A DNA stretch of 64,000 nucleotides from Candidatus Zixiibacteriota bacterium (GTDB lineage: Bacteria; Zixibacteria; MSB-5A5; GN15; PGXB01). The notes below the pieces were generated by a model. That model was given only the letters and a program-made list of their open reading frames with translations. It had not been told where the DNA came from and did no database searches. Within the stretch, counting starts at the first letter, position 1, and each line of letters opens with the position of its first letter. The DNA lies in contig JAFGTT010000019.1 of NCBI GenBank assembly GCA_016933955.1, positions 124,001 to 188,000 of the forward strand, written 5' to 3'. Made by a program: the position numbers and the translations under genes. Shown here in pieces: positions 1-64,000 of the stretch.

Positions 1-1
1 C

Positions 2-274
2 AAAAAAGGAGCTCCGGTACTGGCCGCCGCCAGGGGCGTAGTGGCCTATATCGGAAGCCTGAGAGGTTATGGCAATTTCGTGATTGTAGAACATGAGGAC
101 GGCTATTACACCACCTATTCCGGACTGGAGCAGTTGACGGTGGTGGCCAATCAGATTGTCGGTCGGGACGAACGGTTGGGGATAGCTTCCGATGGGACAG
201 TGAAATTCGAATTACGGCAGGGGCGAACACCTCTTGATCCCGTGGAGTGGATTAGACTTGACTCCTTTAAATGA
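2..274 (+). CDS. EnvC-like degenerate LytM (M23) domain protein, C-terminal fragment
   Basis: The frame is open from the window edge, so only about the last 90 residues are visible. They match the end of an M23/LytM fold: GYGNFVIVEH, then a Y-S-G-L turn, then VKFELRQG and PLDPVEWI. Active LytM peptidases carry HLHFE at the VKFEL position, so the zinc-binding H-x-H is missing here, and YAHL has become YSGL. This is the pattern of EnvC-type regulators, which activate periplasmic amidases at the division site instead of cutting murein. The TGA stop lies inside the start of the next gene, suggesting coupling. Whether coiled coils precede the domain, as in EnvC, cannot be seen. Confidence 0.75.
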   Translation, partial: KKGAPVLAAARGVVAYIGSLRGYGNFVIVEHEDGYYTTYSGLEQLTVVANQIVGRDERLGIASDGTVKFELRQGRTPLDPVEWIRLDSFK

Positions 275-1382
275 TCTTTACGGACAGGATGTCTTCAAGA
301 AAATAATCCGGAATTCCTTCAATCGGGACCGGATCGCGTCGACCTATCTTTTTTACGGCGATGAGGGGGTCGGTAAATGGGCCGGAGGAATTGCTCTGGC
401 CGCCCTGCTCAATTGCGAGAAACCAGTTGTGGATGAAACAGGGAACGTTTTTGATGCCTGTGGTGAATGTCGCAATTGCCGCCAGATATCGGGTTATAAT
501 TTTGCGGAAATGTATTTCGCGGTTCCACTACCGCCGCATCGCAATGCCGCCGAGGAAGTCGATTTGACCCTGGAATACCTGAAATTGAAAAAAAAAGAAC
601 CCTATCATATTGTATCATCCACCCGGCAGTTGACCATACCCATCAGTATGGCCCGCGAAATCAAACGCCGGACTGCGATCATGCCACCCCGGGGCGTGAA
701 ACGGGTCATCATTTTCGACCAGATGGAAAAAATGCTGGCGGCCTCGGCCGATTCGCTTTTGAAGCTGATTGAGGAACCTCCTCCGGAAACGGTTATAATT
801 TTGACCGCCCGGGATCCGGAACATTTGCTTCCGACTATCCAGTCGCGGGCTCAGAAAATACGGTTCAAACCAATTGGAGTTGAGGAAATATCGGATTATT
901 TGAAAGCCGGATATGATCTGCCGGATGAAAAAGCCGGCTTTTATGCCCGGCTGGCCAGGGGTTCGATCGGAAGAGCGATAACCTCGATAGAAAATGAAAA
1001 TGAATCATCTCTTCGGCAAACCGCCTTTCTGGTATTTAAAGGATTGTTTACCCGGGATAATCCATCATCGGCGGCGATTGCCTGTGAATTTATCAACCCC
1101 AATGACCGGGGCGAGACCGAACGGGTTCTGACCTGGTGGCAGTCATTTTTAAGCGATATAATCCGTCTTAAGTTTGGCCGGGATTCATCCGCAATTGTGA
1201 ATAATGATTATGGCCCGGAACTGGGGAAAATGGGCGATCGGGTTACTCAAGGAGATGGTTTCAGCCGTATGTTAAATGATATAAAGGAAACAACGCTTTC
1301 GTTAAGGCGGAATGTGCATATCAAGCCGGCGGTGGTAAAGCTGGTTTTTAATTTGCGCCGATATCTTGATCAATCGGCTTGA
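258..1382 (+). CDS. holB: DNA polymerase III delta' subunit (clamp loader)
   Basis: AAA+ clamp-loader protein of about 374 residues. The segment LYGQDVFKKII near the start is the usual entry to the fold. A P-loop-like GDEGVGKW follows; the Thr/Ser after Lys is Trp, so ATP hydrolysis is doubtful, as in other delta' subunits. A four-cysteine zinc module (NCEKP ... ACGECRNC) follows. The sensor stretch SLLKLIEEPPP and the SRAQKIRF box are typical of DnaX/HolB proteins. The start is taken as TTG 258, which has GGAG ten bases upstream and puts GQ at the family distance; TTG 234 in the same frame is an alternative. It overlaps the preceding gene and sits in a holB-ricT-metG-tatD-rsmA order seen in many bacteria. 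Confidence 0.9.
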   Translation: MTPLNDLYGQDVFKKIIRNSFNRDRIASTYLFYGDEGVGKWAGGIALAALLNCEKPVVDETGNVFDACGECRNCRQISGYNFAEMYFAVPLPPHRNAAEEVDLTLEYLKLKKKEPYHIVSSTRQLTIPISMAREIKRRTAIMPPRGVKRVIIFDQMEKMLAASADSLLKLIEEPPPETVIILTARDPEHLLPTIQSRAQKIRFKPIGVEEISDYLKAGYDLPDEKAGFYARLARGSIGRAITSIENENESSLRQTAFLVFKGLFTRDNPSSAAIACEFINPNDRGETERVLTWWQSFLSDIIRLKFGRDSSAIVNNDYGPELGKMGDRVTQGDGFSRMLNDIKETTLSLRRNVHIKPAVVKLVFNLRRYLDQSA

Positions 1383-1426
1383 CAGTTTCGCCCGATTGCT
1401 TAATTTAGATATTTTGAGGTAACCAT

Positions 1427-2287
1427 ATGTCGGATTTATACCTTGTCGAATTCAAAGGGAATCGCAGGGAATTTTATAATAATACCTATTATCATTCACT
1501 TCGATTGAACGAACCGGTAATTGTTGAAGCGGAGCGGGGTGAAGACGCCGGGATATTGAGAAAGAAGATCGAGGCCGAGGTCAAATTACCCGATGAGGAA
1601 AAACCGCGCTCGATTTTAAGACCGGCCAGCGAGGAAGACAGACGCAAAATTGCGGAGAATCGTACCGATGAACAGGATGCCTGGGATAAGGCCCAGAAAC
1701 TTATAGAGAAACATAAGCTGGAAATGAAGCTGATCGATATTGAATACCAGTATGACCGTAATAAATTGACCTTTTTCTTTACGGCTGAACACCGGGTGGA
1801 TTTCCGTGCCCTGGTTCGGGATCTGGCGGCAGTTTATCGGACCAGGATCGAGTTGCGGCAGATCGGTGTCCGCGATGAGGCCAAACGTGTGGGGGGGCTG
1901 GGAATTTGCGGCTTGCAACTGTGTTGTTCATCATTTTTACGAAAGTTTGACCCCATTTCAACTCAGGATGCGCGGATTCAGGGTTTATCGCTCAATCCTT
2001 CAAAGATATCGGGCAATTGCGGCCGTCTTCTGTGCTGTCTCAAGTATGAGACGGATTTTTATACTTACGTAAGGGAGAATTATCCCGAGATCGGCGATAA
2101 GTTTGTAACCGCGCGCGGGGAAGGAGTGGTGGACAGGATTAATGTGTTTGACGATTATATGATAATAAAATTCGAGGATGGTGAGGAAGAGACTGTTCAC
2201 GGACTGGCGCTGCGAAAACAACGCCGGCTGAAGGAATCGCAATTCAGTCAATGGCTTGAAATTCTGGAAAAGAGCAACAAAAAATAG
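1427..2287 (+). CDS. ricT: PSP1-domain protein, RicT/YaaT family
   Basis: 286-residue protein with the PSP1 fold. Two cysteine clusters are conserved: GICGLQLCC near residue 163 and SGNCGRLLCC near residue 196. In Bacillus the YaaT (RicT) protein joins YlbF and YmcA in an iron-sulfur-containing complex that affects RNA processing through RNase Y; that is family knowledge, and no partner gene is visible here. The C-terminal part (GDKFVTARGEGVV) resembles the small beta domain of the family. Its place directly after holB is the standard neighbourhood. TTGAGGTAACC lies just before the ATG. It is followed within 15 bases by metG. Confidence 0.9.
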   Translation: MSDLYLVEFKGNRREFYNNTYYHSLRLNEPVIVEAERGEDAGILRKKIEAEVKLPDEEKPRSILRPASEEDRRKIAENRTDEQDAWDKAQKLIEKHKLEMKLIDIEYQYDRNKLTFFFTAEHRVDFRALVRDLAAVYRTRIELRQIGVRDEAKRVGGLGICGLQLCCSSFLRKFDPISTQDARIQGLSLNPSKISGNCGRLLCCLKYETDFYTYVRENYPEIGDKFVTARGEGVVDRINVFDDYMIIKFEDGEEETVHGLALRKQRRLKESQFSQWLEILEKSNKK

Positions 2288-2300
2288 TCGGAGGAAAACA

Positions 2301-4214
2301 GTGCCGAAACCGTTTTATATTACAACCCCCATTTACTATGTCAATGATCGTCCGCATATCGGACATTCATATACAACCATCGCCGCCGACCTGCTGACCC
2401 GTTTTCAGCGTCTTAAAGGTCGCGAGGCCTTTTTTCTGACAGGTACCGATGAGCATGGTAATAAAGTTGCCGAAGCCGCGGCCGCCAGTGGATTGGCGCC
2501 CCAGGAATTCTGTGACCGGGTGGTTCGTCAATATGAAAAAGCCTGGAAAGCTCTTTCGATCGAATATGACGATTTTATCAGAACCACTCAGGATCGGCAT
2601 ATCAGGGCCCTTGAAAAAATCATGATGGTTCTTAAGAATGCCCGAACACCATCGGGAGAAGATGTAATATATTCCGGGACCTATGAAGGCCTTTACTGCA
2701 TCGGTTGCGAAAAATTCTTGACCGATAAAGAACTGGTCAATGGATTATGTCCCGACCATAAGAAAGCACCGACAACGCTCAAGGAAAAAAACTACTTTTT
2801 CCGTCTCAGCGCCTATCTGGATAAACTCTGGGAAATCATTGAAAAGAATGAAATGCTGATTCTCCCCGAGGAACGCCGCCGCGAGGTCCTAGGGCTGTTC
2901 AAACAGGGCCTGGCCGATTTTTCCATCTCCCGCGAAAAAGTTACCTGGGGTATTCCGTTACCTTTCGATAAAAGCCAGCATGCCTATGTCTGGATCGATG
3001 CCCTTTTCAATTATATCACCGGGATCGGTTACGGAGCCGATGAAAAGAAATTCCGGAAATGGTGGTATGATTCGGAGTCAATTCACCTGATGGCTAAGGA
3101 TATCCTTAAATTTCACTGCATCTTCTGGCCGGCCATGCTGATGGCGGCCGGATTGCCATTGCCCAAAAAGATTTTTCTGCATGGCTTTTTTACCGTGGAC
3201 GGTGAAAAAATGTCCAAGTCGCTTGGTAATCAGATCGACCCGATTGAGATGGTGGAGCAGTTCGGAGCGGATGCCACGCGATACCTGTTGTTGACGCAAT
3301 ATCCTTTCGGGGCCGATGGTGATATTCAGCAGTCGCGATTTATCACCAAGTACAACAGCGATCTGGCCAATGATCTGGGGAATCTGGTATCCCGAGTGGC
3401 CAAAATGATCCTGGCCAATTTCGACGGCAAGTTACCGGGACCGAGCGATAAACTGGAGGGAGCCCGAGAATTGATCGAACAGGCGGAGTTACTCTCGGAA
3501 GCAGTCAATGATCATCTTCATAATTTTCGTATCGGTTCGGCCATCGACAATACCATGAACCTGATTCGCCAGACCAATCGGTTTTTTGATACCAATGCCC
3601 CTTGGAAGCTGGTCAAAGATAATAAAATGAAAGAAGCCGGGGGGGTTCTTTATACCTGCAGCGAAATTCTCCGGATTGTCTCGATTCTTATTTATCCGAT
3701 CATGCCGGGTAAAGCGCTGGAGATTTTGTCGATCTTCGGGCTGGATGAAAAAGAATTGAACATGGATACCGCCAGAACCTTTTTCAATCTGAAACCGGGG
3801 GAGCCGGTCATATTCAAAGATGCCATATTCCCCAGGCTGAAAGACAAAAAGCAAGAAAAAGCGGATACCCAGGCGGTTGGCAGTAGTGATGGTCTGATCG
3901 ATATATCCGAATTCGGGCAATTGCAACTGGTCGTGGCCGAGGTGCTCCGGGCCGAAGCAGTCGAGGGGGCCGATAAGCTTTTAAAACTTCAGATAAATGT
4001 CGGATCGGATACCCGGCAGATAGTGGCCGGGATAGCCCAATTTTACAAACCGGAACAGATGGTCGGGAAAAAGATTGTGGTGATCAAAAATTTGAAACCG
4101 GCCAAAATCCGTGGTGTGGAATCTTACGGTATGCTGCTGGCGGCCAAAAAGGGTAAAGACCTGTTTCTGGTTATCCCGGAGGGTGATCTCCCGGCCGGAG
4201 CGACAATCAGCTGA
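2301..4214 (+). CDS. metG: Methionine-tRNA ligase with C-terminal tRNA-binding domain
   Basis: Class I synthetase of 637 residues that charges tRNA(Met). HIGH motif at residues 19-22 (PHIGH), KMSKS at about 303-307. A single zinc knuckle is visible as CIGC ... CPDH, the one-knuckle form also found in Thermus MetRS. After the anticodon domain, the last ~105 residues (DISEFGQLQLVVAEV ... GVESYGMLLAA) form an EMAP-II/Trbp111-like OB fold that binds tRNA and usually makes the enzyme a dimer. The start is GTG 2301 with GTCGGAGG eight bases upstream; the longer in-frame ATG at 2256 lies inside ricT and has no ribosome site. The TGA stop overlaps the ATG of tatD by one base. Confidence 0.97.
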   Translation: MPKPFYITTPIYYVNDRPHIGHSYTTIAADLLTRFQRLKGREAFFLTGTDEHGNKVAEAAAASGLAPQEFCDRVVRQYEKAWKALSIEYDDFIRTTQDRHIRALEKIMMVLKNARTPSGEDVIYSGTYEGLYCIGCEKFLTDKELVNGLCPDHKKAPTTLKEKNYFFRLSAYLDKLWEIIEKNEMLILPEERRREVLGLFKQGLADFSISREKVTWGIPLPFDKSQHAYVWIDALFNYITGIGYGADEKKFRKWWYDSESIHLMAKDILKFHCIFWPAMLMAAGLPLPKKIFLHGFFTVDGEKMSKSLGNQIDPIEMVEQFGADATRYLLLTQYPFGADGDIQQSRFITKYNSDLANDLGNLVSRVAKMILANFDGKLPGPSDKLEGARELIEQAELLSEAVNDHLHNFRIGSAIDNTMNLIRQTNRFFDTNAPWKLVKDNKMKEAGGVLYTCSEILRIVSILIYPIMPGKALEILSIFGLDEKELNMDTARTFFNLKPGEPVIFKDAIFPRLKDKKQEKADTQAVGSSDGLIDISEFGQLQLVVAEVLRAEAVEGADKLLKLQINVGSDTRQIVAGIAQFYKPEQMVGKKIVVIKNLKPAKIRGVESYGMLLAAKKGKDLFLVIPEGDLPAGATIS

Positions 4215-4990
4215 TGATTGATTCTCACTGTCATCTCGATTTCAAGGAATTCAACGGGCGGCAGGAGCAGATTATTAAGGATGCTCTCACTGCAGGAGTC
4301 CATACCCTGATCAATATTGGGGCGGATCTTGATACTTCGAGAAATTCGGTCGATCTGGCTAATAAATATGAATGTGTCTATGCCGCGGTTGGAGTACATC
4401 CCCATGATGCCCGAAAATATAATGGGCAAACGGATATCGAGTTGATACAGCTGTCGGAGAATAAGAGAGTGGTGGCAATCGGGGAGATAGGTTTGGATTT
4501 TTATCGCGATCTTTCGCCCCGAGACCAGCAAAAAAGGATTTTTCGCCGTCAGCTCGATATCGCCATCGACAGAAAACTCCCGGTGGTAATACATTCTCGT
4601 GATTCGTTTCGCGAAACGGTGGATATTATAAAGGAGTACACCGGACGATTGATCGGCGCTGTTTTTCATTGTTTTCCTGGTACGGTTCGTGATGCCAGGG
4701 AAGTTATTGATCTCGGTTGTAATATCGGGATCGGCGGGGTGGTGACATATCCGGGATCAAAAATGGCCCAGGTGGCGGCCGAAATTCCACTGGAATCAAT
4801 GCTACTGGAAACCGATTGTCCTTATCTTACGCCGATTCCGTACCGGGGTAAAACCAATCAGCCGGCCTATCTCAGTTACATAAGGGATGAAATCGCGGAG
4901 GTTCGTGGAATCAGTCCGCAGGAAGTGGACAAAATCACCGACCGCAACAGCCGGAAGTTTTATCGTCTGGTGGAAGTTTTTGGGGGGTGA
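4214..4990 (+). CDS. tatD: TatD family metal-dependent deoxyribonuclease
   Basis: 258-residue TIM-barrel hydrolase. All metal-binding motifs of the family are visible in order: DSHCHLD at the N-terminus, GEIGLDF near residue 95, VIHSRD near 130, FHCFPG near 155 and LETDCPYL near 203. Family members cut DNA 3' ends and act in repair or RNA/DNA turnover; cellular substrate here is not known. Translation is probably coupled to metG through a TGATG overlap. rsmA follows after six bases. Confidence 0.93.
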   Translation: MIDSHCHLDFKEFNGRQEQIIKDALTAGVHTLINIGADLDTSRNSVDLANKYECVYAAVGVHPHDARKYNGQTDIELIQLSENKRVVAIGEIGLDFYRDLSPRDQQKRIFRRQLDIAIDRKLPVVIHSRDSFRETVDIIKEYTGRLIGAVFHCFPGTVRDAREVIDLGCNIGIGGVVTYPGSKMAQVAAEIPLESMLLETDCPYLTPIPYRGKTNQPAYLSYIRDEIAEVRGISPQEVDKITDRNSRKFYRLVEVFGG

Positions 4991-4996
4991 AATAAT

Positions 4997-5797
4997 TTGC
5001 CCGGGCAGAAACCTCAAAAAAAATTCTCGCAGAATTTTTTGGCCGATAAAAAGATCGCAGACCGGATTGTGGCCCTTCTCGATACCACGCCTGACGATGT
5101 CATTTTTGAGATCGGCAGTGGCCGGGGAACTCTGACCAAACTTATCGCTGAATCCGGGGCCAGGGTTTTCTCTTTCGAACTGGATCGCAGGCTGATCGAT
5201 GATCTGAATAAAAAATTCGACAACTGCGAGAATGTCAGAATTGTCAACGGAGATTTTCTCCGGGTCGAGCCCGGGGATTACTACTCAGGTAAATTTAAAC
5301 TGATCGGCAATATTCCCTACGATATCACTTCGCCGCTGATAGACTGGATTATCAGGTTTCGAGAAAGAATCGTCCGGGCGGTGATTACTACCCAAAAAGA
5401 ACTGGGGGATAGAATCAGTTCTCATCCGGGAAGCCGTGATTGGGCGCCGATCGCTGTTTTTTGCCAGTGTTTTTTTGAGATAAAAACAGTGATGACTATT
5501 CCTCCTTCAGCCTTTTATCCGCCGCCCAGGGTGATCTCATCGGCTCTGATATTCGAACCCCGGACATCACCGGAGATTTCAGACCGAGAAACATTCGAGC
5601 TGATCGTCCGCCGCGCTTTCAAACAGCGCCGTAAATTGCTGGTTAACAACCTGGACGGGTTTGAGGGTTTGGATAGAAAAAGTGTCGAACTTATTCTGGA
5701 TAGCCTGGGAATCGACCCGAAAAGCCGGGCCGAACAGCTTGGAATCGGGGATTTTATTGCCCTGTCGGAAGCTATCACATCGGCAAAATTATCTTGA
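4997..5797 (+). CDS. rsmA: 16S rRNA adenine(1518)-N6/adenine(1519)-N6 dimethyltransferase
   Basis: 266-residue SAM-dependent methyltransferase (KsgA family) that dimethylates two adjacent adenines near the 3' end of 16S rRNA during 30S maturation. Seen: the N-terminal FSQNFLADK box, SAM motif I EIGSGRGTLT, acidic FELDRRL, the GDFL stretch and the catalytic motif IV NIPY. The C-terminal helical domain ends with SLGIDPKSRAEQL, typical of the family. The start is a TTG at 4997, seven bases after a run of G (GGGGGGTGA) that serves as ribosome site; no better ATG lies in frame. Confidence 0.95.
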   Translation: MPGQKPQKKFSQNFLADKKIADRIVALLDTTPDDVIFEIGSGRGTLTKLIAESGARVFSFELDRRLIDDLNKKFDNCENVRIVNGDFLRVEPGDYYSGKFKLIGNIPYDITSPLIDWIIRFRERIVRAVITTQKELGDRISSHPGSRDWAPIAVFCQCFFEIKTVMTIPPSAFYPPPRVISSALIFEPRTSPEISDRETFELIVRRAFKQRRKLLVNNLDGFEGLDRKSVELILDSLGIDPKSRAEQLGIGDFIALSEAITSAKLS

Positions 5798-5845
5798 AGG
5801 AAATTTCTAAAAAGACTACCTTTCGGGTAAAATCGGGAGGATATT

Positions 5846-6574
5846 ATGCCATCAGTTTCAATCAAAGTGGATTATGCCGCCTCTTTGCGAAATATACGGG
5901 GATTCAAAGAACCGGATCCTTCTCATGCCGCGGTGATAGCCGAAATTGCGGGAGCCGACGGTATCTGCTGTCATCTGCGGGAGGATCGGCGGCATATTCG
6001 CGATCGGGATATCTACATCCTTAAGGAAGTCACTCGAACCAGATTCATTCTTCAGATCGCCCCGATCAGTGAAATGATTGAACGGGCGATAGAAGTGAAA
6101 CCGGCCCTGGTCACTCTGATGCCTTTTTGTCCTGACGAAGCCTATATCGAAAACGGAATTGATCTGGAGGCTAACCGAGATCAATATGCCGAGACGGCGG
6201 AAGGACTTATGGCCGAGGACATACCGGTCGCTTATTTTATTGATCCCGACAGTAGTGCGGTTAAAGATGCCGCGCGGGTCAAGGCGGCCGCGGTGGAACT
6301 CAATACTATCCATTATGCCACGGCCAAAACGGTGGAGAACGCCGATACAGAACTGGATCGGCTGGATCAGATGGCCCAGCTGGCGGCCAAACTGGGGATG
6401 ACAGTTCGTTGCGGTAATGGATTAAATTATAAAAATATCATGCCCCTGATCGAGTTGGGAGTTTTCAATGATTTTGCCCTTGGCCATGCCGTTATCAGCC
6501 GGGGATTGATGGTTGGACTGGATCGGGCGGTCAGAGAACTGGTCGAGATGATCCATCGGCCGGTTGTGGAATAA
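5846..6574 (+). CDS. PdxJ-like protein with substituted active site
   Basis: 242 residues align end to end with pyridoxine 5'-phosphate synthase (PdxJ), an (alpha/beta)8 barrel that condenses 1-deoxyxylulose 5-phosphate with aminoacetone 3-phosphate. HLREDRRHI (residues 43-51), Glu151 and LGHA are kept. Several residues used for catalysis in E. coli PdxJ are not: the catalytic Glu72 position is Gln70 (ILQIAP), His193 is Asn191 (CGNGL), His10 is Tyr10 and Asn7 is Lys7, the PEKR loop is MPFC, and EIHTG reads ELNTI. Fold membership is clear from the sequence. Ordinary PNP synthase activity is therefore doubtful. GGGAGG precedes the ATG. It stands between rsmA and a pseudouridine synthase, with no other vitamin B6 gene in the window. 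A true but unusual PdxJ cannot be excluded. Confidence 0.8.
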   Translation: MPSVSIKVDYAASLRNIRGFKEPDPSHAAVIAEIAGADGICCHLREDRRHIRDRDIYILKEVTRTRFILQIAPISEMIERAIEVKPALVTLMPFCPDEAYIENGIDLEANRDQYAETAEGLMAEDIPVAYFIDPDSSAVKDAARVKAAAVELNTIHYATAKTVENADTELDRLDQMAQLAAKLGMTVRCGNGLNYKNIMPLIELGVFNDFALGHAVISRGLMVGLDRAVRELVEMIHRPVVE

Positions 6575-6597
6575 AGGAACCACTCCCCGTAAATCCG

Positions 6598-7590
6598 ATG
6601 ATTGATAACAACGCTGGATATAAGACAGTATCGCTGGTCATTCCCGATCAGGCCGCCGGTGAACGACTTGATCGCTATCTGGGTCATATGGAAGGAATTG
6701 AACTGACCCGGAGTAAAATCCAGAAGCTGGTCGAGGATGGTCTGGTGATGGTTGATAATTACCCCGCCGGACACAACCAGAAGCTCAAAGGCGGTGAAAT
6801 TATCATTATCAATATACCGCCGACTCCTGTTTCTGATATTCGGGGCGAAGAAATCCCGCTCGATATTGTCTATGAAGATGAATATCTGATAGTTGTCAAT
6901 AAGCCGGCGGGAATGGTGACTCATCCGGGGGCCGGTAATTTCTCAGGGACGCTGGTTAATGCTGTCTTGCACCATACCGAGCGGATTTCTAATGTCCAGG
7001 GGCGGGAACGGGCCGGAATAGTCCACCGCCTTGACAGAAATACTTCCGGCCTAGTGATGATTGCCCGCGATGACAAAACGCATCTTGCGCTTCAAAAGCA
7101 ACTGAAAGAACGCCGGGTCGAAAAAACGTATTTGGCCATTGTCTGCGGCCATATGAAAGAAGAAACCGGGATTATTGATTTACCGATAGGTCGTTCACTT
7201 AAAGACCGCAAGAAAATGGCCGTGACTTATCAGCATTCCCGTCCGGCCCGAACCGAATATCGCCTTCTGGAACGGTTTCGACTGTATGACTTCCTGGAGA
7301 TAAAGCTTGAAACCGGACGGACGCATCAAATACGCGTGCATTTTTCACATCTTGGTCATCCTCTTCTGGGTGATCCCGAATACGGCGGGCGGACCAAATG
7401 GCACCGGGGAATTTATTCGGCCGATAAAATTATTGCCGAAAAAGCCCTTGCCATGATTGACCGGCAGGCTCTTCATGCCGGAACGCTGGGATTTACTCAT
7501 CCGGTGACAGGTAAAATATTGAAATTTAATTCTCCTCTCCCCGGGGATATGGCGAAACTGCTGGATTATCTGAGAACCGAAGGGGCATAA
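6598..7590 (+). CDS. RluD-family 23S rRNA pseudouridine synthase
   Basis: 330 residues. An S4 RNA-binding domain opens the protein (GERLDRYLGHM ... LVEDGLVMV, about residues 20-75), followed by the RluA/RluD catalytic domain. The catalytic aspartate lies in the signature HRLDRNTSG near residue 142, and ETGRTHQIRVH near 240 is the second conserved box. Members isomerise uridines in 23S rRNA helix 69 or elsewhere; the exact target cannot be read from sequence. A strong hairpin terminator begins three bases after the stop. Confidence 0.93.
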   Translation: MIDNNAGYKTVSLVIPDQAAGERLDRYLGHMEGIELTRSKIQKLVEDGLVMVDNYPAGHNQKLKGGEIIIINIPPTPVSDIRGEEIPLDIVYEDEYLIVVNKPAGMVTHPGAGNFSGTLVNAVLHHTERISNVQGRERAGIVHRLDRNTSGLVMIARDDKTHLALQKQLKERRVEKTYLAIVCGHMKEETGIIDLPIGRSLKDRKKMAVTYQHSRPARTEYRLLERFRLYDFLEIKLETGRTHQIRVHFSHLGHPLLGDPEYGGRTKWHRGIYSADKIIAEKALAMIDRQALHAGTLGFTHPVTGKILKFNSPLPGDMAKLLDYLRTEGA

Positions 7591-7592
7591 AA

Positions 7593-7619
7593 AAACGCCG
7601 GGCGAACATCCCGGCGTTT
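7593..7619. terminator. Bidirectional intrinsic terminator
   Basis: Perfect 10-bp inverted repeat AAACGCCGGG / CCCGGCGTTT with a 7-base loop, with A-runs on one side and T on the other. It lies between the converging pseudouridine synthase and M16 peptidase genes and can serve both. Confidence 0.85.
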
Positions 7620-7640
7620 CACGGCAATTCAATAGCCGGC

Positions 7641-9095
7641 CTATTCAATAACCGGTTCGATCAATTCGATATTGGTGACCTGACCGAAATCATCCAAAGA
7701 TCTATCATAATCATCGGGATTACCAACCACAACCAGCGTAAGTGAATCCGGTTTCAAGTATTCGATGGCGACTCTTTTTATATCATCCATAGTAACCTGT
7801 CGATAATAATCCAGGTATCGTTGGTAGTAGTCTGGCGGGTAGCCATTAAATTCCAGTGAAATCATGTTATTTATTATCTCGCCGGAGTTATCAAAATTGA
7901 AAATGAAGCGGTTGATAGTAGCCTCGCGGGCTTCATCGAGTTCAACGTCAGTAACACCCTCGTCGCGAATTTTCCGAATTTCATTCAGCATCAAACCGAT
8001 AGCCTTATGAGCGGTCGCGCTTTTGGTCTGGCAATAGGCCTCAAAGGTCCCAAAGTCGCGGTTGCCGGTATTGTATCGGGAACCGACCGAATAAGCCAGA
8101 CCTTCATCGGAACGAACAGTCGATGTCAAACGGGAGGTGAAGGAGCCGGCCCCGAGAATATAGTTCAAAAGGTCGATAGCATAGCGATCGGGGTTATTCC
8201 GCTTGATACCCAAGTGGCCGAGAAGAATATAAGCCTGATTGATTTCTTTTTTTATCTGGAACACTCCGGGGTGAGAGGTATATAATACCGGTGGGTAATC
8301 CGGTAGAACCTGTCCGGATTTTTTCCAATCCCCGAGGTTTTTTTTCAATTTCTCGAGAACATCTTTTTTATTAAAATCGCCGGCGATCCCAATAATGATA
8401 TTTTCCGGGACAAAGTACTTCCGATGGTACGAAACCAGGTCATCACGGGTAATATCCCTTACGATAGGCCATTCCTGGATGTGGCCATAAGGATGATCAC
8501 CGTATATGATGTTGTCGAAATAGCGGCTGGAAATGCCGTGGGGATTGTCGTTTCGTCTTTTAATTTCGGTTTTGATATCTTCTTTGGCCAGGTCGATTTT
8601 ATCCTGGGGAAAGGCCGGATGCCGCAGAAGATCGGAATATAATTTCAAACCGAATTCTGTATCACCGGAGAGAATACTCAGATTGGCCGTGCCGTTTTCC
8701 ATCCCGATCCCGGTCTCAAGTGATCCCGCGATAAATTCCAGCAGGATATTCAGGGAATCGCCGCTGATGGTTTCGGTCCCCCCGGTACGCATTACCTGTC
8801 CGACCAGCCTCGAGAGCCCCTGTTTTTCGGAGGGGTCAAAGATATCGCCGCATCGGATAATCGTATAAAGGTTAAAAAGCGGAAGGGAATGATCCTCGTA
8901 CAGGTAAACTACCAGGCCGTTGTCCATGACGATCCGATCGATATCCATGCCGATTTCGGGGATATTTAATTCGATGGGCTCGTATTTAAACGCCTCAATA
9001 ATGGCCGCTCCACGGGACTTGCCGCTTCCGGCCTGACCATAAACTGCAATCGATATCAGCAGGATTGTTATTATAATTGCCGGTTTTTTTATCAT
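7641..9095 (-). CDS. Secreted M16-family peptidase homologue lacking the zinc motif
   Basis: About 484 residues with an N-terminal signal peptide (IIITILLISIAVYGQA) and two pitrilysin/MPP-like domains. The position where active M16 enzymes carry HxxEH reads LSRLVGQVM, so zinc cannot be bound in the usual way. The C-terminal half has the Arg/Tyr pair region (RLTSTVRSDEGLAYSVGS) that non-catalytic partners keep. It is 13 bases downstream of an M16 gene with an intact motif, so the two probably form a heterodimer of mitochondrial-processing-peptidase type in the periplasm or outer membrane. Start is placed at ATG 9095 because GAGGAG lies nine bases before it; the ATG at 9104 abuts that site. Confidence 0.85.
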   Translation of the reverse strand: MIKKPAIIITILLISIAVYGQAGSGKSRGAAIIEAFKYEPIELNIPEIGMDIDRIVMDNGLVVYLYEDHSLPLFNLYTIIRCGDIFDPSEKQGLSRLVGQVMRTGGTETISGDSLNILLEFIAGSLETGIGMENGTANLSILSGDTEFGLKLYSDLLRHPAFPQDKIDLAKEDIKTEIKRRNDNPHGISSRYFDNIIYGDHPYGHIQEWPIVRDITRDDLVSYHRKYFVPENIIIGIAGDFNKKDVLEKLKKNLGDWKKSGQVLPDYPPVLYTSHPGVFQIKKEINQAYILLGHLGIKRNNPDRYAIDLLNYILGAGSFTSRLTSTVRSDEGLAYSVGSRYNTGNRDFGTFEAYCQTKSATAHKAIGLMLNEIRKIRDEGVTDVELDEAREATINRFIFNFDNSGEIINNMISLEFNGYPPDYYQRYLDYYRQVTMDDIKRVAIEYLKPDSLTLVVVGNPDDYDRSLDDFGQVTNIELIEPVIE

Positions 9096-9108
9096 GACCG
9101 TCATCTCC

Positions 9109-10629
9109 TCAGTACATTTTTCCGGCCGCCGCCGATGGTTTTTCGGATTCGGTTTTGACCAGATAGGCGACTGTTCTGTTTCGCCGGGTCAGGTATTTCC
9201 CTGCCACCCGCATAATATCCTCAGCTGTCACCTGGTTGATTCGTCGGTATGATTCCAGAAAATAACCCCAGTCGCCGGTCATCCCCTGGCTTCCTGACAG
9301 GCGCCAGGCCAGCCCCATATTGGAGTCTAAGGATCTAATCAGTGACGCCCGGGTTTGATTTTTGACCTTTTGCAGTTCCCACCCGGAAACCGGTTCGGTT
9401 TTTAGCCGCTCAATCTCCTGGTAAACGGCTTCTTCAAGTTCAGCAATGGTATGGTCTCCCATCGGGGTCAATGAACAGAAAAAAGCATCGGGATAACGAG
9501 AGGCCGAGGAGGAAGCGCTGACATTCCCCAGTTTCTTTTCTTTGATGTTCTTATAAAAGCGGCTGGTTCGCCCCATTGAAAGAATATTGGCGGTAACTTC
9601 CAGAGCCGCCTGATCGGGATGACCAATTCGGGGAGTCAACCAGCCGATATAGGCAATAGGATTGGCATCATATTCCACCGCGACCCGCCGTTCACCCTCC
9701 TGAGGTGCATCGACCGTCATGGTCGGCGGCGGCAGGGGAGGGGAGGGTATTTTCCCGAAATACCGTTTGCACAATTCGTAAACTTCATCGGCCCGGACAT
9801 CACCCACAATTGCCGCTACGGCGTTGGCAGGTGTATAATGCGAACGGAAGTAATCCTCGACATCTTCCCGAGAAATACGAAGCAAATCCGACATCCATCC
9901 CACCACCGGCCACTCGTAAGGAGAAGCCCAGAACATGGTGGCATTGAAGGCTTCGATTAAGCGGCCTCGGGGATTGTTTTCCCCCAGACGGCGTTCTTCC
10001 ATGACGACATCGCGTTCGGAGTAAAACTCACGAAAAATGTTATTCTGCATCCGGTCCGATTCCATGAAGGCCCAGAGTTCCAATTTATTTTTCGGCAGGG
10101 AAACATAGTAATTGGTGGCATCATTGCCGGTGGAAGCGTTCAGCCGGGTGCCGCCGTTCTTAAGGTAGGTTCCCCAAAGTTCGTCCTTGATAACATACTT
10201 TTTCTGTTCGGCCTGTACCGATGCAATTTGTTCCCGAAGTTCAAAATAGCGGCCTGAATCCGGCGGGTTGAGTGGATTTTGAAGTTTCACCTGTTCGGCA
10301 AACATCAGGGTGGCCAGGGAATCGATTCTGGCCATCAGGGGAATCTCGGCCTCATAGTCGGTTGTCCCCATAATTTTGCTTCCTTTGAACATCATATGTT
10401 CCAGAAGATGTGAAATTCCAGTAATTCCCGGCTGTTCATCGACTGATCCGGTGTTGAATCTGATTATCGCCGAAAAAACCGGAGCGGCCGGTTTTTCCAG
10501 CACCAAGACGGTCATTCCATTGTCCAGCGTGAATTTCCTGACGTCAAGTTCGATATCATCGGTCTGCGCGACCGCAGTTCCGAGTACCGGAAACAATAGG
10601 CTTATAAGAATTATCAGCGCCTTCCTCAT
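9109..10629 (-). CDS. Secreted M16-family zinc peptidase, catalytic partner
   Basis: 506 residues with a signal peptide (IILISLLFPVLGTAVAQ). The inverted zinc motif HLLEH is present near residue 78 (GISHLLEHMMFKGS), with the downstream acidic residues in a helix (ERDVVMEERRLGE). Two M16 domains follow. It heads a two-gene operon with the inactive homologue. AGGAG lies seven bases before the ATG. Substrates of such exported pairs are unknown in general; roles in clearing short peptides are proposed for the family. Confidence 0.9.
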   Translation of the reverse strand: MRKALIILISLLFPVLGTAVAQTDDIELDVRKFTLDNGMTVLVLEKPAAPVFSAIIRFNTGSVDEQPGITGISHLLEHMMFKGSKIMGTTDYEAEIPLMARIDSLATLMFAEQVKLQNPLNPPDSGRYFELREQIASVQAEQKKYVIKDELWGTYLKNGGTRLNASTGNDATNYYVSLPKNKLELWAFMESDRMQNNIFREFYSERDVVMEERRLGENNPRGRLIEAFNATMFWASPYEWPVVGWMSDLLRISREDVEDYFRSHYTPANAVAAIVGDVRADEVYELCKRYFGKIPSPPLPPPTMTVDAPQEGERRVAVEYDANPIAYIGWLTPRIGHPDQAALEVTANILSMGRTSRFYKNIKEKKLGNVSASSSASRYPDAFFCSLTPMGDHTIAELEEAVYQEIERLKTEPVSGWELQKVKNQTRASLIRSLDSNMGLAWRLSGSQGMTGDWGYFLESYRRINQVTAEDIMRVAGKYLTRRNRTVAYLVKTESEKPSAAAGKMY

Positions 10630-10691
10630 GACAGGGCTCCTGTATTTTTAAAGATATTTTTGTTCTTAAGGCAGGTTATTATCATCAATTG

Positions 10692-10720
10692 AATTTATGG
10701 CAAATATAAGAGCAAGTCAA
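10692..10720 (-). promoter_or_regulatory. Sigma-70-type promoter for the M16 operon
   Basis: On the minus strand: TTGACT (10720-10715), 17-base spacer, TAAATT (10697-10692). It lies about 60 bases upstream of the ATG at 10629. Confidence 0.5.
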
Positions 10721-10819
10721 TCCCTGTTCGGCTTTTTTCAATCAGGATATCGTGGCAATAATATCCAGTATACGATAAATCGAATAAGGCTGAGCGGCAT
10801 ATTCAACAATCCAATTATC

Positions 10820-10848
10820 TTGACATTGTTATAGGAGCATGTTAGTTT
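10820..10848 (+). promoter_or_regulatory. Possible promoter for purM
   Basis: Perfect TTGACA at 10820-10825, then 17 bases, then a weak -10 TAGTTT at 10843-10848. The predicted start of transcription falls only a few bases before the ATG at 10858, and no ribosome site stands close to that ATG (AGGAG at 10833-10837 is too far). Confidence 0.4.
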
Positions 10849-10857
10849 CCACCTATT

Positions 10858-11898
10858 ATGGAAAAGAAAAAACTGAATTATGCCTCATCCGGGGTGGATA
10901 TTGCGGCCGCGGACAGGGCCGTGGATAAGATAAAGCTCCTGGCCAGAGCCACCTTCAATCCCTGTGTTCTTTCGGAAATAGGCTCTTTCGGCGGTTTTTT
11001 TAAGCCCGACTTGAGCAGATTTGAAAAGCCGGTACTGATATCATCGGCCGACGGGGTTGGAACCAAGCTGAAACTGGCTTTTATGTCGGGAATTCATAAT
11101 ACGGTCGGGGAGGATTTGGTCAACCATTGTGTCGATGACATTCTGGTCCATGGGGCCCGGCCGCTGTTTTTCATGGACTATATTGGGACCGGCAAACTCA
11201 ATTCTGAAACCATCGCGGAAATTGTCGAGGGATTTTCCCGCGGTTGCCAGAGGGCCGGGATGGCTTTGCTGGGCGGTGAAACGGCCGAAATGCCGGATTT
11301 CTACAGCCCCGGAGAATATGACCTGGCTGGTTTTATCGTTGGCATAGTGGACCAGAAACGTATAATCAATGGCACCACCATTTCCGCCGGCGATGTCGTC
11401 ATTGGTTTGGCATCCAATGGATTACACACTAACGGATACTCTCTGGCCCGTAAGGTTGTCTTCGATGTTGCCGTTCTTGAATTCGACAGCCGGGTCGAAA
11501 CCCTGGGAATGCCGGTGGGCGAAGCGTTACTTATGACGCACAAGTGCTATCTTGATGCGGTTTATCCGCTTCTGGATAAATTCGATATCAAGGGGATGGC
11601 TCATATAACCGGGGGAGGGATTCGAGGTAATTTTATCAGAATAATGCCGGATAATCTGCAAGCCGTGATCGATAAAAATAGCTGGGATATTCCGCCGATA
11701 TTCGATTTTATTCAGAAAACCGGGGAGATTGAGGCCGATGATATGTTCCAGGCCTTCAATATGGGGATAGGTTTCATTATCGTGGTTTCTCGCGATGAAG
11801 TCGATAAAATGCTTGAAAACCTAAAAGATTCCGGAGAAAAGCCGTATTTAATTGGTGATATTAAAGACGGCAACAAAGATATTATTCTTAAAGGTTAA
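10858..11898 (+). CDS. purM: Phosphoribosylformylglycinamidine cyclo-ligase (AIR synthetase)
   Basis: 346 residues, usual length. Converts FGAM and ATP to AIR, step five of purine synthesis, in the cytoplasm. Family stretches seen: TFNPCVLSEIGSFGG, SADGVGTKLKLA, VNHCVDDILVHGA, ALLGGETAEMPDFY and the PGEYDLAGF box; the second domain has ISAGDVVIGLASNGLHTNGY and AHITGGGI. No other pur gene is nearby; it is followed two bases later by gpmI, so the pair is likely co-transcribed for unrelated housekeeping jobs. It starts with ATG but lacks a visible Shine-Dalgarno sequence. Confidence 0.96.
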   Translation: MEKKKLNYASSGVDIAAADRAVDKIKLLARATFNPCVLSEIGSFGGFFKPDLSRFEKPVLISSADGVGTKLKLAFMSGIHNTVGEDLVNHCVDDILVHGARPLFFMDYIGTGKLNSETIAEIVEGFSRGCQRAGMALLGGETAEMPDFYSPGEYDLAGFIVGIVDQKRIINGTTISAGDVVIGLASNGLHTNGYSLARKVVFDVAVLEFDSRVETLGMPVGEALLMTHKCYLDAVYPLLDKFDIKGMAHITGGGIRGNFIRIMPDNLQAVIDKNSWDIPPIFDFIQKTGEIEADDMFQAFNMGIGFIIVVSRDEVDKMLENLKDSGEKPYLIGDIKDGNKDIILKG

Positions 11899-11900
11899 GC

Positions 11901-13460
11901 ATGTTTTTACTTTGTATTCTCGACGGTTTCGGTCTGAGAACCAGCGATTATTATAATGCTGTCATCAGCGCCAATAAACCCAACCTTGTCCGGCTTTTTC
12001 AATCATGTCCCAATATTCCGATTCAGGGTTCCGGTCAGGCAGTGGGATTACCGGCCGGCCAGATGGGGAATTCCGAAGTCGGCCATTTGAATTTTGGAGC
12101 CGGGCGGATTGTTTATCAGGATGTTACCCGGATCGATAAGGCCATCACCGATGGCGATTTTTTCACTAACCCGGTTTTCCTGGAGGGAATGAATCGAGCG
12201 ACCAAAAATAAAACCTCGATTCATCTGTTCGGATTAGTGTCCGATGGCTGTGTTCATTCCTCGATGGAACATATGAAAGCTCTGGTTCGGTTGGCCAAAG
12301 AAAAAGGCGTTAAAAACTTATATCTTCATGCCTTTATGGACGGTCGCGATACGCCACCTCATTCCGGGTCGGGTTTTATGCAGGAGACGGTCGCTTTTTT
12401 CAAGAAGACCGGGTTGGGCAAGGTAGCTACGGTGATGGGCCGTTATTACGGTATGGATCGCGATAAAAGATGGGATCGTAACGAGAAAGCCTATCAGGCG
12501 ATTGTCAATAAGAAAGGGGACCGGTTCGATAATCCCGTGACGGCCATTAAAGAATCATACGCCGAAGGTGTAACCGATGAATTTATTATACCGGTGGTAG
12601 CCAATCTGGGTGATGAAAACGAGGGTTGGTTGCGTGACGGCGATGTAGCCCTGTTCTTTAATTTCCGGGCCGATCGGGTTCGCCAGCTCTGTTATCTTTT
12701 CAGCGGGCGGGATCCGGAGAATTATCCCCATCCCGACCGACCGGAAATCCACCTGATTACTATGACCAATTATGATGTCACCCTGACATCGGCTCATGTG
12801 GCCTTCCCGCCGGTCCGGCTGATCAATATTTTTGGCGAGATAATTTCCCGGGCCGGATTAAGGCAGTTACGGATTGCCGAAACCGAGAAATATGCTCACG
12901 TTACCTATTTCTTCAACGGCGGCGTCGAGAAATCCTTTGAAAATGAAGACCGATGTATGATTCCCTCACCGAAAGTTCAGACTTATGATCTCAAGCCGGA
13001 GATGTCTTCGGTTGAAGTGGCCGATGAGACGGTGAAGAGGATCCTTTCAAAGAAATACGATGTCGTCGTTTTAAATTTCGCCAATTGCGATATGGTGGGG
13101 CACACCGGGGTGTTCGAAGCGGCTGTCAAGGCAGTGGAAGCGGTGGATACCGGTCTGGGCCGGGTTCTCAAAGCGGTCGAGGAGGTTCATGGACAGGCCA
13201 TTATTACCGCCGATCACGGTAATGCCGAGCAGATGTATGACGACGATACCAATGGACCATTTACGGCCCATACGACCAATCCAGTGCCATTCATCTTTTT
13301 TGATAGTACCGGCAGGAACAACCGGGTTCGTCTCCGTTCGGGCGGATTTCTGGCCGATGTGGCGCCGACCATACTGGAATATTTAAATATTAAACAGCCG
13401 GATGAGATGACCGGCCAATCAATATTCGTTTCAGGTGAAGTCCCTGTTTTCAGGCGTTAA
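11901..13460 (+). CDS. gpmI: 2,3-bisphosphoglycerate-independent phosphoglycerate mutase
   Basis: 519 residues, usual family size. Interconverts 3- and 2-phosphoglycerate with two Mn ions and a phosphoserine intermediate. Seen: LDGFGLR at the N-terminus (metal Asp), catalytic serine in QMGNSEVGHLNFGAGR near residue 64, the DGRDTPPHSG box, HVTYFFNGG and ENEDR, NFANCDMVGHTG and TADHGNAEQM with the remaining metal ligands. Its end overlaps the start of lnt by 26 bases. Confidence 0.97.
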   Translation: MFLLCILDGFGLRTSDYYNAVISANKPNLVRLFQSCPNIPIQGSGQAVGLPAGQMGNSEVGHLNFGAGRIVYQDVTRIDKAITDGDFFTNPVFLEGMNRATKNKTSIHLFGLVSDGCVHSSMEHMKALVRLAKEKGVKNLYLHAFMDGRDTPPHSGSGFMQETVAFFKKTGLGKVATVMGRYYGMDRDKRWDRNEKAYQAIVNKKGDRFDNPVTAIKESYAEGVTDEFIIPVVANLGDENEGWLRDGDVALFFNFRADRVRQLCYLFSGRDPENYPHPDRPEIHLITMTNYDVTLTSAHVAFPPVRLINIFGEIISRAGLRQLRIAETEKYAHVTYFFNGGVEKSFENEDRCMIPSPKVQTYDLKPEMSSVEVADETVKRILSKKYDVVVLNFANCDMVGHTGVFEAAVKAVEAVDTGLGRVLKAVEEVHGQAIITADHGNAEQMYDDDTNGPFTAHTTNPVPFIFFDSTGRNNRVRLRSGGFLADVAPTILEYLNIKQPDEMTGQSIFVSGEVPVFRR

Positions 13461-15057
13461 AAACCTTTTCTGGCCGCGGGAGGTTGCGATCCGTCTTCGT
13501 CGGGCCGAGTTAACCTTCTGGGCCTTCCTGCTGGCAGTTGCCTACCTGCCATTGCCGCTCGGATTTATTGCCTGGTTCGCTCTTGTCCGCCCGTTGGCCA
13601 TTATTGCCAATCTTAAAGGTAAAGCCGCCTTTCAGGCGGCCTATTTTTATTCCTTCATGGCCAATCTTTTTCAGCTTTACTGGGTGGCAGTGGTAACCCC
13701 CCCCGGAATCGTCGCGGCAGTATTTATCCTGTCTCTTTATCCCGCCATAATACTGCTGGTTTTCAACAAACTGTATCATTATAAAAAGGCGATGAGCCTG
13801 ATTGCCTTACCGGTCCTCTGGGTCGGGATGGAGTATTTCCGCAGTCTCAGCGAGTTTGCTTTTCCCTGGACCGACCTGTCGTACAGCCAGGGATATTATC
13901 TGGTATTCATTCAAATTATCTCGGTGTTGGGATGTTACGGGTTGTCATTTATTCTGATAGTTCTGAATGTATTGCTCTGGCAGGCCTTGAGCGGGATGAA
14001 CTGTCTGGAAACAAGAGTCAGTACGGGGATCGGATTTCTGGGGCTGCTTGGAGTGGTTTGGGTTTATGGCTGGGTGGTTTTCCCGCCACTTGAGGTACCG
14101 GGCAATATTAAGGTGGCGCTGTTGCAGGGCAATGTCGATTTAAACACCAAATGGCAGCCGGAGACTCGTGACGATAATTTTGTCCTCTACGATTCAATGG
14201 CCGTGACAGCCGCCGAGGATACTGTCGACCTGATTGTATGGCCGGAAACGGCGGCTCCCGCCTATCCCCGGCATGAACCCAAATACCGTAAAATGCTATC
14301 GGCCACGGCGGTTAATAGCGGTGTCCCCAATCTGCTGGGAGCACTCGATGTTGAATTTTATGGTGCCAGAGAGGAATCTTACAACGCCGCCTTTCAATAC
14401 GGGCCGGATGGTTCACTTGAAAAATATTATCATAAAATAAAGCTGGTGCCTTTTTCGGAGCATTCGCCTTATCAGGATCAAATACCATTTCTGTCGCGGA
14501 AGTTTATAGAAAAGTATGCCCGATCGGTCAGAACCCATGAGGTGCAATGGTGGTCGGATTTTTATTCGGGTGACTCAATCATCATTTTTGAGATCCCCAA
14601 AGCCCGGTATTCCGTTTTGATATGTTTCGAGGCAGCTTTTCCCGATTATGTCAGGCAGGGAGTCTTAAAGGGCGCCGAGTTCATCGTCAATATCACCAAT
14701 GATACCTGGTTTGGCCGGACCTCCGGCCCCTACCAGCACATGCGTATTGCTGTTTTCCGGGCGGTGGAAAACCGTATTTTTATCGCGCGATGCGCCAATT
14801 CGGGGATTTCGGCCATTATCGATCCCTATGGGCGGGAGACGGTCCGGGCCGGATGGTATGTGAGAAAGATTATTACCGGCGATCTTTACCCATTGAACGA
14901 ATATTCCACCTTTACCCGAATCGGCCCGATTTTGGGCAAATGGTCTTTGGTATTAACGGTTATCTTAATCGCTTATCTTTTGATGGTCTGGTTTCTGGGA
15001 AAACTGAAGGGAAGATTCAAGCCTGGTGACCCGGGAGATGAAAGGCCGCCAGTATAA
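13435..15057 (+). CDS. lnt: Apolipoprotein N-acyltransferase
   Basis: 540-residue inner-membrane enzyme that adds the third acyl chain to lipoproteins. The N-terminal ~200 residues hold several membrane segments (for example LPLPLGFIAWFALVRPLAII); a periplasmic nitrilase domain follows. The catalytic triad is visible: Glu in VWPETAAP, Lys in YHKIKLVPF, Cys in LICFEAAFP. A last membrane segment is near the C-terminus. GTG start at 13435 lies inside gpmI, suggesting coupling. Its presence shows a diderm envelope with triacylated lipoproteins. The 3' end overlaps the convergent membrane-protein gene by 41 bases. Confidence 0.95.
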   Translation: MKSLFSGVKNLFWPREVAIRLRRAELTFWAFLLAVAYLPLPLGFIAWFALVRPLAIIANLKGKAAFQAAYFYSFMANLFQLYWVAVVTPPGIVAAVFILSLYPAIILLVFNKLYHYKKAMSLIALPVLWVGMEYFRSLSEFAFPWTDLSYSQGYYLVFIQIISVLGCYGLSFILIVLNVLLWQALSGMNCLETRVSTGIGFLGLLGVVWVYGWVVFPPLEVPGNIKVALLQGNVDLNTKWQPETRDDNFVLYDSMAVTAAEDTVDLIVWPETAAPAYPRHEPKYRKMLSATAVNSGVPNLLGALDVEFYGAREESYNAAFQYGPDGSLEKYYHKIKLVPFSEHSPYQDQIPFLSRKFIEKYARSVRTHEVQWWSDFYSGDSIIIFEIPKARYSVLICFEAAFPDYVRQGVLKGAEFIVNITNDTWFGRTSGPYQHMRIAVFRAVENRIFIARCANSGISAIIDPYGRETVRAGWYVRKIITGDLYPLNEYSTFTRIGPILGKWSLVLTVILIAYLLMVWFLGKLKGRFKPGDPGDERPPV

Positions 15058-16150
15058 ACGGCAGGGAAAAACAGAAATAAGAGATATCGAATTGATCACC
15101 TTTCACTGCCGCTGTAAAACCGGTTTTAAATATCGTCAAAACAAAGGTTGCGCCGACCACACCGAAAAGAATCAAGGCTGTGGCATAATAAACCCGGTTC
15201 ATGGAATTGACTACCCGGCTGCATGCCGCCGCGGTCAGGATGGATATGATTAACAGCCAGGAGGGAAGATAACCCATCTGGATGGTAAAAGGGCCGTATT
15301 TGAAAAAATACTCGCTGTTCCAGTAAATAAAAGGAGCCAGAGTCACAATAAAACCAATTAGAACAGAAATAACCGTGGTGGCCGGATTCAGCCGGTCCTG
15401 CCGGCTCAAGTATCCGAAGAAAATAATGTAGATCAAACCGACGATTCCCCTGGTCGAAAGAAGCAATCCCCCCAAAAGCCCCATCAGTATGGAAAACCAG
15501 AGGCCGCCTTTTTTATTATATCGGTTATAAATATTCAGGTAAATTAGTATAAGAGTCATATTGGTAAATAACTCCGAGCGAACGGCAACTTCGTACATAA
15601 AGGCGGGCGCAATCAGGAGAACCAGAAGCAGGCGTAGCCGTCCGGTGACATCATAACGATATCTATGAAAAATGAATCCGGCAAAAAGAATAAAGCCAAG
15701 AATCTGCAGGAATCCGATATCGCCGATCAGTTTGAAGGGCAGGGCGATAAAAAATATCATGGGAAAACCGGATGGGTGAGTGGGCGAATAGTACGGATAT
15801 TGGCCATTCATCAGGTGGTCGAGCCAATCGTTGAGGGCCGGGTAGCGCCCGACCGCGATCTGATCAGGATGAAACTGAAACATGATGACAGTCAGAAAAA
15901 CAGCCAGAGCCGTAACCAGCAAAACATAGATGGTATCCCAGTGGGGGCCGCGCAGAACCGACCCGGATTTGTGAAAGAGAATAACGGCGGCCGCGGCCGG
16001 CAGTAAAACCAGGCCGATCAGCGGCATCCAGATGGGGTAACCCTCAAGGTATTTCCAGGTAAAAAGAGAATTGGTGAAAACGTATAACAGGAAAAGGGTA
16101 ATATTAACCGCTGAAAAAAAGGTGTTTTCCGATTTTTGTTCGTGATCCAT
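15017..16150 (-). CDS. Polytopic membrane protein, possible GT-C-fold glycosyltransferase
   Basis: 377 residues with about ten hydrophobic segments. An extracytoplasmic loop with conserved-looking acidic and aromatic residues (NDWLDHLMNGQYPYYSPTH) follows the third segment, which resembles lipid-linked-sugar-dependent mannosyl/arabinosyltransferases of the GT-C fold, but I cannot name a family. It faces lnt tail to tail and lies upstream, divergently, of the propeller protein. Given the glycosyltransferases at 19-22 kb a role in surface glycans is plausible, not shown. Confidence 0.6.
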   Translation of the reverse strand: MDHEQKSENTFFSAVNITLFLLYVFTNSLFTWKYLEGYPIWMPLIGLVLLPAAAAVILFHKSGSVLRGPHWDTIYVLLVTALAVFLTVIMFQFHPDQIAVGRYPALNDWLDHLMNGQYPYYSPTHPSGFPMIFFIALPFKLIGDIGFLQILGFILFAGFIFHRYRYDVTGRLRLLLVLLIAPAFMYEVAVRSELFTNMTLILIYLNIYNRYNKKGGLWFSILMGLLGGLLLSTRGIVGLIYIIFFGYLSRQDRLNPATTVISVLIGFIVTLAPFIYWNSEYFFKYGPFTIQMGYLPSWLLIISILTAAACSRVVNSMNRVYYATALILFGVVGATFVLTIFKTGFTAAVKGDQFDISYFCFSLPFILAAFHLPGHQA

Positions 16151-16172
16151 ACTGCCGTTTTTTTGTCAAACT

Positions 16173-16200
16173 ATTATATGGGAATAAATGAAGTTGTTTA
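16173..16200 (-). promoter_or_regulatory. Possible promoter for the polytopic membrane protein gene
   Basis: On the minus strand a perfect -10 TATAAT (16178-16173) with a partial -35 TAAACA (16200-16195) 16 bases upstream; the ATG is at 16150. Confidence 0.4.
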
Positions 16201-16269
16201 CCCTTTAACAACATTTAAAAGCCGGATATTTGACCGTTATGATAAGCTTCATTGATCGGGGGAAAAAAA

Positions 16270-16297
16270 TTGTGTATATTGCTCTGAATTTTATATT
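16270..16297 (+). promoter_or_regulatory. Possible promoter, leaderless start of propeller gene
   Basis: TTGTGT (16270-16275), 16 bases, TATATT (16292-16297). Only eight bases separate the -10 box from the ATG at 16306, and no ribosome site is present in this A/T-only stretch. Confidence 0.35.
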
Positions 16298-16305
16298 TTA
16301 ATATA

Positions 16306-18504
16306 ATGAAAAGAATATTGCTTTTTATCTGGTTGTCAATATTGCTGGCCCCGGCCATCCGGGCCGATAAATTCAGCGGCTGGGAATCCTTCACATCGAC
16401 CGATCAGGTCCGGTATGTCGATTACTTTGAGGATTCTCTTCAGGTGATTACTTCCGGGGGATGGCTCAAGATCGATCCGTTTTCGGGGGGAATGAGAAAA
16501 ATAACCAACAATGACGGTCTTGGAACCAACAATCTCTATTATATCCTTCGTGACAGCGATGGAATCGTCTGGCTGGCCGGCCAGGGAAGGTTGATCCGCA
16601 TTATCGACAATCAGTTCAAACCATATCTTTTTTATGACAACGAAAATAATTTAATGACATTGTATTCTATTGCCGATGATGGCGATCAGCTCTGGATTGC
16701 CACTTCGATCGGCCTGGTTCTTTTTTCCAAGAATATCGATGATGGACAGATTGAGGATTTCTATTACCGTTTCGGGGACGGCATCAGTGATAAACCTTCG
16801 GTTTTTGACATTATGATACTGGGAGATTCTATCTGGCTGGGAACTTCGGATGGAATAGCTTATGCCGATAAAAGCAATCCCGATTTTCTAAAATCGCCCG
16901 ATAACTGGATGGTTCTGAAGCCCTCGAGTTATATATCATCATCGCTGGATACCGTTACGGCTCTGGCTTTATATAACGATAATATTTATCTGGGGACCAC
17001 CCACGATGCATTCAAACTTAATCGTCAGCCGGCATTTTCGCTGACTGATCTGCCGACCAGAAGTATCATCACTGTCAAGCACCTTATTGTCACTGGAGAT
17101 AGCCTGATGATTTATGCCGGGGGCGGTTTTTTCGCCTATTCCGATACGAGGCCGATTATCTGGAACAATACCCCAGCCATTGTATTGAATACTCATGCGG
17201 CCGGCCGGGTAGTGGATGGTGTACACTGGGTGGGCAATTACCTGGCCGGGATGTATCACGGTTGGGAAAGCGAATACGAACACTACGATGACGGTGGATT
17301 ACTCGACAACCAGATATCGGCATTATCGGTCGATTCCTCCGGCAATGTGTTCGCCGCTTTCAACTCCAGCGGCATTTCGGTTTATGATGGGACATCATGG
17401 AGTAGCTCTGATTTAGGGGTTGTCGGGAGTGATATCAGGGATATTATGCATGATAACCGGGGCGGGCTCTGGGTTGGCACCTGGGGCGGGGGATTGTATT
17501 ATATCTCCGATGATACAACCATTATATTCAAGGAAGACAACTCCTCATTACACGGGGTTTTCGATAATTATTCGTATGTGGTTGCCAGTCATCTGGCGGC
17601 GACTTCGGATTATTTATTCGCCCTGAATTTCGCGGCCCGCGATAATAATGTGATCCGGGTTGTTGATCTGGGTGATTTTACCCGCTGGGGATCATTCGGT
17701 TTCAGCGATGGGATTACCCCCGAGACCGATAATTATTATTCCCTCGATTGCCTTGAAGACCGTTTTGTCGTTGGTACCGCCGATCAGGGCGTTTTTTATT
17801 ACTATTTCGGAAATGATCCCTTCGATAAAAGCGATGATTCGGTGGTTTATATGAACGAAGACAACAGCCACCTGGGTTCCGACGAGGTCAAAACAATCAA
17901 GTTCGACAATCAGGGCGAGTTATGGATCGGTACCAAATTCGGTCTCTCTTTATATGATCCCGGGATTGATCGGTTCGACAATGTTACTTTGCCATCAGGT
18001 TTCGGGCCGGAAGTCAAGGAATTGACCTTCGATCGGCGGCGCAATGTTTGGATCGGCGCCCAGAATGGCCTGGGGCGGTACAATATCGGAATAGAATCAT
18101 TTGATGTATATACCATTAATAATTCAGGTCTGGCGGCTGATGATATTATCGATCTGGTAATCAATCCGGCCACTAATGATCTCTGGATCGGGACCCGGGA
18201 GGGAATTTCGAAACTGGAATCTATTATCGGACCGCCGACTGAAGTCGCCGCGGATGTGATTGCTTTCCCCAATCCCTTTGTGATTCGAGGTGATGGCAGT
18301 TTCCTGTCCTTTAATTATGATGGTAACGCCACTGTCCGTATTTATACCGTCAACGGGGAACTGGTCCGGGAGATGGATGTCAATGTGTTATGGGATGGAA
18401 CCAATCAGCAGCAGCAGCCACTTGCCTCGGGCGTATACCTGTTTCTGATGACGGCCGAAAATGGTTCGGTGGGACGGGGCAAAATTCTGTTAGTTAGAAA
18501 TTGA
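16306..18504 (+). CDS. Secreted two-component-type beta-propeller protein with C-terminal sorting domain
   Basis: 732 residues with a signal peptide (LLFIWLSILLAPAIRA). The body is built of repeats with the Reg_prop signature: WLAGQGRL, LWIATSIGL, IWLGTSDGI, LWVGTWGGGL, LWIGTKFGL, VWIGAQNGL and LWIGTREGI, giving one or two seven-bladed propellers like the sensor part of hybrid two-component systems, but no kinase follows. The last ~85 residues (VIAFPNPFVIRGD ... ASGVYLFLM ... KILLVRN) form the FlgD-like/type A sorting domain of T9SS cargo. It is therefore likely secreted or surface-anchored. The following transferase gene overlaps by one base. Confidence 0.85.
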   Translation: MKRILLFIWLSILLAPAIRADKFSGWESFTSTDQVRYVDYFEDSLQVITSGGWLKIDPFSGGMRKITNNDGLGTNNLYYILRDSDGIVWLAGQGRLIRIIDNQFKPYLFYDNENNLMTLYSIADDGDQLWIATSIGLVLFSKNIDDGQIEDFYYRFGDGISDKPSVFDIMILGDSIWLGTSDGIAYADKSNPDFLKSPDNWMVLKPSSYISSSLDTVTALALYNDNIYLGTTHDAFKLNRQPAFSLTDLPTRSIITVKHLIVTGDSLMIYAGGGFFAYSDTRPIIWNNTPAIVLNTHAAGRVVDGVHWVGNYLAGMYHGWESEYEHYDDGGLLDNQISALSVDSSGNVFAAFNSSGISVYDGTSWSSSDLGVVGSDIRDIMHDNRGGLWVGTWGGGLYYISDDTTIIFKEDNSSLHGVFDNYSYVVASHLAATSDYLFALNFAARDNNVIRVVDLGDFTRWGSFGFSDGITPETDNYYSLDCLEDRFVVGTADQGVFYYYFGNDPFDKSDDSVVYMNEDNSHLGSDEVKTIKFDNQGELWIGTKFGLSLYDPGIDRFDNVTLPSGFGPEVKELTFDRRRNVWIGAQNGLGRYNIGIESFDVYTINNSGLAADDIIDLVINPATNDLWIGTREGISKLESIIGPPTEVAADVIAFPNPFVIRGDGSFLSFNYDGNATVRIYTVNGELVREMDVNVLWDGTNQQQQPLASGVYLFLMTAENGSVGRGKILLVRN

Positions 18505-19448
18505 TGCCACTTCAATTATATTCGTCGGATAATCTCCCTGTTGAGGAATGGACGGAATTGACCGGCAATTCTTTTTATTCCTCACCGGGATTCGCCCGGA
18601 TCTGGAGGGCGCTGGGAGGGCGGGAGATCTTCACCGTATTAAGAGAGGGAAATCGTCTTGTGGCCGGCATGGTCGGAGTGCTGTTCGGCCATTTTCCTTT
18701 TCTGCGCTATCAATCAATGCCCGACGGTATCACCGGTTGTCCATATTTTGCGGCAGGATTCGGTGATGAATTTAAACAGGAATTCTATACAGGTTTGGGA
18801 GACTGGCTTCGATCCCGACGGGTTATCCGGGCCGATATCCATAATCCGCCGGGGGATTTCCGGATGAAGGGTTTTGCCCTCGGCGAGCGTTATACGCATG
18901 TGATAATGTTATCCGATGGTGTTTTCCATCCAACCGATCCGGGGATCGGAAAGCATATCCGAACCGGTCAGCGACGGGGTGCGGAGGTGAGTCTATTTAC
19001 AGATGCCAGTCGGCTTGATGATTTCTATCGTCTGGTGAAAGTGACCGAGCGGAGGCATAATCTGAAACCACGCTTTCCGCTTGAATTATTCCGTCGACTG
19101 CACAGACTATCGCTCGATGATTCGAGAATCCTGTGGTTGATGGTGCAATATGACAATATAATGATTGGATCAAGAATCTGCTTGATCGAAGGAACGGAAC
19201 TTCTTGCCTGGCAATTCTATTCTGATAAAGATTACACTCATCTCAAACCCGGTTATTTGATGTTTGATTATATCTTTCGTCATGCGAGCGAATACGGACT
19301 GAAAGTCATAAATCTGGGCTGGTCGCCGCCGGAGGTAACTTCGTTAATTGATTATAAGGAGCGTTGGGGTGGGGAGAAGCAGACTTTCAAATACCATACA
19401 TATTTCAGCTGCTTGGGGAAGTTTCTGTACCGCTGGAGGCCGGAATGA
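18504..19448 (+). CDS. FemAB/GNAT-like acyltransferase
   Basis: 314 residues with the double-GNAT organisation of FemAB and BioF2-like acetyltransferases (Acetyltransf_6). Recognisable pieces are VTERRHNLKPRF in the middle, the LAWQFYSDKDYTHLKPGYL segment where such proteins have the acyl-donor pocket, and the terminal YKERWGGEKQTFKYH. The ATG overlaps the stop of the propeller gene (TGATG), and the glycosyltransferase downstream overlaps its own stop. Substrate not predictable; in this setting transfer to a sugar nucleotide or a surface glycan is likely. Peptidoglycan bridge synthesis is an alternative. Confidence 0.7.
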   Translation: MPLQLYSSDNLPVEEWTELTGNSFYSSPGFARIWRALGGREIFTVLREGNRLVAGMVGVLFGHFPFLRYQSMPDGITGCPYFAAGFGDEFKQEFYTGLGDWLRSRRVIRADIHNPPGDFRMKGFALGERYTHVIMLSDGVFHPTDPGIGKHIRTGQRRGAEVSLFTDASRLDDFYRLVKVTERRHNLKPRFPLELFRRLHRLSLDDSRILWLMVQYDNIMIGSRICLIEGTELLAWQFYSDKDYTHLKPGYLMFDYIFRHASEYGLKVINLGWSPPEVTSLIDYKERWGGEKQTFKYHTYFSCLGKFLYRWRPE

Positions 19449-20512
19449 AAATCCTGATGCTGGCCGATGGGTGCGCATTTCATGCCGTGCGTTATCAAAC
19501 CGAAATGAAAAATCAGGGTGTTGAGATAATCCTGGCGTCACTGGAGCGGGGGGAGACGGTCGATATTTTACTCAAAAAAAAATCGGTGAGTAACAGCCTC
19601 AATTACTTCTTCATCAACCGGCAGATTAAGGAACTGGTTCGGAAAATCGATCCGGATATTGTTAATCCGCATTTTGCGTCAGGTTACGGTTTTTCGACAG
19701 CCGTTTCCCGGGTCTGGAAAAAGAGATCGGTGGTGCTGCATTGCCTGGGATCGGATATTTTGATATCGCCGAAAAAATCCATAGCCCACCGACGCCGGGT
19801 GGTTTATGCTCTGACTCGCGCAAATTATGTTTTGGCGGATTCAAATTACCTGGCCGAAAATATCAGAAAACTCGCTTCTGTCCGGAATCTGGAGATTATT
19901 CCCTGGGGAGTCGAAAAGGAGATTCTGGAGCTGTTCGAATTGAAAAAGACTTCCGGTTTCAGGTGGCACCATCCACTGCGCATTCTCGTCCCCCGGCCGC
20001 ATAACAGGGTGTACAATAATGAATTTATTGTCAGGACGCTGGCACCCCGAATCAATCGGAAGGAAATTCAACTGACTTTTCCTGCCTGGGGTGAAGATAT
20101 CGTTGATTTTGAGATTCTCGTTCGAGATCTCTGCCCCGGAGGCGGAATTGATTTCTATCACATGAAGCCCCGAACGGATTATATTCGATTTCTTGCGGAC
20201 CATGATATATATCTATCCGCCTCACTGTCGGATTCCTCACCCGCATCGCTGATTGAAGCGATGGGTTGCGGGATGCTGCCGATTGTCGCCGATATCCCAG
20301 GGATTAGGGATTGGGCAATTAGCAGTAACAGCATATTGTATGATCCGCACCGGCCGGAAACTCTGGATGAAACCATTGATCGGCTGCCACATTTGGAATT
20401 GGAACCGATTTTAATCACCAACCATGCGAAAGTGGCCCGTGAGGCAATCTGGGTGAATAATATCAGAGCCACAATTGAAATCATGGAAAGGGTTGCCGTT
20501 GGCCGATCATAA
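19445..20512 (+). CDS. Glycosyltransferase, GT4-like
   Basis: 355 residues, GT-B fold. N-terminal Rossmann start MKILMLADG, a middle LHCLGSDILISPKKS with the linker to domain two, then the donor-site region SASLSDSSPASLIEAMGCG with the E-x7-E-like acidic pattern in reduced form. The C-terminal half has REAIWVNN at the usual place. The real start is ATG 19445, overlapping the transferase stop as ATGA; in-frame upstream codons lie in that gene. Cytoplasmic or membrane-associated; acceptor unknown. Confidence 0.85.
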   Translation: MKILMLADGCAFHAVRYQTEMKNQGVEIILASLERGETVDILLKKKSVSNSLNYFFINRQIKELVRKIDPDIVNPHFASGYGFSTAVSRVWKKRSVVLHCLGSDILISPKKSIAHRRRVVYALTRANYVLADSNYLAENIRKLASVRNLEIIPWGVEKEILELFELKKTSGFRWHHPLRILVPRPHNRVYNNEFIVRTLAPRINRKEIQLTFPAWGEDIVDFEILVRDLCPGGGIDFYHMKPRTDYIRFLADHDIYLSASLSDSSPASLIEAMGCGMLPIVADIPGIRDWAISSNSILYDPHRPETLDETIDRLPHLELEPILITNHAKVAREAIWVNNIRATIEIMERVAVGRS

Positions 20513-21752
20513 GAAAAATATTCTCCTGATTGCCTATCATTTCCCACCCCTTGGACTTGGGGGAGTAGGACGGCCGCTCGGGCTATTCCGATATCTGCCC
20601 GAATTCGGCTATGATGTTACCGTCCTGACAGTCAGGGATATATTATATCCCGAATACGACCATACTCTATTAGATGACAGTAAAACCGAGAAAATTATCC
20701 GCACCGGTTCGCTTGATCCATCACGCCTGCTGTACCGACTGGGATTTCAGCGGATGCCGAAAGGGTGGGGTGGATCATCGCGGGCATCTCTGTGTTATTA
20801 TCCTGATGCCAAACGGGGCTGGCTTCCGTTTGCCTATCGCAAGGCGATGGAAATCATTAAAGCGGGTGAATTCAAAGCCGTTATTACCACCTCGCCGCCG
20901 CCCTCGGCGCATCTGATCGGCCTGAAATTGAAAAAGAATCTCGGAATAAAATGGATTGCCGATTTCCGTGATCTCTGGTTTTCCCTGCCGATCGAGATTC
21001 TCTACCGGACTTCCTTTCAGAGAAAATATGCTCAATTCCTGAAACGACGATTCGTTGAAAACGCCAATGAGATAGTCGGGGTAAACCGGTGTATTGTTGA
21101 TTATCTTGAAAGGGGAGAGGTCATTACCAATGGGGCCGATCCGGATTATGTTAAGTGTTGGCATGCTACCGCCACAAAAAAAGAAACGCGCCTGGTGATC
21201 GGCGTGCTGGGTACGCTCAGCGATCTCTGTCCGATCGAGCCGTTATTCAAAGCGGTAGCGGGGCTGATCGACCGGGATGGATCGTATCGCGACAGAGTGA
21301 CCATAATCCATGTCGGCCGATACGACGCCATGGAAATAACTGACTTGATAGATCGGCATGGTTTAAGAGGAATCGTGTGCCTGAAAGGTTACCTGCCGAA
21401 AGGCGAAGCAATCAGATCCCTGGCAACTGCGGATATTTTGTATTTCACTGTGCGTGGATTTGACTCCTATACCATTCTGCCGGGGCGTATTTTCGATTAT
21501 CTCAGTTCGGGAAAACCAATAATCGGGACCGTGCCACCAGAATCCGATGCCGCTTTGTTGATCTCGAGTTATTCTCAGGGGAAAGCTGTATCGCCTGATG
21601 ATATCGATGGCGTGGCCGATTTCATAGAGCTTTATAGCGGTAAAAAGGAAACCGGTTCCCTGATCCCGGATGACAGGGAAACCGGTTGTGATACTTATTC
21701 GGTAATGGAGACGGCCCGAAAATATGCGGCCCTGCTGGATCGTCTTACCTGA
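20499..21752 (+). CDS. Glycosyltransferase, GT4-like
   Basis: About 417 residues. Opens with NILLIAYHFPPLGLGGVGR, the typical N-terminal acceptor-domain start of GT4 enzymes acting on polyprenyl-linked sugars, and contains WIADFRDLWF and a late donor domain with FDYLSSGKPIIG. Start is placed at TTG 20499 because AAAGGG lies six bases upstream; TTG 20475 is also in frame. It overlaps the preceding glycosyltransferase. It converges with the C25 peptidase gene with an eight-base overlap. Together with the two genes before it, it probably builds a surface saccharide. Confidence 0.85.
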   Translation: MADHKKNILLIAYHFPPLGLGGVGRPLGLFRYLPEFGYDVTVLTVRDILYPEYDHTLLDDSKTEKIIRTGSLDPSRLLYRLGFQRMPKGWGGSSRASLCYYPDAKRGWLPFAYRKAMEIIKAGEFKAVITTSPPPSAHLIGLKLKKNLGIKWIADFRDLWFSLPIEILYRTSFQRKYAQFLKRRFVENANEIVGVNRCIVDYLERGEVITNGADPDYVKCWHATATKKETRLVIGVLGTLSDLCPIEPLFKAVAGLIDRDGSYRDRVTIIHVGRYDAMEITDLIDRHGLRGIVCLKGYLPKGEAIRSLATADILYFTVRGFDSYTILPGRIFDYLSSGKPIIGTVPPESDAALLISSYSQGKAVSPDDIDGVADFIELYSGKKETGSLIPDDRETGCDTYSVMETARKYAALLDRLT

Positions 21753-24087
21753 TCAACAGCATTTTTTTCGTATCCGTGAATTCTCCCGTAGTCAGGCGGT
21801 AGAAATAAATACCACTCGATTGTTCCCGGCCGTTTTTGTCGCGGCCATCCCATTCCCAGGTATATGTTCCAGACGGTTGGCTGTATGAATCCGACAGCAG
21901 GACCTCCTGTCCCAGGATGTTATAAATCGTGAAGGTGACATCTGCCTGTTTGGGCAGGCTGTACCTGATAGTGGTAACAGGATTAAAAGGATTAGGGAAA
22001 TTCTGGCCCAGTTCGAATTCCCGTGGCAGAAGCGTTTCAATATCATCATCGGTATCTAGGGTGATGGAGGGGACATAAATATCCTGTAAAACGGTATATC
22101 CGGGTTTAGCCGCTGTTAGAGTATAGGCCGATTGCTCATCAAGTGCAGTGCTGAAGTGATACTGACCGTCGTCATCGGTTATACCCTGTTCCAGAACCGT
22201 ACCATCAAGGGCAATAGTCACAGTTACGCCTGAAACCGGATTTTCGTCGCTGAGGATAGTTACGGTCTGTTCCGGGGCCGATTTCGGGACATCGGCAACA
22301 AGTCGTCCGGGCTGTTCGGTGTAAATCCTGATTGTCGGATCGCCAAGGAAATTTTGGCCGTAGATAAGGTCGCGATAATAGGGATAATCAAGCCATGAAT
22401 AATGCATGGCCAGAACCGGATTACCCTCAGCCAGGGCGTATAAATTCCTGGTGAAAGAGGCTTGGAGAAAATAACTCGAATAAACCCAGCCCCAGCGGGC
22501 ATTGGCCACGTAGGCCACCGCCCCGCAGGCCTCAGCGGCCATCAGCCTTTCGGCAAAAGACCATTCGGAACTACTCCCGTTGGAGGAGTCAAGATCGAAA
22601 GCGCCGCCGTCACATGAAAGCGAGTAGTACAACCCGGTCTTATTATTTTTTTCCAGCTGACCCAGGTCGCCGTTGTCATTGCTCTGGGGGCGGGCCAGGA
22701 GAAGTGAGGCGGGCCAGTCACCGTAATTCACCGAGCGCACCACAAAACCGTCGATACGGCCATGAGCCAGGATATGAACAAAGCCGTAACCGTCGGAAAG
22801 AGATTCAATGCATGATTCGCCACTGGGAAAAGTCGGGTCGGGATCGTTCCCCGAAGGTGCTTCGATACCACTGACGGTATCTATTACGATATAGGAGGGC
22901 AATTCTTTACCGATAAAGGCGTGCTGTCCTCCGGCGGGATAATCGCGCATCTGATCCGAAGAAAAGAAATAGGCCCGGGTGAGGTAATCGAAATCGCCGT
23001 TGCCGGGATTGAGAGAGTAGTTGATCAGCTTATCGAGATAGCGAGTAATCGCCCAGCCGGCATTAACCGGCAAACGGCCGACCAGCAGTTCGGGGATAAG
23101 ATCGGGAGAATCATCGGTAGGCTCGCCCCAAACACCGTCGCCGTCGACTTCCCATTCCCCATCCAGATCGCCGAAATAAAGATCGGAAGGCCGCAGGTAA
23201 CTCGGGTCCAACGGCTGGACATCGGTATTATAATAATAAACGTAACGCACCGGCACGGTGACATCATCGCCGCCAAGAAGAACATAACGTCCGCCGGACT
23301 GATAAAAATCTTTCAGATAATTACGGATTTTTTCGGCTTCATCGATTCCCGAATAATGGGCGTAAATGGAATCGAGGGTAATTATCCCGGTAGTAATTCC
23401 GGTGGCATTTTTAAACTCGACCAGGGATTCGAAATACTCCGCGAGAGAAGAGGAGGTGATGATAATATAATCGATTCCGAGCCCCGGGGTTTCCGAGGAA
23501 CCTGTCTTAAAGGCCAATGAGACGTTATTCGAAATCGGGTAGAAAGCTTTCAGAGCCACTTCCGCTGGAGGCAAAAAATCCCCGATTGCAATTTCATTAT
23601 CGACCATGAAGATCCGGTTGAATGTCAGGTAACCTACCGAATCGAGCGTTACCGGTAAGATGCTGACGGCCGTGTATGTCTGTCCGGCGATAATGACCGG
23701 CTGAAGATTTATAACCGGCGAGCCCAGATTAAAAATTGGAGTCTTCGGAAAATACGGAGGAATTTCATTCTCGCCCGTGGGAATTGATTCAAACAACGCC
23801 AGTCCCTCGGGTAGAGAGGTTAATCGGACCTGATCGGCCGGATTAACATGGATATCTGTTTTTAACAGAGGAGAGGGCGTCGATATGTACAGGGTGTAAA
23901 CCGGAAGAGAAAAACTGCCATTGATGATTATCTCCGATAAGTCGCCGTATTTAATGTGGAATCCATTATCCGGGATGATGAGAGAATCAATATCAAATCG
24001 ACAAAGGACTTCCCCCGCCAAAGCTGATCCGGCCAGAAGCATGATCAGCGTCAAGCCAAATGATATAATAAGGCCCCTTTTTCTCAC
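21745..24087 (-). CDS. Gingipain-like C25 cysteine peptidase with sorting domain
   Basis: 780 residues, signal peptide (FGLTLIMLLAGSALA). The central domain has the C25 features: RYVLLGGDD, the PELLVGRLP segment, catalytic His in VHILAHGRIDG and catalytic Cys in YYSLSCDGGAF, then GDPTIRIYT. An N-terminal propeptide-like region precedes it. A carboxypeptidase-regulatory-like beta domain (SGVTVTIALDG) and a C-terminal domain starting LGQNFPNPFNPVTTIRY follow; the latter is the type A sorting/FlgD-like domain of T9SS substrates and ends TKKMLLIR. GTG start at 24087 with AGGAGG six bases upstream. Likely secreted and cell-surface retained, with a role in nutrition or processing of other exported proteins. 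Confidence 0.9.
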   Translation of the reverse strand: MRKRGLIISFGLTLIMLLAGSALAGEVLCRFDIDSLIIPDNGFHIKYGDLSEIIINGSFSLPVYTLYISTPSPLLKTDIHVNPADQVRLTSLPEGLALFESIPTGENEIPPYFPKTPIFNLGSPVINLQPVIIAGQTYTAVSILPVTLDSVGYLTFNRIFMVDNEIAIGDFLPPAEVALKAFYPISNNVSLAFKTGSSETPGLGIDYIIITSSSLAEYFESLVEFKNATGITTGIITLDSIYAHYSGIDEAEKIRNYLKDFYQSGGRYVLLGGDDVTVPVRYVYYYNTDVQPLDPSYLRPSDLYFGDLDGEWEVDGDGVWGEPTDDSPDLIPELLVGRLPVNAGWAITRYLDKLINYSLNPGNGDFDYLTRAYFFSSDQMRDYPAGGQHAFIGKELPSYIVIDTVSGIEAPSGNDPDPTFPSGESCIESLSDGYGFVHILAHGRIDGFVVRSVNYGDWPASLLLARPQSNDNGDLGQLEKNNKTGLYYSLSCDGGAFDLDSSNGSSSEWSFAERLMAAEACGAVAYVANARWGWVYSSYFLQASFTRNLYALAEGNPVLAMHYSWLDYPYYRDLIYGQNFLGDPTIRIYTEQPGRLVADVPKSAPEQTVTILSDENPVSGVTVTIALDGTVLEQGITDDDGQYHFSTALDEQSAYTLTAAKPGYTVLQDIYVPSITLDTDDDIETLLPREFELGQNFPNPFNPVTTIRYSLPKQADVTFTIYNILGQEVLLSDSYSQPSGTYTWEWDGRDKNGREQSSGIYFYRLTTGEFTDTKKMLLIR

Positions 24088-24348
24088 GTTTATCCTCCTG
24101 TTTCAATCTGAACTCAGGAATAGTAACTGCAAGGAGGCTGCCTTTAATGCCGGGACCGGCAGAAAGATGATATCTCCTCTTAAGCTGTTGAAGGACAAGA
24201 GAAATTCCATATTGTCCAATAAATAATATTAGTCAGGCCAAGATTTTTTTGAAAGAATCAGGGGATGGAAACCATATAAAAAGGGGAAAAAACCTGAAGT
24301 TTAACTTTAAAAGGGGGTAATTAAGTTTGTTTGCAAAGTAAAAGTAGC

Positions 24349-24377
24349 TTGACAAGTTATAAGTTGATAGTTATTTT
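24349..24377 (+). promoter_or_regulatory. Upstream sigma-70 promoter of the dcw cluster
   Basis: Perfect -35 TTGACA (24349-24354), 17-base spacer, -10 TATTTT (24372-24377, four of six). Confidence 0.5.
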
Positions 24378-24436
24378 TCTGCCGTTATTTATTGAAAATA
24401 AATAGCTTACGTCCTCTAAAAAGCCGGATTTTTTCC

Positions 24437-24464
24437 TTGACAATTTTAACAAAAAATGAATAAT
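24437..24464 (+). promoter_or_regulatory. Proximal sigma-70 promoter of the dcw cluster (Pmra-like)
   Basis: Perfect -35 TTGACA (24437-24442), 16-base spacer, -10 AATAAT (24459-24464, five of six). Transcription would start near 24471, directly before the periodic TGG repeats. Confidence 0.65.
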
Positions 24465-24475
24465 TGGGGAAATTA

Positions 24476-24500
24476 TGGTTTGAAATGGAGTAAAGTGGAG
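24476..24500 (+). promoter_or_regulatory. Candidate MraZ operator (three direct repeats, 10-bp period)
   Basis: TGGTT (24476), TGGAG (24486) and TGGAG (24496) each separated by exactly five bases; a further TGGGG lies at 24465, one base out of phase. E. coli MraZ binds TGGGN repeats separated by five bases in the same place, so the layout matches that known operator. The third repeat overlaps the ribosome site of mraZ. Confidence 0.6.
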
Positions 24501-24507
24501 GAGCTCC

Positions 24508-24972
24508 GTGGTCGGCTACTACGGTCAGTATACCGTCTTGATGGATGACAAGGGGCGAATTGCTCTGCCGGCCAAACTGCGTCCGGAAGTCAAAGACAAA
24601 AAATCTTCCGAAACATTCATGCTTACCAAAGGTCTGGACGGCTGTCTCGCGCTTTACCCGCAGAAACAATGGGAGCTTATCCAGAAGCGATTGGATACGC
24701 TTGATTTCACCAGCCGTAATTTCCGGTTTTTCAGCCGGCTGTTGTACTCGGTTGCCGTTCCCGTTAAACTCGATCGTCAGGGAAGAATGCTGATTCCTCA
24801 ACACCTGCAGAAAGAGGCCGGTCTGGATCGCGAAATATTGATAATCGGTTCCAATCGCTGGCTGGAGTTATGGAAGCCGGAGACTTATGAGCAATATCTG
24901 AAGCAGTATGGTCAAAGTTATGAAGAGGTAGCGGAAAAGCTATTTGATATCGATCACCGTCAGGAGGGATGA
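24508..24972 (+). CDS. mraZ: Transcriptional regulator MraZ
   Basis: 154 residues with two SpoVT/AbrB-like domains, each with the DxxGR signature (MDDKGRIALP and LDRQGRMLIP). MraZ forms a ring-shaped oligomer that binds direct repeats in its own promoter and represses the dcw cluster. Start is GTG 24508, preceded by GGAGGAG; the conserved YYGQYTVLMD follows at once. It is the first gene of the division and wall cluster, and the operator repeats just upstream argue for autoregulation. Confidence 0.96.
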   Translation: MVGYYGQYTVLMDDKGRIALPAKLRPEVKDKKSSETFMLTKGLDGCLALYPQKQWELIQKRLDTLDFTSRNFRFFSRLLYSVAVPVKLDRQGRMLIPQHLQKEAGLDREILIIGSNRWLELWKPETYEQYLKQYGQSYEEVAEKLFDIDHRQEG

Positions 24973-24973
24973 G

Positions 24974-25897
24974 ATGTTTCACCGGCCGGTGCTGGTGGAG
25001 GAAACGGCGCATTACCTGGTTACGCGCCATGGGGGGATTTATCTTGACATGACCTGCGGCGGGGGCGGCCATCTTAAACATATTTCCGGTATTCTCGCAG
25101 GGGGAGCAACCTTGATCGGAATTGATCGTGATCCGGAGGCAATCGTGGCGACCCGGGAAAATCTTCATTCCGTCCCGCAAAGCAAATTTTTTATAAATAG
25201 CTCTTTTGCCCGAGTTGAAGAAGTGTTGGTGAACCTGAAAATATCTGCCGTTGACGGCATTCTGTTTGATCTGGGAATATCTTCGTACCAGATCGATGAA
25301 GGGCGGCGCGGTTTTGCTTTTATGCAGGACGGACCGCTTGATATGCGGATGGGAGTTGATTCCGATATCACCGCCGAGGACATTGTCAACCGGTATTCCG
25401 AATCGGAGTTGACCCGGATTTTTCGAGATTACGGCGAAGAGCGTCGCTCGGCCGCGGTGGCGCGGGCCATCTGCCGGGAACGTCAAATCCAGTCCATTAC
25501 AACGACCGGAAGACTTCGGAACATCCTCGAGCGGGTTTTTCCCCCACTGCACTTCAATGCCTCGCTGGCGAGGATTTTTCAAGCCATCAGGATCGAAGTC
25601 AACCGCGAATTGGAGCAACTCAGGCAGGTTCTGCCATTATCTTTTAATCTTTTGAAAACTGGCGGCCGGCTGGTGGTAATATCGTATCACTCACTCGAGG
25701 ATCGGATTGTTAAAAGATTTATGACTGAAAAGGCACGTGGCTGTATTTGTCCGCCCCGCGTTCCAGTCTGCACATGCGGCCATCAGCCGGAAGTCAGGTT
25801 ACTAACGAAAAAAGTTATAAAACCCTCACCCAATGAAATCGCAAATAACAGCCGGGCTCGTTCGGCCCGGTTGCGGGCGATCGAGAAAATTGTTTGA
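24974..25897 (+). CDS. rsmH: 16S rRNA (cytosine(1402)-N4)-methyltransferase
   Basis: 307 residues, SAM methyltransferase (MraW). Seen: MFHRPVLVEE start, motif I DMTCGGGGHLKHI, GILFDLGISSYQID and the PLDMRM box, FQAIRIEVNREL, and SYHSLEDRIVKRF. It methylates N4 of C1402 in the 30S P site. ATG 24974 follows CAGGAGGGATGAG and begins one base after the mraZ stop; an earlier in-frame ATG at 24944 is inside mraZ. Confidence 0.96.
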   Translation: MFHRPVLVEETAHYLVTRHGGIYLDMTCGGGGHLKHISGILAGGATLIGIDRDPEAIVATRENLHSVPQSKFFINSSFARVEEVLVNLKISAVDGILFDLGISSYQIDEGRRGFAFMQDGPLDMRMGVDSDITAEDIVNRYSESELTRIFRDYGEERRSAAVARAICRERQIQSITTTGRLRNILERVFPPLHFNASLARIFQAIRIEVNRELEQLRQVLPLSFNLLKTGGRLVVISYHSLEDRIVKRFMTEKARGCICPPRVPVCTCGHQPEVRLLTKKVIKPSPNEIANNSRARSARLRAIEKIV

Positions 25898-25898
25898 A

Positions 25899-26360
25899 AT
25901 GAAAATTTCTGTCCAGAGATACCGCGCCACCGGAAATCTGCGAAATTCCCTGAGAAAAAAGCTGGTTTCTTCCCGGTCGTTGATTCCGACTCTTTTTGTG
26001 GGATCGGTAATACTCCTGGCCTGCCTCCATATCTGGCAGCGAGTGTATGTCATGGGTCTGGTGCGGGAGGTCTCCGTTCTGGAAAAAGAAAATAAGACTT
26101 TAAGCGATCTGGTCAAGAAGACGGAAATGGATATTGTCGAGCTCTCCCGTCTATCCCGGATAGAAAAAGTAGCGACCGAACAACTGGGTATGTCGCGAGT
26201 CAATATGGAAAACACTTTTACCCTTACCCTGAATGGAGCGGAAATCAAGACAGAGGGTTTGGGCGAAGTTGTTGCCTCGCTTAAGAAGATAGCCGATAAC
26301 CTCCCGGTGTTAAACGAAAGTAAGGCCGAAACCAGCGAGATTTTTGAAGGCAATGAGTAA
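25899..26360 (+). CDS. ftsL: FtsL-like cell division protein
   Basis: About 153 residues: a basic cytoplasmic tail, one membrane segment (LIPTLFVGSVILLACLHIW) and a periplasmic coiled coil (LVREVSVLEKENKTLSDLV). Sequence identity in FtsL is always low; the call rests on size, topology and position between rsmH and ftsI. It would work with FtsB/FtsQ to activate FtsWI. ATG at 25899 begins one base after the rsmH stop; TTG 25890 in frame is possible. Confidence 0.8.
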   Translation: MKISVQRYRATGNLRNSLRKKLVSSRSLIPTLFVGSVILLACLHIWQRVYVMGLVREVSVLEKENKTLSDLVKKTEMDIVELSRLSRIEKVATEQLGMSRVNMENTFTLTLNGAEIKTEGLGEVVASLKKIADNLPVLNESKAETSEIFEGNE

Positions 26361-28428
26361 TCGTCAATCAGGCATTTTCAGCAAATCGAGATTGGTCATT
26401 CTCTATATCATAATTTCCTTAAGCTGGCTCCTGTTGTTTTTAAGACTGGCGGAAATCCAGGTTGTCCATGGCGGTGAGTACGGCGAAAAAGCCCGGAAAC
26501 AATCGACCGGCAAAATTTCTGTCAAAGCTGATCGGGGGCTGGTGTTCGATCGCAAAGGCCGCCAGGTAGCTGTCAATGTCATCATGAATTCTCTCTATGC
26601 TTATCCTTCGAGCAATCAGGAGATTAAAAACATCTATCGTTATCTGGACAGACTCTATAACCGGACCGCGGGAAGTTCCCGGTGGAAATACTCTCTCAAG
26701 ACCGAGAAATTCAGCTGGATAGACCGTGATCTTCCCGATGAGCTGGCCGAGAAACTGGTCAATGACAGTATCCCCGGATTGTACATCAAGAAGCAGATGA
26801 AAAGGGATTATCCTTTCGGTAATATCGGGCGTCAGTTGTTGGGGGGAACAGATATCGATGACAACGGTATTTCTGGACTGGAGTACAGCTATGATTCGCT
26901 TTTGGCGGGGCAACCCGGCCTGATCGATTATCTTCGTGATGCCCATCGCAATACTTACCGGATCAAAGAAATCCCCCTGGTGCAACCGATTCCCGGAAAA
27001 TCTCTAGTCTTGACCCTGGATTGGTATTTTCAGGAGATTGTTGAGGAAGAACTTCGGGCGGCGGTGGAAAAATACCATGCCCTTGAGGGTACCGCCCTGT
27101 TTCTGGATTGTCACACCGGTGAGATACTGGCGGCGGCGGATTATGTAGCCGGTGATGATGACCGGGCAATCAAACTTCGTGCGGTAAGCAACTGCTTTGA
27201 GCCGGGTTCTGTTTTCAAGGCCTTCACGGCCGGAGCTCTTCTGGATAACAAACTGGTCGATTTCGAGGAAAAAATATACTGTGAAGAGGGATTATGGAAA
27301 CTCAAGAGGGGCCGGTTGCATGACGACAAAAAGCATGACAGCCTAACATTCCGGGAAATTATTGAACTTTCCAGCAACATCGGTATCGGTAAACTGGCCC
27401 TTCGTCTGGGTCCGGATAAGCTGGTTGAGATGGCCCACCGGTTCGGTTTCGGCCAGAAATATTTTGTTGGTTTGCCGGGCGAACAATCCGGGAATGTGGC
27501 GGCCCCCAGAGTCTGGTCGGACTATAATATTGCCGCATTGTCCATTGGGCACTCGGTATCGGTAACGGCCCTTCAACTGACCAGCGCCATGGGGGCAATT
27601 GCCAACGGTGAAAAGCTGTACCGTCCAAGTATTATTCGGGGGATTATTGATTGCAATGGCCGGGTAGTTAAAAAAAATGGACCGCAGGTGGTAGGGAAGG
27701 CGATCAATCCCAAGAGCGCCGAAATCCTCAGGACCTTTCTGACCGGAGTCGTCGAGCGGGGCACCGCCACTCCCGTTAAATCGGATATTGTCTCTATCGC
27801 GGGAAAAACCGGAACCGCGGAAGTTGTCGATTTTAAAAACGGCGGTTATATAAAAAACAAGTTTGTCGCCTCTTTTCTGGGTTACTTCCCGGCCGATGAC
27901 CCGAAAATCGCCGGGGTAGTGGTTTTAAATCAGCCGGAACCGATCCATTACGGCGGTTATACCTCCGGTCCCGCTTTTAAAAATATGGCCGAAAGATATT
28001 CGGTTGCCAACTCCGATTTCCTTCGTCCCGATACCCGGCTGACTGCCGGCGATGAAGAGATGGATATGAAAAAAGTCCCGGATTTTGTCGGACGGGATAT
28101 CTCGCTGGTCAAACAGATGGCTGAAAAAGATGGTATTCCAATTGCCGCCAATGCCGAACACGGCGTGGTGATCTGGCAGTACCCGCCCGAGGGACGGATC
28201 TTACCCGGGAATGAAACGGTGGCGGTGGTGGTCGAAAATGAAGGTGCTGAGGACATGGTCATGATGAATCTTTTAGGCATGAAAATAAGGACCGCGATGG
28301 CGGTTCTGAATTACCTTGGCTTGCCCCATGAAATCGAGGGGTATGGTTTTGTCAGGGATCAGTATCCCCGGGCGGGGAAGGCGGTCAACAAAAATATCCG
28401 ATGTCATCTGGTTTGCCGGAAGGGATAA
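26353..28428 (+). CDS. ftsI: Division transpeptidase FtsI (PBP3) with two PASTA domains
   Basis: 691 residues. Membrane segment near residues 12-33, dimerisation domain beginning ADRGLVFDRKGRQVAVN, then the transpeptidase domain with SVFK (catalytic Ser), SSNIG (SxN) and GKTGTAEV (KTG). Two PASTA repeats end the protein (VPDFVGRDISLVKQMA and LLGMKIRTAMAVLNYLGLP), as in SpoVD or PBP2x. PASTA on FtsI is unusual for Proteobacteria but occurs in other diderm lineages. ATG 26353 overlaps the ftsL stop. Works with FtsW in septal murein synthesis. Confidence 0.95.
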   Translation: MSNRQSGIFSKSRLVILYIIISLSWLLLFLRLAEIQVVHGGEYGEKARKQSTGKISVKADRGLVFDRKGRQVAVNVIMNSLYAYPSSNQEIKNIYRYLDRLYNRTAGSSRWKYSLKTEKFSWIDRDLPDELAEKLVNDSIPGLYIKKQMKRDYPFGNIGRQLLGGTDIDDNGISGLEYSYDSLLAGQPGLIDYLRDAHRNTYRIKEIPLVQPIPGKSLVLTLDWYFQEIVEEELRAAVEKYHALEGTALFLDCHTGEILAAADYVAGDDDRAIKLRAVSNCFEPGSVFKAFTAGALLDNKLVDFEEKIYCEEGLWKLKRGRLHDDKKHDSLTFREIIELSSNIGIGKLALRLGPDKLVEMAHRFGFGQKYFVGLPGEQSGNVAAPRVWSDYNIAALSIGHSVSVTALQLTSAMGAIANGEKLYRPSIIRGIIDCNGRVVKKNGPQVVGKAINPKSAEILRTFLTGVVERGTATPVKSDIVSIAGKTGTAEVVDFKNGGYIKNKFVASFLGYFPADDPKIAGVVVLNQPEPIHYGGYTSGPAFKNMAERYSVANSDFLRPDTRLTAGDEEMDMKKVPDFVGRDISLVKQMAEKDGIPIAANAEHGVVIWQYPPEGRILPGNETVAVVVENEGAEDMVMMNLLGMKIRTAMAVLNYLGLPHEIEGYGFVRDQYPRAGKAVNKNIRCHLVCRKG

Positions 28429-28438
28429 CAACGGCGAT

Positions 28439-29911
28439 ATGATATTGAAAGAATTGATATCGACAGGCAGTAACTTGGAATTGACCGGTGACGGTACCAT
28501 TGAGATAACCGGTTTGGACTATGATTCCCGGAGGATAAGACCGGGAATGCTGTTTGTGGCCATTGCCGGATACCGCCAGGATGGCAATCGATTTATTCCG
28601 GATGCAATCCAAAACGGGGCGGCGGCGATCCTTACCGAAAAACCGATCGACCTTGACATTCCGGTTGTGGTGACATCATCGATTCGGAAAACCATGGCCG
28701 CGATGGCCGCCTGTTTTTATGATTACCCCGGCCTAAAAATTGCCGCCACGGCTGTCACCGGGACCAATGGGAAAAGCACTTCGGTTGCCCTTATTGCCAA
28801 TCTTCTCAGGACGGCCGGGAAAAAAGTCGGGATGATGAACTCCCTGGTTTACGATACCGGGACCAGGCAGTACAAGGCTGAGCGGACCACACCGGATTCG
28901 ATCGATACCCAGAAAATGATGGCCGAGATGGTCGGAGCCGGGTGTACCGAGGGCGTTATCGAGGTTTCATCACATGCCCTGGTCCTGCACCGGGTGGACC
29001 ATATCGATTTCAAGGTTGGCCTGTTCACTAATTTCAGCCGCGATCATCTTGATTTTCATAACACCATGGAGGAATATCTGGCCGCCAAAAAACTGCTGCT
29101 GGATATACTGACCGGACCCGGTCGATGGGCGGTTATCAATGTGGATGTCCCCGAGTACGCCGGATTTATCCCCGATGTCAAAGGGCGCTGTCTGACATGG
29201 TCACTGCACGATGCCGGGGCCGATGTTTATGTCGAAAAGGCTGATTTGTATCCCGACCGGACCGTTTTCGACATAAGGACAGCCTCCGGTTGCGACACCA
29301 TCACCATTCGCCTGCCCGGACGGTACAATCTTGAAAACGCCGCCGGCGCGGCCGCCGCAGGAGTGGCACTGGGACTTGGACAGAATATTATCAAGACTGG
29401 TCTGGAATCGGCCCAACCGGTCATGGGACGGTTTCAGCCGGTTGATCTGGGTCAGCCTTTCACGGTTATAATAGATTTTGCGCATACCCCCGATGCCCTT
29501 AAACGATTGATTGCTTCCGCCCGGGAAATAAGCAGGGGGCGGATTTTAACGCTTTTCGGATGCGGCGGCGACCGGGACAAAGGCAAACGACCGCTGATGG
29601 GCCGGGTGGTGACAGAAAATTCGGACGTAGCGGTGGTGACCTCCGATAATCCACGAAAGGAAGACGCCGGGAAAATAATCGAGGATATTCTTCCTGGCAT
29701 GAGCGGAAAAAATTATGAAATACGGGTGGATCGTAAAGAAGCAATCGCGAGAATCCTGTCCTTGGCCCGGCCGTATGATATGGTCCTGATTGCCGGTAAG
29801 GGAGCCGAGGATTACCAGGAAATCGGGACAAAAAAATATCCCTATCAGGATCAGGTGGAAATTATCCGGGTACTGGAATCGCTGGGATACAGCCAGGGAT
29901 GCAGAAGTTGA
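28439..29911 (+). CDS. murE: UDP-MurNAc-L-Ala-D-Glu:meso-diaminopimelate ligase
   Basis: 490 residues, cytoplasmic Mur ligase. ATP site VTGTNGKSTSVA, UDP-sugar domain with DSRRIRPGMLF, and the SSHALVLHRVD stretch. The substrate-specificity loop reads SDNPRKED; the DNPR motif is known to select meso-diaminopimelate rather than lysine, so the stem peptide is probably of the DAP type. ATG at 28439 begins ten bases after ftsI; longer in-frame starts lie within ftsI. Confidence 0.96.
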   Translation: MILKELISTGSNLELTGDGTIEITGLDYDSRRIRPGMLFVAIAGYRQDGNRFIPDAIQNGAAAILTEKPIDLDIPVVVTSSIRKTMAAMAACFYDYPGLKIAATAVTGTNGKSTSVALIANLLRTAGKKVGMMNSLVYDTGTRQYKAERTTPDSIDTQKMMAEMVGAGCTEGVIEVSSHALVLHRVDHIDFKVGLFTNFSRDHLDFHNTMEEYLAAKKLLLDILTGPGRWAVINVDVPEYAGFIPDVKGRCLTWSLHDAGADVYVEKADLYPDRTVFDIRTASGCDTITIRLPGRYNLENAAGAAAAGVALGLGQNIIKTGLESAQPVMGRFQPVDLGQPFTVIIDFAHTPDALKRLIASAREISRGRILTLFGCGGDRDKGKRPLMGRVVTENSDVAVVTSDNPRKEDAGKIIEDILPGMSGKNYEIRVDRKEAIARILSLARPYDMVLIAGKGAEDYQEIGTKKYPYQDQVEIIRVLESLGYSQGCRS

Positions 29912-31320
29912 TTAAAATGGATTTTAAGACACTGGCAAAGGAATGCCGGGGGGAACTGGTTAACGACCGTTTTGCCGCGGCGGTATTCGAGGGTATCTCG
30001 ATTGACAGCCGGACCATAAAATCATCGCAGCTGTTTACCGCCATCAAGGGCGAACATAATGATGGTCATGATTATATCGACCAGGTTCTCGGCCGGAACT
30101 GCGGCGGTCTTCTGGTAAATAATCATTACAGCGCTATTGCTGAATTGAAAGACCGTATTCCGCTGGTGGCGGTGGCTGACACTCATCGGGCCCTGATGAT
30201 TCTAGCGGAAAACTATCGTTCCCGAATCGAAGCCGATATTATCGCCGTGACCGGCTCCAACGGTAAGACTACCACCAAGGAATATATTTATGGCATGCTG
30301 AAAAGCCGGCGGGAAAAAACTTATCGGTCGCCCGGTAACCTTAACAATCTGTACGGTCTTCCTCTGGCAATCTTCGGAATTCCTTCGGACAGTCGCTACG
30401 GTGTTTTTGAACTGGGGATATCCATTCCCGGCGAAATGACGCGACTGGCGCAGATGATTAAACCGGATGTTGCTCTGATCACCAATGTCGGCCCGACTCA
30501 TCTGGAGACCCTGGGGACTATTGCCGGTGTGGCCGAGGCCAAATGCGGATTGATCGACCGCATGCCGCCCGATAAACCGGCTGTGGTCAATGCCGATGAT
30601 TCGGTGCTGGTCAATGCGGCCGGTAAGCGGAAACATCGGCTGGTTACTTTCGGAGTAAAAAACCGCGCCGATTTCACCGCCCGGCTGGCCGGAGTATCTT
30701 CCGATGGTTTCCCGCTGGTGGTAATTGACGGGCGGGAGATTCGTTTGAATCTTTTCGGGGAGCATCAGGTGTATAATATCCTGGCCGCCTATGCTGTCTG
30801 CCGGACCCTTGAAGTGGATCTTACTCCCGAAGACCTGAATAATGTGGAGTATGATTTTGCCCCGTATCGGGGTCAGATTGAAAATACCCACGGTCTGATC
30901 ACGATAGCCGATTGTTACAATGCCAACCCGGTTTCGCTGGAATCGGGACTTCGGTCATTCAAAAATTATCTCGGCCATGGTTCTCTGGCCGGTCGCCGGA
31001 GTGTGGCCGTGGTCGGCGATATGCTGGAACTCGGACCCGAATCGCCGATTTATCACGCCGCTATCGGCAATTTACTGGCCGAACTGGATTTCGAACGGGT
31101 GCTGGCGGTTGGGCGGTTGTCGGTTGATATGGTGCAGGCGGCGACGGCGGCCGGATTTGAAAAAAAGAAGATTTCGCATTTTGATAACACCGAACAGGCC
31201 GGAGAGGCTTTGATAAGTGATATTAAGAGGGGAGATATTCTGTACTTCAAAGCCTCTCGCGGCATCGGTCTGGAAAAAATATTAACCTTGCTGAAAGGGA
31301 CAGCACTAAGGCAGAATTAA
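29899..31320 (+). CDS. murF: UDP-MurNAc-tripeptide:D-Ala-D-Ala ligase
   Basis: 473 residues. Adds D-Ala-D-Ala to the precursor. Seen: IDSRTIKSSQLFTAIKGE in domain one, P-loop VTGSNGKTTTKEYI, SPGNLNNLYGLPLA, ITNVGPTHLETLG, and the C-terminal IADCYNANPVSLESGL with GDMLELG. It overlaps murE by 13 bases; a second in-frame ATG at 29917 could also be used. Confidence 0.96.
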   Translation: MQKLIKMDFKTLAKECRGELVNDRFAAAVFEGISIDSRTIKSSQLFTAIKGEHNDGHDYIDQVLGRNCGGLLVNNHYSAIAELKDRIPLVAVADTHRALMILAENYRSRIEADIIAVTGSNGKTTTKEYIYGMLKSRREKTYRSPGNLNNLYGLPLAIFGIPSDSRYGVFELGISIPGEMTRLAQMIKPDVALITNVGPTHLETLGTIAGVAEAKCGLIDRMPPDKPAVVNADDSVLVNAAGKRKHRLVTFGVKNRADFTARLAGVSSDGFPLVVIDGREIRLNLFGEHQVYNILAAYAVCRTLEVDLTPEDLNNVEYDFAPYRGQIENTHGLITIADCYNANPVSLESGLRSFKNYLGHGSLAGRRSVAVVGDMLELGPESPIYHAAIGNLLAELDFERVLAVGRLSVDMVQAATAAGFEKKKISHFDNTEQAGEALISDIKRGDILYFKASRGIGLEKILTLLKGTALRQN

Positions 31321-31321
31321 T

Positions 31322-32410
31322 ATGTTTTACCATCTCTTCACCCAGCTCACGCCATACGTCTCGGGATTTAACCTGTTCCGTTATATCACCTTTCGGACGG
31401 CTTTTGCGACTATCACGGCCATTTTGATATCGCTTCTCCTGGGCTCTTTCTTTATTCGGCTGCTGCAGAAGTATCAGATCAAAGAGAACATCCGGGTTGA
31501 AGGCCCCAAAAGCCATCAGTCCAAGCAGGGAACGCCGACCATGGGCGGGTTGATTGTTCTGGTGGCCATAATAATACCCACCGTTCTCTGGGCCGATCTG
31601 ACCAATTATTTTATTCTGATGATCCTGCTGGTCACCTTCTGGCTGGGCCTGATCGGATTTATGGATGATTATCTTAAAGCGGTCAAGCGGCAACCGAAAG
31701 GCATGGTGGGGCGGAAAAAACTGATCGGGCAGATTTCACTGGGCCTGGTGTTTGGTCTGGTTTTGACATTGTTGCCGCCCAATGCCAGTTTTGATGGCAC
31801 CACCGAGATTCCCTTTTTCAAAAATTATATCCTCAACCTGGGTATTCTCTATATACCCTTTATCATCATCGTAATCACCAGTTCTTCCAATGCCGTCAAT
31901 CTTACTGATGGTCTCGACGGTCTGGCGATTGGTCTAACGGGTCTTTGTTTTGTAGCTTTTCTGGGATTGGTTTATGTGGCCGGTCGGGCCGATTTCTCCG
32001 GGTATCTCCAGATCGAATATGTTCCCGGGGCGGGCGAGATGGCCATCTATTGCGGGGCGGCGGTCGGAGCGGCACTCGGTTTCCTCTGGTTTAATTCTCA
32101 TCCGGCCGGAGTTTTCATGGGTGATACCGGTTCTCTGGCACTAGGCGGCGCCCTGGGTGCAATTGCGATTTTAATCAAGAAAGAATTGCTCCTGGTAATT
32201 GTCGGCGGGGTTTTCGTGATCGAAACCCTTTCGGTGATTATTCAGGTTTTATCATACAGGTATCGCGGAGGTAAACGAATTTTCAAGATGGCGCCGATTC
32301 ACCATCATTTCGAGCTTCTCGGATGGCCGGAATCCAAGGTGGTGGTCAGGTTCTGGATTATCGGGGCGCTGTTTGCACTATTAACCATTTCAACTCTGAA
32401 GATAAGATGA
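31322..32410 (+). CDS. mraY: Phospho-MurNAc-pentapeptide transferase
   Basis: 362-residue polytopic enzyme that makes lipid I. Conserved cytoplasmic loops are all visible: KQGTPTMGGL, DDYLKAVKRQPKG, NAVNLTDGLDGLA, MGDTGSLALGG and PIHHHFELLGWPESKV. About ten membrane segments. ATG at 31322 comes right after the murF stop; its TGA overlaps the murD ATG. Confidence 0.97.
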   Translation: MFYHLFTQLTPYVSGFNLFRYITFRTAFATITAILISLLLGSFFIRLLQKYQIKENIRVEGPKSHQSKQGTPTMGGLIVLVAIIIPTVLWADLTNYFILMILLVTFWLGLIGFMDDYLKAVKRQPKGMVGRKKLIGQISLGLVFGLVLTLLPPNASFDGTTEIPFFKNYILNLGILYIPFIIIVITSSSNAVNLTDGLDGLAIGLTGLCFVAFLGLVYVAGRADFSGYLQIEYVPGAGEMAIYCGAAVGAALGFLWFNSHPAGVFMGDTGSLALGGALGAIAILIKKELLLVIVGGVFVIETLSVIIQVLSYRYRGGKRIFKMAPIHHHFELLGWPESKVVVRFWIIGALFALLTISTLKIR

Positions 32411-33801
32411 CGATAAAAGAGCGAATTAAAGGTAGACGGGTCGGCATTGTCGGCATGGCCCGCTCGGGGATGGCGGCGGCCCGACTGGTACGCAGGGCCG
32501 GTGGCACGCCATTTATCTCCGATATCAAACCGCCGGAGAAGCTGGAAAGCCAGATTCATGAACTGAAGACCTTCAATATTCAGTATGAAACCGGCGGGCA
32601 TACCGATCACCTATTGCAGGCGGATTTTATTATTCTCTCGCCAGGTATTCCGCAGGAAACCGAAATTGTCGGCAATATCCGTCAGTCCGGTATTCCCATT
32701 TTCTCTGAAATTGAACTGGCCTCATGGCTGTGCCGCGGAAGAATAATCGCTATTACCGGATCCAACGGCAAAACCACCACGACCAGCCTGATCGGCGCCA
32801 TCCTCGATACCGCCGGTCTGGAAAATAAGGTTTGCGGGAATATTGGTTATCCTTTTTCCGACGCCGTTTCTGATATTTCGGAAAACGGTTATGCGGTTCT
32901 GGAAGTATCCAACTTCCAGTTGGAATTGATCGAGGAATTTACGCCGCATGTGGCCATGATTCTGAATATCACTCCCGATCATCTTGATCGTTATGAAAAT
33001 TTCGATGGCTATAAGAAAGCCAAATACCGGATTGCGGAAAATCAAAAACCGGATGATTATCTGATTTTGAATGCCGATGATGCCGTGATCGACAAAGACG
33101 GTATCAAGACGCACGCCCAAAGAATTTATTTTGCCGCCTCACGAACCCTGCCGACCGGAGTCTTTAAGAGGGGAGAGTCGCTGGTCGGCATCGTGAGGAA
33201 TAAAACCCACGATATATTAAAGATCGATGAAATCCGAATCCCCGGCCCGCACAACCTTCAGAATGCCGCGGCGGCGGCTCTGGCGACCCTGTTGATCGGA
33301 GTATCTCCGATCGCCATCGCCGAAGCGCTGAGACGATTCCCCGGTGTGGAACACCGGCTGGAGGATGTCGCCACGGTGGCCGGAATCAGGTTTGTCAATG
33401 ATTCCAAGGCCACCAATGTCGATTCCGTAACCTACGCTATACGCTCCTTTGATACCCCGATTTACCTGATTGCCGGGGGGCGTGATAAAAACGGGGATTT
33501 CGCTCCGATCATCGATTTCGGTCGCGAAAAGATTAAAGGAATAATCCTGATCGGTGAGGCGCGGGATAAAATGTTCGAGGCGCTGGGCAAGGCCTTCCCC
33601 ATCCAGTTCGCGGACAGCATGAACGAGGCGGTCAAAAAGGCTTTCGAGGCGGCTTCGCCCGGTGAGGTGGTCCTGCTGTCACCGGCCTGCGCCAGTTTCG
33701 ATATGTTCGATAATTTCGAGCATCGCGGCCGAGAGTTTAAAAGCGCCGTGCAGGGCTTGAAAAGTAATGATCGTATTTCACAGGAAGTGGATCGCAGGTA
33801 A
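32407..33801 (+). CDS. murD: UDP-MurNAc-L-alanine:D-glutamate ligase
   Basis: 464 residues. N-terminal Rossmann domain (RVGIVGMARSGMAAARL), P-loop ITGSNGKTTTTSL, LEVSNFQLELIEEF, ITPDHLDRY, and C-terminal FVNDSKATNVDSV and LIAGGRDKNGDF. ATG 32407 overlaps the mraY stop (ATGA); the longer frame upstream is inside mraY. Confidence 0.96.
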   Translation: MTIKERIKGRRVGIVGMARSGMAAARLVRRAGGTPFISDIKPPEKLESQIHELKTFNIQYETGGHTDHLLQADFIILSPGIPQETEIVGNIRQSGIPIFSEIELASWLCRGRIIAITGSNGKTTTTSLIGAILDTAGLENKVCGNIGYPFSDAVSDISENGYAVLEVSNFQLELIEEFTPHVAMILNITPDHLDRYENFDGYKKAKYRIAENQKPDDYLILNADDAVIDKDGIKTHAQRIYFAASRTLPTGVFKRGESLVGIVRNKTHDILKIDEIRIPGPHNLQNAAAAALATLLIGVSPIAIAEALRRFPGVEHRLEDVATVAGIRFVNDSKATNVDSVTYAIRSFDTPIYLIAGGRDKNGDFAPIIDFGREKIKGIILIGEARDKMFEALGKAFPIQFADSMNEAVKKAFEAASPGEVVLLSPACASFDMFDNFEHRGREFKSAVQGLKSNDRISQEVDRR

Positions 33802-33805
33802 AAAT

Positions 33806-34885
33806 ATGGATCGGAAACTGCTTTACAGTACTGTCGCCTTGATTGCCATCGGCATGGTGATGATCTATTCATCATCATCGGTTATGGCGGAAAGCCGATT
33901 CGGCTCGCATTTCTTCTTTCTCAAGAAGCAGTTGATATACCTGGTCATGGCCGGTCTGATTGGATGGGGAATCACCCGGATCGATCTGAAAAAATATGCT
34001 CCCTATGCCATACCGGCTCTGTTTTTATCTCTGGTCATGCTGGCTATGGTGTTTATTATGCCGGCCCGGAATGGTTCACATCGCTGGCTGTTTCTGGGTC
34101 CGCTCACTGTCCAGCCCTCGGAAATTTTCAAACTGGTGGCGATCGTGTACCTGGCTTTTTCCCTTTCCCAGAAGAGCCGCGATATCACCGATCTGAAGCA
34201 ATTTCTATTACCCTATGCACCTTTGCTGGGTGCAGGATTGATTCTGATTATCCTGGAACCCGGGCTTGGTTCGGCTATCACCATTACCCTGACGGTTCTG
34301 ATCATATTTTTCCTGGCCGGGGTAAGGTTGTTCCATCTGGCAGTCCTTATTCTGCCCCTGACGGCCTTTGTCTCTTTCATGGTTTTTATTCTTGGCTACA
34401 AAAAGGCCCGGGTGATCGATTATATGTCGGCTGTCACCGATCCCCTGAATGGTTCCTACCAGGTCAAACAGGCGGTGCTGGCCCTTGGGGCCGGGGGAAT
34501 TTTTGGATCCGGGCTGGGAGACGGCAAACAGAAATTATTTTTCCTGCCCTATCCTCATACGGATTTCATATTTGCTTCTATCGGTGAGGAACTCGGTTTT
34601 ATCGGTCTGGTTGGCATTCTGATTCTTTTTTATATAGTCATACGGCGGGGAATTCAGATCGCCCTCAACCAGCCGGATAAGTTCGGCTTTCTGCTGGCGA
34701 TCGGTATCACCGCCTCGCTTTTTATTGCCGTCCTGATCAATATCGGCGTTGTCACCTCGCTTCTCCCGACCACGGGGATACCTCTGCCGTTTTTATCCTA
34801 TGGCGGATCGGCCCTGATGGTTTCGGTGGTCTCGGTGGCTATCCTGTTGAATCTTTCACGCCGGAAGGGGATAGTGGTGCGATGA
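33806..34885 (+). CDS. ftsW: Septal peptidoglycan polymerase FtsW
   Basis: 359 residues, SEDS family with about ten membrane segments. Diagnostic pieces: SRFGSHFFFLKKQ, GSHRWLFLGPLTVQPSEIFK, the large loop with YQVKQAVLALGAGGIFGSGLG, PYPHTDFIFASIGEELGFIG, and PTTGIPLPFLSYGGSAL near the C-terminus. FtsW polymerises lipid II at the septum with FtsI. ATG 33806 lies five bases past the murD stop. Confidence 0.96.
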   Translation: MDRKLLYSTVALIAIGMVMIYSSSSVMAESRFGSHFFFLKKQLIYLVMAGLIGWGITRIDLKKYAPYAIPALFLSLVMLAMVFIMPARNGSHRWLFLGPLTVQPSEIFKLVAIVYLAFSLSQKSRDITDLKQFLLPYAPLLGAGLILIILEPGLGSAITITLTVLIIFFLAGVRLFHLAVLILPLTAFVSFMVFILGYKKARVIDYMSAVTDPLNGSYQVKQAVLALGAGGIFGSGLGDGKQKLFFLPYPHTDFIFASIGEELGFIGLVGILILFYIVIRRGIQIALNQPDKFGFLLAIGITASLFIAVLINIGVVTSLLPTTGIPLPFLSYGGSALMVSVVSVAILLNLSRRKGIVVR

Positions 34886-36009
34886 AACAATTGCGGCTTA
34901 TATTTGCCGGGGGCGGCACTGGCGGTCATCTTTTTCCGGCTCTGGCCATTGCCAATCATCTGAAAAAAAGAATTGAGCCTGAAAACCGCGCCGAGTTCAG
35001 ATTTATCGGCACCAGACGGGGAATCGAATTTCGTCTGAAAGACAGTCTCGGTTATTCCCTCACTTTAATATCGGTACGTGGTCTGTACCGCAAAGGTGTT
35101 CTGCGTAATCTTCTCTTTCCGCTTCTGTTAATCGGAGCCACGATCAAATCGATGTTTATCTGCTGGCGGTTTAAACCCGATGCCGTTATTGGAACCGGTG
35201 GTTATGTCATGGGTCCCGTTATGATGGGAGCGGTTTTTATGAGGAAGGGTTGCTTTATTCAGGAGCAAAATTCGTATCCCGGTCTGACCACCCGCCAGTT
35301 GGCTCATCGGGTCGATTGCGTTTTTCTCGGTTTCGGCGAGGCCCGCAAGCATCTGGACGGCCGGGCGGTAACAATTGAAACCGGGAATCCAGTCAAAGAT
35401 ATAATCGGGAAAATTGACCGGAATGAGGCGCGCAGGCATTTCGGTTTCAATGATAATGACCACGTGATTTTGATCCTGGGGGGAAGCCAGGGGGCGACCA
35501 GTGTCAACCAGAATATCTTAGATCACCTGCATGAACTTCCGAATGATTTCAAATTGATCTGGCAAACCGGCGAAAGGGACTATAAGGAAATAGCCGCGGC
35601 CGCGGGCGGCAGAGTTGGAAGCCGCGCCCTGTTCGCTTTTACAGATCAAATCGAGCAGGCCTATGCTGCCGCCGATCTGGCCATTGCCCGGTCCGGTGCC
35701 CTGACCCTGGCCGAACTCGAAGCGGCCGGACTTCCGGCAGTTCTGATTCCGTATCCCCACGCTACAGCCGATCATCAGCGCAAAAACGCCGAAACCTTTG
35801 AGTCCAAAGGTGCCGCCGTGGTGATATTCGACCATGAACTGCCCGAGGTCAGCCTGATAAAAGGTGCCGTGGAAATTATCCGTGATGGCAGCTGGCGGAA
35901 GATGAAGGAGGCCATCGATCGAATTCGCACGAGTCGAAAGAAACCGGCCGTCGAGGCCATTGCCGACGAAATATTATCAATGATCGGATGGGAAGGGAGT
36001 CGCACTTGA
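34882..36009 (+). CDS. murG: UDP-GlcNAc:lipid I N-acetylglucosaminyltransferase
   Basis: 375 residues, GT28 family, peripheral at the inner leaflet; makes lipid II. GGGTGGHLFPALAIA at the start, EQNSYPGLTTRQLA, ILGGSQGATSVN, and the donor site ARSGALTLAELEAAGLPA with PYPHATADHQRKNA. The ATG overlaps the ftsW stop (ATGA). Confidence 0.96.
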   Translation: MKQLRLIFAGGGTGGHLFPALAIANHLKKRIEPENRAEFRFIGTRRGIEFRLKDSLGYSLTLISVRGLYRKGVLRNLLFPLLLIGATIKSMFICWRFKPDAVIGTGGYVMGPVMMGAVFMRKGCFIQEQNSYPGLTTRQLAHRVDCVFLGFGEARKHLDGRAVTIETGNPVKDIIGKIDRNEARRHFGFNDNDHVILILGGSQGATSVNQNILDHLHELPNDFKLIWQTGERDYKEIAAAAGGRVGSRALFAFTDQIEQAYAAADLAIARSGALTLAELEAAGLPAVLIPYPHATADHQRKNAETFESKGAAVVIFDHELPEVSLIKGAVEIIRDGSWRKMKEAIDRIRTSRKKPAVEAIADEILSMIGWEGSRT

Positions 36010-36047
36010 AAACCATCGTGGCATGGAAACCCGGGTCCAAGGAGCGG

Positions 36048-37433
36048 ATGATGATATTTGGAAAATTCAAGGAGTTATTCTTTGTCGGGATCGGTGGTTC
36101 GGGAATGTCCGGTATCGCCGAAATCCTCCATAACCTGGGATATAAAATCAGCGGATCCGATATTTATCCCAGCGAAGTGACCGAGCATCTTCAAAAACTC
36201 GGGATCACCGTTTATGATCGACACCAGGCCGCCAATATCGGAACTGCCAATGTAGTGGTTATATCATCGGCTGTCAAAGAGACCAATCCCGAGGTTGTCG
36301 AGGCCCGGGAAAAAGGCGTTCCGGTTATTAAGCGGGCAGAGATGCTGGGAGAATTGATGCGCCTGAAATATTCGATCGGTATTTCCGGAACTCATGGTAA
36401 AACCACGACCACTTCAATGGTGGGGAAAATCATGGCCGATGCCGAGTTCGATCCGACTGTTATTGTCGGGGGAATTGTGGCCGGCAAAGGTTCCGGGGCA
36501 TCGCTCGGGGCGGGTGATTATCTCGTGGCCGAGGCCGATGAATTCGACCGCTCGTTTTTATCCATGTTTCCTACCATGGCGGTGATTACTAATATTGAGC
36601 CCGATCATCTCGATTGTTACGATGGAATGGATGATCTGGAGCAGGCTTTTTTGACCTATATGAATCGTGTCCCGTTTTACGGACAGGTACTTTATAATGC
36701 CGATGATCCGATTTTGCTTAAACTCCGTAATCGCATCACCCGGGCCTCAGTCAGTTTCGGTCTGTTGCCGGGCGCCGATTACCAGGCCGCCGCTATAACG
36801 CATCGCGAGGGCGGTGTGACATTCGAAGTCATCAGAAAAGGAGATCGACTGGGCCGTATTATTCTGGGTGTTCCGGGCGAGCATAACGTCCGCAATGCTT
36901 TGACGGCGACCGCGGTGGCGATGGAACTTGAAGTTCCCTTCAATACCATCGCGGCCTCATTACAGGAATTCCGCGGGGTCGGGCGACGTTTCGATATTAA
37001 AAAGACCGTGCAGAATATCATGGTGGTCGATGATTATGCGCATCATCCCACTGAAATTAAAGCTACCATCAGGACTGCCCGGACTTCATATAATCGACGG
37101 ATAATTGCCATCTTTCAGCCCCACCTGTTCAGCCGTACCCAGCTGTTTTACCGGGAATTCGCGGAAGCCCTGGCCGAGGCGGATATCTGTTTGCTGACGG
37201 ATATATATCCAGCCCGCGAAGAACCAATTGAGGGAGTGACCTCGGAAATGATATCGCGCTACGCCTCGACCAACGGGGTCGAGAATATCTGGTATATCGG
37301 TCCTCTGGAAAATGCCGTGGAGCAGGTTTTGCAGGTGGTTCGACCCGGTGATATGGTCATCACCATCGGGGCCGGCAGTATTACCCGGATAAACGGGCAG
37401 ATTGTGAAGGAACTGGAACATGCCTCATTTTAG
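36048..37433 (+). CDS. murC: UDP-MurNAc:L-alanine ligase
   Basis: 461 residues. FFVGIGGSGMSGIAEIL, P-loop ISGTHGKTTTTSMV, AEADEFDRSFL, ITNIEPDHLDCYDG, and DDYAHHPTEIKAT identify MurC. Two starts are possible: ATG 36048/36051 after AAGGAG, which places the FVGIGG box at the family distance, or TTG 36006 overlapping the murG stop with GGGAG before it. Directly followed by ftsQ; murB and ddl, which commonly stand between them, are absent. Confidence 0.95.
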   Translation: MMIFGKFKELFFVGIGGSGMSGIAEILHNLGYKISGSDIYPSEVTEHLQKLGITVYDRHQAANIGTANVVVISSAVKETNPEVVEAREKGVPVIKRAEMLGELMRLKYSIGISGTHGKTTTTSMVGKIMADAEFDPTVIVGGIVAGKGSGASLGAGDYLVAEADEFDRSFLSMFPTMAVITNIEPDHLDCYDGMDDLEQAFLTYMNRVPFYGQVLYNADDPILLKLRNRITRASVSFGLLPGADYQAAAITHREGGVTFEVIRKGDRLGRIILGVPGEHNVRNALTATAVAMELEVPFNTIAASLQEFRGVGRRFDIKKTVQNIMVVDDYAHHPTEIKATIRTARTSYNRRIIAIFQPHLFSRTQLFYREFAEALAEADICLLTDIYPAREEPIEGVTSEMISRYASTNGVENIWYIGPLENAVEQVLQVVRPGDMVITIGAGSITRINGQIVKELEHASF

Positions 37434-38163
37434 CCTGAGGAAAAAATATATAATCATGCTGGCTGTCAGTTTGGTTTTGGGGACTACCATAATTGTGGCA
37501 CGTTATACCGGTGTTTTCCGGTTAAAATCAATCGCAATTGAACCGCAGAGCCTGATGGCCAAATGCCCCTCGATCAAGCAATCGATGGGACAGAATTTGT
37601 TTGGTGCGGCGCTTGATAAAGTGGCCGATGATTTGCTTAATTATGGTAATGTTCTCCGGGTCGATATCGATTTTGATTTTCCCGACGCCCTGAGTATCAG
37701 GGTCAATGATATCCGGCCGCTGGCCCTGGTGCTGGACGGCGACGGGCGCTATGTATATCGGATGGATGAACGGGGATGCCTGCTTCCCGGCGACAGCACT
37801 ATCGAACGATATGAATTCCCTATTATAACCGGTCTTCAAAGATGCAAATTGTATTCCCGGCCGGCTGATGATCGGATGCACCTTGTAGTTGAGCAACTCA
37901 ATCGCCTTAAAAAAGACTGCTTTAATTTTTACCTGGCCATTTCGAATATCGATATGTCCGATCAGGATATTATTTCAATATATCTCGATGGCCTGGCTTT
38001 CCCGGTTGAGACCTATGCCGGATCGCTCTACGGCAGTATTATAAATTTGAAAACGTTTTTACTCGATTTCAATCCCGACCTGAGCGGTATTAAAAGGCTG
38101 GATATGAAATCGGAGGGATTGATTATAGCGGCAGGCGGAAAATGTCAGAAAACAGGATACTAA
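37420..38163 (+). CDS. ftsQ: Cell division protein FtsQ
   Basis: 247 residues: short cytoplasmic tail, one membrane segment (IIMLAVSLVLGTTIIVARY), a short POTRA-like region and the FtsQ/DivIB beta domain (RVDIDFDFPDALSIRVNDIRP, then CLLPGDS and FPIITGL). It links early and late division proteins in the periplasm. It overlaps murC by 14 bases and ftsA by 22. Confidence 0.88.
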   Translation: MPHFSLRKKYIIMLAVSLVLGTTIIVARYTGVFRLKSIAIEPQSLMAKCPSIKQSMGQNLFGAALDKVADDLLNYGNVLRVDIDFDFPDALSIRVNDIRPLALVLDGDGRYVYRMDERGCLLPGDSTIERYEFPIITGLQRCKLYSRPADDRMHLVVEQLNRLKKDCFNFYLAISNIDMSDQDIISIYLDGLAFPVETYAGSLYGSIINLKTFLLDFNPDLSGIKRLDMKSEGLIIAAGGKCQKTGY

Positions 38164-39365
38164 CCGGAATCGATATAGGGACTACCAACCTGCGGGCCAT
38201 GATCACCGAAGTCGGTGAAGACAGTGTCCCATCATTTCTTGGCTATGGTTCAGTCCGTGCCGAGGGACTCCGCCGGGGTGTGGTAGTGAATATGGAAAAA
38301 ACCGTCCGGGCGATTTCGAAGGCGGTGGAGCAAGCCGAAATCGATGCCGAAGAACATATCGAAACAGCTGTGGCCGGAATCGCCGGGGATCATATTCGAT
38401 CGATTAACAGCCACGGTGTAATCGCGGTTTCCCGTTCGGACAATGAAATCGGCGAACGGGATGTTAAAAAGGCTATCGAAGCGGCCAGTGCCATTGCCAT
38501 CCCAGCCGACAGGGAAATAATCCATGTTCTGCCTCAGGAATATACCATCGACGAGCAATCCGGAATTAAAAATCCGGTCGGGATGACCGGTGTCAGAATG
38601 GAGGTGGAGGTTCATATCGTGACAGCCGCGGCCACCTCGGCCAAAAATATCTACCGTTCCCTGGAACGTTGTGAAATAAACATCGAGCATCTGGTCCTTC
38701 AATCGCTGGCGGCATCATACGCCGGGATTACGGCCAATGAGGAAGATATGGGAGTGGTCCTGGTCGATATCGGCGGTGATTTGACCGATGTGGCGGTGTT
38801 TTATGACGGCTCTATAAGGCATACCGGAGTGGTGCCCCTGGGCGGCAGGAATGTCACCAATGATATCGCCATCGGTCTGCGGACCACGGTCGATCAGGCG
38901 GAAAAACTCAAAATCAAATACGGTTCGGCGCTGACCTCGCTGGTTGATGCCGACGAAATGATGGAAGTTATGGCGGCCATGGGCCATAAATCACGTTCGA
39001 TTTCGCGTAATGTCCTGGCTTCGATTATCGAGCCCCGGATGGAGGAAATTCTATCCCTGGTGGCCCGGGAAATCAAAAAAGCCAACCCTCCCGAAGCACT
39101 GGCGGCCGGGATTATTCTCAGTGGCGGCGGGGCGATGCTTCCAGGGGTGGTCGAATTGGCCGAACAGATTCTGGATATGCCGGTCAAACCGAGTATTCCT
39201 TCCGGAATCAAGGATTTACCGGATGATATGAAAACACCTGAATTCGCCACCATTATCGGCTTGGTCAATTTCGGATATAAACACGGACCTGGTCAAGAAG
39301 TCAAAAAGGGCGGCCTGCGGGGATTGTTCAGCAAACTCGAGAAATGGATGTCTAATAATTTTTAA
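38142..39365 (+). CDS. ftsA: Cell division protein FtsA
   Basis: 407-residue actin-fold protein that anchors FtsZ to the membrane. ATP-binding motifs: GIDIGTTNLRAMI at the start, VLVDIGGDLTDVAVF, and ILSGGGAMLPGV. The 1C domain lies near residues 85-165. The C-terminal helix GLRGLFSKLEKWMSNNF is amphipathic and fits the membrane-targeting sequence. Start lies inside ftsQ. Confidence 0.96.
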   Translation: MSENRILTGIDIGTTNLRAMITEVGEDSVPSFLGYGSVRAEGLRRGVVVNMEKTVRAISKAVEQAEIDAEEHIETAVAGIAGDHIRSINSHGVIAVSRSDNEIGERDVKKAIEAASAIAIPADREIIHVLPQEYTIDEQSGIKNPVGMTGVRMEVEVHIVTAAATSAKNIYRSLERCEINIEHLVLQSLAASYAGITANEEDMGVVLVDIGGDLTDVAVFYDGSIRHTGVVPLGGRNVTNDIAIGLRTTVDQAEKLKIKYGSALTSLVDADEMMEVMAAMGHKSRSISRNVLASIIEPRMEEILSLVAREIKKANPPEALAAGIILSGGGAMLPGVVELAEQILDMPVKPSIPSGIKDLPDDMKTPEFATIIGLVNFGYKHGPGQEVKKGGLRGLFSKLEKWMSNNF

Positions 39366-39386
39366 TATATCATGGAGGAATTGATT

Positions 39387-40556
39387 ATGAACGACGGGAA
39401 CATGAGGATTGATTTCGCCGATGATCTTGACAATGTTGCCAATATCAAGGTTGTCGGGGTCGGCGGGGCCGGCGGTAATGCTGTCAATCGGATGATCGAT
39501 GCCGGTCTTCGGGGGGTGGAATTTATAGCCATCAATACTGATGCTCAGGTTCTGGAAACCAATCGGGCCGGGAAAAAGGTTCAGATCGGGAAGAAACTGA
39601 CCAAAGGCCTTGGGGCCGGTGCGAATCCCGATATCGGCCGCAAGGCGGTCGAGGAAGATATGGATGAAATCGGGGCCCTGATCGAGGGAGCCGATATGGT
39701 TTTCATCACGGCCGGAATGGGCGGCGGGACAGGAACCGGAGCGGCCCCGATTGTAGCCGAAATTGCCCGTCAGAAAGGCGCCCTGACAGTCGGGATTGTC
39801 ACCAAGCCGTTCAATTTCGAGGGTAACAAACGGATGCAGAAGGCCGAAAGCGGTTTAAAAGAGCTTAAGAATAAATCCGATTCCTTGATTATTATTCCCA
39901 ACGAACGCCTGCTGGCCATCGTGGATAAATCAACCAGACTAACCGACGCTTTCGCCTATGCCGATGAGGTCCTGCACCAGGCCACCAAGGGGATTTCCGA
40001 TTTAATCGGTACCCCCGGGCTGGTTAACTGCGACTTTGCCGATGTCAAGACGGTGATGATGGAACGGGGCGATGCCCTGATGGGAACCGGGACCGGAAGC
40101 GGCGAAGATCGGGCCGAGACGGCCGCCCGGGCGGCTATTTCCTCGCCATTGCTGGAAGATATTTCAATCTCGGGGGCCAAGGGAGTCCTGGTCAATATTA
40201 CCGGTGGTGAAGATATGTCGTTGCACGATGTCAATGAAGCCACGACAATCATCAACCAAGCGTCCGGGACTGATGCCAATATTATCTTCGGGGCGGTGAT
40301 CGACCCGGTGCTGAACGATCAAATTCGGGTAACGGTGATTGCGACCGGTTTTGGTTCCCATGCCGATACCGAGCCACATGAGGAAAAGGAAGAGACAATG
40401 GTCCGGGCCGAACCGGGCAAGGTTATGTCTCTCTTTCCCGATCAGCCGAATTATGCAGTCAGGAAAGTGGCCGGCGGTAACGGCCGAGGCCGAACACCAG
40501 CCTTTCAGAGCGAGAATACCAAGATTCCGGCTTATATTCGAAGAATTGACGATTGA
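39387..40556 (+). CDS. ftsZ: Cell division GTPase FtsZ
   Basis: 389 residues. N-terminal [15 protein letters not shown], tubulin signature [23 protein letters not shown] and the T7-loop region [11 protein letters not shown] are all present. A variable linker leads to a conserved C-terminal peptide ([10 protein letters not shown]), which in other bacteria binds FtsA. Start at ATG 39387, with GGAGGA seven bases upstream; the track-length alternative ATG 39372 has no ribosome site. Last gene of the dcw cluster. Confidence 0.97.
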
Positions 40557-40591
40557 GTATAATTTCTTCACTCGGTTCCTCCACAGCGGAT

Positions 40592-40616
40592 CGCCGACCT
40601 GAAAATCAGGTCGGCG
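40592..40616. terminator. Hairpin after ftsZ, without T-tract
   Basis: Perfect 11-bp inverted repeat CGCCGACCTGA / TCAGGTCGGCG with an AAA loop, 36 bases after the ftsZ stop. No T-run follows, so it may be an incomplete terminator, an mRNA-end stabiliser or a protein site. Confidence 0.45.
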
Positions 40617-40723
40617 GTCTGCATAGCCTTCAGACTATGGGATAAGCACCATATTTTTCAAGTCAACAATCGACCACCATATTCTATCTAATTGTGATAT
40701 AATCACTTAACATCATAAAATAA

Positions 40724-40739
40724 TGGTATGCCTTTTGCT
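40724..40739 (+). promoter_or_regulatory. Sigma-54 promoter of the flagellin-like gene
   Basis: TGGTATG-N4-TTGCT. The GG (-24, 40725-40726) and GC (-12, 40737-40738) are exactly ten bases apart, as sigma-54 requires, and TTGCT fits the -12 consensus. It lies 45 bases before the ATG. An NtrC-type activator gene is present at 54.4 kb. Confidence 0.6.
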
Positions 40740-40783
40740 CGAACTTTCTCGGTATTTTGTGAACAGTTTATCAGGAGGTATCC

Positions 40784-41557
40784 ATGACCCTGACGCTCAA
40801 TCATAAAGTCCAGGTCAATTCGATAATACGGAATATTGGATTGTCTCAGGCAAATCTTTCAAAAATCATGGAGAAACTGGCTTCAGGCCAGAGAATAAAC
40901 TCGGCCGCCGATGATCCTGCCGGGCTGGTAATTTCCGAGCAGATGCGTTCGCGAATCGCTTCGCTTAACCAGGAAATCGAAAACACTTCACTGGCCGTCA
41001 ATAAATATCAAACGGCCTCATCAACCGCTCTTCAACTTCGTGGAATTTTGACAGAATTGAATTCCCTGACTGTGGCGGCCGCCAATACTGCCGTCAACAG
41101 CGAAGAGATGACCGCCGTGTATCAGGGGGAGGCCAATCGGTTGGTGGAATCTTACAATCATATTGTCGAGACGGCCTCTTTTGGAAATTCGAAATTGCTT
41201 GATGGATCGGAGGGTTCGATTACAGCCGTTGCCGAACTGGGGCAACTTGATCTGTCGGATGCGACCTCGGTCGAGCAGACGCTGGCGACCATCGAGAGTA
41301 ACGTGTCGCGGCTTGATCTTCAGATTGCGGACATGGGAGCCGCCCAGAAAAACGATCTGGAAAGCCGGCTGGCCAATCTCAGGATTGAGGCTGAGAATCT
41401 GACTGCGGCCGAGTCGCAGATAAGGGATACCGATTATACCGCCGAATATTCCAACTTCATCCTTGGCCAGATGCAACTCAAAGCCTCGATTGCCCTTCTG
41501 GCGCACAGTCATATTTCATCGCAGATGGTTCTATCTTTAATCAAGAGCGGAGATTAA
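40784..41557 (+). CDS. Short flagellin-like protein
   Basis: 257 residues made only of the conserved flagellin ends. The N-terminal D0/D1 region has LSKIMEKLASGQRINSAADD, PAGLVISEQMRSRI and FGNSKLLDG; the C-terminal D1/D0 region has AESQIRDTDYTAEYSNFIL and ends MVLSLIKSGD. The variable D2/D3 domains are missing. AGGAGGT stands five bases before the ATG. No other flagellar gene is in the window, and the gene sits alone between ftsZ and rpmB behind a sigma-54 promoter, ended by a terminator. A true filament subunit with genes elsewhere, or a non-motility filament or secreted protein, are both possible. Confidence 0.88.
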   Translation: MTLTLNHKVQVNSIIRNIGLSQANLSKIMEKLASGQRINSAADDPAGLVISEQMRSRIASLNQEIENTSLAVNKYQTASSTALQLRGILTELNSLTVAAANTAVNSEEMTAVYQGEANRLVESYNHIVETASFGNSKLLDGSEGSITAVAELGQLDLSDATSVEQTLATIESNVSRLDLQIADMGAAQKNDLESRLANLRIEAENLTAAESQIRDTDYTAEYSNFILGQMQLKASIALLAHSHISSQMVLSLIKSGD

Positions 41558-41605
41558 AATTTTAACTCATCCCGGTAGTGCCATTGCAGAAAATTATAGA
41601 ATAAA

Positions 41606-41631
41606 AAAACCGCCTGACCTGAGGCGGTTTT
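41606..41631. terminator. Bidirectional intrinsic terminator
   Basis: AAAACCGCCT / AGGCGGTTTT stem with a six-base loop, A-run on the left and T on the right, between the converging flagellin-like and rpmB genes. Confidence 0.85.
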
Positions 41632-41659
41632 AATAGTCGTGATACTATTCGGCAGATTT

Positions 41660-41899
41660 TCAAGCCGAGGTTTCTTTGCCCGTTGCGGCCGGACGCGGCC
41701 GTTTGAAACTGGTGACCTTCTGTACCTTGCCGGCTTTTAAGCACGAAGTGCATACCCGGATTTTCCTGACGGTTCCATCCATATTGGCCCGGACTGTTTG
41801 AAGGTTCGGATTCCAGCGCCGACGGGACAGGTTATGGGCATGGGATATCGAGTTTCCGAATACCGGTTTCTTTCCGCATATTTCACATACTTTCGCCAT
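41660..41899 (-). CDS. rpmB: 50S ribosomal protein L28
   Basis: 79 residues. MAKVCEICGKKPVFGNSISH, then NLSRRRWNPNLQ and VRKIRVCTSCLK. The two C-x-x-C pairs make this the zinc-binding form of L28; zinc-containing paralogues are often replaced under zinc limitation in other bacteria. AGGAGATG lies just before the ATG at 41899; upstream in-frame codons (to 41950) lack a ribosome site. Monocistronic, in reverse orientation to its neighbours. Confidence 0.95.
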   Translation of the reverse strand: MAKVCEICGKKPVFGNSISHAHNLSRRRWNPNLQTVRANMDGTVRKIRVCTSCLKAGKVQKVTSFKRPRPAATGKETSA

Positions 41900-41929
41900 T
41901 TTTCCATCTCCTAAAAAGCAAGAAACCCT

Positions 41930-41957
41930 ATAATAAACAAAATACCCCAAAAAGCAA
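41930..41957 (-). promoter_or_regulatory. Possible rpmB promoter
   Basis: Minus strand: TTGCTT (41957-41952), 16 bases, TATTAT (41935-41930), about 30 bases before the ATG. Confidence 0.4.
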
Positions 41958-42034
41958 GCGGATATTTGAGTCCGTTTTGTTTTTTTTCGGCATTTTGGCC
42001 TTTTGGGTCCACCGGGATCGCTTTTTTACTTTAC

Positions 42035-42063
42035 TTGACTCCCTCTTTCAAAACAATTATCAT
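42035..42063 (+). promoter_or_regulatory. Sigma-70 promoter of the serS-led gene run
   Basis: TTGACT (42035-42040, five of six), 17-base spacer, TATCAT (42058-42063, five of six), about 70 bases before the serS ATG. It may drive the long co-directional run that follows. Confidence 0.65.
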
Positions 42064-42136
42064 TCTAAATTGTATTAACAATATATCCGGAGAGATGATG
42101 GCCGGGCCGTCCCGGATGGCATAGATTGAGGTATAT

Positions 42137-43411
42137 ATGCTTGATTTGAAAACGATTAGAGAGAATCCCGAGTTGGTCAAGTCGGCTGTCCTTAATAAAA
42201 ATGAAACGGCTGATATCGATAAAATCCTGGAATTAGACGAAAAAAGAAGGGCTGTCATAAGTGAAGTAGAACGGCTCAAGGCTTTGAGAAACAGGGTTTC
42301 GGAAAATATCGCCGAGAAGAAAAAAAATAAGGAAAACGCCGACAATGATATTGCTGAGATGAAAGAAGTCGGACAGAAAATAGCCGAACTTGATACCGAT
42401 CTTCGCTCGATCATGGACGCCCTCAATTATCACCTGCTCCGGGTACCCAACCTGCCTCATCCCGATGTCCCGGTGGGACCGAACGAGGAGAGTAATGTCA
42501 CAGTTCGCGAATGGGGCAAGATTCCGCAGTTTGATTTCGAACCATTGCCGCATTGGGAACTGGGTGAAAAATTCGATATTATCGATTTACCCGCGGCCGC
42601 TAAGATCAGTGGTTCGGGCTATTTTGTCCTGAAGGGAATCGGTGCCCGCCTGCATCGCGCCCTTATTTCCTTTATGCTGGATACCCATACGGCCGATGGA
42701 TACACCGAGATATATGCTCCCTACATTGCCAATGAAATGGCCATGACCGGCACAGGTCAGCTTCCCAAGCTGGCCGAGGATATGTATCAGCTCAAGGATG
42801 AGAATTTTTATCTGATTCCCACGGGTGAAGTCCCGGTGACCAATCTTCACCGCGAGGAGATTCTCGCCTATGACCGGCTACCGCTTTATTATGTGACTCA
42901 TACACCCTGTTTTCGGCGTGAAGCCGGGGCCGCCGGGAAAGATACCCGGGGGACACTGCGGGTCCACCAGTTCGATAAGGTCGAGCTGGTAAAAATTGTC
43001 CGTCCGGAGACATCCTATGCCGAACACGAGAACCTGGTAGCCCAGGCGGAGAAAATACTTAGGGCTCTTAATCTGCCCTACCGGGTCAGGCTTCTGGCCA
43101 CCGGGGATCTTTCATTCGCGGCCGCCAAATGTTATGATCTGGAAATCTGGTCAGCCGGGGTGAACAAATACCTGGAGATATCGTCGGTGTCCAATTTCGA
43201 AGATTTCCAGGCCCGGCGGATGAATACCCGCTTCCGTGATGAGGATAAAAAAGTCCGTTTTGTCCATACTCTCAACGGTTCGGGAGTGGCCCTGGCCCGG
43301 TTGATTCCGGCTATTCTCGAGAACAATCAAACCGATTACGGGACTATTATGATACCCGAAATCATCAGACCTTACATGAGCGGACGGGCAGAAATAACCG
43401 GACGTGAATAA
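42137..43411 (+). CDS. serS: Serine-tRNA ligase
   Basis: 424 residues, class II synthetase. The N-terminal coiled-coil arm that holds the tRNA(Ser) long arm spans about residues 25-105. Catalytic motifs: LIPTGEVPVTNLHREEIL, motif 2 CFRREAGAAGKDTRG, LRVHQFDKVE, and motif 3 NGSGVALARLIPAILEN. The next gene starts inside its last codons (GTGAATAA), so the signalling genes behind it are probably co-translated. Confidence 0.97.
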   Translation: MLDLKTIRENPELVKSAVLNKNETADIDKILELDEKRRAVISEVERLKALRNRVSENIAEKKKNKENADNDIAEMKEVGQKIAELDTDLRSIMDALNYHLLRVPNLPHPDVPVGPNEESNVTVREWGKIPQFDFEPLPHWELGEKFDIIDLPAAAKISGSGYFVLKGIGARLHRALISFMLDTHTADGYTEIYAPYIANEMAMTGTGQLPKLAEDMYQLKDENFYLIPTGEVPVTNLHREEILAYDRLPLYYVTHTPCFRREAGAAGKDTRGTLRVHQFDKVELVKIVRPETSYAEHENLVAQAEKILRALNLPYRVRLLATGDLSFAAAKCYDLEIWSAGVNKYLEISSVSNFEDFQARRMNTRFRDEDKKVRFVHTLNGSGVALARLIPAILENNQTDYGTIMIPEIIRPYMSGRAEITGRE

Positions 43412-44672
43412 CCTTATTAACAACCGGCTGTCAATCGGCTGGACCACGGTCTTTAAGCTGTTCCTGCTGATCGGGATCGTTTTGATCTCGGTTGTTTTTA
43501 TCTGGTATACCCTGGATGTAATCGGCCAGTTGAAAGATGAGGCGGAGCGCAATGCCACCTCCTATGTCAAACTTTGGCAACTGGCGGCCAGTGAGAATTC
43601 ATCGGGAAGTGAGGTCCAGATCATATTCGAGGAAGTCATCAAAAAGGCCAATTTCCCGGTCATTATCGCCGATACCGAGGGGAATCCCGTATTCTGGCGT
43701 AATGTTGATGGTGTGGTCGATAACGACCCATCGCCGGAAGCCCATCGGAAGATCAGGGAACTGGCCCGGCGGATGGGGGAGGACAAAGGCGCCATTCCGC
43801 TCAAGTTCGGCGAACAAACCATCTCATATTTTTATTATGGTGATTCGCGGGTTATTCGGCAGTTGCAATGGATGCCGTTCGTGGAAATCGGTTTGGTGGG
43901 AGCGTTTATCCTGGTCGGTTTTATCGGATTCCAGAATATCCGCCGATCCGAAGAACGTCATATCTGGGTTGGTATGGCCAAGGAAACGGCGCATCAACTG
44001 GGGACCCCGATTTCCTCACTGATGGGATGGCTGGAAATACTTTCTCAGAAAGGGGCATCAGACAAAAAGGATTCCGGAATTTTGCGCGAGGATATGTTAC
44101 GGCAAATGAAAACCGATATCGATCGCCTGCAACAGATTGCCAATCGTTTCGGCAAGATCGGGGCTCGACCCGAACTGGTCGAAAGTAATCTGGGTGAATT
44201 GATCGAAAACACCGTAGCTTATTTCAGACGTCGATTACCTTTCAATGGCCAGGGAGTCGATATTATCTACAATCGCAGCCAGGAGACATTGCCTTCATTG
44301 AACGTCAATCAGGAATTGATTGCCTGGGTGATTGAAAATCTGATTAAAAACTCGCTTCAGGTGGTCGATCCCCAAAAAGGAATTATCGAACTAACCGCGT
44401 TTCTTTCGAGGGATTCCAGGTTTATTATAATCGAGGTAATCGACAATGGTAAAGGCATTCCGGTCGGAATGGCTCGGAAAATTTTCAGACCCGGTTTCAC
44501 CACCAAGAAGCGTGGTTGGGGGCTGGGTTTAACCCTGGCCCGACGGATAATCGAGGAATATCACCGGGGACGGATTTCGTTGATTAAATCGCGTCCGGGA
44601 GAAACTATTTTTCAGATAATCTTGCCGGTTAAAGGCACTGATCGGGTCAAACGTTTTGGCCAATATATGTAA
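43404..44672 (+). CDS. Membrane sensor histidine kinase (PorY-like by context)
   Basis: 422 residues. First membrane segment at about 16-37, a periplasmic region of about 115 residues, second segment near 155-178, then HisKA with the phospho-accepting His in KETAHQLGTPISSLMGWLE and HATPase with NLIKNSLQV (N box), DNGKGIP (G1) and RGWGLGLTLARRI (G2). No HAMP domain is obvious. Its GTG start overlaps serS, and the PorX-type regulator follows after 39 bases, so it is the likely cognate kinase, the role PorY has in Porphyromonas. The partnership is inferred from adjacency. Confidence 0.85.
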   Translation: MNNLINNRLSIGWTTVFKLFLLIGIVLISVVFIWYTLDVIGQLKDEAERNATSYVKLWQLAASENSSGSEVQIIFEEVIKKANFPVIIADTEGNPVFWRNVDGVVDNDPSPEAHRKIRELARRMGEDKGAIPLKFGEQTISYFYYGDSRVIRQLQWMPFVEIGLVGAFILVGFIGFQNIRRSEERHIWVGMAKETAHQLGTPISSLMGWLEILSQKGASDKKDSGILREDMLRQMKTDIDRLQQIANRFGKIGARPELVESNLGELIENTVAYFRRRLPFNGQGVDIIYNRSQETLPSLNVNQELIAWVIENLIKNSLQVVDPQKGIIELTAFLSRDSRFIIIEVIDNGKGIPVGMARKIFRPGFTTKKRGWGLGLTLARRIIEEYHRGRISLIKSRPGETIFQIILPVKGTDRVKRFGQYM

Positions 44673-44711
44673 CATATATGGCTCCACGGAGTCAAGTAAG
44701 GGAAACTATTG

Positions 44712-46259
44712 ATGAGTACCAAAAATATCCTCTGGGTCGATGATGAAATTGATTCGTTAAAGCCTCATATTCTTTTTCTTCAACAGAAAGGCTTCAGGGT
44801 CGATACGGCTCTTTCTGGTGATGATGCTCTTATCAAAGTACGTGAGGAGCATTTCGATCTGGTTCTTCTCGATGAAATGATGCCCGGCAAGGATGGTCTG
44901 ACGACTCTGGAAGAGATTAAGGATATCCGGCCTCATCTGCCGGTGGTTATGGTGACCAAGTCGGAGGAGGAATCATTGATGGAGGACGCGGTCGGGCAGA
45001 AAATCGACGATTACCTGACGAAACCGGTTAACCCGTCCCAGGTTCTGATGGTTGCCAAACGAATTCTGGATACCAAAAAAATAATTTCCGAGAGCCAGAT
45101 GAAACGGTATGTTACCGACCTGAATAAGATCAATCAGAAACTGTATGGGGCTATGCAACCCGAAGACTGGCTCGAAGCCGCCAAATTTCTGGCCTCATGG
45201 GATCTTCAACTCGATGAAAGCGAGGATGAGGGACTCATGCAGACACATCTTGGTACTCGCAAGGAATTGAACACCGAGTTCACCAAATATCTCGAGAAAA
45301 ATTATATCGGATGGCTGTTTTCCGAAGATCGACCGGTTTTGTCACCGGATCTTCTTGAAAAATATATGATGCCCCTTCTAAAGGGTGGCAACAAAGTCCT
45401 ATTACTGGTCATCGATTGTATGCGACTTGATCAATGGATGACCGTGGAGCCGCTTGTCTCCGAATTCTACAATATTCATCGCGACACCTATTTCTCGATA
45501 CTCCCAAGCGCCACGCCGTTTGCCCGAAATGCTCTTTTTGCCGGCCTTTTCCCCGATGAAGTCGATCGGCAGAACCCGGATATTTACAAAGAAGGCGACG
45601 AAGGTTCACTCAATCGGCATGAAGATGTCCTGCTGGAAAATCTTATCAGTCGGCATGATCTGAAATTGTCCGGCAATCCCCGTTACGAAAAGGTTTTTAA
45701 TAATACCGAGGGCGAGAGTTTGGCCAAGAAGGTTGGTAATTTCTATCAGTCGGATTTGGTTGCCTTCGTTTTTAATTTTCTGGATATCCTGGCTCACGGC
45801 CGGTCGAATAATGTCATTCTGAAAGAGATAGCCGGAAGCGAGGCCGCTTTCCGTTCTTTGATGAAAAGCTGGTTTATTCACTCGCCTCTGTTTTCCATAT
45901 TGAAATCCTTTGCCTCGAGAGATTTCACTGTCATTGTCACCTCGGATCATGGTTCTGTCCTCTGTTCCCGCGGAACAATCGCCCACGGCAAACGGGATAC
46001 CTCGACCAATCTGCGATACAAGTACGGCGATAATCTCAACTGCGAGAAAAAAGAGGCCTGGCTTATTAAAAAGCCCGAGGATTATCGTCTGCCGAAATTT
46101 TCTCTGGCCACCACTTATTTGATCGCCAAGGAAGATTTTTATTTTGTTTATCCCAATAATTATAATGAATATATCCGGCAATTCACCAATTCCTTCCAGC
46201 ATGGTGGTATTTCTCTGGAAGAAATGGTTGTGCCTGTTGCCATCATGACCCCCAAGTGA
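44712..46259 (+). CDS. porX: PorX-type response regulator (receiver plus PglZ phosphatase-fold domain)
   Basis: 515 residues, close to P. gingivalis PorX. Receiver domain 1-120 with the acidic pair VDDE, phospho-acceptor Asp54 in LLLDEMMPGKDG, and LTKPV. A helical linker is followed by an alkaline-phosphatase-superfamily PglZ domain in which the metal ligands look complete: Asp in VIDCMRLDQW, Thr in PSATPFARN, Asp/His in FLDILAHGR, Asp-His in TSDHGSV, and His in QHGGISLEEMV. PorX controls T9SS genes and gliding/secretion in Bacteroidota and has been reported to hydrolyse oligonucleotides. T9SS-type cargo at 16-24 kb fits. AAGGGA precedes ATG 44712. The stop overlaps tsaE. Confidence 0.9.
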   Translation: MSTKNILWVDDEIDSLKPHILFLQQKGFRVDTALSGDDALIKVREEHFDLVLLDEMMPGKDGLTTLEEIKDIRPHLPVVMVTKSEEESLMEDAVGQKIDDYLTKPVNPSQVLMVAKRILDTKKIISESQMKRYVTDLNKINQKLYGAMQPEDWLEAAKFLASWDLQLDESEDEGLMQTHLGTRKELNTEFTKYLEKNYIGWLFSEDRPVLSPDLLEKYMMPLLKGGNKVLLLVIDCMRLDQWMTVEPLVSEFYNIHRDTYFSILPSATPFARNALFAGLFPDEVDRQNPDIYKEGDEGSLNRHEDVLLENLISRHDLKLSGNPRYEKVFNNTEGESLAKKVGNFYQSDLVAFVFNFLDILAHGRSNNVILKEIAGSEAAFRSLMKSWFIHSPLFSILKSFASRDFTVIVTSDHGSVLCSRGTIAHGKRDTSTNLRYKYGDNLNCEKKEAWLIKKPEDYRLPKFSLATTYLIAKEDFYFVYPNNYNEYIRQFTNSFQHGGISLEEMVVPVAIMTPK

Positions 46260-46702
46260 TGATTGAGTCGCGCCACAATCAGATTCTAATTACCGGGTCG
46301 GCCGGGGAAACGATAGCGGCCGGAAAAGGGCTGGCGGCTCTGTTGAACAACGGCGATCTGATTTCCTTTACCGGCCCTCTTGGCGCCGGTAAAACCTGTT
46401 TTATCAGGGGTATTGCAATCGGTCTGGGAATTAATGAAAGCGATGTTAAATCGCCGTCATACACTCTGGTCAACGAATATCATGGTATAATTCCGCTGTA
46501 TCACTTCGACCTGTACCGCATGAATAAAACTGATGAATTGTATGAAATCGGCTGGGATGATTATCTGATTCGAGAGGGAGTGGTCGTGGTGGAGTGGGGA
46601 GAGAAGGCCGGCCGGAATATGCCGGAAGAGAGAATCCAGATATTCATTGAAATTCTGGATCAAACGAAAAGAAAAATCGAGCTTGAATTTCTAAACCTCT
46701 GA
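46259..46702 (+). CDS. tsaE: tRNA t6A biosynthesis ATPase TsaE
   Basis: 147 residues. Walker A GPLGAGKTCFIRG, SPSYTLVNEY, YHFDLYRM and VVVEWGEKAG are the family motifs. TsaE works with TsaB and TsaD to make N6-threonylcarbamoyladenosine in tRNAs reading ANN codons. ATG overlaps the porX stop as TGATG; tsaB follows after 30 bases. Confidence 0.95.
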   Translation: MIESRHNQILITGSAGETIAAGKGLAALLNNGDLISFTGPLGAGKTCFIRGIAIGLGINESDVKSPSYTLVNEYHGIIPLYHFDLYRMNKTDELYEIGWDDYLIREGVVVVEWGEKAGRNMPEERIQIFIEILDQTKRKIELEFLNL

Positions 46703-46732
46703 TTGTAATCGGCTGTTCTGAAAGATGATGCC

Positions 46733-47392
46733 ATGAAAAAGAAACATATCCTGGTAATCAACAGTGCTACCTCAGTTCTGCAGGTGGGGATTACAGCTAA
46801 TGAGGCCGATCTGGCTGTAAAAGAAAACACTGATCGATTTCGCCATGCCGAATTTATCTTTCCGCTGATAGATGGACTCTGTCGCGAGGCCGGTTTGCCA
46901 CGTCCGGTTATAGAAGCCATTATCGTTTCGATCGGGCCGGGTTCCTTCACCGGATTACGGGTGGGTCTGGCCTCCGCCAAAGGGCTGGCCCTTTCTCTGG
47001 GAATTCCACTGGTGGGCGTGTCTCTTTTTGAATCAATCGCAAGTCGGCTATTTCAAGCCTTTGGAAAGACCCGGGTCTATATCCCGTCACGGAGGAATGA
47101 ATATTATACCGCCTTAATTGATTCGTCGGATTTTGACAACCGAACGATAACGGTTGTAACCGGTAAAAATCCGGCGCCCTTATTGGCAAATACCAAACAT
47201 CTGGCTATTGACTGCACGCCGGGACCGGAAATGATCGGAAATTTGGACTTTCTTGACTCCAGAGATTTCTCACTTGGACTCGATGATTTCCTTCGGGCCG
47301 GTATCAGGAAACTCGACTGCGCCGGTGGCGATGATATCGCGGTTTTAGAGCCACTTTATATCCAGCAATTTCCTGCCCATATAAAGAAATAG
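46733..47392 (+). CDS. tsaB: tRNA t6A biosynthesis protein TsaB
   Basis: 219 residues, ASKHA fold, the inactive partner that scaffolds TsaD. Seen: HILVINSATSVLQVG at the start, where many TsaB proteins have IDTS, IIVSIGPGSFTGLRVGLA, SAKGLALSLGIPLVGVS. The C-terminal region is short and diverged. tsaD is not in the window. Confidence 0.92.
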   Translation: MKKKHILVINSATSVLQVGITANEADLAVKENTDRFRHAEFIFPLIDGLCREAGLPRPVIEAIIVSIGPGSFTGLRVGLASAKGLALSLGIPLVGVSLFESIASRLFQAFGKTRVYIPSRRNEYYTALIDSSDFDNRTITVVTGKNPAPLLANTKHLAIDCTPGPEMIGNLDFLDSRDFSLGLDDFLRAGIRKLDCAGGDDIAVLEPLYIQQFPAHIKK

Positions 47393-47398
47393 GATGAT

Positions 47399-47887
47399 AT
47401 GCCGGAAAGACTCAAGGGATTTATTATCCGTCCAGTTAAACCATCCGAGATCAATATCGTGGTTATGATGGAACAGTTGATTTTCACCGACGCCTGGCCC
47501 AGATCAGCCTTTTTGGATTATCTCGATGATGATCCCGATATGGGTTTACTGGTGGCCGAGAGCGGGAATGCGATTATCGGATATGCTTGCTATATAATAT
47601 CTTATGGCGAGGCCCAATTGTCCAATGTGGCCGTGGCGCCGGAATATCGGGGAAAATCTGTTGCCAAATTATTAATAAATCGTATCTTAAACATGGCAAA
47701 AAACGCCAATTGTGAATATATTTATCTTGATGTTCGACAGAGTAATTTGTCGGCCATTGATTTATATCGCAAACTTGGTTTTCGGGAATTATATTTGCGA
47801 CCGGGTTATTATCAGACCCCGGTAGAAGATGCAATTGTGATGGTAAAAACGCTCAGGGAAGAAGACTTCGAAAATGGACTGGTTTAA
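47399..47887 (+). CDS. rimI: Ribosomal-protein-alanine N-acetyltransferase (RimI family)
   Basis: 162-residue GNAT enzyme. Acetyl-CoA site VAVAPEYRGKSVAKLLI, then YLDVRQSNLSAIDLYRKLGF and the C-terminal YYQTPVEDAIVMVKTL, typical of RimI, which acetylates the N-terminus of S18. tsaE-tsaB-rimI is a common cluster. It overlaps accD by 14 bases. Confidence 0.9.
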   Translation: MPERLKGFIIRPVKPSEINIVVMMEQLIFTDAWPRSAFLDYLDDDPDMGLLVAESGNAIIGYACYIISYGEAQLSNVAVAPEYRGKSVAKLLINRILNMAKNANCEYIYLDVRQSNLSAIDLYRKLGFRELYLRPGYYQTPVEDAIVMVKTLREEDFENGLV

Positions 47888-48713
47888 AAAGGCAAAATCC
47901 GGCCTGATCAGCAAAGAGAAAAAAGATATCCCCGATGGCTTGTGGTCAAAGTGCCCGGGTTGTGGGGATATTTTTTATACCAAGCAACTGGAAAATAATT
48001 ATTGGGTTTGCCCCAGCTGTAATTACCATTTTAGAATAACCAGCCGGAAATATATCAATATAATACTTGATGGTGGCATTCTGGAAGAATACGATACCGA
48101 GCTGGAATCGAAAGATCCATTGAAATTCAAGGATTCCAAACGATATCCCGATCGTATCCGAGCGGCCCAGGAAAAGTCGGGGATGAGGGATGCAGTGGTG
48201 TCGGGAATAGGCAAGATCGATTCCCGTGAGGTGTCTTTCGCCATCATGGATTTTTCTTTTATAGGCGGCTCAATGGGATCGGTGGTGGGGGAGAAAATTG
48301 CCCGGACTATCGAACGGGCCATTGATCGAGCCATACCGCTGGTGATCGTCTCATGTTCCGGCGGGGCCAGAATGCAGGAGGGGATTCTCTCCCTTATGCA
48401 AATGGCTAAAACATCGGCCCTGTTGGCGGTGTTGCATAAAAGGAAAATCCCGTTTATATCGGTGTTGACCAATCCCACCACGGCGGGTGTCATGGCCAGT
48501 TATGCATCGCTTGGAGATGTCATCATTGCCGAACCGAAATCGTTGCTTGGATTCGCCGGACCGCGGGTTATTCAGCAGACAATCGGACAGGATCTTCCGG
48601 AGGGTTTCCAATCCTCGGAATTCTTTTTGGAAAAAGGTTTTCTTGACAAAATCGTTGAACGGGGACAACTCCGGGACACCCTGGTTTTGCTTCTCAAATA
48701 TTTCCAGAGATAA
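47874..48713 (+). CDS. accD: Acetyl-CoA carboxylase carboxyltransferase beta subunit
   Basis: 279 residues. N-terminal C4 zinc ribbon (CPGCGDIFY ... VCPSCNYHF), then the crotonase-fold carboxyltransferase domain with SCSGGARMQEG, LTNPTTAGVMAS and GFAGPRVIQQT. It makes malonyl-CoA for fatty acid synthesis together with AccA, which is not in the window. The ATG lies inside rimI. folC follows after five bases, a pairing found in many bacteria. Confidence 0.96.
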   Translation: MDWFKKAKSGLISKEKKDIPDGLWSKCPGCGDIFYTKQLENNYWVCPSCNYHFRITSRKYINIILDGGILEEYDTELESKDPLKFKDSKRYPDRIRAAQEKSGMRDAVVSGIGKIDSREVSFAIMDFSFIGGSMGSVVGEKIARTIERAIDRAIPLVIVSCSGGARMQEGILSLMQMAKTSALLAVLHKRKIPFISVLTNPTTAGVMASYASLGDVIIAEPKSLLGFAGPRVIQQTIGQDLPEGFQSSEFFLEKGFLDKIVERGQLRDTLVLLLKYFQR

Positions 48714-48718
48714 TCAAT

Positions 48719-50002
48719 ATGTCCAAAGACAGGGGTAGTTATGCCTCGGCGCTTGATTTTATCATGCGTCGGGAGCTTTTCGGAATTAAACTCGGCCTGG
48801 AAAACATCGCCGGATTTCTGGATCGAATCGGCAATCCGCAGAATCGTTTCCGCTCGATTCATGTGGCGGGGACCAATGGCAAAGGTTCCACCTGCGCCTA
48901 CATCGAGGCCATTCTAAGACAGGCCGGATATAAAACCGGGATATTTACATCGCCTCATCTGGTTGATTACCGCGAACGAATTCGGATCGGCGGAAAGCAA
49001 ATAGATAAAAAGTATGTCACCGACTTCGTGGCGAAATACAGGTATGTAATTTCGCGCCGCCACATTACTTTTTTCGAGGCCTGCACGGCCATGGCCTTCA
49101 ATTATTTCGCCGATCACAAGGTCGATATTGCCGTGGTCGAAGTCGGTCTGGGAGGAAGGCTTGACGCCACCTCCACCCTGACTCCCCTCCTGTCCATAAT
49201 AACCGATATTTCATATGATCATACCAATATTCTGGGCGATACTCTTACTAAAATCGCCTATGAGAAGGCAGGCATAATTAAACCCGGTATCCCGATCTTG
49301 ACCGGAGTGATGAAGGCCGAGCCTCTTGCCGAAATAACCCGGGTCAGCCAGGAACGTGGGGCGCCTCTGCTGTGCCTGAAGAAAAATGCCTTCATCGAAA
49401 ATGGACAACCGTTCCGGTTTGATTATAAATTCAATGATTTGACTCTGAAGAACCTTGAACCGTCACTGGCCGGCAATCACCAGATCAGGAATGCCGCCCT
49501 GGCGGTGGCGGCGGCCGATATGCTTTTACCGATGGGATTCAATCTGAGAAGCAGAGATATTCGTATAGGATTGAACAAGGCTGTATGGCCGGGACGTTTC
49601 CAGAAATTGAAACGGCCAGGCCGCCCTCTTATTATTATGGACGTGGGCCATAATCCGGGCGGCATAAAATCACTGGTGGATTGTTTTCGTAAATTATATC
49701 CCGGTCGCAGGGCCGATATTGTGATCGGGTTTGTTAAGAATAAAGATTTGGGGAAATCCGTCGGTTTTATCAAACGAATCGCACGCCGCGTGGAAATCGC
49801 CCGACTTAATACCCACCGAACGGCCGACCCGGAGGAGATTGCCGTTTATTTTGAACCATGGAAGGATATGACAATATCTGATTCGGTGGTGAATTCGGCG
49901 CGCAAACTGGTGGAATCGTCAGGACCTGACGATATAATTATTATCTGCGGTTCACATTACGCGGTTGGCGATTTTATGGCCAATCAGAACAAGATATTAT
50001 GA
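48719..50002 (+). CDS. folC: Folylpolyglutamate/dihydrofolate synthase
   Basis: 427 residues, Mur-ligase-like fold. P-loop VAGTNGKGSTCAYIEA, FTSPHLVDYRERIRI, VEVGLGGRLDATS, DHTNILGDTLTKIAYEK and the C-terminal DVGHNPGGIKSL. It adds glutamate to (dihydro)folates. Its stop overlaps the ATG of the PAS kinase, tying the signalling genes to this housekeeping run. Confidence 0.95.
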   Translation: MSKDRGSYASALDFIMRRELFGIKLGLENIAGFLDRIGNPQNRFRSIHVAGTNGKGSTCAYIEAILRQAGYKTGIFTSPHLVDYRERIRIGGKQIDKKYVTDFVAKYRYVISRRHITFFEACTAMAFNYFADHKVDIAVVEVGLGGRLDATSTLTPLLSIITDISYDHTNILGDTLTKIAYEKAGIIKPGIPILTGVMKAEPLAEITRVSQERGAPLLCLKKNAFIENGQPFRFDYKFNDLTLKNLEPSLAGNHQIRNAALAVAAADMLLPMGFNLRSRDIRIGLNKAVWPGRFQKLKRPGRPLIIMDVGHNPGGIKSLVDCFRKLYPGRRADIVIGFVKNKDLGKSVGFIKRIARRVEIARLNTHRTADPEEIAVYFEPWKDMTISDSVVNSARKLVESSGPDDIIIICGSHYAVGDFMANQNKIL

Positions 50003-52176
50003 CACGGAAGAAAAACGACCAGCCCGGAACCACTCGCAAATCAAATGCAATTAAGAATGGTGGGAGTATTCAGCCCGCCGTCCCGATCGGGATGGCCTCT
50101 GAAGATCATTTGCCGCTGACCCGTCTTTCACTCGATCGAGCCTCAGATTCCATTTTCTGGATCGGTCAGGATGCTCGTCTCCTCTATGTCAACGATTCGG
50201 CCTGTAAACGGCTCGGTTACACTCGCAAGGAACTTCTCTTAAAAAGGATATTCGATATCGATCCCGATTTCAGCGCCGATATCTGGGCGGAGTATTGGGA
50301 AGACGCCAAACAGAATAAGGTTATCACCTTCGAATCCAGACATTTGAAAAAAAATGGCCAGTTTTTCCCGGTGGAGATTACTGTAAGCTATCTGGAATTC
50401 AACGACAAGGAATATCATTGTGCCTACGCGCGTGATATCACGGCGCGGAAAATGGCCGAGAGCGCGCTTCGCGAAAGCGAGGCCAAATTTCGGTTACTCT
50501 CCGAGCAGGGTTTACTGGCCATTGTCATTATTCAGGATGGTCTTATCAAGTTTGCCAACCAGGCCGTGGCCGAATTGACAGGATACTCAATCGATGAAAT
50601 GAAAGCTTGGCCGGAGGACGGATATTCGGTTGTTATTCACCCCGAACATCGTCTTTTTGTTTTGGATCAGGCCCGCAAGAAACAACGCGGTGATCCCGAT
50701 GTTATCAATCACTACACAACCAAATTCGTTATCCGAAACGGCGATGAAAAGTGGGTCGATCTTTATTCCAAATCGGTGAAATACGACGGGCGGAATGCCG
50801 ATTTTGTTTCAATGGTCGATATAACGGGGCGTAAAGATGCTGAAAATGTTCTCAAGAAAGCCCGCAACGAACTGGAATTTCTGGTTGAAGAACGGACGGT
50901 CGAACTGACCGAGGCTAACCGTCAACTCAAGCGCCGTATTTTTGATCTTTATACAATATTCGAACTCAGCCGAAACTTCAACGCTGTTCTAAATTATGAG
51001 ACTCTTCTCGATTCCTTTGTCCTGACTTCTCTCGGACAGATGGGGGCGGCCAAGGCGGCGCTTTATTTGCCTCATCAGCTGGGAGGTGAAACCTTCCGTC
51101 TGGAGCGGGTCAAGGGGTCCCCGCCTTTTCCGCGAAAGGAAATCTTGATTAATCCCGATAGTGAATTCGGGCGATATATCACGGCCTATAATCGGCCGGT
51201 GTTCATCAGCGAGTTGTCGGATAAAATGCCGGCGGCGAAAGATATGGGATTCATGGATTATTTCGATGATGGCCTGGTCGTCCCGCTTATTTTCCAGACT
51301 AAACTTCGCGGAGTCTTAATCATTTCCGCCAAAGAATCCGGACAGCACTTTCAAGATGAAGATGTCGAATTTTTATCCATTCTGGCCAACCAGACGGCCG
51401 TATCGATCGAAAACGCCCGGCTGTATGAATCTGAAAAAGAAGCTCTGGAAAAATTGCAACAAACCCAGAGACTGCTGATTCAGTCGGAACGCCTGGCGGT
51501 CCTGGGCGAGCTCTCCGCCAAGATTGCCCATGAGGTAAATAACCCTCTGGGGATTATTAAAAATTACCTGAACCTTATCAATCAGCAGGCGGAAGGCAAC
51601 CCCAAGATTGATGAGTATCTGAGTATCGTGCAACAGGAAATCGATCGCATCACCATGATTGTCCGACAGCTCCTTAATATAAACAGGCCGATGCTTATCA
51701 AGTTCGTCAGAACCGATGTGGGGAAAACCATTCGGGAGGTTCTGAATTTGATGCGGCGTCAACTGGAACAGAGCTCCACAAAAGTTACGTTGGATATTCC
51801 TGATTCCATGCCGGAGATAGCGGCCTGGCCCGATGGCTTAAAACAGGTTTTTATGAACCTGATAATCAACGCCTGTGATGCCATGAATCAGGGAGGTGAA
51901 ATCGAAATTGGTATACATTCCCGCGAACATACGATCCAGATCAATTTTCAGGATACTGGTCCGGGGATTGATCCCAAACATATTCCGCATATTTTCGAGC
52001 CGTTTTATTCCACCAAGGAGGCGGGTGTGGGGACCGGACTGGGGTTGTCGGTCTGTCATAGGATAGTCCGAAATCACAACGGGACTATTGAATTCAATAA
52101 TAATCCCCGAGGTGGATGTTTTAAAATAGATCTGCCGATCGATCAAGAGGAAGATGAGTATGACTGGCGTATTTGA
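49999..52176 (+). CDS. Soluble PAS-PAS-GAF sensor histidine kinase
   Basis: 725 residues with no membrane segment. PAS 1 at about 50-150 (SIFWIGQDARLLYVND), PAS 2 at about 160-280 (ITGRKDAEN closes it), a coiled coil, a GAF domain at about 315-480, HisKA with His in KIAHEVNNPLGIIKNY, and HATPase with NLIINACDAM, DTGPGIDPKHI and GTGLGLSVCHRI. It is the first of three adjacent signalling genes and its end overlaps the next by 23 bases. The stimulus is cytoplasmic and unknown; no heme or flavin motif is evident. Confidence 0.92.
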   Translation: MTRKKNDQPGTTRKSNAIKNGGSIQPAVPIGMASEDHLPLTRLSLDRASDSIFWIGQDARLLYVNDSACKRLGYTRKELLLKRIFDIDPDFSADIWAEYWEDAKQNKVITFESRHLKKNGQFFPVEITVSYLEFNDKEYHCAYARDITARKMAESALRESEAKFRLLSEQGLLAIVIIQDGLIKFANQAVAELTGYSIDEMKAWPEDGYSVVIHPEHRLFVLDQARKKQRGDPDVINHYTTKFVIRNGDEKWVDLYSKSVKYDGRNADFVSMVDITGRKDAENVLKKARNELEFLVEERTVELTEANRQLKRRIFDLYTIFELSRNFNAVLNYETLLDSFVLTSLGQMGAAKAALYLPHQLGGETFRLERVKGSPPFPRKEILINPDSEFGRYITAYNRPVFISELSDKMPAAKDMGFMDYFDDGLVVPLIFQTKLRGVLIISAKESGQHFQDEDVEFLSILANQTAVSIENARLYESEKEALEKLQQTQRLLIQSERLAVLGELSAKIAHEVNNPLGIIKNYLNLINQQAEGNPKIDEYLSIVQQEIDRITMIVRQLLNINRPMLIKFVRTDVGKTIREVLNLMRRQLEQSSTKVTLDIPDSMPEIAAWPDGLKQVFMNLIINACDAMNQGGEIEIGIHSREHTIQINFQDTGPGIDPKHIPHIFEPFYSTKEAGVGTGLGLSVCHRIVRNHNGTIEFNNNPRGGCFKIDLPIDQEEDEYDWRI

Positions 52177-54295
52177 AAAATTATTGGTAATCGACGATGA
52201 GAAACGAATGTGCCAGTCGCTCGAAGAGCTGTTTTCGAGTAGCGGTTATAGTGTCAAGGTCACCCAATCATCGCAGGAGGCTTTGGAACTTATCAGGGAC
52301 CGGCAGTTTGATTTGATCGTTACCGATATAAAGATGCCCGATGTTACCGGTCTGGATATCTTGAAGGCCGCCAAAACCGTCGATCCTGAAATCATCGTGA
52401 TCCTGATGACCGGCTATGCTTCACTGGAATCGTCACTCGAAGCCATTAAAAACGGGGCTTTTGAGTACCTGTTAAAACCGGTGGAATTTTCCCAGCTGGA
52501 AATTTCGGTCAAACGGGGTCTGGAGATCAGGGCCGCCAATATCGAACGAAAAAAACTGCTGGATGATCTTCAGACGGCCAACCTCAATCTCAGTAACCGC
52601 CTGGCCGAGATCAACGCCCTGTATGAGGCCGGGAAATCTCTGGCTTACTCTCCCAGCCTAAAGGAACTGCTTGATAAAATAGTTAAACTGGCCGCGGGGG
52701 TGACTCAAGCCGAGATTGGCTCTCTGATGCTTATAAACCCGACCAACTCCTATTTAACCATTGAGGCTTTCATAGGCCTGAATGTGGAATTGGCCGAATC
52801 CGTCAAATTGCCAATAGGATCATCAATTGCCGGGTATGTAGCCAAAAGTGGGGAACCACTGATTGTAAAAAACGTCGAGGAAGATGACCGTTTCCAGAGA
52901 ATCAACCGGGAACGCTACACCTCGGCTTCGCTTTTGTGTGTCCCCCTGAAAGTCTCCAATCGGGTTCTCGGTGTTATCAATATGGCCAATAAAAAATATG
53001 GACAGGTTTTCGATGACCATGATCTCAAATTGCTGACAACCTTCGCCTCGCAGGCTGCGGTGGCTATCGATGACGGCCGCCAGTTTGAAGATAATCTCCG
53101 AAAACTCCGGGAGTTTTCAATTCTTTTTGAGCTTTCCCGCAGACTTTCCACGGTCGGATCAGTTTCGGCCATGCGTAATGCCATCTTTGAATATATGAGG
53201 AAATTGATGCCGATCGATTATGCCCTCTGGTTCGAATGGCAACCGGTTCCCAAGAGCCTGAAACCGGTCGGAGCCACCGGAACAGATATTCCCCTGACCG
53301 ATAGTGGATCAATCAATCTCGATAAAATCAAGGAAGGCGAGGTTATTCTTGAAGGATTGGAACTGGAGAGTCTTGATTTTGACAACATCGAAATATTCTC
53401 TTCAGTCCTTGGCCGAAAGATACGCGAATACAGGGCTTATCCCGATCCAGGTGTCAATTTCACCGCTCTGCCGGTAGTTCAGGAAGGACAACTGAAACAT
53501 GTTTTTTGTATCGGTTCCGATAGTGAAAGAAGCTATACCAGTCAGGAAGTCTCACTGGCCCGGCTGATTATTTCTCAGGCTTCGGGGCTTTATGAGCGGG
53601 AAAAAGCGCTTTTAAATGCCACCCGTCTTTTGACTATGGGCAATATGATCTCCGAGATTTCTCATGATTTGCGTCGACCCCTGACCAATATAAAGGGCTG
53701 GATACAGGTGTTAAGGGAAAAGTATCCGCAGGTGGCTGAAGATACGGCCTTCTTTGGAATGGTCGAGGAAGAAATCCACCGGCTCAATGAATTGGTCACT
53801 GAATTGGTCGATTTTTCGAAACCACATAAGTACGAAACGGAAATCAAAGATATTCGCGGCATAATTAAGCGAGCCGCCGAGTTTATCGGCCCCGACTTGC
53901 GTAAGAAAAAAATAAGCTTCGACTCCGAATTCCAGGCCGATATCAATTATGAAATACCGCTCAATAAAAATCAAATTCTGGAGGTTTTCCTGAACCTGTT
54001 TTTAAACGCTATCGATGCCATGTCGGAAAACGGACACCTCCGGGTGGTTGGCAAAGTCGACCGGCCATCTTTTAAACACCGGGATTATCTGGCCATAACC
54101 GTAGCCGATAACGGCCATGGTATTAAAAAGGAAAACCTTTCCAAGATATTCGACCGCTATTATACCACCAAAGAAACCGGGACTGGGTTGGGATTAGTGG
54201 TGGTCGAGCGTATTATCTCGGCCCATGGGGGGACTTTTGAGGTCATATCGGAATATGGAAAGGGTACTGATTTTACCCTATACTTTCCAATTTAA
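52154..54295 (+). CDS. Receiver-first hybrid histidine kinase (REC-GAF-GAF-HisKA-HATPase)
   Basis: 713 residues, soluble. Receiver domain at 8-125 with DDE, phospho-acceptor Asp in IVTDIKMPDVTG, and LLKPVE. A GAF domain at about 155-315 (GSSIAGYVAKSGEPLIVKNV), a second GAF-like region at about 325-480, HisKA with His in ISEISHDLRRPLTNIKGW and HATPase with NLFLNAIDAM, DNGHGI and GTGLGLVVVERI. Having the receiver in front makes it a relay: it can take phosphate from the upstream PAS kinase and tune its own kinase output. ATG 52154 follows AAGAGGA; ATG 52160 is equally possible. Confidence 0.92.
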   Translation: MSMTGVFEKLLVIDDEKRMCQSLEELFSSSGYSVKVTQSSQEALELIRDRQFDLIVTDIKMPDVTGLDILKAAKTVDPEIIVILMTGYASLESSLEAIKNGAFEYLLKPVEFSQLEISVKRGLEIRAANIERKKLLDDLQTANLNLSNRLAEINALYEAGKSLAYSPSLKELLDKIVKLAAGVTQAEIGSLMLINPTNSYLTIEAFIGLNVELAESVKLPIGSSIAGYVAKSGEPLIVKNVEEDDRFQRINRERYTSASLLCVPLKVSNRVLGVINMANKKYGQVFDDHDLKLLTTFASQAAVAIDDGRQFEDNLRKLREFSILFELSRRLSTVGSVSAMRNAIFEYMRKLMPIDYALWFEWQPVPKSLKPVGATGTDIPLTDSGSINLDKIKEGEVILEGLELESLDFDNIEIFSSVLGRKIREYRAYPDPGVNFTALPVVQEGQLKHVFCIGSDSERSYTSQEVSLARLIISQASGLYEREKALLNATRLLTMGNMISEISHDLRRPLTNIKGWIQVLREKYPQVAEDTAFFGMVEEEIHRLNELVTELVDFSKPHKYETEIKDIRGIIKRAAEFIGPDLRKKKISFDSEFQADINYEIPLNKNQILEVFLNLFLNAIDAMSENGHLRVVGKVDRPSFKHRDYLAITVADNGHGIKKENLSKIFDRYYTTKETGTGLGLVVVERIISAHGGTFEVISEYGKGTDFTLYFPI

Positions 54296-54299
54296 CCCC

Positions 54300-54313
54300 T
54301 GCAAAAAATTGCA
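54300..54313 (+). promoter_or_regulatory. Palindromic operator candidate TGCAA-N4-TTGCA, upstream copy
   Basis: Perfect 5+5 inverted repeat with an AAAA spacer, in the 102-base gap before the sigma-54 activator gene. A second copy lies at 55867-55880 after that gene. Confidence 0.45.
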
Positions 54314-54397
54314 AAAAACCGGCATGAAAATTACTGAAAACAGTTGATTTTTTTTATGTCCATGACGATAAATAGGTAAATAATAGACTGTTAGACG

Positions 54398-55810
54398 ATG
54401 ATTAAAGAAAAGACAAAAATATTAATTATTGACGATGACCCCAAAGTCGCCTGGATACTGGGTGAAGGGTTGTCTTCAAGTTATGAATTTGTTTCGGCCA
54501 GGGATGGTATTGAAGGCATCCAGATGGTATCGACCGAGAAACCGGTCCTGATTCTTCTTGATATTAAGATGCCGGGGATGAACGGACTTGAGGTTCTTGA
54601 AAAGCTCAACAAATTGCCGGCGCGGCCGGAAGTTATAATGCTTTCCGGTCATGGGGAGACCAAAAACATTGTTCAGTCAATGCATCTCGGGGCCGCAGAA
54701 TTTATCAATAAACCTTTTGATGTCAAGGAAGTCGAAATACATATTCAGGCTGTTCTGGAGAAGGCCAAACTTAAATCCGAGGTTAAAAGCCTTAAGACCG
54801 AGCTTAAATCCCGAAGTCAATATGATAGTTTTGTCGGCGATTCACACAAGATGTTACAGGTTAAGGGCCTTATTGAGCAGGTCGCAGGTTCCGAATTGAC
54901 CGTTCTGATCAGAGGCGAATCCGGGACCGGCAAAGAAATCGTGGCCCATATGTTGCATTCTCTTTCCGGTCGGGCCGATGAGCAGTTTACCAAGGTCAAC
55001 TGCGCCGCTATCCCTCGCGATCTTCTTGAGGCAGAATTGTTCGGCTATGAGAAAGGGGCCTTTACCGGTGCTCATAAGACCAAGCCGGGACGGTTTGAAG
55101 TGGCCAACAAAGGAACTATTTTTCTTGACGAAATCGGTGATATGCCACTGGAATTGCAGTCCAAATTACTGCAGGTGCTGGAGCAGCAGGAATTTGTTCG
55201 GGTTGGCGGGATAAACAATATCCATGTTGATGTCAGAATAATTTGCGCTACCAACAAAAATCTCGAGGATGCCATCCGCCGTCAACATTTCCGCGATGAC
55301 TTATTCTATCGCCTAAATGAAATTACCATATTTCTTCCGCCGCTAAGGGAAAGGCGGGAGGATATCCCGCTTCTGATCAGTCATTTTCTTGATCGTTACA
55401 ACATTCTCTACCAGAAAGAATACCCCTCATTGTCTCCTGAGACCATTTCAGCCCTGATCGATTTTTCATGGCCGGGTAATGTCCGTCAACTGGAAAACTT
55501 TATCAAACAGGTGGTGGTAAGGGGTGATGAACAGATTGTCAACGATTTGCTGTTATCGGGATTATCCAAACCGGTCGGGTCCGGGATCGATACCGCGAGC
55601 CCGGCGGCTTATCAGGATCCCGGAATTGCCAATTCATATTCTTTGAAAAAAAGAGTTGGCTATGCTATTGCCCTGGAAGAGAAGAAACTGATCAGCGAAG
55701 TTTTAAATAAAACTAACTGGAACAGGCGGAAAGCCTCGGATCTCCTTGAAATCAGCTATCGATCATTGCTTTATAAAATTAAAGAATACAATCTAAACAG
55801 CGTGAAGTGA
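54398..55810 (+). CDS. NtrC-family sigma-54-dependent response regulator
   Basis: 470 residues. Receiver 5-120 (DDDP, Asp in LLLDIKMPGMNG, NKPFD), AAA+ domain about 145-375 with Walker A GESGTGKEIVAHM, the sigma-54 contact loop GAFTGA, Walker B TIFLDEIGDMP and FRDDLFYRLNEI, and a Fis-type helix-turn-helix at the end (RRKASDLLEISYRSLLYKI). It acts at sigma-54 promoters from upstream sites. It is the likely output of the two kinases before it. Flanking palindromes and a sigma-54 promoter just downstream suggest local targets. Confidence 0.95.
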   Translation: MIKEKTKILIIDDDPKVAWILGEGLSSSYEFVSARDGIEGIQMVSTEKPVLILLDIKMPGMNGLEVLEKLNKLPARPEVIMLSGHGETKNIVQSMHLGAAEFINKPFDVKEVEIHIQAVLEKAKLKSEVKSLKTELKSRSQYDSFVGDSHKMLQVKGLIEQVAGSELTVLIRGESGTGKEIVAHMLHSLSGRADEQFTKVNCAAIPRDLLEAELFGYEKGAFTGAHKTKPGRFEVANKGTIFLDEIGDMPLELQSKLLQVLEQQEFVRVGGINNIHVDVRIICATNKNLEDAIRRQHFRDDLFYRLNEITIFLPPLRERREDIPLLISHFLDRYNILYQKEYPSLSPETISALIDFSWPGNVRQLENFIKQVVVRGDEQIVNDLLLSGLSKPVGSGIDTASPAAYQDPGIANSYSLKKRVGYAIALEEKKLISEVLNKTNWNRRKASDLLEISYRSLLYKIKEYNLNSVK

Positions 55811-55866
55811 TCATCTCCAGAGTGTGACCGATTTATAACATCTTCCGCATTGGCATTCATTTAATC

Positions 55867-55880
55867 TGCAACATGTTGCG
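55867..55880 (+). promoter_or_regulatory. Palindromic enhancer candidate TGCAA-N4-TTGCG, downstream copy
   Basis: TGCAA-CATG-TTGCG, which contains the perfect 12-bp palindrome GCAACATGTTGC. It is about 150 bases upstream of the sigma-54 promoter at 56031, the distance usual for NtrC-type enhancers. Confidence 0.5.
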
Positions 55881-55890
55881 CAGTCGTTGG

Positions 55891-55926
55891 ATGTGGATAA
55901 CTTATAGTGGGTTGTATAGTCCACAT
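55891..55926. repeat. Inverted repeat containing a DnaA-box-like 9-mer
   Basis: ATGTGGA (55891-55897) and TCCACAT (55920-55926) are inverted over 22 bases. The left arm contains TGTGGATAA (55892-55900), the exact reverse complement of the DnaA box TTATCCACA; the right arm, TAGTCCACA, matches seven of nine. One exact box is expected by chance about once in a window of this size. Confidence 0.3.
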
Positions 55927-56030
55927 TCATTTTTTTATTATCATATTATTCAAGCAGTTGAATGATTTTTTTGTTGGCCGGGGTTGTTGAATTTTTTATA
56001 AGGAACTATTAACAGTCAAGTTTGGTTCAA

Positions 56031-56046
56031 TGGAATAGAAATTGCT
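56031..56046 (+). promoter_or_regulatory. Sigma-54 promoter of the degenerate-GGDEF gene
   Basis: TGGAATAGAAATTGCT: GG at 56032-56033 and GC at 56044-56045 are exactly ten bases apart, and TTGCT is a full -12 match. It lies 55 bases before the ATG. Confidence 0.55.
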
Positions 56047-56100
56047 GTGTTATGGCAACAATAGGAATTATAAATTATTGGCAGCGTTGATTACCGGATT

Positions 56101-56556
56101 ATGAGAACTAATTTCACAACATACAGCGACGGATGTGCTTTCGCATCCCGGATTCATTACGAACTGAAAAGAGCGGAACGGTACCGCATTTTTCTGTCCC
56201 TGGCCATTTTTAATGTCGGTCCCATATTGGATCTGGCCGGCAATGGTGCGTTAGCCAGTATAGAAGATAGAAAGTCATTCCTTAATAACTTGAATGGCAT
56301 TCTGAAACGATCAATCAGAGAAGTGGATTCTATATCGAATTCGGGACGACTTAAGATTGGATTGCTTATGCCGGAGACATCCCGTCAGGGAGCCGAGGCA
56401 GTTGTTCGCCGGGTCAATCGGACTATCAATGAGTTTTGTTCAGATTATTTCCAGAAGCCGGCCGATTATCTGGTTCCCACCGAGATTTCCTCATTTCCCG
56501 ATGCCGCCGGGGCTCGTTCGGTAGCCAGTTATCTTGATGAATTTATGGAAGAATAG
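56101..56556 (+). CDS. Small protein with degenerate GGDEF fold
   Basis: 151 residues. The layout follows a diguanylate-cyclase domain: FASRIHYELKRAERYRIFLSL at the start, then REVDSISNSGRLKIGLLMPET, where active enzymes have R-x-D-x-(V/I)-x-R-x-GGDEF-x-x-(L/I)LPxT, then GAEAVVRRV. The GGDEF catalytic loop is replaced by NSGRLKIG, and the metal-binding Asp region is changed, so it should not make c-di-GMP. It may bind a nucleotide or act as a protein partner. It is monocistronic, behind a sigma-54 promoter and ahead of a terminator. Family assignment is by pattern and moderately sure. Confidence 0.65.
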   Translation: MRTNFTTYSDGCAFASRIHYELKRAERYRIFLSLAIFNVGPILDLAGNGALASIEDRKSFLNNLNGILKRSIREVDSISNSGRLKIGLLMPETSRQGAEAVVRRVNRTINEFCSDYFQKPADYLVPTEISSFPDAAGARSVASYLDEFMEE

Positions 56557-56578
56557 GCGACATTTTAAATCAAATATT

Positions 56579-56601
56579 AAAACCGCCCATGAGGCGGTTT
56601 T
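56579..56601. terminator. Intrinsic terminator
   Basis: AAAACCGCC / GGCGGTTTT stem with a five-base loop and a following T-run, 23 bases after the stop of the degenerate-GGDEF gene. The A-run on its left could also end valS transcripts from the other strand. Confidence 0.85.
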
Positions 56602-56655
56602 TTTATGGGATTTAATCGGATTGAAGGCTGTCCTGAGCTAATCCGGCTGCCAGGT

Positions 56656-59325
56656 TTACCAGCCCAGCAGTTGTTCCAAATTGCTGTTGAGCTTTTCGAC
56701 CCGTTCCTCGATATCGGTTTTCTTGGATTTTTCGCGATCCACGACATCATCGGGGGCGTTTTTCAGAAAATCCGGATTAGCCAATTTCTTGGAAATCTTT
56801 TCCAGTTGCGTTTTAAGATTTTGCAGTTCCTTTTCAAGTCTGTTTTTTTCCGACTCAATATTAATCAGCCCTTTGAGAGGGAGGAAAATTTCCGCTCCGG
56901 AAATGATGGCGGAAGCCGATAGTCCGGGCTTTTTTATATCCTCGCCGATAATCAATTTGTCGATTTTGGCCAGGCTACGGAAGAAATCCTGGTAGGTTTC
57001 AAGCAGTCGGCCGGTTTCGGTTTTGGTAATACGGACATGCAAATCGGACCGCTTACCCGGCGGGACATTCATCTCCGCCCGGATCGATCGAACCGCATTG
57101 ACCACCGCCTGAATCGACTCGAATGATTGTTCCAGATTTTCATCCTTGAACTTCCGGGTTGCTTCCGGCCAGGGACCAAAGACCAGAGTTTTCTCCTTGG
57201 CCGGGAAAATCTCTTTGAGTTTCAGATTTATTTCCTCGGTTACGAAGGGGATGAAAGGATGCAGCAGTTTCAGGATTTTATCCAGGACATAATAGGCGAC
57301 ATGAAGCGAGGTCTCCCGAATCGGCTGATCCGGGTGATCCGGTTTGATCAGTTCGATGTACCAGGAACAGAAATCATTCCAAGTGAAACTATAGAGATTT
57401 TTGGTTGCCGCCGATAGTTTAAACTCGTTGATACTGCGGTTGGTTATCTCGATTGTCCGTTCCAGCCGCGACAATATCCATTTATCAACCAGAATGAGAT
57501 CCTTTTCGGGAACCGAGTTCAGATTGAACTGCTGACCATCAGTACGCATCATCACGAATCTTGAAACCTGGTAGAGCTTATTTATGAAGTTGCGGCCGAT
57601 CTCAAAAGTATTCTTGGAAATCCAGGGATCCTGTCCATCCGGAGTGGCCAGAACCAGGGAAATTCTCAGGGCATCGGCGCCATAGGTGTCAATAATTTCC
57701 AGTGGGTCAATTCCGTTACCAAGAGATTTTGACATTTTTATTCCGTTGGCGTCCCGAACCGTCCCGTGTATATAGACATCGTTAAAAGGGATCTTGCCAA
57801 CGAATTCATAGCCGGCCATAACCATTCGGGCCACCCAGAGGAAAATGATTTCCGAAGCGGTCACCAGGACTCTGGTTGGATAGAAATATTCCAGGAGAGG
57901 TGTCTTTTCCGGCCATCCGAAGACCGAAAACGGCCACAGCCATGAGGAAAACCAGGTATCGAGAACATCCTCGTCCTGGACAATCCGGGGACTTTCACAT
58001 TTGGTGCATTTATCCGGGACGGTTTCCCTGACCATCACTTCCCCGCAGGCTTCACAATAATAAACCGGAATCCGGTGACCCCACCAGAGCTGACGCGAGA
58101 TACACCAGTCACGGATATTTTCCATCCAGTGGAGATACGTTTTCGACCAGTAATCGGGATGGAAGCGTAATTCGCCCTTTTTCATGGCGTCGATGGCCGG
58201 CTGGGCCAGCTGGGACATTCGGACAAACCATTGATCCGAGAGATACGGCTCGATTTCCTGATGGCAACGATAACAGGTTCCGACCGAGAGATCATATTTT
58301 TCAATTTTTTCCAGATGGCCCTTTTTCTCAAGTTCCTTAACCAGCTTTTTGCGGGCCTCGTAGCGATCCAGACCTTTGAATTTACCGGCTTCGACGTTCA
58401 GGGTTCCATCATTGTTCAGGATATTAATCTCTTCCAAATCATGGCGTTTGCCGATTTCGAAATCATTGGGGTCATGAGCCGGAGTAATTTTAACCACCCC
58501 GGTGCCGAATTCAGGATCCACATAGGTATCGGCGATAATTGGAAGTTCCCGCTCAAGGATAGGCAGAATAGCGGTCTTGCCGACGAATTTCTTGAACTTC
58601 ATATCTTTAGGATTAACCGCCAGGGCGGTATCGCCGAGCATGGTTTCGGGGCGAGTGGTCGCTACGGTCAGATATTGATCACTGCCCTTCAGCTTATACC
58701 TAATATACCACAGGTGACCTTCTTTTCCCTCGTGCTCGACTTCATCGTCGGATAGAGATGTCTGGCATGAGGGGCACCAGTTAACGATCCTGTGTCCGCG
58801 GTAAATGAGGTCTTTATTATAAAGATGAATAAAAACTCTCATAACTGCCCGGGACAGAGATTCATCGATGGTAAAGCGGGTCCGTTCCCAGTCACATGAA
58901 CAGCCTATTTTTTTCAACTGGTTGAGAATATAGTCCTTATTGCGATAGGCCAACTCCCTGGTTCTTTCCAGAAATTTCTCCCTTCCCAATTCCCGGCGGG
59001 TTGTCCCCTCTTTGCGAAGCAGTTTTTCGACAATAACCTGCGTGGCGATTCCGGCATGATCGGCCCCCGGGACCCATTCGGCCTCAAACCCTGACATCCT
59101 TTTCTGCCGGATCAAGATATCCTGAATGGTATTATTGAGAGCGTGGCCAAGATGAAGGATATCGGTGACATTGGGGGGCGGGATGACGATCGAATATGGT
59201 TCCCGATCCTTGTTAACATTACCTTTAAAATATCCCGAATTCAGCCAAACGCCGAGCAGACGTTCTTCGACCGCCCTGGGATCATAAGGCTGAGCTTTTT
59301 GCTTATTCTTGCTGTTGGCTTCCAT
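56656..59325 (-). CDS. valS: Valine-tRNA ligase
   Basis: 889 residues, class I. HIGH-type motif HLGH in PPPNVTDILHLGHALNNT, KMSKS in GIKMSKSLGN, the editing domain with ATTRPETMLGDTA, and zinc-binding cysteine pairs (CPSC, CEAC, CTKC). A C-terminal coiled coil (RLEKELQNLKTQLEKI) that contacts tRNA is present. ATG 59325 is preferred; the frame extends to a TTG at 59346 with no ribosome site. Its promoter is TTGACA-N17-TATTAT just upstream. Confidence 0.96.
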   Translation of the reverse strand: MEANSKNKQKAQPYDPRAVEERLLGVWLNSGYFKGNVNKDREPYSIVIPPPNVTDILHLGHALNNTIQDILIRQKRMSGFEAEWVPGADHAGIATQVIVEKLLRKEGTTRRELGREKFLERTRELAYRNKDYILNQLKKIGCSCDWERTRFTIDESLSRAVMRVFIHLYNKDLIYRGHRIVNWCPSCQTSLSDDEVEHEGKEGHLWYIRYKLKGSDQYLTVATTRPETMLGDTALAVNPKDMKFKKFVGKTAILPILERELPIIADTYVDPEFGTGVVKITPAHDPNDFEIGKRHDLEEINILNNDGTLNVEAGKFKGLDRYEARKKLVKELEKKGHLEKIEKYDLSVGTCYRCHQEIEPYLSDQWFVRMSQLAQPAIDAMKKGELRFHPDYWSKTYLHWMENIRDWCISRQLWWGHRIPVYYCEACGEVMVRETVPDKCTKCESPRIVQDEDVLDTWFSSWLWPFSVFGWPEKTPLLEYFYPTRVLVTASEIIFLWVARMVMAGYEFVGKIPFNDVYIHGTVRDANGIKMSKSLGNGIDPLEIIDTYGADALRISLVLATPDGQDPWISKNTFEIGRNFINKLYQVSRFVMMRTDGQQFNLNSVPEKDLILVDKWILSRLERTIEITNRSINEFKLSAATKNLYSFTWNDFCSWYIELIKPDHPDQPIRETSLHVAYYVLDKILKLLHPFIPFVTEEINLKLKEIFPAKEKTLVFGPWPEATRKFKDENLEQSFESIQAVVNAVRSIRAEMNVPPGKRSDLHVRITKTETGRLLETYQDFFRSLAKIDKLIIGEDIKKPGLSASAIISGAEIFLPLKGLINIESEKNRLEKELQNLKTQLEKISKKLANPDFLKNAPDDVVDREKSKKTDIEERVEKLNSNLEQLLGW

Positions 59326-59354
59326 AAGTAATTTTTCTTCTTCCAAAAGATGAA

Positions 59355-59383
59355 ATAATACCGCCCTTTATCTCGTTTGTCAA
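59355..59383 (-). promoter_or_regulatory. Sigma-70 promoter of valS
   Basis: Minus strand: perfect TTGACA (59383-59378), 17-base spacer, TATTAT (59360-59355, five of six), 30 bases before the ATG. No T-box or other leader fits in this short space. Confidence 0.7.
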
Positions 59384-59481
59384 GTCGGCTCAATCCATAA
59401 TAATTCTTTATTTCGGCGTATGGTTTCGGTATTATACGATATTATCGACATATTGCTTAATTTGGAAAGGGTTATTTTGAT

Positions 59482-60255
59482 ATGTCACATAATATCATGC
59501 CTTTTAATAAATTGCGCGAAATAATGGCCACCCTCAGGGGGCCGGGAGGATGTAACTGGGACCGCAAACAGACCCATAAATCTCTCCTGCCATACCTGAT
59601 TGAGGAAACTTACGAGGTGGTTGAAGCAATTGAGAATGAAAACCAGGAGGACCTTAAGGAGGAATTGGGTGATCTGATGTGCCAGATCGTTTTCCATTGC
59701 CAGTTGGCGGAGGAAGGCGGCCGGTTTGATATCGACGATTCGATAAACTGTGTCAATGAAAAACTGATCAATCGCCATCCCCATGTTTTCGGGGAAAAGA
59801 AGAATCTTACTCCCCGGGAAGTCCGAGATCAATGGGAAAAAGTCAAAATCGAATCCGGCGAAAAAAAATCAGTGATAAATGGTATTCCCAAATCGGCTCC
59901 AGCTCTGGTTAAGGCTTTCCGGTTTGGTGAAAAGGCCGGCGGGGTCGGGTTTGACTGGAAGAATGCCGGGGAAGTAATGGATAAAATCAGGGAAGAGATC
60001 ACCGAACTCGAAGCGGAATTTAAAAGCAACAATAAAAAAGGACTGGAAGACGAGATCGGTGATCTGCTTTTTGCCATATCTTCACTGGCCAGAAAAATGG
60101 AAATTAATCCCGAACAGGCTTTGAATCGAACCCTGAAGAAATTTCAAAAGCGTTTTAATTATATCGAAGAGCAGGTTCACCGTTCCGGGCGGTCTTTTGA
60201 TGACTTCACTCTTGAAGAATTAGAAACCTGGTGGCAGGAGGCTAAGAGAAAATGA
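59482..60255 (+). CDS. mazG: Nucleoside triphosphate pyrophosphohydrolase MazG
   Basis: 257 residues with two MazG domains. The first has GGCNWDRKQTHKSLLPYLIE, EETYEVVEAIE and EELGDLMCQIVFH (the EExxE and ExxD metal motifs); the second has EEITELEAEF and EDEIGDLLFAISSLAR. MazG removes aberrant or signalling nucleotides; in E. coli it counters MazF toxicity by lowering ppGpp. GGAAAGGG lies before the ATG. It is divergent from valS and converges with a glycosyltransferase gene one base past its stop. Confidence 0.94.
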   Translation: MSHNIMPFNKLREIMATLRGPGGCNWDRKQTHKSLLPYLIEETYEVVEAIENENQEDLKEELGDLMCQIVFHCQLAEEGGRFDIDDSINCVNEKLINRHPHVFGEKKNLTPREVRDQWEKVKIESGEKKSVINGIPKSAPALVKAFRFGEKAGGVGFDWKNAGEVMDKIREEITELEAEFKSNNKKGLEDEIGDLLFAISSLARKMEINPEQALNRTLKKFQKRFNYIEEQVHRSGRSFDDFTLEELETWWQEAKRK

Positions 60256-60256
60256 A

Positions 60257-61456
60257 TTAAACCGTCATATATGCGGTTTGGATTCGAATAATCTCGGCGA
60301 ACAATTCGGCGGCCATATCTTCCCAGATATGATTTCCAGCGATTTCTCGTCCAATATCTTTTGCTTTTTGGCGATCAGTTGCCCGTTGTATCTCTATGGC
60401 GGTCAACCATGATTCGATGTCATTATTGACAACGCGGATAAGATCGCCGGGAAACTGTTCCAATTCGGGGATTGGTGACGAAACTGCTGGCAGACCTGCC
60501 GCGGCATATTCATAAAACTTGAGGGGATTAAGATATCGGAAGAACTCGGTATCAAGATAAGGAAGCAGACCGATATCAAATCCGCGCAGAATACGCGGCA
60601 TCGTATTATGTTCAAAGGCACCCGTGAAATGGATGTTGGTATATACGGCCATTTTCCCGATGATCGATTGATCATGAATTTGACCGGCGAAGATAAAATT
60701 CCAATTCGGCCGGGCCTTGGCCATTCCTGCTATCAGATTCCAGTCCAGACGGTTGGATATAGCGCCGGCGTAACCTATCCGGGGAGGATCGATTCTGGCA
60801 ATAGCAGGATTGATATTTGTATCATCGCCGATCAGGTTTAAATAATGACCGCGCGATAGTCCATTTCCCATATATATGGCCTTACAATAATGTTGCCCAT
60901 ATTTATCATGAAGTCTTTTAGAGGTGGTTATTAACAAGTGAACCCGGTTTCGTAACTGATGTTCAAGGCCATTATCAGTCTCGTTTTCGTTGCCATATAT
61001 ATCCGAAATATTATCATAGATTTCATAAATATTGAAATTCTTAGGGAATAGTTCGGTAACCCACCCCTGGCGCGGATAATAAAACCAGACCACCGGATTG
61101 GATTCCGTGACCCCGAGTTTTCGGCATAAGTAAATATAACTTCTCCTGATGGCCGCCTGGTTGAGATATTTCAGCCAGGATGAATTTACGGCCAGGAAAT
61201 CATGAATGAAATATTTGGGGCTGTATAAAAACAGGTTTTCTGATATTTTGTCAAGCTTTGGACGGGATAGAAGTTCACCGGCTCGAAATGGCTTTTTGAC
61301 CAGGGTAGTCAGCGGGCAAAGCGGGCGGTTGACCGCCACGACCACGCTTCCCGCCTCAGCGGTCGGCCCCGCCAGCGCTATCAAAAAATCTTTCTGGGTA
61401 AAAGACGGCCAGTCAACGGCCAGGAAAACCAAGATTATTTTGGGGAACTCAAACAT
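60257..61456 (-). CDS. Glycosyltransferase, GT4/TuaH-like
   Basis: 399 residues, GT-B fold. N-terminal part begins FPKIILVFLAVDW; VVWFYYPRQGW and IYEIYDNISDIYG resemble TuaH-like enzymes that start D-x-N-D motifs in teichuronic-acid-type and exopolysaccharide clusters. The donor domain has RIGYAGAISNRLDW, then PLKFYEYAAAGLPAVSSP. It stands alone, away from the glycan genes at 18-22 kb. The start ATG 61456 has no ribosome site and lies six bases from a -10 box, so it may be leaderless. Confidence 0.82.
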   Translation of the reverse strand: MFEFPKIILVFLAVDWPSFTQKDFLIALAGPTAEAGSVVVAVNRPLCPLTTLVKKPFRAGELLSRPKLDKISENLFLYSPKYFIHDFLAVNSSWLKYLNQAAIRRSYIYLCRKLGVTESNPVVWFYYPRQGWVTELFPKNFNIYEIYDNISDIYGNENETDNGLEHQLRNRVHLLITTSKRLHDKYGQHYCKAIYMGNGLSRGHYLNLIGDDTNINPAIARIDPPRIGYAGAISNRLDWNLIAGMAKARPNWNFIFAGQIHDQSIIGKMAVYTNIHFTGAFEHNTMPRILRGFDIGLLPYLDTEFFRYLNPLKFYEYAAAGLPAVSSPIPELEQFPGDLIRVVNNDIESWLTAIEIQRATDRQKAKDIGREIAGNHIWEDMAAELFAEIIRIQTAYMTV

Positions 61457-61462
61457 CAATAT

Positions 61463-61491
61463 ATAATAAGCAGAAAATCAACAAGGGGCAA
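61463..61491 (-). promoter_or_regulatory. Possible promoter of the lone glycosyltransferase, leaderless
   Basis: Minus strand: TTGCCC (61491-61486), 17-base spacer, TATTAT (61468-61463). Six bases separate it from the ATG. Confidence 0.4.
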
Positions 61492-61555
61492 TATTATAGT
61501 GGAATTGGCTGTTTCCCCGTATGTGTTGCAGGGGTGGGAATCCTGGCCTTTGGTA

Positions 61556-61584
61556 TTGACTTCATTAATTAATTATGCTACAAT
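61556..61584 (+). promoter_or_regulatory. Sigma-70 promoter with extended -10
   Basis: TTGACT (61556-61561), exactly 17 bases, TACAAT (61579-61584) preceded by TGC, an extended -10. It drives the DUF4412-like gene with a leader of about 60 bases. Confidence 0.7.
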
Positions 61585-61649
61585 GCACCATCTTTTAGTC
61601 GGGAATATGGATAACAGGCAAGGGGTTGAAAATTAAAAGGAGAATCCTC

Positions 61650-62420
61650 ATGAGGACAAGAAACTGGAAAATCGGTTTGGTTCTTTTAATAGTAATGGCC
61701 ATACCGGGTTTGGTGAGCGCCGATACCATGATGAAGCAGGTAGCCAGGACCGAGGGTTTCGAGATGATGGGCCAGAAAGTCGAGCCTACGATTGACACCT
61801 CGACCACCTGGATTGGTTCCGGTCGGGCCCGGACCGATCAAGGCGATACCATGTCAGTAATTATGCTGGCGGATCAGAATGCGATGTATATGATCGATCA
61901 TCAGGACAGCGTTTATTATGAAATGCCTCTTGACGCCCTGGGAGATATTTCCAAAATGCTGGATGCCGAGAGTAGCGGAGATGAGGAAGCCGCGGCCATG
62001 GCTGAAATGATGAAAGGTATGATGGCCCAGATGAAAATTACCGCTACTGTGGAACCCACCGAGGAAACCAAAAAAATTAAAGTCTGGAATACCAAAAAGT
62101 ATATTGTCACCATGGATATGGGAATGATGAAAATGACCATGGATTTATGGGCAAGTGATGAAATAAAAGTCGATTATGAAATGTTCAATAAACTGACTCA
62201 TTCCATGATGGCTCAATTCCCCGGTTTCCAGGAAGCCATGGAGGAAATGAAGAAAGTGAAAGGCGTGAGTGTGGCCAGTGATATTTCTATCAATATGATG
62301 GGAAATATTATCAAGGCTTCCAATGAAATGCTGGAAGTCCGTGAAGGCGATGCTCCGGCCGGGACTTACACTATTCCGGAAGGCTATACCAAACAGGAAG
62401 GTCTGCCTGGAATGGAATAA
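61650..62420 (+). CDS. Methionine-rich exported protein, DUF4412-like
   Basis: 256 residues with a signal peptide (IGLVLLIVMAIPGLVSADT) and no lipobox cysteine. The body looks like DUF4412: a first half with beta strands (TWIGSGRARTDQGDTMSVI, then AMYMIDHQDSVYYEM), a conserved KVWNTKKYIVTMDMG, and LWASDEIKVDYEMF. Methionine is striking in AEMMKGMMAQMKI and MDMGMMKMTMDLW. AAGGAG lies before ATG 61650; upstream in-frame codons are less suitable. Function unknown. Single gene between a strong promoter and a strong terminator, so probably well expressed. Confidence 0.75.
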   Translation: MRTRNWKIGLVLLIVMAIPGLVSADTMMKQVARTEGFEMMGQKVEPTIDTSTTWIGSGRARTDQGDTMSVIMLADQNAMYMIDHQDSVYYEMPLDALGDISKMLDAESSGDEEAAAMAEMMKGMMAQMKITATVEPTEETKKIKVWNTKKYIVTMDMGMMKMTMDLWASDEIKVDYEMFNKLTHSMMAQFPGFQEAMEEMKKVKGVSVASDISINMMGNIIKASNEMLEVREGDAPAGTYTIPEGYTKQEGLPGME

Positions 62421-62441
62421 ATGATTCCAGAATAGCTTTTC

Positions 62442-62476
62442 AAAAGGGCCCTGTGTTAAAAACAGGGCCTTTTTTT
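62442..62476 (+). terminator. Strong intrinsic terminator
   Basis: AAAAGGGCCCTGT / ACAGGGCCTTTT stem (one G-U pair), loop of seven bases, followed by a run of T. It follows the DUF4412-like gene. Confidence 0.9.
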
Positions 62477-62533
62477 GGGATAGCCATCCTGAGAAACCCG
62501 ATTTTAATGGAAATGGAATTTGAAAATATAGTT

Positions 62534-62555
62534 GCGGACATTATTTAGCGGACAT
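62534..62555 (+). repeat. Direct repeat GCGGACAT upstream of the CsgG-domain gene
   Basis: GCGGACAT at 62534-62541 and 62548-62555, 14 bases apart, about 80-100 bases before the ATG. This could be a regulator site; nothing known is recognised. Confidence 0.35.
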
Positions 62556-62631
62556 ATATTCTCTGACACAATTGTATATCCAATCAGATATAAGGGATTA
62601 AAGCCTATTTAATTTACCAAGGGAGTATCTT

Positions 62632-64000
62632 ATGTTTGGTTCAAGCAATGTTCGCGTGTTTTTCATGTTACCGATTATCGTGATATTTCTGTTCGGTGTT
62701 GCCGCAGCTGATATCAGTGAAAAAGTCGGATATCAGGGCAATAAAGCCCGTATCACGGTCGGTACCATCAAGGATAAGGCCGAAGGCTGCTCATGGGAAG
62801 TCGCTGAATCCATGGGGGAGATGCTGTCAACGGCTCTGGCCCAGCATGACAAGTTCATCGTTCTGGCCGGTAAAGAGGAAGTCGATGAGTTGATCGATGA
62901 AATCGATTTCGGCGAATCGGAATATGTCGAGGAAGGCCGCGGGGCTGACAAGGGGTTGATGGAAGGGGCCGATATTCTGGTGGCCGGAGCCATCACCGGT
63001 TTTGAGCCGGATGCATCTGGAGTCGGTGGCGGTATCGGCGGTCTCAAGAAGAAAGCCTTTGGAGCTCTGGGCGCGAGTAAGAAGGAAGCCAAGATCCTCA
63101 TGGATTTGAAGATGTATGATATTCGAACGCGGAGGATAATCAAAGCCATGTCTCTCGAAGGCAAGGCGACCAGCTGGAAAGTCGGCGGGGTCGGCGGCGG
63201 CTGGACCAAAGATATCGCTTTGGCCGGGGCGCTGGGTGTTTATGCCAACGAGCCGATGGAGGGCGCCATAAGAGAGGTTCTTGGAAAAGCGGTTGAAGAA
63301 ATCGCTAAAGAAACGCCGGAAGAATATTTCCGTTACCAGGGGAACAACCAGTATACCAAGCAGTATGGTGATCAGGGAGGAACGGGAACCGGGGGTCAGC
63401 AGATGACAGCCTCGACTCCAGCGGGAACACCGGGCGGGGCCGCTTCGGCCGCCGTGACTACCGCCGCCGTGGCTGAGGATATGAAGTTGTACACCAGATA
63501 CGATTTTATTCCGGGCGATAAAGTTATCTTTTACGATGATATGAAGGGTGAAGAGGAAGGGGAATTCCCGTATCGCTGGAATCTTGATAATGGCGTTTAT
63601 GAAGTCGCGAAACTGGGCAATGAATTCTGGATTCTGGCAACGGACGATGGTAATATCCGACCCAAAATCCCCGAGGGTCCGCTGCCCGAGCAGTACACCG
63701 TCGAGTATGAATTTTATGATAATGGTCCTGATCAGTCGGGGAATTATCATTATATATACTGGGTTAATGAGTATGGTGAGAATATTGGCTGTTTTGGTTT
63801 TTATGGTGGCGATGCGACCTGGCTGGAAATCAACGGCAGTACTCTGGCTGACAAAGCGCTCTCGCAAAGACCTGCCAAGGGATCCCATATAATGAGAATC
63901 ATGGCCACTTCAAGATCTATCAAATGTTATTTCGACGAAGAACGAGTGGCCAATGTTCCCAAAGTGGAAGGCTTCAAACCGGTCGGATTCCGTATTCATC
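62632..64000 (+). CDS. CsgG-domain exported protein with lectin-like domain, 3' end outside window
   Basis: 456 residues are visible and the frame is still open at 64000. Signal peptide or anchor (MLPIIVIFLFGVAAA), then a CsgG/LpoB-like domain (RITVGTIKD, STALAQHDKFIVLAG, GADILVAGAITGFEP, LDLKMYDIRTRRIIKA-like segment, about residues 35-225). A Gly/Thr/Ala-rich linker leads to a beta domain starting YDFIPGDKVIFYDDM, with the GEFPYRW and LPEQYTVEYEFYD pieces of concanavalin-like modules. In related FCB proteins this module is followed by OmpA, so a peptidoglycan-binding end may lie past the edge (prediction). GGGAG precedes the ATG. Confidence 0.8.
   Translation, partial: MFGSSNVRVFFMLPIIVIFLFGVAAADISEKVGYQGNKARITVGTIKDKAEGCSWEVAESMGEMLSTALAQHDKFIVLAGKEEVDELIDEIDFGESEYVEEGRGADKGLMEGADILVAGAITGFEPDASGVGGGIGGLKKKAFGALGASKKEAKILMDLKMYDIRTRRIIKAMSLEGKATSWKVGGVGGGWTKDIALAGALGVYANEPMEGAIREVLGKAVEEIAKETPEEYFRYQGNNQYTKQYGDQGGTGTGGQQMTASTPAGTPGGAASAAVTTAAVAEDMKLYTRYDFIPGDKVIFYDDMKGEEEGEFPYRWNLDNGVYEVAKLGNEFWILATDDGNIRPKIPEGPLPEQYTVEYEFYDNGPDQSGNYHYIYWVNEYGENIGCFGFYGGDATWLEINGSTLADKALSQRPAKGSHIMRIMATSRSIKCYFDEERVANVPKVEGFKPVGFRIH

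Follow-up and report, generated by a model that had tools for sequence, protein, structure and literature searches.

The pdxJ gene of the window, that is, of the whole stretch of 64,000 nucleotides of Candidatus Zixiibacteriota DNA analysed here, encodes a PdxJ homologue that has lost catalytic residues and is under selection. We consider it probable that this protein is a pseudoenzyme which has outlived its pathway and is kept for a second function, probably exerted via its outer surface. PNP would no longer be made by it and, since the catalytic residues are gone yet the gene is kept intact in two phyla, a second job is probably what selection maintains. The gene, its neighbours and the codons discussed below are the following.

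4214..4990, plus strand: tatD, within the conserved series metG-tatD-ksgA (PF01026, synteny)
4997..5797, plus strand: ksgA, the conserved upstream neighbour (PF00398, synteny)
5835..5840, plus strand: ribosome-binding site GGGAGG, 5 nt 5' of the ATG (read directly)
5846..6574, plus strand: non-catalytic PdxJ homologue with the PNP-synthase fold (242 aa, ATG at 5846, stop at 6572-6574)
5864..5866, plus strand: Lys7, replacing the substrate-binding Asn9 of E. coli (alignment)
5873..5875, plus strand: Tyr10, replacing the substrate-binding His12 of E. coli (alignment)
5972..5974, plus strand: His43, equal to E. coli His45, kept (alignment)
6053..6055, plus strand: Gln70, replacing the catalytic Glu72 (alignment)
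6122..6154, plus strand: replaced active-site loop, residues 93-103, E. coli 95-105 (alignment; loop definition from PMC10471632)
6296..6298, plus strand: Glu151, equal to E. coli Glu153, kept (alignment)
6416..6418, plus strand: Asn191, replacing the catalytic His193 (alignment)
6598..7590, plus strand: rluD-type pseudouridine synthase, a downstream neighbour conserved in the taxonomic order (PF00849, synteny)

Membership of the PdxJ family is evident both from full-length homology and from the (beta/alpha)8 barrel. The protein matches PF03740 from end to end (residues 4-236; 229.7 bits, 3.5e-68, with a curated cut-off of 24.5) and scores above the NCBIfam equivalog cut-offs of NF003625 (235.5 vs 190) and TIGR00559 (203 vs 192.75), while its AlphaFold model (mean pLDDT 93.1) superposes on E. 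coli 1ho1_A over the whole chain, with 234 residues, a Z score of 36.5 and an rmsd of 1.2 A, in agreement with the full-length alignment to PNP synthase reported in the preliminary description. Other fold matches, such as indole-glycerol-phosphate synthase and ribulose-phosphate epimerase (Z about 20-21), were set aside as general phosphate-binding barrels.

The correspondence with E. coli PdxJ was read from a phmmer alignment to 1m5w, which has zero gaps and the constant offset of two residues noticed previously, the superposition output giving aligned ranges without residue pairs. From what we take to be the catalytic set of the E. coli enzyme (His45, Glu72, Glu153 and His193), and presuming the usual roles of its other residues, only two of the four members are found, His43 and Glu151, both of which had been recognized from the sequence. 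The replacements Gln70, Asn191, Tyr10 and Lys7 had also been named correctly, but the E. coli counterparts given for the last two as Asn7 and His10 should read Asn9 and His12. Further sites are kept, namely Asp11, Arg20, Arg47 and His52 (Asp9, Arg18, Arg45 and His50 in the window) and Gly194, Gly215 and His216 (Gly192, Gly213 and His214), and Thr102 has become Tyr100. The loop 95-105, PEKR...TTEGG in E. coli, which closes over the substrates (PMC10471632), is mostly swapped for MPFCPDEAYIENG, so that the PEKR loop is indeed gone. The change of EIHTG to ELNTI is equally real, but the Asn at E. coli position 155 that it brings is ordinary, being present too in canonical PdxJs of Zixiibacteriota. 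A misalignment hiding Glu or His is ruled out, because the gap-free alignment combined with the whole-chain superposition admits no shift by which either residue could be regained; the structure-based comparison proposed earlier as one way to overturn the reading does not, taken with this alignment, place them at the catalytic sites.

The gene content of the host genome, an assembly of 3.38 Mb in 38 contigs with a completeness of 96.6%, agrees with a loss of PNP synthesis. The search suggested in the preliminary description recovered neither a second pdxJ nor a pdxA in this genome, and found one pdxS with pdxT immediately after it (L213:1513-2109 and 2129-3010, minus strand; PF01174, PF01680), by which PLP can be made through the DXP-independent route. 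The DXP-dependent pathway, expected to show as PdxA co-occurring without PdxS, is thus contradicted on both counts.

The same association extends over the phylum. Among 132 Zixiibacteriota genomes, most of them incomplete metagenome assemblies, PdxJ matches were obtained in 85, PdxA in 10 and PdxS in 111, and 80 full-length PdxJs could be read. The full set His45-Glu72-Glu153-His193 is present in 10 of these 80, with PdxS absent from all ten genomes and PdxA present in nine. The remaining 70 lack at least His193, the one loss common to all non-catalytic relatives, and their genomes contain PdxA in no case and PdxS in 68, the two PdxS-negative ones being G013 (73% complete) and G122. His193 is replaced by Arg (35 cases), Gly (19), Asn (11) or other residues (5), and the further catalytic losses vary by family: Gln72/Asn193/Lys9 in the window's family, Gln45/Leu153/Arg193/Cys156 in the largest family, and Gly193/Gln153 in others. 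Families f15 and f16 (L076-L084), counted among the 70 and excluded from the trees, comprise PdxJ relatives that have diverged very far (45-94 bits) and in which the 102-105 loop region is deleted; they occur in PdxS-positive genomes away from ksgA and possibly represent a later stage of the same lineage.

In the genome collection at large, the canonical set is present in 74 of the 80 nearest loci, the other six being five genes of Zixiibacteriota and a KSB1 gene in which Lys replaces Glu72. This last gene (L136:6001-6714) is the main PdxJ of the KSB1 genome G135, which has no PdxS. PdxS occurs, among 30 genomes of several phyla with near relatives, only in the five Zixiibacteriota with an altered PdxJ. 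The phylum of the KSB1 genome (82 genomes) contains two classes of PdxJ by score: His193 and Glu72 are both missing from all 36 low-scoring proteins, and His45, Glu153 and His193 are kept in all 30 high-scoring ones that were read. PdxS, found in 38 KSB1-type genomes, accompanies the non-catalytic PdxJ in 35 of 36 and the canonical one in none of 30; PdxA is a poor marker in this phylum, as a PdxA-family gene is also present in many PdxS-positive genomes. A second PdxJ, on a long branch, is encoded by four KSB1-type genomes (L283:1877-2605, L284, L285 and L286:5465-6187); it keeps His45, Glu72, Glu153 and His193 and has Asp11 changed to Asn, His12 to Lys and Gly194 to Asp. In one of the four genomes a pdxA is found nearby, as are genes for a trypsin-PDZ protease and for an S49 peptidase. 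No two-peaked score distribution was seen, judged by scores only, for the 316 PdxJ matches in the phylum of the Desulfobacterales genome G141, and a search for viral copies of the gene found none.

The KSB1-type phylum has undergone the same change independently. In a quick tree without bootstraps, calculated with the catalytic columns masked, the non-catalytic PdxJs of Zixiibacteriota and those of KSB1 branch apart from one another, either set grouping with the rest of its phylum, which amounts to two changes (SH-aLRT 90-91 for the groups, with starred branches between them); Zixiibacteriota alone show one origin, with a support of 94. The genome counts given above are therefore not independent events, since they go back to two origins.

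The altered gene has also stayed in its old place. The operon described as conserved does recur throughout the order as tatD-ksgA-pdxJ-rluD. In canonical Zixiibacteriota genomes the gene order is metG-tatD-ksgA, an outer-membrane-like protein, two lipoproteins and pdxJ; the non-catalytic pdxJ of families f9, f10 and f17 occupies the same position, and in the taxonomic order that includes the window the middle genes are missing, which leaves ksgA-pdxJ-rluD inside tmk-holB-ricT-metG-tatD-...-purM-gpmI. Close to pdxJ, 26 of the 30 canonical KSB1-type loci have a divergent polysaccharide deacetylase gene (PF04748), which is present at 30 of the 36 non-catalytic loci. The locus being shared in both phyla, the altered genes are orthologues, by position, of working pdxJ genes, and this, together with the grouping of each set with its own phylum, rules out that an odd PdxJ was acquired horizontally. 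Seven genomes from three families (G019 and G021; G067, G068, G069 and G071; G072) have no pdxJ, and their ksgA directly adjoins rluD, clean junctions that point to clean loss and not to gradual decay.

Several other features of these loci may be recorded. The trio of an outer-membrane-like protein and two small lipoproteins between ksgA and pdxJ (L091, L094, L095, L096, L100, L102 and L104) occurs at canonical and at several non-catalytic loci; in the KSB1-type phylum, pdxJ is accompanied by related lipoproteins and by the polysaccharide deacetylase gene. In the window, two M16-type peptidase genes (7641-10629, minus strand) break the rluD-purM run; the window's family shares this pair with one f3 genome, and it is not there in the f2 loci that reach purM.

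Selection on the gene is strong. In most of 19 same-genus pairs PdxJ varies less than do KsgA and RluD of the same pair; wherever dS was computable, omega ranges from 0.016 to 0.147, mostly under that of ksgA, and no internal stop occurs among the matches listed from 85 Zixiibacteriota and 76 KSB1-type genomes. These low ratios and intact frames rule out a pseudogene and bear out the argument against decay previously made from the intact frame and the good ribosome site of the window's gene, both of which are as described.

Conservation has shifted away from the old catalytic face and, in relative terms, towards the outer helices, as maximum-likelihood site rates show with no prior choice of pocket residues. 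Fifteen pocket positions are invariant in canonical PdxJs; in the non-catalytic families the pocket positions vary like the rest of the protein (p 0.04-0.87, with one weak exception), the phosphate-site glycines being almost invariant. The relative rates of the catalytic face and the helices are 0.69 and 1.41 in canonical PdxJs of Zixiibacteriota, 0.54 and 1.59 in those of other phyla and 0.74 and 1.47 in those of KSB1, and in the five non-catalytic groups 1.13/0.91, 0.94/1.06, 1.01/1.02, 1.21/1.03 and 1.16/0.99. Of the 25 sites that slowed most in the window's family, 21 belong to helices (p 1.3e-6), and of the 25 that gained most in rate, 18 lie on the catalytic face. The conserved helices of the two phyla have few residue identities in common. 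An evolution of the catalytic face without constraint is ruled out by the region-wise dN/dS of close pairs, which is 0.075 and 0.087 on this face in non-catalytic proteins vs 0.055 in canonical ones; only the extra long-range constraint is gone, so that the pocket is not free but merely no longer held to one solution.

From these observations a course of events can be proposed. An ancestor within Zixiibacteriota adopted PdxS-PdxT for PLP and lost PdxA, as the distribution of these genes shows; PdxJ would then have lost catalysis, the sequences showing that His193 went in every case, and the gene remained at its old locus beside ksgA under strong purifying selection. The protein, a descendant of the PNP synthase of the organism itself, presumably had, or gained, a second function independent of PNP synthesis, which may act mainly via the outer helical surface and the oligomer, with the barrel as a scaffold that binds a partner or regulates; the old pocket would at most bind a ligand that differs between lineages. 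As candidate partners one can guess at PdxS-PdxT and at the proteins encoded in the ksgA-rluD operon. Tentatively, we would go further and regard as possible, if doubtful, an ancient non-enzymatic role of PdxJ, consisting of partner binding by the outer helices alongside catalysis in ordinary bacteria, visible only where PdxS-PdxT took over, and surviving alone in at least two phyla.

The main rival to the pseudoenzyme is a new reaction, carried out by a redesigned enzyme whose barrel keeps the phosphate-binding end (G194, G215) and D11, R17 and R50, and whose pocket differs by family. The constrained catalytic face and the pocket residues fixed by some families (K9/N193 in the window's family, Q45/C156/R193 in another) leave a place for a ligand or a reaction, and both the purifying selection on this face at short range and the almost invariant phosphate-site glycines are in its favour. 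However, within families the pocket is conserved no more than the rest of the protein, the old active-site positions are among the fastest-changing, and there is no residue set common to families or phyla, unlike what one new reaction would lead us to expect; we thus hold a redesigned enzyme to be unlikely.

The preliminary description had left the choice among a new reaction, a regulator and a divergent PdxJ, and whereas a role other than PNP synthesis is supported, the last of these fares badly. A divergent but working PNP synthase, still adding to B6 synthesis, would explain the scores above both equivalog cut-offs and the retention of H43, E151, R45, H50, G192, G213 and H214, but it is very improbable because PdxS-PdxT is present, PdxA is absent and H193 is lost universally, to which we may add that E72 and the loop are gone and that the relatives differ in their further catalytic losses. 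Even though pdxJ is missing from five families of the class and cleanly and independently deleted in several genera, we give next to no credit to a decaying relic left after pathway replacement and awaiting loss, since the dN/dS is low, the frames are intact and of stable length in all listed relatives, and the gene has been retained, twice, since before the families diverged. The clean deletions in at least three families are, however, a counterpoint to the pseudoenzyme as well, for they show that the gene is dispensable; the scarcity of residue identities between the conserved helices of the two phyla also speaks against it.

That a B6 enzyme was retained on two independent occasions once its chemistry had gone suggests a hitherto unrecognized second function of PdxJ, which would be testable also in organisms whose PdxJ remains an enzyme. 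In practical terms, the annotation as PNP synthase, a name still assigned by the equivalog models, is probably wrong in two phyla and about a hundred genomes.

With E. coli PdxJ (PDB 1HO1, 1M5W) the protein of the window shares fold, length, full-length alignment, the phosphate-binding glycines, His45 and Glu153, and with the canonical PdxJs of the wider phylum the gene position. It differs from the E. coli enzyme in the replacement of Glu72, His193, His12, Asn9 and the loop 95-105, and in a genome without PdxA and with PdxS-PdxT. Our survey of the open literature, subscription papers being outside its scope, found no description of a PdxJ pseudoenzyme. The use of pdxJ as a signature of the DXP-dependent pathway was met in the accessible text of one study (PMC9997740), which lists ten genomes seemingly with both pathways, the DXP-dependent one being incomplete; among them, Caldithrix abyssi and Fibrobacter succinogenes likewise have a PdxJ homologue annotated beside PdxS-PdxT. 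Both pathways are also attributed to Syntrophus aciditrophicus. That text, as far as accessible, does not mention residue loss in PdxJ; a non-catalytic PdxJ would account for such genomes, which are compared here by their description. The nearest precedent, which does not amount to a family assignment, is PDX1.2 of eudicots, a PdxS homologue that is non-catalytic and has a regulatory effect on plant B6 synthesis (PMC6829848). Like the PdxJ of the window, PDX1.2 is a conserved homologue of a B6 synthase that has lost key active-site residues, and it is regarded as a pseudoenzyme (PMC6829848). PDX1.2, however, is a paralogue with a regulatory part in B6 synthesis, next to catalytic homologues of its own (PMC6829848), whereas the PdxJ of the window, for which a regulatory role is putative and whose gene is absent from some PdxS-positive relatives, is the sole copy in a genome whose active pathway relies on another barrel enzyme, PdxS.
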